Under the pieces are notes generated by a model. The model saw nothing but the letters and a program-made list of their open reading frames with translations, was not told the DNA's origin and did not search any database. A DNA stretch of 17,133 nt from the NCBI GenBank assembly GCA_003511885.1, contig DOIX01000140.1, forward strand, positions 5,441 through 22,573, in the 5' to 3' direction. The translations under genes and the position numbers were made by a program. The stretch is from Cyanobacteria bacterium UBA11153. Lineage in GTDB: Bacteria; Cyanobacteriota; Cyanobacteriia; Cyanobacteriales; Coleofasciculaceae. The first letter of the stretch is position 1. Every line of letters starts with the position of its first letter. Shown piece after piece: positions 1 to 17,133 of the stretch.

Positions 1-293
1 GCTGTAAAGCTCTTGTTTACTGGCTTTCAGCTTCGGCTCTTTCGTCGAACTCAGGTCTGTACATAAGGGAAATTGTACTCTTTATCCTTGATGCGCAATC
101 TCTAGAACACCGATTCAGTAATCCAGGGTATAACGAAAAATAGTCATTCTCTCACCGATCTGCCAACGGAAAATCAGGCTCTTGATTATTACTGAATCGG
201 CGCTCTAGTACCCAGTCTCTAGTCCCCTGTCCCTCCTTTGGTACAATTGAGCTAAGATTGACTAAGTAGATTAGATTCGTTCAAGGAAGTTTC
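1..293. other. upstream region, no supported gene
   Basis: No gene could be supported here. A plus-strand frame is open from about position 3 to 143 but has no credible start or recognisable product, so a truncated upstream gene end cannot be excluded. The stretch contains an inverted repeat (102-121 against 189-208, annotated separately). It ends with an AAGGAAG Shine-Dalgarno-like sequence at 283-289 that serves the GTG-started gene at 294. Confidence 0.4.
102..208. repeat. 107-bp inverted-repeat element, MITE-like
   Basis: Arms at 102-121 and 189-208 are reverse complements over 20 bp with two mismatches; the shared core is CCGATTCAGTAA. Both outer ends carry the tetranucleotide CTAG, which could be a 4-bp target duplication or simply part of the arms. 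The interior (about 67 bp) has no ORF. This fits a small non-autonomous element or a long hairpin. The transposon reading is an inference. Confidence 0.4.
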
Positions 294-1145
294 GTGTCTG
301 GTAAACGCAATCCCTGGATCAATGTTATTTTAGTGCTAGCCGTCCTGGCATTTGTCGGTTTCTCAATGATTCCCCTGTTGGGAACTGCCTTTAAGCAACA
401 GCAGCCGTCTACTGTGGCGACACCAACTCCCACATCCACAATCTCTGGAGAAAAACGGACAGAAATAGAAGCTCAAGTCAAAGGCTATGAGTCGGTGCTG
501 AAGCGAGAGCCGCAAAATCCAACGGCTTTGCGGGGAGTTGTCGAAGGAAAACTGCAACTAGGAGATATTAAAGGAGCAATTGTGCCCCTGGAGGAGTTTG
601 CTAAACTAAATCCCAATCAAACCGATTATACAGTTTTGCTAGCTCAGTTAAAACAGCGAACGGGCGATCCTGAAGGAGCAGCTCTAGCGTATCGGGAAAT
701 ATTAACGACAAAACCAGGAGACTTAAATGCTCTCCAAGGATATGCTGAGTTACAAATTGCGCAAAAACGTCCCGAAGCTGCGATCGCGCTCATCCAAGAT
801 ACCCTAAAAACAGCCAACCAGCTTAACGATGTCCAAGCGGGAACTGTGGATGTCCCCTCAGTACAGTTATTATTAGGTCTAGTTTACGCTAGCCAACAGC
901 GCTACACGGAAGCTCTAGTTATTTATGATGAAGCAATTAGAGTCAACAAACAAGATTTTAGACCAGTATTAGCTAAGGCCATGATTCTGAAACAACAAGG
1001 TAAAACTGCCGAAGCACAATCTCTATTTACAACCGCTGTTTCCTTAGCACCAGCCCAATATAAGGATCAAGTCAAACGTCAGGCTACCGAGTCTGCACAA
1101 CCATCAGCAACACCAACACCGCCTCCACCCAATCAGACACCTTAA
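294..1145 (+). CDS. membrane-anchored TPR-repeat protein
   Basis: The 283-aa product has a short basic N-terminus (MSGKRN), one hydrophobic segment at about residues 9-30 and no signal-peptidase motif, so it is probably a signal-anchored protein. Residues about 55-245 form TPR-like helical pairs, for example 'LKREPQNPTALRGVVEGKLQLGD' in pieces, a repeat containing YREILTTKPGDLNALQGYAE, and YDEAIRVNKQDFRPVLAKA. The C-terminal tail is Pro/Thr-rich (PTPPPP). TPR domains are protein-interaction scaffolds; no enzymatic role can be assigned. The GTG start is supported by AAGGAAG at 283-289, four bases upstream. The partner is unknown and neighbours give no pathway clue. The gene stands alone, with 254 bp to the next likely start. 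Confidence 0.82.
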   Translation: MSGKRNPWINVILVLAVLAFVGFSMIPLLGTAFKQQQPSTVATPTPTSTISGEKRTEIEAQVKGYESVLKREPQNPTALRGVVEGKLQLGDIKGAIVPLEEFAKLNPNQTDYTVLLAQLKQRTGDPEGAALAYREILTTKPGDLNALQGYAELQIAQKRPEAAIALIQDTLKTANQLNDVQAGTVDVPSVQLLLGLVYASQQRYTEALVIYDEAIRVNKQDFRPVLAKAMILKQQGKTAEAQSLFTTAVSLAPAQYKDQVKRQATESAQPSATPTPPPPNQTP

Positions 1146-1173
1146 TTAAGGACTTAATCTAGTTATTCTATCG

Positions 1174-1192
1174 CAGTGGACAGTTGACAGTT
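1174..1192. repeat. short heptamer repeat remnant
   Basis: About 2.5 units of a seven-base repeat (CAGTGGA, CAGTTGA, CAGTTAT). Its reverse complement matches the CAACTGT/CCACTGT units of the large array at 4192-4268, so the same repeat family occurs here in opposite orientation. Confidence 0.6.
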
Positions 1193-1399
1193 ATTTGATG
1201 TAAATCAAACCGTTTACTCAGGAAGGCTTGTCGGCTCTATTCATGACGTTATTGAGGTATTAACCGATGTGGCGGTTGCTATAAATACAACTTCAGATTA
1301 CCACAAATGGTTCAGAACTTAAGCCAATGAAGTCAGATTAATTCTGCGCTCAAATATCCCTCTTAATTGCCTTGGCAAACCCCAAAAGGACTCAGTACC

Positions 1400-1873
1400 A
1401 TGATCGGAAAACCAGCAGGAATATTACAGAAACCAGGACAAGGATTATCCTATTGGTTACTCGGAGACTTGTACACCTATAAAATAGTAGGTCAAGACAC
1501 AAATCAAGCTTATGCTTTATGTGAGATTATCATGAAACCCCAAAGCGAAGTTCCACCTCACATCCACAGTCATGAAGCTGAAGCATTCTACATTCAAGAG
1601 GGAGAAATGGAGTTTCAGCTTGGAGAAAAAATTATCGTCGCTACACCTGGCACGTTTCTACATTCTCCACAAGGTGAACTTCATCGATTTAAAAATATTG
1701 GCTCAAAACCAGCAAAATTTCTCTCCTGGGTTACTCCGGCTGGGTTCGAGAATTTTATCAGAGAGGCAGGCGTACCTGCTAGTGAAATTGAGGATAAAAT
1801 ACCAGAAGTAACTTCAGAAGATATCGAAAAAGTGATGGCAACTGCATCTAAATATGGAATTAAAATTATATAA
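1400..1873 (+). CDS. single-domain cupin protein (Cupin_2 type)
   Basis: This 157-aa protein is a single cupin barrel. Motif 1 is seen as H54-x-H56-x4-E61 followed by G68 (PPHIHSHEAEAFYIQEGEMEF in pieces). Motif 2 is complete as G84-x5-P90-x-G92-x2-H95-x3-N99. H54, H56, E61 and H95 are the expected ligands for a divalent metal. Family members include dioxygenases, isomerases and sensor or storage proteins, so the reaction cannot be named. The frame is open upstream to a TTG at 1367, but ATG 1400 is preferred because AAAAGGA at 1384-1390 lies nine bases before it. There is no signal peptide, so it is probably cytoplasmic. It appears monocistronic. Confidence 0.85.
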   Translation: MIGKPAGILQKPGQGLSYWLLGDLYTYKIVGQDTNQAYALCEIIMKPQSEVPPHIHSHEAEAFYIQEGEMEFQLGEKIIVATPGTFLHSPQGELHRFKNIGSKPAKFLSWVTPAGFENFIREAGVPASEIEDKIPEVTSEDIEKVMATASKYGIKII

Positions 1874-2109
1874 CCGTATCGAAACCATTTCCAGGAATAA
1901 TATCATATTCGCTTGATTAACCATAGTTAAGAATGACGCTAGTGATATGGAGATACTCTGACGTAGAGAGTTTTAATTATGGTTGATTTACCGGACATCA
2001 AAGAATAGATGGGAAAGATACAAGACAAATGATACTCAATCGCAATATAATTTAAGCTTGTTTACATCCCGCTTTCTCTCAAAACTACACTATATTTTTG
2101 CACCAAACC

Positions 2110-3516
2110 ATGACAGCATTAACTTCTGGGATGGCATCCCTAATTTCTCCTTTACCCTTATTAGCAACAGTCGAAGCCGAAAATGCACCTATTATTCTCA
2201 GTGGGGTTTTACTGAGTTTAGTGGTAATCTATCTTGCTAGTAAACTAGGGGCAGAAGTAGCTAGGAATTTCGATTTTCCACCTGTGTTAGGTGAACTAGT
2301 GGCGGGTGTAATTGTGGGAGTATCAGCCTTACACCTAATTGTCTTTCCCGAAGGTGGATTATCTGCCTCAGATTCAGTCTTGATGACTGTGCTGCAATGG
2401 ATTAATAATCTTACTCCAGAAGCAGTTACCAATGTATTTGAAGCCCAAAGTGAAGTTGTTTCAGTTTTAGCTGAATTGGGCGTAATTATTCTTCTCTTTG
2501 AAATTGGGCTAGAATCTGACCTGAGACAATTAAAAGAAGTGGGAATTCAAGCTACAGTTGTCGCCTGTGTGGGAGTGGCAGTGCCTTTTGCAGTTGGTAC
2601 TGGTGGTTTAATGATTTTATTCCATACTCCAGCAATTCCGGCAATTTTTGCAGGTGCCGCCTTAACAGCAACTAGCATTGGGATTACCTCTAAAGTATTG
2701 TCTGAATTGGGACAACTTAAATCCAAAGAAGGTCAAATTATTGTCGGGGCGGCAGTTATTGATGATGTCTTGGGTATTATTGTCCTAGCTGTTGTCGCCA
2801 GTTTAGCTAAAACTGGTGAGATTGATGTTACCAATGTCATCTATTTAATTGTTAGTGCCACTGTATTTTTAATCGGTTCGATTTTGTTAGGTGGCATTTT
2901 CAACAAAACCTTCACGGCAATTGTCCAAAACTTGAAAACTCGTGGCAATATTGTCATCCCAGCTTTTATTTTTGCCTTCTTTATGGCATTTCTCGGTAAC
3001 GCCATTCATCTCGAAGCAATTTTGGGTGCATTTGCCGCTGGCTTAGTTTTAGATGACAGCGATACTCGTAATGAGTTAGATGAATTGGTTAAGCCTATTG
3101 CCGATTTATTAGTACCCATCTTTTTTGTTACCGTAGGTGCTAGGGCTGATTTAGGAGTACTCAATCCAGCCGTACCGGATAATCGGGCAGGACTTTTGAT
3201 TGCTGTATTTTTGATTGTCGTGGCAATTTTCGGCAAAATAGTGACAGGTTGGGCTGTATTTGGTACGCCCGGAATTAATCGCATCGCTATTGGTGTGGGG
3301 ATGATTCCACGAGGTGAAGTGGGATTAGTTTTTGCGGGAATTGGCTCTGCTAGTGGTGTACTTGATAAGCCTTTGGAGGTATCAATTATTATCATGGTAA
3401 TTCTCACCACATTTTTAGCACCGCCATTTCTGCGAGTTGCTTTTGGTAAACCTCTCCAACCACCTACTACAGGAGAAACTGCTCCTGAGTCATCGACTTT
3501 ATCAGGTGAATCTTAG
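2110..3516 (+). CDS. nhaS3: CPA2-family cation/proton antiporter, NhaS3-like
   Basis: The 468-aa polytopic membrane protein has about 12-13 hydrophobic helices. It shows the CPA2 signatures: 'FPPVLGELVAGVIVGVSAL' near the N-terminus, the transport-site double aspartate D218-D219 in VIDDVLGI, 'FFVTVGARADL' and 'MIPRGEVGLVF' (R401, E403). The protein ends soon after the last helix, with no TrkA-N/RCK domain, which suits the cyanobacterial NhaS3 group better than Kef-type channels. The Synechocystis NhaS3 protein exchanges Na+ (or K+) for H+ and is reported in thylakoid membranes. Substrate and location here are inferred from that similarity. ATG 2110 is chosen; an in-frame TTG at 2098 and ATG 2131 are alternatives, and no strong Shine-Dalgarno decides between them. 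A 24-bp palindrome follows the stop. Confidence 0.88.
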   Translation: MTALTSGMASLISPLPLLATVEAENAPIILSGVLLSLVVIYLASKLGAEVARNFDFPPVLGELVAGVIVGVSALHLIVFPEGGLSASDSVLMTVLQWINNLTPEAVTNVFEAQSEVVSVLAELGVIILLFEIGLESDLRQLKEVGIQATVVACVGVAVPFAVGTGGLMILFHTPAIPAIFAGAALTATSIGITSKVLSELGQLKSKEGQIIVGAAVIDDVLGIIVLAVVASLAKTGEIDVTNVIYLIVSATVFLIGSILLGGIFNKTFTAIVQNLKTRGNIVIPAFIFAFFMAFLGNAIHLEAILGAFAAGLVLDDSDTRNELDELVKPIADLLVPIFFVTVGARADLGVLNPAVPDNRAGLLIAVFLIVVAIFGKIVTGWAVFGTPGINRIAIGVGMIPRGEVGLVFAGIGSASGVLDKPLEVSIIIMVILTTFLAPPFLRVAFGKPLQPPTTGETAPESSTLSGES

Positions 3517-3517
3517 C

Positions 3518-3554
3518 AGCAAGAGAAAGAGAATTAATTCTCTTTCTGATTGCT
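3518..3554 (+). terminator. palindrome after antiporter gene, probable terminator
   Basis: A perfect 24-bp palindrome (3524-3547, centre AATT|AATT) lies within eight bases of the antiporter stop codon. A five-base extension on each side (AGCAA at 3518-3522 with TTGCT at 3550-3554) continues the stem past a small asymmetric bulge. There is no strong T-tract, so a classic rho-independent terminator is not certain. It could instead stabilise the mRNA 3' end. Confidence 0.45.
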
Positions 3555-3735
3555 TTAATGGACATCTTCAAAAATTAGCTTTTTATCTGGATATGGTAAG
3601 GGTTTGAGATTGTTTGAAAGGAGATGTCTACTCAAACTGATAATTTTCACCATTGTCAGTAAGCTGGAAAACCTACCTTGGACTCAAGTCCAAGGCTATC
3701 GCGGTTCTCCGTTGTATGGGATAGAATTTTTTTTA

Positions 3736-3775
3736 ACGCAAAGGTACGCAAAGGTAGGCGCAAAGGTACGCCAAG
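3736..3775. repeat. ACGCAAAGGT tandem repeat
   Basis: Two perfect adjacent copies of ACGCAAAGGT (3736-3745, 3746-3755) are followed by a GCGCAAAGGT copy at 3758-3767 and a decayed ACGCCAAG end. Short repeats of this kind are common between cyanobacterial genes. Confidence 0.6.
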
Positions 3776-3983
3776 ATGGAAGTGAATTTTTAGTTGTGTT
3801 TCACCGATATGAGAAGAGCGATAAAATTATGAGCTAGTCATCCCAGATAGTTTTCCCCTTCTCCTCAATCCCTCTCCCCAAAAGTAATTAATATAACTTA
3901 ACAAAAGAAAATAATCAGCATAGAATAATTAATATAATTTAACCAAAAAATGTTCTTAATATAACGTAATAAAGTCTGTAATG

Positions 3984-4058
3984 GCTGAAAGCCTCTTAAA
4001 TGCGTCAATTTTTATTGAAATTAATTTTCAATACTTGACGAGATTGCGTCGTTTCAGC
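3984..4058 (+). promoter_or_regulatory. nested hairpin upstream of weak ORF
   Basis: Three nested complementary pairs share one centre: GCTGAAA 3984-3990 with TTTCAGC 4052-4058, CGTCAA 4003-4008 with TTGACG 4035-4040, and ATTGAAA 4014-4020 with TTTTCAAT 4025-4032. The pairs are separated by unpaired internal loops. It lies about 20 bases before a strong GGAGG (4081-4085). It could be a small RNA, a leader structure or an insertion relic; the sequence does not decide. Confidence 0.35.
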
Positions 4059-4089
4059 TATTATTGGCGAATAATCCAAAGGAGGGCTA

Positions 4090-4353
4090 ATGACCTTTTA
4101 TAAGTTTTATACGCTAGTCCGCTCTACTTTAATATTTTCCACATCAATATTTTCCACATCAATATTTTCTCATCTCTATGATAGCCCTCATCAACTGTCA
4201 ACTGTCAACTGTCAACTGTCAACTGTCCACTGTCCACTGTCAATTGTCAACTGTCAACTGTCCACTGCTGTGCGATCTGATCTTCGCGATCGCCTGATTG
4301 TGCCAATCCCCAAACCACTCTCAAAACGCATTCATTCTTGTACTTCCAGATAA
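4090..4353 (+). CDS. doubtful small ORF built from tandem repeats
   Basis: This 87-codon frame starts with ATG four bases after GGAGG (4081-4085), one of the clearest Shine-Dalgarno sequences in the window. However, most of the frame is translated repeat: STSIF units from a 15-bp repeat and QLSTVNC-like units from eleven heptamers. The heptamer is seven bases long, so three units restore the frame, which keeps the array open by chance. The first 15 codons (MTFYKFYTLVRSTLI) do not derive from repeat. It may be the 5' remnant of a gene invaded by repeats, a small expressed peptide, or noise. No known family was recognised. Confidence 0.2.
   Translation: MTFYKFYTLVRSTLIFSTSIFSTSIFSHLYDSPHQLSTVNCQLSTVHCPLSIVNCQLSTAVRSDLRDRLIVPIPKPLSKRIHSCTSR
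4131..4169. repeat. 15-bp tandem repeat, 2.6 copies
   Basis: Two exact copies of AATATTTTCCACATC (4131-4145, 4146-4160) and a partial third copy (4161-4169). The period is a multiple of three, so it keeps the frame of the weak ORF around it. Confidence 0.7.
4192..4268. repeat. heptanucleotide tandem array, 11 units
   Basis: Eleven consecutive 7-bp units: mostly CAACTGT, with CCACTGT variants at 4227, 4234 and 4262 and one CAATTGT at 4241. It resembles the short tandemly repeated repetitive (STRR) heptamers described in cyanobacteria. There is no spacer structure, so it is not a CRISPR array. A HIP1 octamer follows shortly after. Confidence 0.85.
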
Positions 4354-4373
4354 GCCCAAAAAAAGGCAAGCCC

Positions 4374-5090
4374 TTAGCGACTCTTACTTTGTAACTTCCT
4401 CATCTCAAGGGAAACATCTGTAGCAATTTGTAAAGCTTCATTGAACAAATGTCCATACTCGCTAGCGCGATTCTGTATTTGGAGCGTTTGTAAAGTTCTC
4501 AAATTACTGGTTAATAGCTCTGGGTTAGTGACTAAGAAACTTTTATTTTCGCGGAGAATGCGCTCGGCTTGGAGGGCGCTGACCAAATCTTGTTTAATCA
4601 GAGTCATAGCAGCAATAATATGTTCGCGATGCCCAAGGCCAGCGAAGCTATCGGGCCTGATGATATTCTGCTCTTCCTCACTTAAAGTAACTAACTGGGT
4701 TCGAGTAGCTTGAAGTCGATCGTGAATATCGATAGCTTTAATAGTAGCATTGTATCGATCCACCTCATCCAACAAATAACCCAAAGACTTGCGGCTACCG
4801 CGTTGCCACCATAACCAGCGATAAGCTGCGATCGCAATTGGTACGGCGATAAGGCTAAAAATTGTTGCCCCAAGAGACGTACCCAGCAAAGGCAGAATTA
4901 CAAAGACATGAAGCAAGCCCACGATCATTGGCGTTAGCGCCAAAATCAGTAATAACTCTTGAAATAAAAAAACCCATCGAGTTTGAGGATTTGTCAGAAT
5001 ACTTGGTCGAAAAACTTCACTAACATCGACACCACTAAGGTGTCTGATTTCTCCTGATGAAATTTCTAACTCCTGTAATTCTGGTGTCAT
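4374..5090 (-). CDS. two-TM membrane protein of unknown function
   Basis: The 238-aa product was not assigned to a named family. It has an acidic N-terminal stretch (MTPELQELEISSGEIRHL) and two closely spaced hydrophobic helices at about residues 42-64 and 70-92 joined by a short loop. A mainly helical, charged C-terminal domain (about 100-238) is rich in Gln and Glu and contains motifs such as SFAGLGHREHIIAAMTLIKQ and REN-K. The hairpin topology puts N- and C-termini on the same side, probably the cytoplasm. It lies downstream of the flippase gene on the same strand with a 256-bp gap, so co-transcription is possible but not shown. No clear Shine-Dalgarno precedes the ATG. Confidence 0.72.
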   Translation of the reverse strand: MTPELQELEISSGEIRHLSGVDVSEVFRPSILTNPQTRWVFLFQELLLILALTPMIVGLLHVFVILPLLGTSLGATIFSLIAVPIAIAAYRWLWWQRGSRKSLGYLLDEVDRYNATIKAIDIHDRLQATRTQLVTLSEEEQNIIRPDSFAGLGHREHIIAAMTLIKQDLVSALQAERILRENKSFLVTNPELLTSNLRTLQTLQIQNRASEYGHLFNEALQIATDVSLEMRKLQSKSR

Positions 5091-5175
5091 GGGGAGTGGA
5101 GAGTAGATAGTTTTTTCCTATTCTTTTAGCAATTAGTGGTACTTAGACAGTTTATGGTTACAAAATCTGCTGAAA

Positions 5176-5192
5176 CCCTTACTGGATAAGGG
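5176..5192 (-). terminator. small hairpin downstream of flippase gene
   Basis: CCCTTA (5176-5181) pairs with TAAGGG (5187-5192) around a five-base loop, about 155 bp after the flippase stop in the direction of transcription. On the minus strand it is followed by TTTC only. It is a weak terminator candidate. Confidence 0.2.
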
Positions 5193-5322
5193 AAATACGT
5201 CAACGATCTAAAAATGCCTAAAACCCGAGTTTATACTAGATCTAGGCTGCTTTGACCTAAAAATATTGCCCTGCATAGGTTTAAAGCCATTTTTACCTCT
5301 ATTTTTGTTTAAGTCCCATTAG

Positions 5323-5357
5323 CCAATAACCATTAACCAATAACCATCAACCATCGG
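5323..5357. repeat. heptamer repeat overlapping flippase stop codon
   Basis: Five adjacent units: CCAATAA, CCATTAA, CCAATAA, CCATCAA, CCATCGG. The flippase stop (minus strand, 5347-5349) and its last few codons lie inside the fourth and fifth units. The same CCAATAA unit recurs at 13760-13787. Confidence 0.75.
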
Positions 5358-6693
5358 CACTCTTAGCAGAGAAAAGACTGTAGAAGATGGAAGGATTAAC
5401 TCGAACATGTTTGACAACCAAGAGAGAAAGCCACACATTCCACAAAACCAAGGTACAGGTAGTGCTGATAGCTGCGCCGACAATGCCAAACATGGGAATT
5501 GCGATCGCATTGCCCACTATATTAAGTAAAGCACAGGAAGCAAAGACAGGGAGAGACTTATTTTGATTCCCTGTCATTACCATTAAAGGGGCAACGGAAC
5601 CGCAAAAGCAATCCACCAACCGTCCTAACACTAGCACTTTTAATGACCAAGCTGCTCCGATAAAGCCTGGGCCAAAAATCCGCAAAATTGGCTGAGTAAA
5701 ACTTAACAATATTAGGGCGATAACAACAGAAGGCCAGAATATCCACAAACTTACCTTAGATACTACCTTTTGTAAGTCTTCCATATTTTTTTGAGCATAG
5801 AGAGTAGCCAAGGTAGGTGCTACCACCATATTTAACATTTCTAAAATGCAGGTAACCCAGAGAGCCGTTTTGACAGCAGCATTATAAACCCCTGTTGCCT
5901 CTGGTCCGATGAAAGAACCAACCATGATAATATCGGTTTGGTCTAAGATGATAAAAAATGCCCGCTGGACTAAGAGAATTAGGGATAAACTGAGCCACTG
6001 ACGGTAGGCATAACGGGGGGCAGCAGATTCAACTTTTTCTTTAACTTTTTGTCCGATAAAGAATAACTGAAATAGGACAATTACCAATAACATTAAAGTC
6101 GCTACACCAATCATCGATGAACTCTTGAGGGAGTGGTGAGTTTCCAGGAAGACAAATCCACCACAAATAACCAAAACAGGCCACATGATTTGATAGGGCA
6201 AATAGGCTAAGGTAATGTCATCCATTGCCCTGGAAGTTTCCAACTGTAATTGTTGTAATGCCTGTAGGGATATCAAGCCAAGTCCCGTGAGGAGAGGTAC
6301 GGCATAGAGGAAATTGCGATCGCGATTCAGTAATAGTACAATCCCGGCAGCTATTAATGATACTAGTAAACTTGATAAGAGAGTCAGTAGCCAACTTCCG
6401 CGAATTATCCCGCGTAAATGTCCCCAGTCTTGGACTACTCGGTATTGGGAAATAGATCGCAAAACGGCGCGAGGCAAACCTAATCCGGCGGGAATTGCTA
6501 GGAATAATGACCAGGCAATAACATATTCGTATATACCGTATTCTCCTCTTCCCATCCATCGGGCGAGGACTACCTGAAGGAGGTAGGTAAGAAATAATCC
6601 ACCAATTTGGATAATTAAGGCTACTCCAGCATCTTTTGCTAGGGCTTCTAAGGTGGTATTTTTTTGGGTTTGAGAAAATGAGGATTGGGTCAT
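5347..6693 (-). CDS. polysaccharide flippase (Wzx/MVF superfamily)
   Basis: The 448-aa protein is almost wholly hydrophobic, with about 12 or more predicted helices, which is the normal length for Wzx-type O-antigen/exopolysaccharide flippases. Family-typical segments are 'QIGGLFLTYLLQVVLARWMGRGEYGIYEYV' (in pieces) near the N-terminus and GPEATGVYNAAVKTALWV in the middle, where the 'G..G.Y..A' pattern matches this superfamily. It would move undecaprenyl-linked oligosaccharide units across the inner membrane for exopolysaccharide or capsule assembly. No polymerase or glycosyltransferase gene is intact in the window, so the polymer is unknown. The last three residues (ADG) and the stop are encoded by a heptamer repeat, so the natural C-terminus may have been altered. 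ATG at 6691-6693 has no strong Shine-Dalgarno. Confidence 0.85.
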   Translation of the reverse strand: MTQSSFSQTQKNTTLEALAKDAGVALIIQIGGLFLTYLLQVVLARWMGRGEYGIYEYVIAWSLFLAIPAGLGLPRAVLRSISQYRVVQDWGHLRGIIRGSWLLTLLSSLLVSLIAAGIVLLLNRDRNFLYAVPLLTGLGLISLQALQQLQLETSRAMDDITLAYLPYQIMWPVLVICGGFVFLETHHSLKSSSMIGVATLMLLVIVLFQLFFIGQKVKEKVESAAPRYAYRQWLSLSLILLVQRAFFIILDQTDIIMVGSFIGPEATGVYNAAVKTALWVTCILEMLNMVVAPTLATLYAQKNMEDLQKVVSKVSLWIFWPSVVIALILLSFTQPILRIFGPGFIGAAWSLKVLVLGRLVDCFCGSVAPLMVMTGNQNKSLPVFASCALLNIVGNAIAIPMFGIVGAAISTTCTLVLWNVWLSLLVVKHVRVNPSIFYSLFSAKSADG

Positions 6694-6833
6694 GAATTAA
6701 TATTAAGAGTTATGGTGTGGACATTTATGTTTCTGATTCTTATGTCAGGGGATTCTAGATGGAGCTTGGCAGAATTTTTCGATCGGTGAAAAATGCTTGG
6801 TCATCGTTTTCTCTCCCTCTCTCCCTGCTTATA

Positions 6834-6959
6834 TCATGTCCGGTAGCATCGCTCTTGTCTAAACTTGTTCGCAGTCAGGAACAAGCCTGCTTGATTCTTG
6901 TCGCTTTTGTGGTACTAAGCGTGCCTACTACTTCCCAAGAAGGATATAACCGGACATGA
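6834..6959. mobile_element. 126-bp MITE-like element with TA duplication
   Basis: Perfect terminal inverted repeats TCATGTCCGGT (6834-6844) and ACCGGACATGA (6949-6959) are flanked on both sides by TA (6832-6833, 6960-6961). This is the target duplication expected of IS630/Tc1-mariner-type transposition. The interior has a 7-bp hairpin (CTTGTTC 6864-6870 with GAACAAG 6879-6885) and no transposase, so it would be non-autonomous. Because TA is itself palindromic, a longer plain inverted repeat is the alternative description. Confidence 0.6.
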
Positions 6960-6987
6960 TATCATTTTTGACTGCTAGTAATTTTTA

Positions 6988-7431
6988 GTGAGTATAGTTC
7001 TTGACACTCCCTGGGCTGATAGCGAGAGCTATGCGTTAGCCATAGCCACAGGATTGAAAGCCTGCCTTTCTTATCATTCCGGGGAAACGCAATTAGTTTA
7101 TTTTTGTCACCTTAATCCGGCGAGCTACAAGAAGGAGAAGTTAGCAGGATATTTTCTTGAAAAATCATCCTTAAAGCTTGCGCTGACAAGGGAAAGATTT
7201 TTGCGATCGTTGTTTGACTGCGGACTCCTATGGGAGAGATAGCATCAAGGTTTTGAAGCTTAATGCTGGATTTATCGATGGAGTTATTTAGTTGATTTGG
7301 CAGCTAATTTCTCTGCTTTCCATCCTTGGCGGATAGATAGACAGTTATCATCGCCGATCTATTTTCAGCCCATAGTTAGGGACGGACAAATTTCTAGGTT
7401 ACAAAACTTAGGCTTTGTGACATCCTTATAG
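6988..7431 (+). pseudogene. degenerate coding remnant, family unknown
   Basis: Frame 1 is open from 6988 to a TAG at 7240-7242, then a TAA at 7261-7263, then open again to TAG at 7429-7431. The translated text looks protein-like rather than random, for example LVYFCHLNPASYKKEKLAGY and, after the stops, LVDLAANFSAFHPWRIDRQL. Frame 2 across the stops (7229-7289) also reads smoothly (RDSIKVLKLNAGFIDGVI), so a pair of frameshifts may explain the interruption. The first about 60 bases overlap an IS-end-like hairpin, so the true 5' end is lost. I did not recognise the family. Position beside a flippase would allow a polysaccharide gene, but that is only a guess. Confidence 0.35.
7001..7056 (-). mobile_element. 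IS200/IS605-like right-end hairpin remnant
   Basis: TTGACACTC (7001-7009) is followed by an imperfect stem, CCTGGGCT (7010-7017) with AGCC-a-CAGG (7044-7052, one bulged A), and then ATTG. A small inner hairpin ATAGC-GAGA-GCTAT (7019-7032) sits in the loop. Read on the minus strand this has the layout I associate with cyanobacterial tnpB-type element ends (hairpin followed by GAGTGTCAA). The family call rests on memory of such ends, not on a search. Confidence 0.35.
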
Positions 7432-7752
7432 TCTAGTTAGGAAGGCAGGCAAATCAGGAGATTAATCTCTGTCAACTAAAATAATAATTAAGTCTGAAGT
7501 ACTATTCCCGTATAGGAGAGTACAATCGGGACAATTTTTTTATAAATTATTGTACCCTGCAAATGGACTGAGATTGCCAGACAAAATAGGAGGATATCGA
7601 GGCTGATGCTTTGACTTTGGCTTACTGTCTCGACCAAGGATGACAAGATCTCTTGACTCGAAAGGCTTAATTAGGGTAAGGTTTGGTCAAATACAGATGA
7701 AATAGCTCTTGATATCCCAGAGTGGAAACCTGCCACGATTTCAATATTAGCA

Positions 7753-7794
7753 CCTAAAAACCGCACTTTCTAGTATCGAGCTACGGTTTTTAGG
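7753..7794. repeat. 11-bp perfect hairpin
   Basis: CCTAAAAACCG (7753-7763) pairs exactly with CGGTTTTTAGG (7784-7794) around a 20-base loop. It could be a terminator left from a decayed gene, since the frame reading IPEWKPATISILAPKN stops inside the loop, or the end of another small element. Confidence 0.4.
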
Positions 7795-7848
7795 AACGGG
7801 GGAAGGATGGGGGCAGTGGAAAACTATGTTACTGAGATGACAGTATTA

Positions 7849-8242
7849 TTGAACTATCCACGCTTTGAAAAACGTGGATTCTGAACTGATATTGCTACAT
7901 GGGCTAAAGCCAAGCTACGCAATGTTTGTTCTGGAAAACGGGCTTTGACTGGCTCAAACAGTCCTACCCGCCTCGACCATTTCTGGCTGTGCGGCTACTT
8001 TGGTATCTTCGAGCCTTGAAGATTTTACGCACCGAAGGTTGCATTTCTACACTTCTCGGTACAACCCTATACCTTCAGTTGTCATGGTTCAGTTGGATAA
8101 CACTCACGTTTTGTGTTTGGAGTTTTTCATCCTGTGGTGTTAAGCTAATTTGAGATTAGCACAAAGAAGGGATTCTAGACACAGAGGGCAGCCATCCCGT
8201 AAGTCGTTTTCATCTCCCGGTTAAAAACCAGGGGTTCTCAAC
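7849..8242 (-). mobile_element. putative internally deleted IS200/IS605-type relic
   Basis: Two end-like structures bound about 394 bp. At 7856-7879 ATCCACG pairs with CGTGGAT, preceded by TTGAACT and followed by TCTGAAC. At 8216-8233 CCCGGTT pairs with AACC-a-GGG (bulged A), followed by GTTCTCAAC. On the minus strand a frame is open from 7994 to a stop at 7854-7856 and ends NPRFSKRG, the kind of tail produced when a tnpB reading frame runs into its right-end hairpin. No TnpA or TnpB catalytic motif survives. This is a pattern-based inference. Confidence 0.35.
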
Positions 8243-8292
8243 TTCTACGATGTTTTAATAGTTACAAGTCTCCAACCCTAAGTCCCTGTCAA

Positions 8293-8328
8293 ATATCCAC
8301 CATTGGGTTATAGCTGTTGGTGGAATAT
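8293..8328. promoter_or_regulatory. dyad upstream of porin gene
   Basis: CCACCA (8297-8302) pairs with TGGTGG (8318-8323), with ATAT flanks on both sides offset by one base. It lies 40-75 bases before the porin start, a position suitable for an operator or a 5'-leader structure. No known regulator motif was recognised. Confidence 0.25.
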
Positions 8329-8367
8329 CCCAATTACTGCTGAAAGTAACAATTTTGGATAGAAATA

Positions 8368-10596
8368 ATGCCCAAGAAACAGATCAAAGGTTACCAGAAG
8401 GGAGCTACTAACTGCCCAAGCCCAGAGAAGAAGGCATCTTTGTCATCAGCGATATTGGCGACAATATCAGTGTTATCAGTGGGAAGCTTTGTACCAGAAG
8501 CAGTAGCAACACCCCAAGGTGAAGTCCTCCAGACAGAGGTATCAGAGGATACTCAGTCTAGTCTATGTCTGGGAAGTTCAGAATTGGTTTTGGAGGGAAA
8601 TAATTCCGGAAATAAATCGCCAGAAACCTTAGTTGTCTGTAAAAATCATTTAGCATTCCAGAAGGAAACAATAAGTTTTAGCACATCATCGACGACAATT
8701 ATCGAGTCTGGCACAGATACTCAAGGTCAAGGATTATCTGCCTTATTGGGAGTGGGAGAAGAGGCAGAAGACAAACAAAGATTAGTATTAGCAGAGAAAT
8801 TGCCAATAGCGATCGCAAAAAGTCCCAACGACGCGATCGCATCCCATCCTACCACACCAGTGACAGAGCCTCAAACAGTGACGGTAGTAGAGGGAGCCGG
8901 AATTGAGATTGCAAAAAGTCCCAACGACGCGATCGCATCCGATACCGATCCTACCATCCAACCAAACCAACCGGATAGTTTATTTTCCCCACTTCCAGAA
9001 GAAATTGTGGAAGATCCTCTGGAAAATTTGTTAAAAGATTCTCAATCCTTAGATAACTCTAACCCAGATTCTGAAACTAACAATGAGTTAGATCAAGTAA
9101 CATCAGTTACCCAACTTTCTGATATCAAACCCACAGACTGGGCATACCAAGCCTTACGAGAATTAGTTGAACGTTATGGCTGCATCGCAGGATATCCCGA
9201 TGGTACATATCGAGGAAATCGCGCCATGACTCGCTATGAATTTGCCGCCGGATTAAATGCTTGTTTAGATAGCCTTTACAGATTAATCGGTGAAGGGCCA
9301 AGCAATCCTGTGGGGACAGAAGATTTAGACAGTATTAAAAGACTACAACAAGAGTTTGCCGCAGAATTATCCCAATTAACCGGAAGAGTTGATAACTTAG
9401 AATCGCGGACAGCAACATTAGAAGACAATCAGTTTTCCACTACCCTCAAGATGAATGGGTTTATCGACATGAGCTTGATAGACGCATTTTCTGGGGAAGG
9501 CAACAACGAAACAGTATTTCAATATAGTCTTTTGCTCCCATTCAGAGCCACCTTTACTGGCAAAGATCGGTTAGACTTTAGTTTCTTAACAAATAATACG
9601 ACAGCCTTCGATTTTAATACTACCAATAACGGAAGAAATGTCGGAGTTGGAGGTGAAGGCACAGTTGCTTGGGGATTTGGCGGCAGTTCAGATAACGATA
9701 TAGTTTTAGGTAACCTAGACTATACTTTTCCCATAATTCCCAACAAATTTATTGTTACCGTATTTACCGACAGAGCATTTGGTGCAGGCGGAAGTACAAT
9801 TGATTCAGATCGCCGCACTCTAGGTTTAATTCCCGGACAACCTATATCAGTTTTTGGTGTCCGTGCCCCTCTCTCGCGAATTACTGGTAGATCTGGTATT
9901 TTAGCAAGATATCAAATTAATGAAGCATTGCGTTTTGGTGTAGCTTATGAAGCCACTCCAGGCTCTAATCCTGAAGAAGGTTTGTTCAACGGTAATTATT
10001 ATGCCGTAGGGCAAATGGTATTTACCCCTTCTGACAGACTAGGGATGATTTTTACCTACGGTAATACTTATGCCCTACCTGGTCAATTTAAGTTTAGCCG
10101 CAACCGGAATCGCGTCAATGCCCGTCCATTTCTTGGTAGTGCCCTTGCTAGTAGATTTGATAACCGAGGCGTGTTTTTTGATACCGACGTACCAACAGTC
10201 ACTAACTTCTATGGAATCCAAGGATTTTTTCAAATTACGCCCCAAATAAATATTGGTGGATTCGTCAACAAATTTAGTTCCCGATTGATTGGGCGTGGCG
10301 ATGCCGATATTTGGTCTTATGCTGCTATTTTAACAGTCAGAGATCTATTCAAGCGAGGAAATGTAGCTGGTTTAGTTGTGGGGATGGAACCTACTTTAAC
10401 TGGTTTGAGAAAAGGAGATAATTTTGTCGGCGGTTTTGAACGAGATACCTCATGGCATATTGAGGCTTACTATAAGCACAATCTCACTAATTCTATGTCG
10501 CTGACGACAGGTGCGATGTGGATTACAGCACCTAATCAGGATGATGAGAATGAAGATATTGTCATGGGTACGCTGAGAATGCAAATTGCATTCTAA
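8368..10596 (+). CDS. SLH-domain OprB-type outer-membrane porin
   Basis: This 742-aa protein is of the cyanobacterial porin type, often annotated as iron-uptake porin, though the solute is not shown here. A Sec signal peptide ends about A47 (EAVA|TPQ). Residues about 48-245 are a low-complexity, acidic linker. An SLH domain (about 250-300) contains 'TDWAYQALRELVERYGCIAGYPDGTYRG' features and 'MTRYEFAAGLN', and should hold the protein to the peptidoglycan layer. A coiled coil follows (about 318-352, LQQEFAAELSQLTGRVDNLE). Residues about 360-742 form the OprB-like beta barrel, ending in the C-terminal phenylalanine (QIAF) typical of outer-membrane insertion. The linker carries two copies of AKSPNDAIAS from a 30-bp repeat containing HIP1. 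It is the first gene of the plus-strand sulfatase cluster. Confidence 0.9.
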   Translation: MPKKQIKGYQKGATNCPSPEKKASLSSAILATISVLSVGSFVPEAVATPQGEVLQTEVSEDTQSSLCLGSSELVLEGNNSGNKSPETLVVCKNHLAFQKETISFSTSSTTIIESGTDTQGQGLSALLGVGEEAEDKQRLVLAEKLPIAIAKSPNDAIASHPTTPVTEPQTVTVVEGAGIEIAKSPNDAIASDTDPTIQPNQPDSLFSPLPEEIVEDPLENLLKDSQSLDNSNPDSETNNELDQVTSVTQLSDIKPTDWAYQALRELVERYGCIAGYPDGTYRGNRAMTRYEFAAGLNACLDSLYRLIGEGPSNPVGTEDLDSIKRLQQEFAAELSQLTGRVDNLESRTATLEDNQFSTTLKMNGFIDMSLIDAFSGEGNNETVFQYSLLLPFRATFTGKDRLDFSFLTNNTTAFDFNTTNNGRNVGVGGEGTVAWGFGGSSDNDIVLGNLDYTFPIIPNKFIVTVFTDRAFGAGGSTIDSDRRTLGLIPGQPISVFGVRAPLSRITGRSGILARYQINEALRFGVAYEATPGSNPEEGLFNGNYYAVGQMVFTPSDRLGMIFTYGNTYALPGQFKFSRNRNRVNARPFLGSALASRFDNRGVFFDTDVPTVTNFYGIQGFFQITPQINIGGFVNKFSSRLIGRGDADIWSYAAILTVRDLFKRGNVAGLVVGMEPTLTGLRKGDNFVGGFERDTSWHIEAYYKHNLTNSMSLTTGAMWITAPNQDDENEDIVMGTLRMQIAF
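8815..8940 (+). repeat. 30-bp HIP1-containing direct repeat inside porin gene
   Basis: Identical 30-bp copies occupy 8815-8844 and 8911-8940, 96 bases apart and in frame. Each contains the HIP1 octamer and encodes AKSPNDAIAS (residues 150-159 and 182-191). Both lie in the disordered linker between signal peptide and SLH domain, where length changes should be tolerated. Confidence 0.9.
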
Positions 10597-10931
10597 GGGG
10601 TACTAAGTTAGAAGTAACCAGTCACTAGAGCCTCGATACAGAAACCGGGTTTCTTTTGGCAAACCGCTCAAATTTCACAGGCAGCACTTACAAGAAACCC
10701 GGTTTCTAGCAATAATGAATGGCGAATTGCTGCAAAAATATAAACAGCGTAACCAAGCATCCTTATCGACTTTCTCAATTCTCCAGCAAAATACCGAATA
10801 GTTGAATCACAAAAGCACAAACAAAAGACAGGATAGAAAAAAAAAAGGAGAGAAAATATTTAGAAAATATTAGGAACAAAAGATACCATGCCAAAATCCA
10901 GTAATTAAACAATACCATTCAGGAGGAAGCG
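10597..10931. other. intergenic region between porin and lipoprotein genes
   Basis: 335 bp without a gene. It contains a large inverted repeat (10640-10707) shortly after the porin stop, and a run of ten A (10837-10846) followed by GGAGAG. AATATTT-aga-AAATATT forms a small dyad at about 10855-10871. The AGGAGG Shine-Dalgarno for the next gene lies at 10921-10926. Confidence 0.6.
10640..10707. repeat. 16-bp inverted repeat of AGAAACC-type palindromes
   Basis: AGAAACCGGGTTTCTT (10640-10655) is the exact reverse complement of AAGAAACCCGGTTTCT (10692-10707). Each arm is also an odd palindrome in itself (AGAAACC, one base, GGTTTCT). The RNA could therefore form one long stem or two short ones. 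It begins 43 bp after the porin stop and may act as a terminator or mRNA-stabilising structure; I associate this motif with dispersed repeats in cyanobacterial intergenic DNA. Confidence 0.7.
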
Positions 10932-12140
10932 GTGAATACAATCCGTAAAATTCGTAAGTATTTTCTAGCCACATTGCTTTTCATTGTTTTGCTCGTGGGG
11001 TGTGGTTATAGTCAAGACTCTTCCCAAGCTTTACCCTCTAGCAATAACCAAGAATCTGTCCAAGCTGTCGCCTCCACAAGTGGCACTGTTATCCCTTTTG
11101 ACTCTAATAAATGGGAATTTAATGCCAAAACCAGTACAATTCAAGAGTTTCTAGGGAAAAAAAGTCTCTTACTAGAAGAGGGGACTGCCACAATTAAAAA
11201 TGCCAACTTCACCGATGGGATTATCGAGTACGATATAGTTTTACCCAACGGTCCAGGATTTTTAGGAACAATGTTCCGGATGGAGGATCATAAAAATTTT
11301 GAAGAATTGTATATTCGCAGTACTCGTTCCGGATTGCCTGATGCTGTCCAGTATAACCCAATTCACAATGATGTTCTATCTTGGCAGTTGTTCTCCAGTC
11401 GTCAGGAACCCTTTACGGCTACTGCTAAATTTAATGTTGGAGAATGGACTCATGTTAAAATCGCTGTCTTGGGAAAAAATGCCGAAATTTACGTCCAAGA
11501 GATGGAGAAACCAGCACTCTTTGTGGACTTAAAGCGGGAAGTTAAACCAGGTGATATCGGCTTAATTGCCATTCAAGATTCTGCCCCAGGTTATTTTGCC
11601 AATTTCTCTTACACCACCACTAAACCAACTCTCAAAGGTAGCCCCAAAGAAACACCAGCAGTTACACCAGGTACGGTAAAATCTTGGCTAGTTTCCAATA
11701 CTTTCAGTGAAAAGTTACTAGATGGCAAATATTTACTAAGTAACCAAGAACAAAAACAGTTGACTTGGAAAAAACTGCCAAGTTATCCTTCTGGAGTCAC
11801 TAATTTAGCTATAGTAGCAGAACCCACACCAGAGAAAGATACGGTTTTTGCGAAAGTTACCATTGTTTCTGATAAGGAGCAATTCAAAACCCTTGATTTC
11901 GGCTTTTGCAATCGCGTCAAGGTTTATTTGAATGGGCAGAAAATCTATGGTGGTAATGATGACTTTTTCTCCCGCGATTACAGGTTTATGGGAACGCTGG
12001 GTTATTTCGATCAAGTTTACTTACCTTTGAAAAAAGGTAAAAATGAAGTTTGGCTGGCTGTATCTTCCGGTTTTCCGACTAATGGTTGGGGACTTCAAGC
12101 CAAAATTGATGATTTGACAGGAATTTCTTTTGAAAAGTAG
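10932..12140 (+). CDS. lipoprotein with LamG/DUF1080-like and Gal-binding-like domains
   Basis: The 402-aa product starts with GTG, five bases after AGGAGG (10921-10926). The N-terminus is a lipoprotein signal: basic MNTIRKIRKYF, a hydrophobic core and lipobox L21-V22-G23-C24. Residues about 50-228 look like a concanavalin-type beta sandwich of the LamG/DUF1080 kind (GIIEYDI, FEELYIRSTRSG, 'WTHVKIAVLGKNAEIYVQ', YFANFSY). A Pro-rich linker (about 232-250) leads to a C-terminal jelly-roll resembling galactose-binding folds (about 306-402: RVKVYLNGQKIYGG, 'DQVYLPLKKGKNEVWLAV'). No catalytic residues could be assigned, so a glycan-binding role is inferred. It is the first member of a tandem paralogous pair, 108 bp before the next gene's first possible start. 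Confidence 0.85.
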   Translation: MNTIRKIRKYFLATLLFIVLLVGCGYSQDSSQALPSSNNQESVQAVASTSGTVIPFDSNKWEFNAKTSTIQEFLGKKSLLLEEGTATIKNANFTDGIIEYDIVLPNGPGFLGTMFRMEDHKNFEELYIRSTRSGLPDAVQYNPIHNDVLSWQLFSSRQEPFTATAKFNVGEWTHVKIAVLGKNAEIYVQEMEKPALFVDLKREVKPGDIGLIAIQDSAPGYFANFSYTTTKPTLKGSPKETPAVTPGTVKSWLVSNTFSEKLLDGKYLLSNQEQKQLTWKKLPSYPSGVTNLAIVAEPTPEKDTVFAKVTIVSDKEQFKTLDFGFCNRVKVYLNGQKIYGGNDDFFSRDYRFMGTLGYFDQVYLPLKKGKNEVWLAVSSGFPTNGWGLQAKIDDLTGISFEK

Positions 12141-12148
12141 GGAAGGTT

Positions 12149-12186
12149 AATGGGGAATGGTTAATTTATGGTTAACTTTCCCCATT
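12149..12186 (+). terminator. 9-bp inverted repeat between the paralogues
   Basis: AATGGGGAA (12149-12157) pairs with TTCCCCATT (12178-12186) around a 20-base loop made of GGTTAAT-like units. It begins eight bases after the first paralogue's stop and is followed by CTGTTGGG, not a T-tract. It may attenuate read-through rather than end transcription. Confidence 0.35.
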
Positions 12187-12284
12187 CTGTTGGGATGGGT
12201 ATGGTGTTGATTTATAGGGATCGTTTTTTTTAGCATAGAGGTACGGAAATGTTTTGGGATAATCTGAAAAAGAGGATGTTTCAG

Positions 12285-13457
12285 ATGAAAAGCAAATTAT
12301 TTAAGTATGTTTTGGGGGTAGTTGTCTGTTTACTGGTAATTTTGGGGTTGGGTTATCCTCAAGATTTATCATCTGCTAATAGTGCTGTCATCCCTTTTGA
12401 TTCTGCTAGATGGAAGATTGGCGGTAAACAGAATAAAATTGAGGATTATTTGGGAGAAAAGAGTCTTTTGCTTAATTTTGGACGGGCGATTGTGAAAGAT
12501 TCTCAATTCAGTGATGGGATAATTGAATATGATGTGGCTTTTGGTGAGGGGAGAGGTTTTGCTGGGGCGCTGTGGCGCGATGAAGATGGGCAAAATCGTG
12601 AAGAGTTTTATATGCGAATTCACCAATCTGGGAATCCCGACTCTTGTCAGTATACGCCCGTGTTTAATGGTTTGCTTAACTGGCAACTCTATTCAGGTGA
12701 AGGATATACCGCCCGGTTTAAATATCCTTTAAATCAATGGATACATGTCAAAATTGTTGTGGCGGGTAAGGAAGCTGAGGTATATGTTGAGGATATGAGT
12801 AAGCCACTCTTATTTATACCGAAATTACAACATTCGGTTAAAGAAGGTAAAATAGGTTTGTTTGTGCTAACCGAATCAACTACGCCCATTCATTTTGCCA
12901 ACTTTAGCTACGTCGCCACCAACAATCCGCCGCTAAAAGGCCAAGTAAAAGAGCCTAAACCTACTCCTCCTGGTACAATTATGTCTTGGTCTGTTTCTCA
13001 AGCCTTCGATGAAAAATCTGTCGATGGTAAAGTAGAGCTAAATAAAGCCGAAAAACAAAACTTAACCTGGCAAAAAGTCAGGAGCGAATCCACAGGATTG
13101 TTTAATATCGGGAGATTAGAAGGGATTGTCGGAGAGAAGAATACGGCTTTTGCCAAAGTGACAATTATTTCCGACACAAAGCAGGTTAAGCGGTTGCACA
13201 TCGGATTTAGCGATCGCACTCGATTATATCTCAACAATCGCTTACTATATGAAGGTCGTGATGAGTTTACTTCTAGGGATTACAGGTTTCTGGGCACTAT
13301 CGGTTATTACGATGCGGTGTATTTACCTCTGAAAAAAGGTGAAAATGAACTTTGGCTAGCTATTTCTGACACTACTGATGATGTCGGTGGTGGCGGCTGG
13401 GGATTCCAATCTCGTTTTGATAATATGGAGGGTATTTCTTTAATTATTAATAGCTAA
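12285..13457 (+). CDS. exported LamG/DUF1080-like paralogue lacking lipobox cysteine
   Basis: This 390-aa protein aligns along its whole length with the preceding gene: VIPFDS, 'SDGIIEYDV', FYMRIHQSG, 'WIHVKIVVAGKEAEVYVED', HFANFSY, then 'SRDYRFLGTIGYYDAVYLPL' in the C-terminal jelly-roll. The signal sequence MKSKLFKYVLGVVVCLLVILGLGYPQ matches the paralogue's, but its lipobox VGC is GL here (VILGLGYPQD against LLVGCGYSQD). It should therefore be soluble in the periplasm, secreted, or held by an uncleaved signal. ATG 12285 (AGAGGA at 12271-12276) gives a standard signal peptide; ATG 12249 (AGAGG at 12237-12241) would add 12 residues and is a fair alternative. The stop codon lies in a heptamer repeat. 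Confidence 0.83.
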   Translation: MKSKLFKYVLGVVVCLLVILGLGYPQDLSSANSAVIPFDSARWKIGGKQNKIEDYLGEKSLLLNFGRAIVKDSQFSDGIIEYDVAFGEGRGFAGALWRDEDGQNREEFYMRIHQSGNPDSCQYTPVFNGLLNWQLYSGEGYTARFKYPLNQWIHVKIVVAGKEAEVYVEDMSKPLLFIPKLQHSVKEGKIGLFVLTESTTPIHFANFSYVATNNPPLKGQVKEPKPTPPGTIMSWSVSQAFDEKSVDGKVELNKAEKQNLTWQKVRSESTGLFNIGRLEGIVGEKNTAFAKVTIISDTKQVKRLHIGFSDRTRLYLNNRLLYEGRDEFTSRDYRFLGTIGYYDAVYLPLKKGENELWLAISDTTDDVGGGGWGFQSRFDNMEGISLIINS

Positions 13458-13473
13458 TGGCTAATGGCTAATA
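13453..13473. repeat. GCTAATG heptamer array overlapping stop codon
   Basis: GCTAATG (13453-13459), GCTAATG (13460-13466) and GCTAATA (13467-13473). The TAA stop of the second LamG-like gene (13455-13457) lies within the first unit. GGGAATG-type heptamers follow directly (13474-13487). Confidence 0.7.
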
Positions 13474-13487
13474 GGGAATGGGGAATG

Positions 13488-13708
13488 AGAGCATCCCGAT
13501 GTATTCTTGCTCCCCTCTTTCATACCAAATCCGCTTTTTAAACCCCCGTTATCATTATGCCATTTTTTTCTCCCCTGCTTCCTTCTCCCTTCTCCCCAGC
13601 TTTTTTAGATAAAGGGGGTAATTAATCTAGATTGGGTATCACAAGGGGAGCTGGAGGGGTGAAAACCTTGGCAAAAACAAGTTTCTTTGCCTTGATTGGG
13701 ATGCTCCC
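13488..13708. mobile_element. 221-bp MITE-like element with flanking direct repeats
   Basis: The ends are inverted repeats: the arm at 13488-13500 and the arm at 13695-13708 share a perfect GAGCATCCC/GGGATGCTC core with mismatches around it. Further dyads lie inside (CCAGCT 13596-13601 with AGCTGG 13649-13654; GGCAAA 13670-13675 with TTTGCC 13686-13691). The element is bracketed by direct copies of GGGAATGGGGAAT (13474-13486 and 13711-13723). No ORF is present. The direct copies could be a target duplication or two pieces of a GGGAATG heptamer array. Confidence 0.45.
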
Positions 13709-13759
13709 TGGGGAATGGGGAATAGAAAATAGAAAATTTTATTAGCAATTAGTAATTAA

Positions 13760-13787
13760 CCAATAACCAATAACCAATAACCAAAAA
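13760..13787. repeat. CCAATAA heptamer array abutting FGE start codon
   Basis: Three exact CCAATAA units (13760-13780) and a CCAAAAA variant (13781-13787) end two bases before the ATG at 13790. They occupy the entire ribosome-binding region, and no purine-rich Shine-Dalgarno is present. Confidence 0.85.
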
Positions 13788-13789
13788 TA

Positions 13790-14854
13790 ATGAATAAAAA
13801 AACAATCAAAATTATCATATTTGGAGTATTAGGTGGTTTACTACTCGCTTTTCTATTAGATTACAGCTTTGGTGTATTTAATAGATGGCAAACAGCCCAT
13901 AGCACAAATCACTCAGATCCGAAAATTAAGGTCATCGCTAATAGCAATATTACCCTTAAATGTCCGCCAGAAATGGTAGCAATTCCTGGCGGTACTTTTA
14001 CCATGGGATCTGACAATCATTATGAAGAAGAAGAGCTAGTCAAAGATGTTAAGGTAAAAAATTTTTGCATGGACAAATATGAGATAACTAATGCCCAATT
14101 TGCCCAATTTGTTAAAGAAACAGGATATATTACGATTGCCCAAAAACCATTACCTCCTGAAAATTTCCCCAATCTGTCTGAAGCACAGCGGAAACCTGGT
14201 TCATTAGTATTTCAGCCCCCATCTGGCAACCAACCAATTCCAGAGCTTAGTTGGTGGAGTTGGGTACCAGGTGCAAATTGGCAACATCCCGATGGTCCTC
14301 ATAGCAATATTGAAGGAAAAGATAATTATCCTGTTGTCCAGATTGCCTACCAAGATGCTGAAGCTTATGCGAAATGGGCAGGAAAATCTCTCCCCACAGA
14401 AGTAGAATGGGAATTTGCCGCCCAAGGTGGATTAAAAAATGCCATCTACACTTGGGGCAACGAATATTCTGCCACCAAAGCTAATACCTGGCAGGGAGAG
14501 TTTCCTATCAAAAATACAAAAGAAGACGGATATGTAGGTACAGCGCCAGTGGGATCTTTTCCAGCCAATGGCTATGGATTATACGATATGGCAGGTAATG
14601 TTTGGGAGTGGACAAATGACTGGTATCGTATGGGACATGAGGGTAAATCTCATCAAACTAATCCTACCGTATCTAATCCTAACCAAAGTTTCGATCCGCG
14701 AGAACCTGGTGCAGCAAAACATGTTATTAAAGGTGGTTCCTATTTATGTGCCCCTAATTATTGTAGCCGTTATCGCCCCGCTGCCCGCGAAGCCCAATCA
14801 CCCGATACTGGTACATCTCATATTGGATTTCGCTTGGTAAAAGTTCCAGGTTAG
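13790..14854 (+). CDS. formylglycine-generating enzyme (SUMF1/FGE), membrane-anchored
   Basis: The enzyme oxidises the active-site cysteine of type I sulfatases to C-alpha-formylglycine, using O2 and copper. The 354-aa sequence carries the family landmarks: MVAIPGGTFTMGSD (about 59-73), MDKYEITNAQFAQFV, 'PGANWQHPDGP', WAGKSLPTEVEWEFAAQGG, ANTWQGEFPIKNT-EDG, GYGLYDMAGNVWEWT, and the C-terminal GGSYLCAPNYCSRYRPAARE. C320 and C325 sit in the same C-x4-C spacing as human C336/C341, so this is a true FGE and not only a member of the wider FGE-sulfatase domain group (EgtB-like or kinase-linked). Residues about 8-25 form a transmembrane helix after a basic start (MNKKTIK) with no cleavage site, which predicts a periplasm-facing domain. 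The cognate sulfatase is the next gene. The start codon directly follows a heptamer array with no Shine-Dalgarno. Confidence 0.95.
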   Translation: MNKKTIKIIIFGVLGGLLLAFLLDYSFGVFNRWQTAHSTNHSDPKIKVIANSNITLKCPPEMVAIPGGTFTMGSDNHYEEEELVKDVKVKNFCMDKYEITNAQFAQFVKETGYITIAQKPLPPENFPNLSEAQRKPGSLVFQPPSGNQPIPELSWWSWVPGANWQHPDGPHSNIEGKDNYPVVQIAYQDAEAYAKWAGKSLPTEVEWEFAAQGGLKNAIYTWGNEYSATKANTWQGEFPIKNTKEDGYVGTAPVGSFPANGYGLYDMAGNVWEWTNDWYRMGHEGKSHQTNPTVSNPNQSFDPREPGAAKHVIKGGSYLCAPNYCSRYRPAAREAQSPDTGTSHIGFRLVKVPG

Positions 14855-14945
14855 AGATAAGCTGCTACACTTTTAACAAAGTCTGTTTTGAGAGGAGGGG
14901 AGCTTATTGAGAGGGTTTGATCGATTTTTTTTCATATATAAAATA

Positions 14946-15075
14946 TATAGCACTACCAAGACATATTAGGACGTTGTTTTAACTTCAATCCTGAATTAAG
15001 AACAACGTAGTTTGAGAATATGTCCTAACCTTAATGCTTTGAGAATATGTCTTAACCTTAATGCGTAGCGCTATA
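14946..15075. mobile_element. 130-bp MITE-like palindromic element
   Basis: Terminal inverted repeats TATAGCACTAC (14946-14956) and GTAGCGCTATA (15065-15075) match at 10 of 11 positions. Inner complementary pairs are ACGTTGTT (14971-14978) with AACAACGT (15001-15008) and GACATATT (14960-14967) with AATATGTC (15017-15024). The right side has a 27-bp unit in tandem (15011-15037, 15038-15064, one mismatch), so a second AATATGTC lies at 15044-15051. No ORF is present. The TA-containing ends would suit IS630/mariner-type mobilisation, but no clear target duplication could be defined. Confidence 0.5.
15011..15064. repeat. 27-bp tandem duplication
   Basis: Two adjacent 27-bp units (15011-15037 and 15038-15064) differ at one position only (C15025 against T15052). 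Both lie in the right arm of the MITE-like element. Confidence 0.9.
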
Positions 15076-15101
15076 CAGTTTAAATTAGCAGTAGCTTATA
15101 G

Positions 15102-15122
15102 CAATTGACAATTGACAATTGA
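15102..15122. repeat. CAATTGA heptamer array, 3 units
   Basis: Three exact CAATTGA units (15102-15108, 15109-15115, 15116-15122) are followed by CAGGGAG. On the opposite strand these read TCAATTG, and they are related to the CAATTGT unit of the 4192-4268 array. Confidence 0.8.
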
Positions 15123-15262
15123 CAGGGAGAAAGTCGGCAAACCTAAAATCTCAAACTTGAGACTTTGACTCATATCCAAAATATTAAAAAATATTAAGTT
15201 TTGATGAAAAGTAAAATCACCATGAAAAATTCTGCTAAAATCTTACCTTAAGAAATAGACCT

Positions 15263-15277
15263 CTCTAATGTTTAGAG
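15263..15277 (+). promoter_or_regulatory. hairpin just upstream of sulfatase start
   Basis: CTCTAA (15263-15268), loop TGT, TTAGAG (15272-15277) ends one base before the sulfatase ATG at 15279. If formed in mRNA it would cover the usual ribosome-binding zone. It is AT-rich and only 6 bp, so the effect may be small. Confidence 0.3.
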
Positions 15278-15278
15278 T

Positions 15279-17063
15279 ATGTTGCAAAGAATTACCAGAC
15301 TTATTTTCGTAGCTAGCGTTACTACCGTTGCAGTCATCTTCTCTTCATCAGTGAGAGAAAGTGCAAGCGGACAATCAAATAGACGTTCCAAAGATGAGCG
15401 TCCTAATATTGTTATCCTAGTCGCCGATGACATGGGATATACCGATATAGGAGCTTATGGTAGTGAAGTCCCGACACCAAATATAGATGCTTTAGCTAAT
15501 AAAGGCATGAAGTTTACTAATTTTCATGTCGGACCATCTTGTTCTCCCAGTCGTTCTATGATCTTAACTGGTGTGGACAATCATAAAGCTGGCTTTGGCT
15601 CAATGCGAGATAGAATTACTCCTAACCAAAAGGGCAAGCCGGGATATGAAGCTCATCTTACCCAACAAGTAGTTACCTTCGCTGATATGATGAAGGATTC
15701 TGGATATCACACTTATATGGTGGGTAAGTGGCACATGGGCGAAGAAAGAGAATTTTGGCCCTATTCAAGAGGATTCGAGCAATCCTTTGCTATGTTGCAA
15801 GGTGCGGGAAGTCACTACACCAATGGTGGATTCGATCATTTAGATCCCATAAATACCTTTGTCGAAAACGATAAAATGGTAAGCACTTTACCTAAAGATT
15901 TTTACTCGACCAAAACTTTTACAGATAAGACAATTGAATTCATCGATAAAAACAGAAAGGATGACAAGCCATTTATCGCTTATATGGCTTACACAGCACC
16001 ACATTCTCCCTTCCAAGCCCCCCAAGAATATATCAAAAAATATATGGGCAAATATGATGCGGGTTGGGATAAAATCCGGGAACAACGCTTCAAACGGATG
16101 AAGGAGTTAGGTATTATTCCCGACTACATCAATTTACCGCCAAGATGGCCGATGGTGAAAGCTTGGGATCAGCTATCTCCAGAAGAAAAGAAGATAGAAT
16201 CGAAAAAAATGGCAGTTTATGCTGCTATGATCGACTATTTGGATATGAGTATTGGTCGATTTGTGAAATATTTGAAAGATACTGGTGAATATGATAACAC
16301 CATCTTTATCTTTATGTCTGACAATGGTGGTAGTATTCACGATGTCAGTCATGGTATGCCAGAATATGAGGAATGGCTGAAAAAGAGTGGCTACGATAAT
16401 AGTTATGAAAATATCGGGAATCCCAACTCTTTTACCAGTACTAGTTTTGGTTGGGGACAGGTAATTACTACACCTCATTGGGCAGCCAAAGGTACAGTAG
16501 CATCTGGCGGAATTAAAGCCCCATTTTTTGTTACTTATCCTAAAGCAATTAAACCAGGAATAACTCGTGCTTTTGCTAATGTGCGGGATATGACTCCTAC
16601 TTTCTTAGATTATGCTGGAGCTAAAATGCCCGGTAATAAATACAAGGGTAAGAGTATCTATCCCATTGAAGGAAAATCTATGCGCCCTTTATGGGAAGGG
16701 AAAAAAGAGCGGATTTACGGAGATAACGATCCCGTAGGTTTTGAACTTTATGGGAAAGCTAATAAGGCTTTAATCTTAGGCGATTGGAAAATCCTGCGAC
16801 TGGGAGATATGCCATGGGGCAGCGGTAATAATGAGAAATGGAAGCTGTTTAATATGGCAATCGATCCCACAGATATGAACGATTTATCGGCAATTTATCC
16901 CAATCAGGTGCAAAAAATGATTGCTTTGTACGAGCAATATGAGAAGAATGTGGGAGTTGTGCCTGCTGAAGCACCACAATCGAGTTTAGTTAATCCTAAT
17001 GTGGGAATTAATCCTGAAGTAGGGAATATTTTCGATAATGGGTTGCTGTTACCGAGTAATTAA
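15279..17063 (+). CDS. secreted type I (cysteine-type) arylsulfatase
   Basis: The 594-aa protein hydrolyses sulfate esters. It begins with a signal-peptide-like segment (MLQRITRLIFVASVTTVAVI, possible cleavage near ESASG|QS). The alkaline-phosphatase-like sulfatase fold follows: metal ligands D50-D51 in VADDMGYTDIGAYG, and the formylglycine motif C88-S-P-S-R92-x4-T-G, in which C88 would be converted by FGE. Then come K150/H152 in VGKWHMG, H242 in TAPHSPF, and D348-N349 in SDNGGS. Length and the 'GVDNHKAGFGSM' segment resemble arylsulfatases of the AtsA group, with the natural substrate unknown. It lies 424 bp after the FGE gene on the same strand. Its export means that it meets FGE either before or during translocation, or at the periplasmic face where this FGE is predicted to sit. 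No Shine-Dalgarno is obvious. Confidence 0.95.
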   Translation: MLQRITRLIFVASVTTVAVIFSSSVRESASGQSNRRSKDERPNIVILVADDMGYTDIGAYGSEVPTPNIDALANKGMKFTNFHVGPSCSPSRSMILTGVDNHKAGFGSMRDRITPNQKGKPGYEAHLTQQVVTFADMMKDSGYHTYMVGKWHMGEEREFWPYSRGFEQSFAMLQGAGSHYTNGGFDHLDPINTFVENDKMVSTLPKDFYSTKTFTDKTIEFIDKNRKDDKPFIAYMAYTAPHSPFQAPQEYIKKYMGKYDAGWDKIREQRFKRMKELGIIPDYINLPPRWPMVKAWDQLSPEEKKIESKKMAVYAAMIDYLDMSIGRFVKYLKDTGEYDNTIFIFMSDNGGSIHDVSHGMPEYEEWLKKSGYDNSYENIGNPNSFTSTSFGWGQVITTPHWAAKGTVASGGIKAPFFVTYPKAIKPGITRAFANVRDMTPTFLDYAGAKMPGNKYKGKSIYPIEGKSMRPLWEGKKERIYGDNDPVGFELYGKANKALILGDWKILRLGDMPWGSGNNEKWKLFNMAIDPTDMNDLSAIYPNQVQKMIALYEQYEKNVGVVPAEAPQSSLVNPNVGINPEVGNIFDNGLLLPSN

Positions 17064-17092
17064 GAAATATCAAGTCTGGTAGCATAAGTTGG

Positions 17093-17116
17093 TAGTGGGC
17101 ACTTAAGTGCCTACTA
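17093..17116 (+). terminator. 24-bp near-perfect palindrome after sulfatase
   Basis: The palindrome is centred on CACTTAAGTG, and a single mismatched pair near the outer end could form a G-T wobble in RNA. It begins 29 bp after the sulfatase stop. There is no T-tract after it, so it is either a factor-assisted terminator or a dispersed palindromic repeat. Confidence 0.4.
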
Positions 17117-17133
17117 AGCTGCTGCGCATTTAA

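Follow-up and report, generated by a model that had tools for sequence, protein, structure and literature searches.

In prokaryotes the formylglycine-generating enzyme (FGE) has been placed in the cytosol (PMC4505483), and the eukaryotic enzyme resides in the ER. Exported proteins carrying an FGE fold or domain have also been described, namely GldK/PorK and OCTIN, the latter reported without the catalytic cysteines (PMC5915273). For the sulfatases that such enzymes activate, the closest solved relative of the protein studied here is AtsA of P. aeruginosa, which is assigned to SulfAtlas subfamily S1_4 (PMC5066984) and whose active-site residues are given as Asp13, Asp14, Arg55, Gly61, His211, Asp317, Asn318 and Lys375 (PMC6388578). 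In a cyanobacterial window of 17,133 nucleotides, by which we mean the whole stretch of DNA that was analysed, we describe a Cys-type sulfatase adjoined by an FGE that, like the SUMF1-type enzyme (6s07), has both catalytic cysteines. This FGE resembles the ER-resident eukaryotic enzyme in its predicted export, and differs from the prokaryotic FGE described as cytosolic in having an N-terminal export signal and an extra class-specific pair of cysteines. It has predicted export and the FGE fold in common with OCTIN but retains both catalytic cysteines, and like GldK/PorK it would be exported with an FGE domain but scores only 163.7 against the GldK cut-off of 350. Judged from its sequence, the exported FGE seems to be the unusual part of the locus, bacterial FGEs being usually placed inside the cytoplasm; a search of open-access PMC papers yielded no statement on export of a catalytic bacterial FGE, subscription journals lying mostly outside that search. 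We consider it probable that this is a secreted-sulfatase locus in which the activating FGE is exported too, the LamG-like pair serves as carbohydrate-binding helpers and the porin is an ordinary neighbour. The features are as follows.

8368..10596, + strand: SLH/OprB porin, por_somb family (iron uptake porins), with NF033921, OprB and SLH matches
10932..12140, + strand: LamG1, two-domain accessory protein with predicted export; LLVGC at C24 resembles a lipobox and the first domain resembles CBM66
12249..13457, + strand: LamG2, paralogue of LamG1, with a hydrophobic signal at the N-terminus and no visible lipobox Cys
13790..14854, + strand: FGE of the predicted exported class A, with the catalytic pair C320/C325 and the class-specific pair C58/C93
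13790..13880, + strand: hydrophobic N-terminus of the FGE, a predicted signal or signal anchor with positive charges ahead of it
15279..17063, + strand: Cys-type arylsulfatase of the AtsA kind, predicted export signal, Pfam Sulfatase 213 bits, CSPSR at C88

Gene layout and neighbourhood

Open reading frame, Pfam/NCBIfam and motif checks confirmed the five + strand frames, and the gene order, strand, positions and catalytic motifs of the preliminary description are real. Export signals were noted there too, without comment on an exported FGE as the unusual element. That description went further and read the five genes as a single polysaccharide-use module in which the porin imports the products. 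The genes do share a strand and a stretch, and two other genomes (G050 and G090) have a related porin at a distance of 1.3-1.5 kb from the sulfatase, a third (G069) at ~7.8 kb, but the remaining evidence makes such a module very improbable. The intergenic gaps are, in order, 335, 108, 332 and 424 bp, a loose spacing from which it follows that the five genes form no tight operon. Promoter-like sites were no more numerous than in shuffled sequences, and terminator-like sites were fewer. Pfam scans found neither a SusC/SusD pair nor a TonB receptor with glycoside hydrolases in the 11 window proteins or in the 15 downstream proteins of L004 and L005, and on these proteins the locus does not qualify as a polysaccharide-utilisation locus.

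A conserved five-gene set did not hold up across genomes, whether the LamG-like family or the sulfatase was taken as anchor. Among the eight other genomes in which a close sulfatase orthologue was found and its neighbourhood read, the FGE adjoins the sulfatase in four, which upholds the earlier view that FGE and Cys-type sulfatase belong together, but LamG appeared in none of the eight neighbourhoods fetched, some of which end at contig ends. FGE and sulfatase occur with no adjoining LamG in Oscillatoria salina (G022), Spirulina (G069), Xenococcus (G084) and one further genome (G021), an arrangement that the preliminary description had itself named as speaking against its module. LamG-like proteins are found in only 3 of 147 relatives and 2 of 386 genomes of the phylum, the own genome being included in both counts. 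A candidate LamG beside the FGE across a contig break in O. salina was rejected because the first 1,180 bases ahead of the FGE are taken up by another frame, 392 codons long and still open at the contig end. The LamG-anchored comparison covered the best 80 of 487 loci, including one with a cyanobacterial title. Within these 80 no porin was found near LamG, the best match to the window sulfatase lay in L013, L036, L039, L067 and L086, the best match to the LamG-sulfatase fusion in L035 and L037, and an FGE match (33 bits) in L060. Neighbours in other phyla offered no clue to the function of LamG, the commonest of them, present at 42 of the 80, giving no Pfam match for the single member scanned.

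The porin scores 396 bits against NF033921 (por_somb; curated cut-off 100) and is a member of that family, with Pfam OprB and SLH matches of 111.7 and 34.9 bits. It is twelfth by score among the 14 por_somb members over the cut-off in this genome, and the family is named for iron uptake, so the proposed role as product importer finds no support and the protein is probably a bystander. Porins of such kind have been tied mainly to ions in Anabaena and Synechocystis, the same paper reporting an OprB porin required for sugar uptake in a symbiotic Nostoc.

Two classes of cyanobacterial FGE

The window FGE carries a full-length FGE-sulfatase domain (PF03781, 278 bits, profile positions 3-255 of 255) and aligns with human FGE 6s07 over residues 61-350 (E 2.6e-78), an alignment in which both active-site cysteines, C320 and C325 in KGGSYLCAPNYCSRYR, are present. 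The ten PF03781 matches in the genome correspond to nine genes; among the eight that were read, only the window FGE has the catalytic Cys pair, and the ninth, on contig C154, gave no match to the window FGE. The structure model of the window FGE is poor overall (pLDDT 50.9); it shows a helix at residues 3-37, and block pLDDT values are 81-92 for residues 1-30. The 15-residue hydropathy reaches 2.86, indicating a signal or anchor; N-terminal signals were judged by hydropathy throughout.

When the 68 cyanobacterial FGEs whose start could be read were compared, they fell into two separate clades (100/100). Class A, with 46 members including the window FGE, combines an N-terminal signal or anchor with the Cys pair C58/C93, and class B, with 22 members, has neither, so that the pair accompanies the signal in 46/46 of the former versus 0/22 of the latter; the 15-residue hydropathy is 1.89-3.31 in class A and at most 1.25 in intact class B. 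For Synechococcus elongatus an FGE resembling class A (P0218) is on record that has both C58 and C93 but a short annotated start. The adjacent sulfatase gene encodes a signal in 28 of 30 pairs for class A versus 2 of 15 for class B, and four genomes have both types of pair. The association of FGE class with sulfatase topology gives a Fisher value of 1.3e-7, which overstates independence because the match rests on one split of the FGE tree, and the CxPxR kind alone gives 0.0017. Together, the class split and the match to sulfatase signals point to sulfatase maturation outside the cytoplasm.

The usual bacterial picture would instead have the FGE merely membrane-anchored, with a cytoplasmic catalytic part that modifies the sulfatase before Sec export. 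The published placement of prokaryotic FGE in the cytosol (PMC4505483) agrees with it, as do four genomes (G050, G090, G122 and G021) in which a sulfatase orthologue that is hydrophobic at its N-terminus is paired with a signal-less FGE, class B being the only class found there at E <= 1e-60; maturation before export must thus be possible somewhere. For the class A enzymes this is nevertheless unlikely, since in many of them the hydrophobic stretch ends in a cleavage-like A-x-A (e.g. SPAFA, SPALA, GVAWA), needless for an anchor facing inside, the Cys pair tracks the signal, and the positive charges preceding the hydrophobic stretch of the window FGE predict that its C-terminal part lies outside. 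The correspondence between class and topology has exceptions. For 17 of the 46 class A FGEs, no same-strand sulfatase lies within 500 bp. G026 and G099 have CxAxR sulfatases that lack a signal at distances of 5.7 and 2.9 kb, respectively, from a class A FGE, and the window genome itself has a second sulfatase with no signal, yet the only catalytic-pair FGE found there carries an export signal. The Bacteroidota FGEs examined mostly have lipoprotein-like signals.

The sulfatase, the LamG-like pair and the substrate

The sulfatase domain and the CxPxR nucleophile motif (CSPSR, C88) identify the window sulfatase as an AtsA-type S1 enzyme. It matches AtsA (1hdh) over residues 40-566 (E 1.3e-135), its D50, D51, R92, G98, H242, D348, N349 and K404 corresponding to the AtsA active-site set, and this nearest solved relative is listed as an S1_4 member. 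It differs from AtsA in its N-terminal export signal, and some of its relatives differ further in bearing a C-terminal LamG module.

LamG1 and LamG2, 48% identical over 363 aligned columns, belong to a real family (303 proteins at E <= 0.001), in which a simple pattern found the lipobox-like motif in only 16 of 120 members. Against PF06439 (3-keto-disaccharide hydrolase, DUF1080) they score 20.1 and 23.0 bits, below the gathering cut-off of 26.8, and some homologues are filed under that entry. The family profile had no match up to E 1 among PDB sequences. In its structure model the first domain resembles CBM66, low-TM matches to unrelated beta-sandwich proteins in the fold search having been disregarded; identity to CBM66 is 19%, and LamG has an additional second domain of ~170 residues. 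Six homologues are natural fusions of the LamG-like family with an AtsA-type sulfatase, their LamG half being closer to LamG2 than to LamG1. With three LamG-sulfatase and three LamG-FGE contig-length matches, and the sulfatase present in both other LamG-bearing relatives, the tie drawn earlier between this family and this type of sulfatase is borne out.

The substrate could also be small aromatic or alkyl sulfates, for example the products of a sulfotransferase-rich cluster downstream. AtsA, the closest solved relative, is an arylsulfatase, and the cluster holds three sulfotransferase-like genes, a chorismate lyase-like gene and further biosynthetic genes, two of which (thioester-reductase-like and TauD-like) lie between the window sulfatase and the only other S1 sulfatase of the genome, which begins ~3.1 kb beyond the window end and is fused to another LamG domain. 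The LamG-sulfatase fusions and the CBM66-like fold point to a glycan instead; the cluster is mostly on the opposite strand, and its sulfotransferases sit past the second sulfatase and three H-type lectins. We therefore regard small sulfates as a rather improbable substrate. In mats, fresh cyanobacterial EPS has been linked with sulfatase activity (PMC9723792).

Proposed maturation outside the cytoplasm

From the gene content, motifs, hydropathy signals, two FGE clades, class-topology match and fusions we infer where the FGE and sulfatase are located, their activity and substrate, and glycan binding by the LamG-like pair. Sec would carry the sulfatase precursor across the membrane unfolded, and the membrane-anchored FGE, with O2 and copper, would oxidise Cys88 to formylglycine outside the cytoplasm, either in the periplasm or perhaps in the thylakoid lumen. 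Once active, the sulfatase would strip sulfate from an extracellular or envelope glycan, a substrate that LamG1 and LamG2 may hold for it. More generally, we lean towards the view that Cyanobacteria, and Bacteroidota too, use an exported FGE to activate sulfatases extracytoplasmically, much as happens in the eukaryotic ER, and that some cyanobacterial cells have two compartment-specific FGE-sulfatase pairs, one inside and one outside. A copper- and O2-dependent step outside would let Sec-exported precursors mature after export, in surroundings that may offer readier access to both.

If this is true, the rule of a cytosolic FGE would fail for many cyanobacteria and for the Bacteroidota examined, and the maturation of Sec-exported Cys-type sulfatases would be accounted for. 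Both the prediction of sulfatase maturation and the way to express such sulfatases would change, and a natural exported FGE for aldehyde-tag work would suggest itself. A hypothetical LamG-like family would, through its natural fusions, be tied to desulfation.

The five-gene locus and its conservation

The window covers positions 5,441-22,573 of an 88,150-bp contig in a genome of 6.65 Mb, whose homologues mark it as cyanobacterial. ORF reading, a domain profile scan and a motif check recovered all the coordinates, domains and motifs that the preliminary description had given for the five genes of its proposed sulfated-glycan processing module, which are listed here with a gene upstream:

8368-10596, + strand, porin (por_somb family)
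10932-12140, + strand, LamG1
12249-13457, + strand, LamG2
13790-14854, + strand, formylglycine-generating enzyme (FGE), catalytic C320/C325
15279-17063, + strand, AtsA-type sulfatase, CSPSR, nucleophile Cys88
5347-6693, opposite strand, upstream of the five genes, flippase-like polysaccharide gene (MatE/Polysacc_synt)

The intergenic gaps, in order 335, 108, 332 and 424 bp, argue against a tight operon. LamG1 and LamG2 are 48% identical. Between FGE and sulfatase, a 27-bp unit is present as a direct repeat of two copies (15011-15064), and 7-bp tandem arrays occur at 4191-4267 and 13757-13784. Since a good match to the flippase-like gene also adjoins an FGE-sulfatase pair in Spirulina (L128, 574 bits), this gene may belong with the locus.

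Two overlapping samples were surveyed, 147 relatives (window genome counted) and 386 genomes of the phylum. A sulfatase match at E <= 1e-20 was found in 38 of the 147, and a close orthologue in nine including the window genome, at 52-60% identity in the others; a tenth, G263, came from the phylum sample, where 3/386 genomes reached E <= 1e-120. Conservation of the five genes as one set was not supported. In the neighbourhood comparison, which covered the eight other close-orthologue genomes among the 147, the FGE adjoins the sulfatase, as in the window, in four (Oscillatoria salina, Spirulina sp. CCY15215, Xenococcus sp. PCC 7305 and G021), and the two are on separate contigs in G072, G050, G090 and G122. 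The LamG family occurs in 3/147 relatives and 2/386 phylum genomes (own genome counted in both), and the porin is one of 14 of its family in the genome. Every LamG-bearing genome in both samples has the sulfatase orthologue; the chance of both non-own LamG genomes falling among the 8/146 with an orthologue is 0.0026.

Beyond cyanobacteria, 23 of the 50 LamG-bearing genomes searched (from 80 loci, the best 80 of 487) carry an FGE at E <= 1e-40. Among Bacteroidota FGEs (L257-L270, L272-L274, L280-L282), a lipoprotein-like signal, judged by eye, was present in 18/21 of those scoring >= 280 bits, and both catalytic cysteines in all 10 catalytic regions inspected. The gene family of L051:8528-9625 lies <=5 kb from LamG in 42 of the best 80 of 487 loci; the 30 loci listed all have Bacteroidota titles, and the one member scanned had no Pfam match. 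In a Thioploca MAG (L086:7634-9886), a LamG gene follows an AtsA-like sulfatase with a serine-type nucleophile motif, STPAR.

Two FGE classes and the signal on the neighbouring sulfatase

FGE neighbourhoods were retrieved from both surveys, leaving out 11 weaker phylum matches (E 1.6e-77 to 1.4e-66, mostly stopping near query residue 280). After three of the 71 FGE ORFs were dropped for a truncated or missing start (G018, G019, G082a), the N-terminus was hydrophobic in 46 (class A) and not in 22 (class B). Positions 58 and 93 (window FGE numbering) are Cys in 46/46 class A members; in 22/22 of class B they are P or A and W, respectively. In a 66-row tree, from which a duplicated name and a truncated row had been removed, each class falls on its own side of one branch with support 100/100. 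Signal and both Cys pairs recur in 108 of the 120 nearest FGE proteins; of the other 12, nine start too short for the signal to be judged, two fall below threshold and one has Y at 58. From its N-terminus, we infer that the window FGE is exported.

Each FGE was paired with at most two same-strand sulfatases lying <=500 bp away. Class A gave 30 pairs from 29 FGEs, with an N-terminal sulfatase signal in 28; the exceptions, G082b and G034b, are 5'-truncated ORFs. Class B gave 15 pairs, with a signal score in two (G001, G021); Tat-type RR motifs were seen in G001 and G435, and RRLLI in G021. One class A pair and one class B pair coexist in each of four genomes (G260, G282, G401, G410). CxAxR-type sulfatases carry a signal beside class A (G084b, G117) and in 0/9 cases beside class B. 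Fisher values (1.3e-7 for class versus signal; 0.0017 for the CxPxR kind alone) have descriptive value only, since the FGEs divided into the two classes just once. A match of compartment is contradicted by G050, G090, G122 and G021, where the sulfatase is of exported type and only a class B FGE was found, G026 and G099, where a signal-less CxAxR sulfatase lies some kb from a class A FGE, and the second sulfatase of the window genome, which has no signal.

Sulfatases of the genome and the region downstream

Only two S1 sulfatases occur in the genome (95% complete), and this contig carries both. Features downstream of the window are:

L004:481-2811, thioester-reductase-like and TauD-like genes, upstream of the candidate cluster
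L004:3322-5844 (contig 25,721-28,243), second S1 sulfatase, LamG_3 domain in front, CSPSR at C288
L004:5937-7315, H-type lectin proteins, three in tandem, N-termini signal-like, immediately behind the fusion
L004:7475-19179 and L005:1911-3368, candidate cluster for a sulfated natural product

Ten PF03781 matches represent nine genes, and among the eight read the catalytic Cys pair occurs only in the window FGE, which makes it the likely activator of both sulfatases; the ninth (contig C154) did not match it. The LamG_3-S1 fusion is without a signal peptide, unlike its likely activator, the FGE with an export-type N-terminus. The fusion is followed by the lectins and then by the sulfotransferase-rich biosynthetic cluster, which holds three sulfotransferase-like genes, a TPP enzyme, a class III aminotransferase, a chorismate lyase-like gene, a radical SAM/HemN-like gene, an AMP ligase and a cyanobactin-oxidase-like (ThcOx) gene.

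Location of FGE and the proposed pathway

One paper places prokaryotic FGE in the cytosol and states its need for copper and O2 (PMC4505483), and a review describes Cys-type sulfatases as typically cytosolic (PMC3920027). Excerpts of a mat study report signal peptides on all of its cyanobacterial MAG sulfatases and do not bring up FGE export (PMC9723792). OCTIN demonstrates that a protein with the FGE fold can be periplasmic, but it lacks the catalytic cysteines (PMC5915273). Reading location, chemistry and substrate from the sequence features, the most likely pathway is that Sec would export the sulfatase, the anchored FGE would oxidise its Cys88 outside the cytoplasm, in cyanobacteria possibly in the periplasm or thylakoid lumen, and the sulfatase would remove sulfate from a glycan that the LamG-like proteins, as helpers, hold. 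The dependence of FGE on copper and O2 may be one reason for which its export is favoured.
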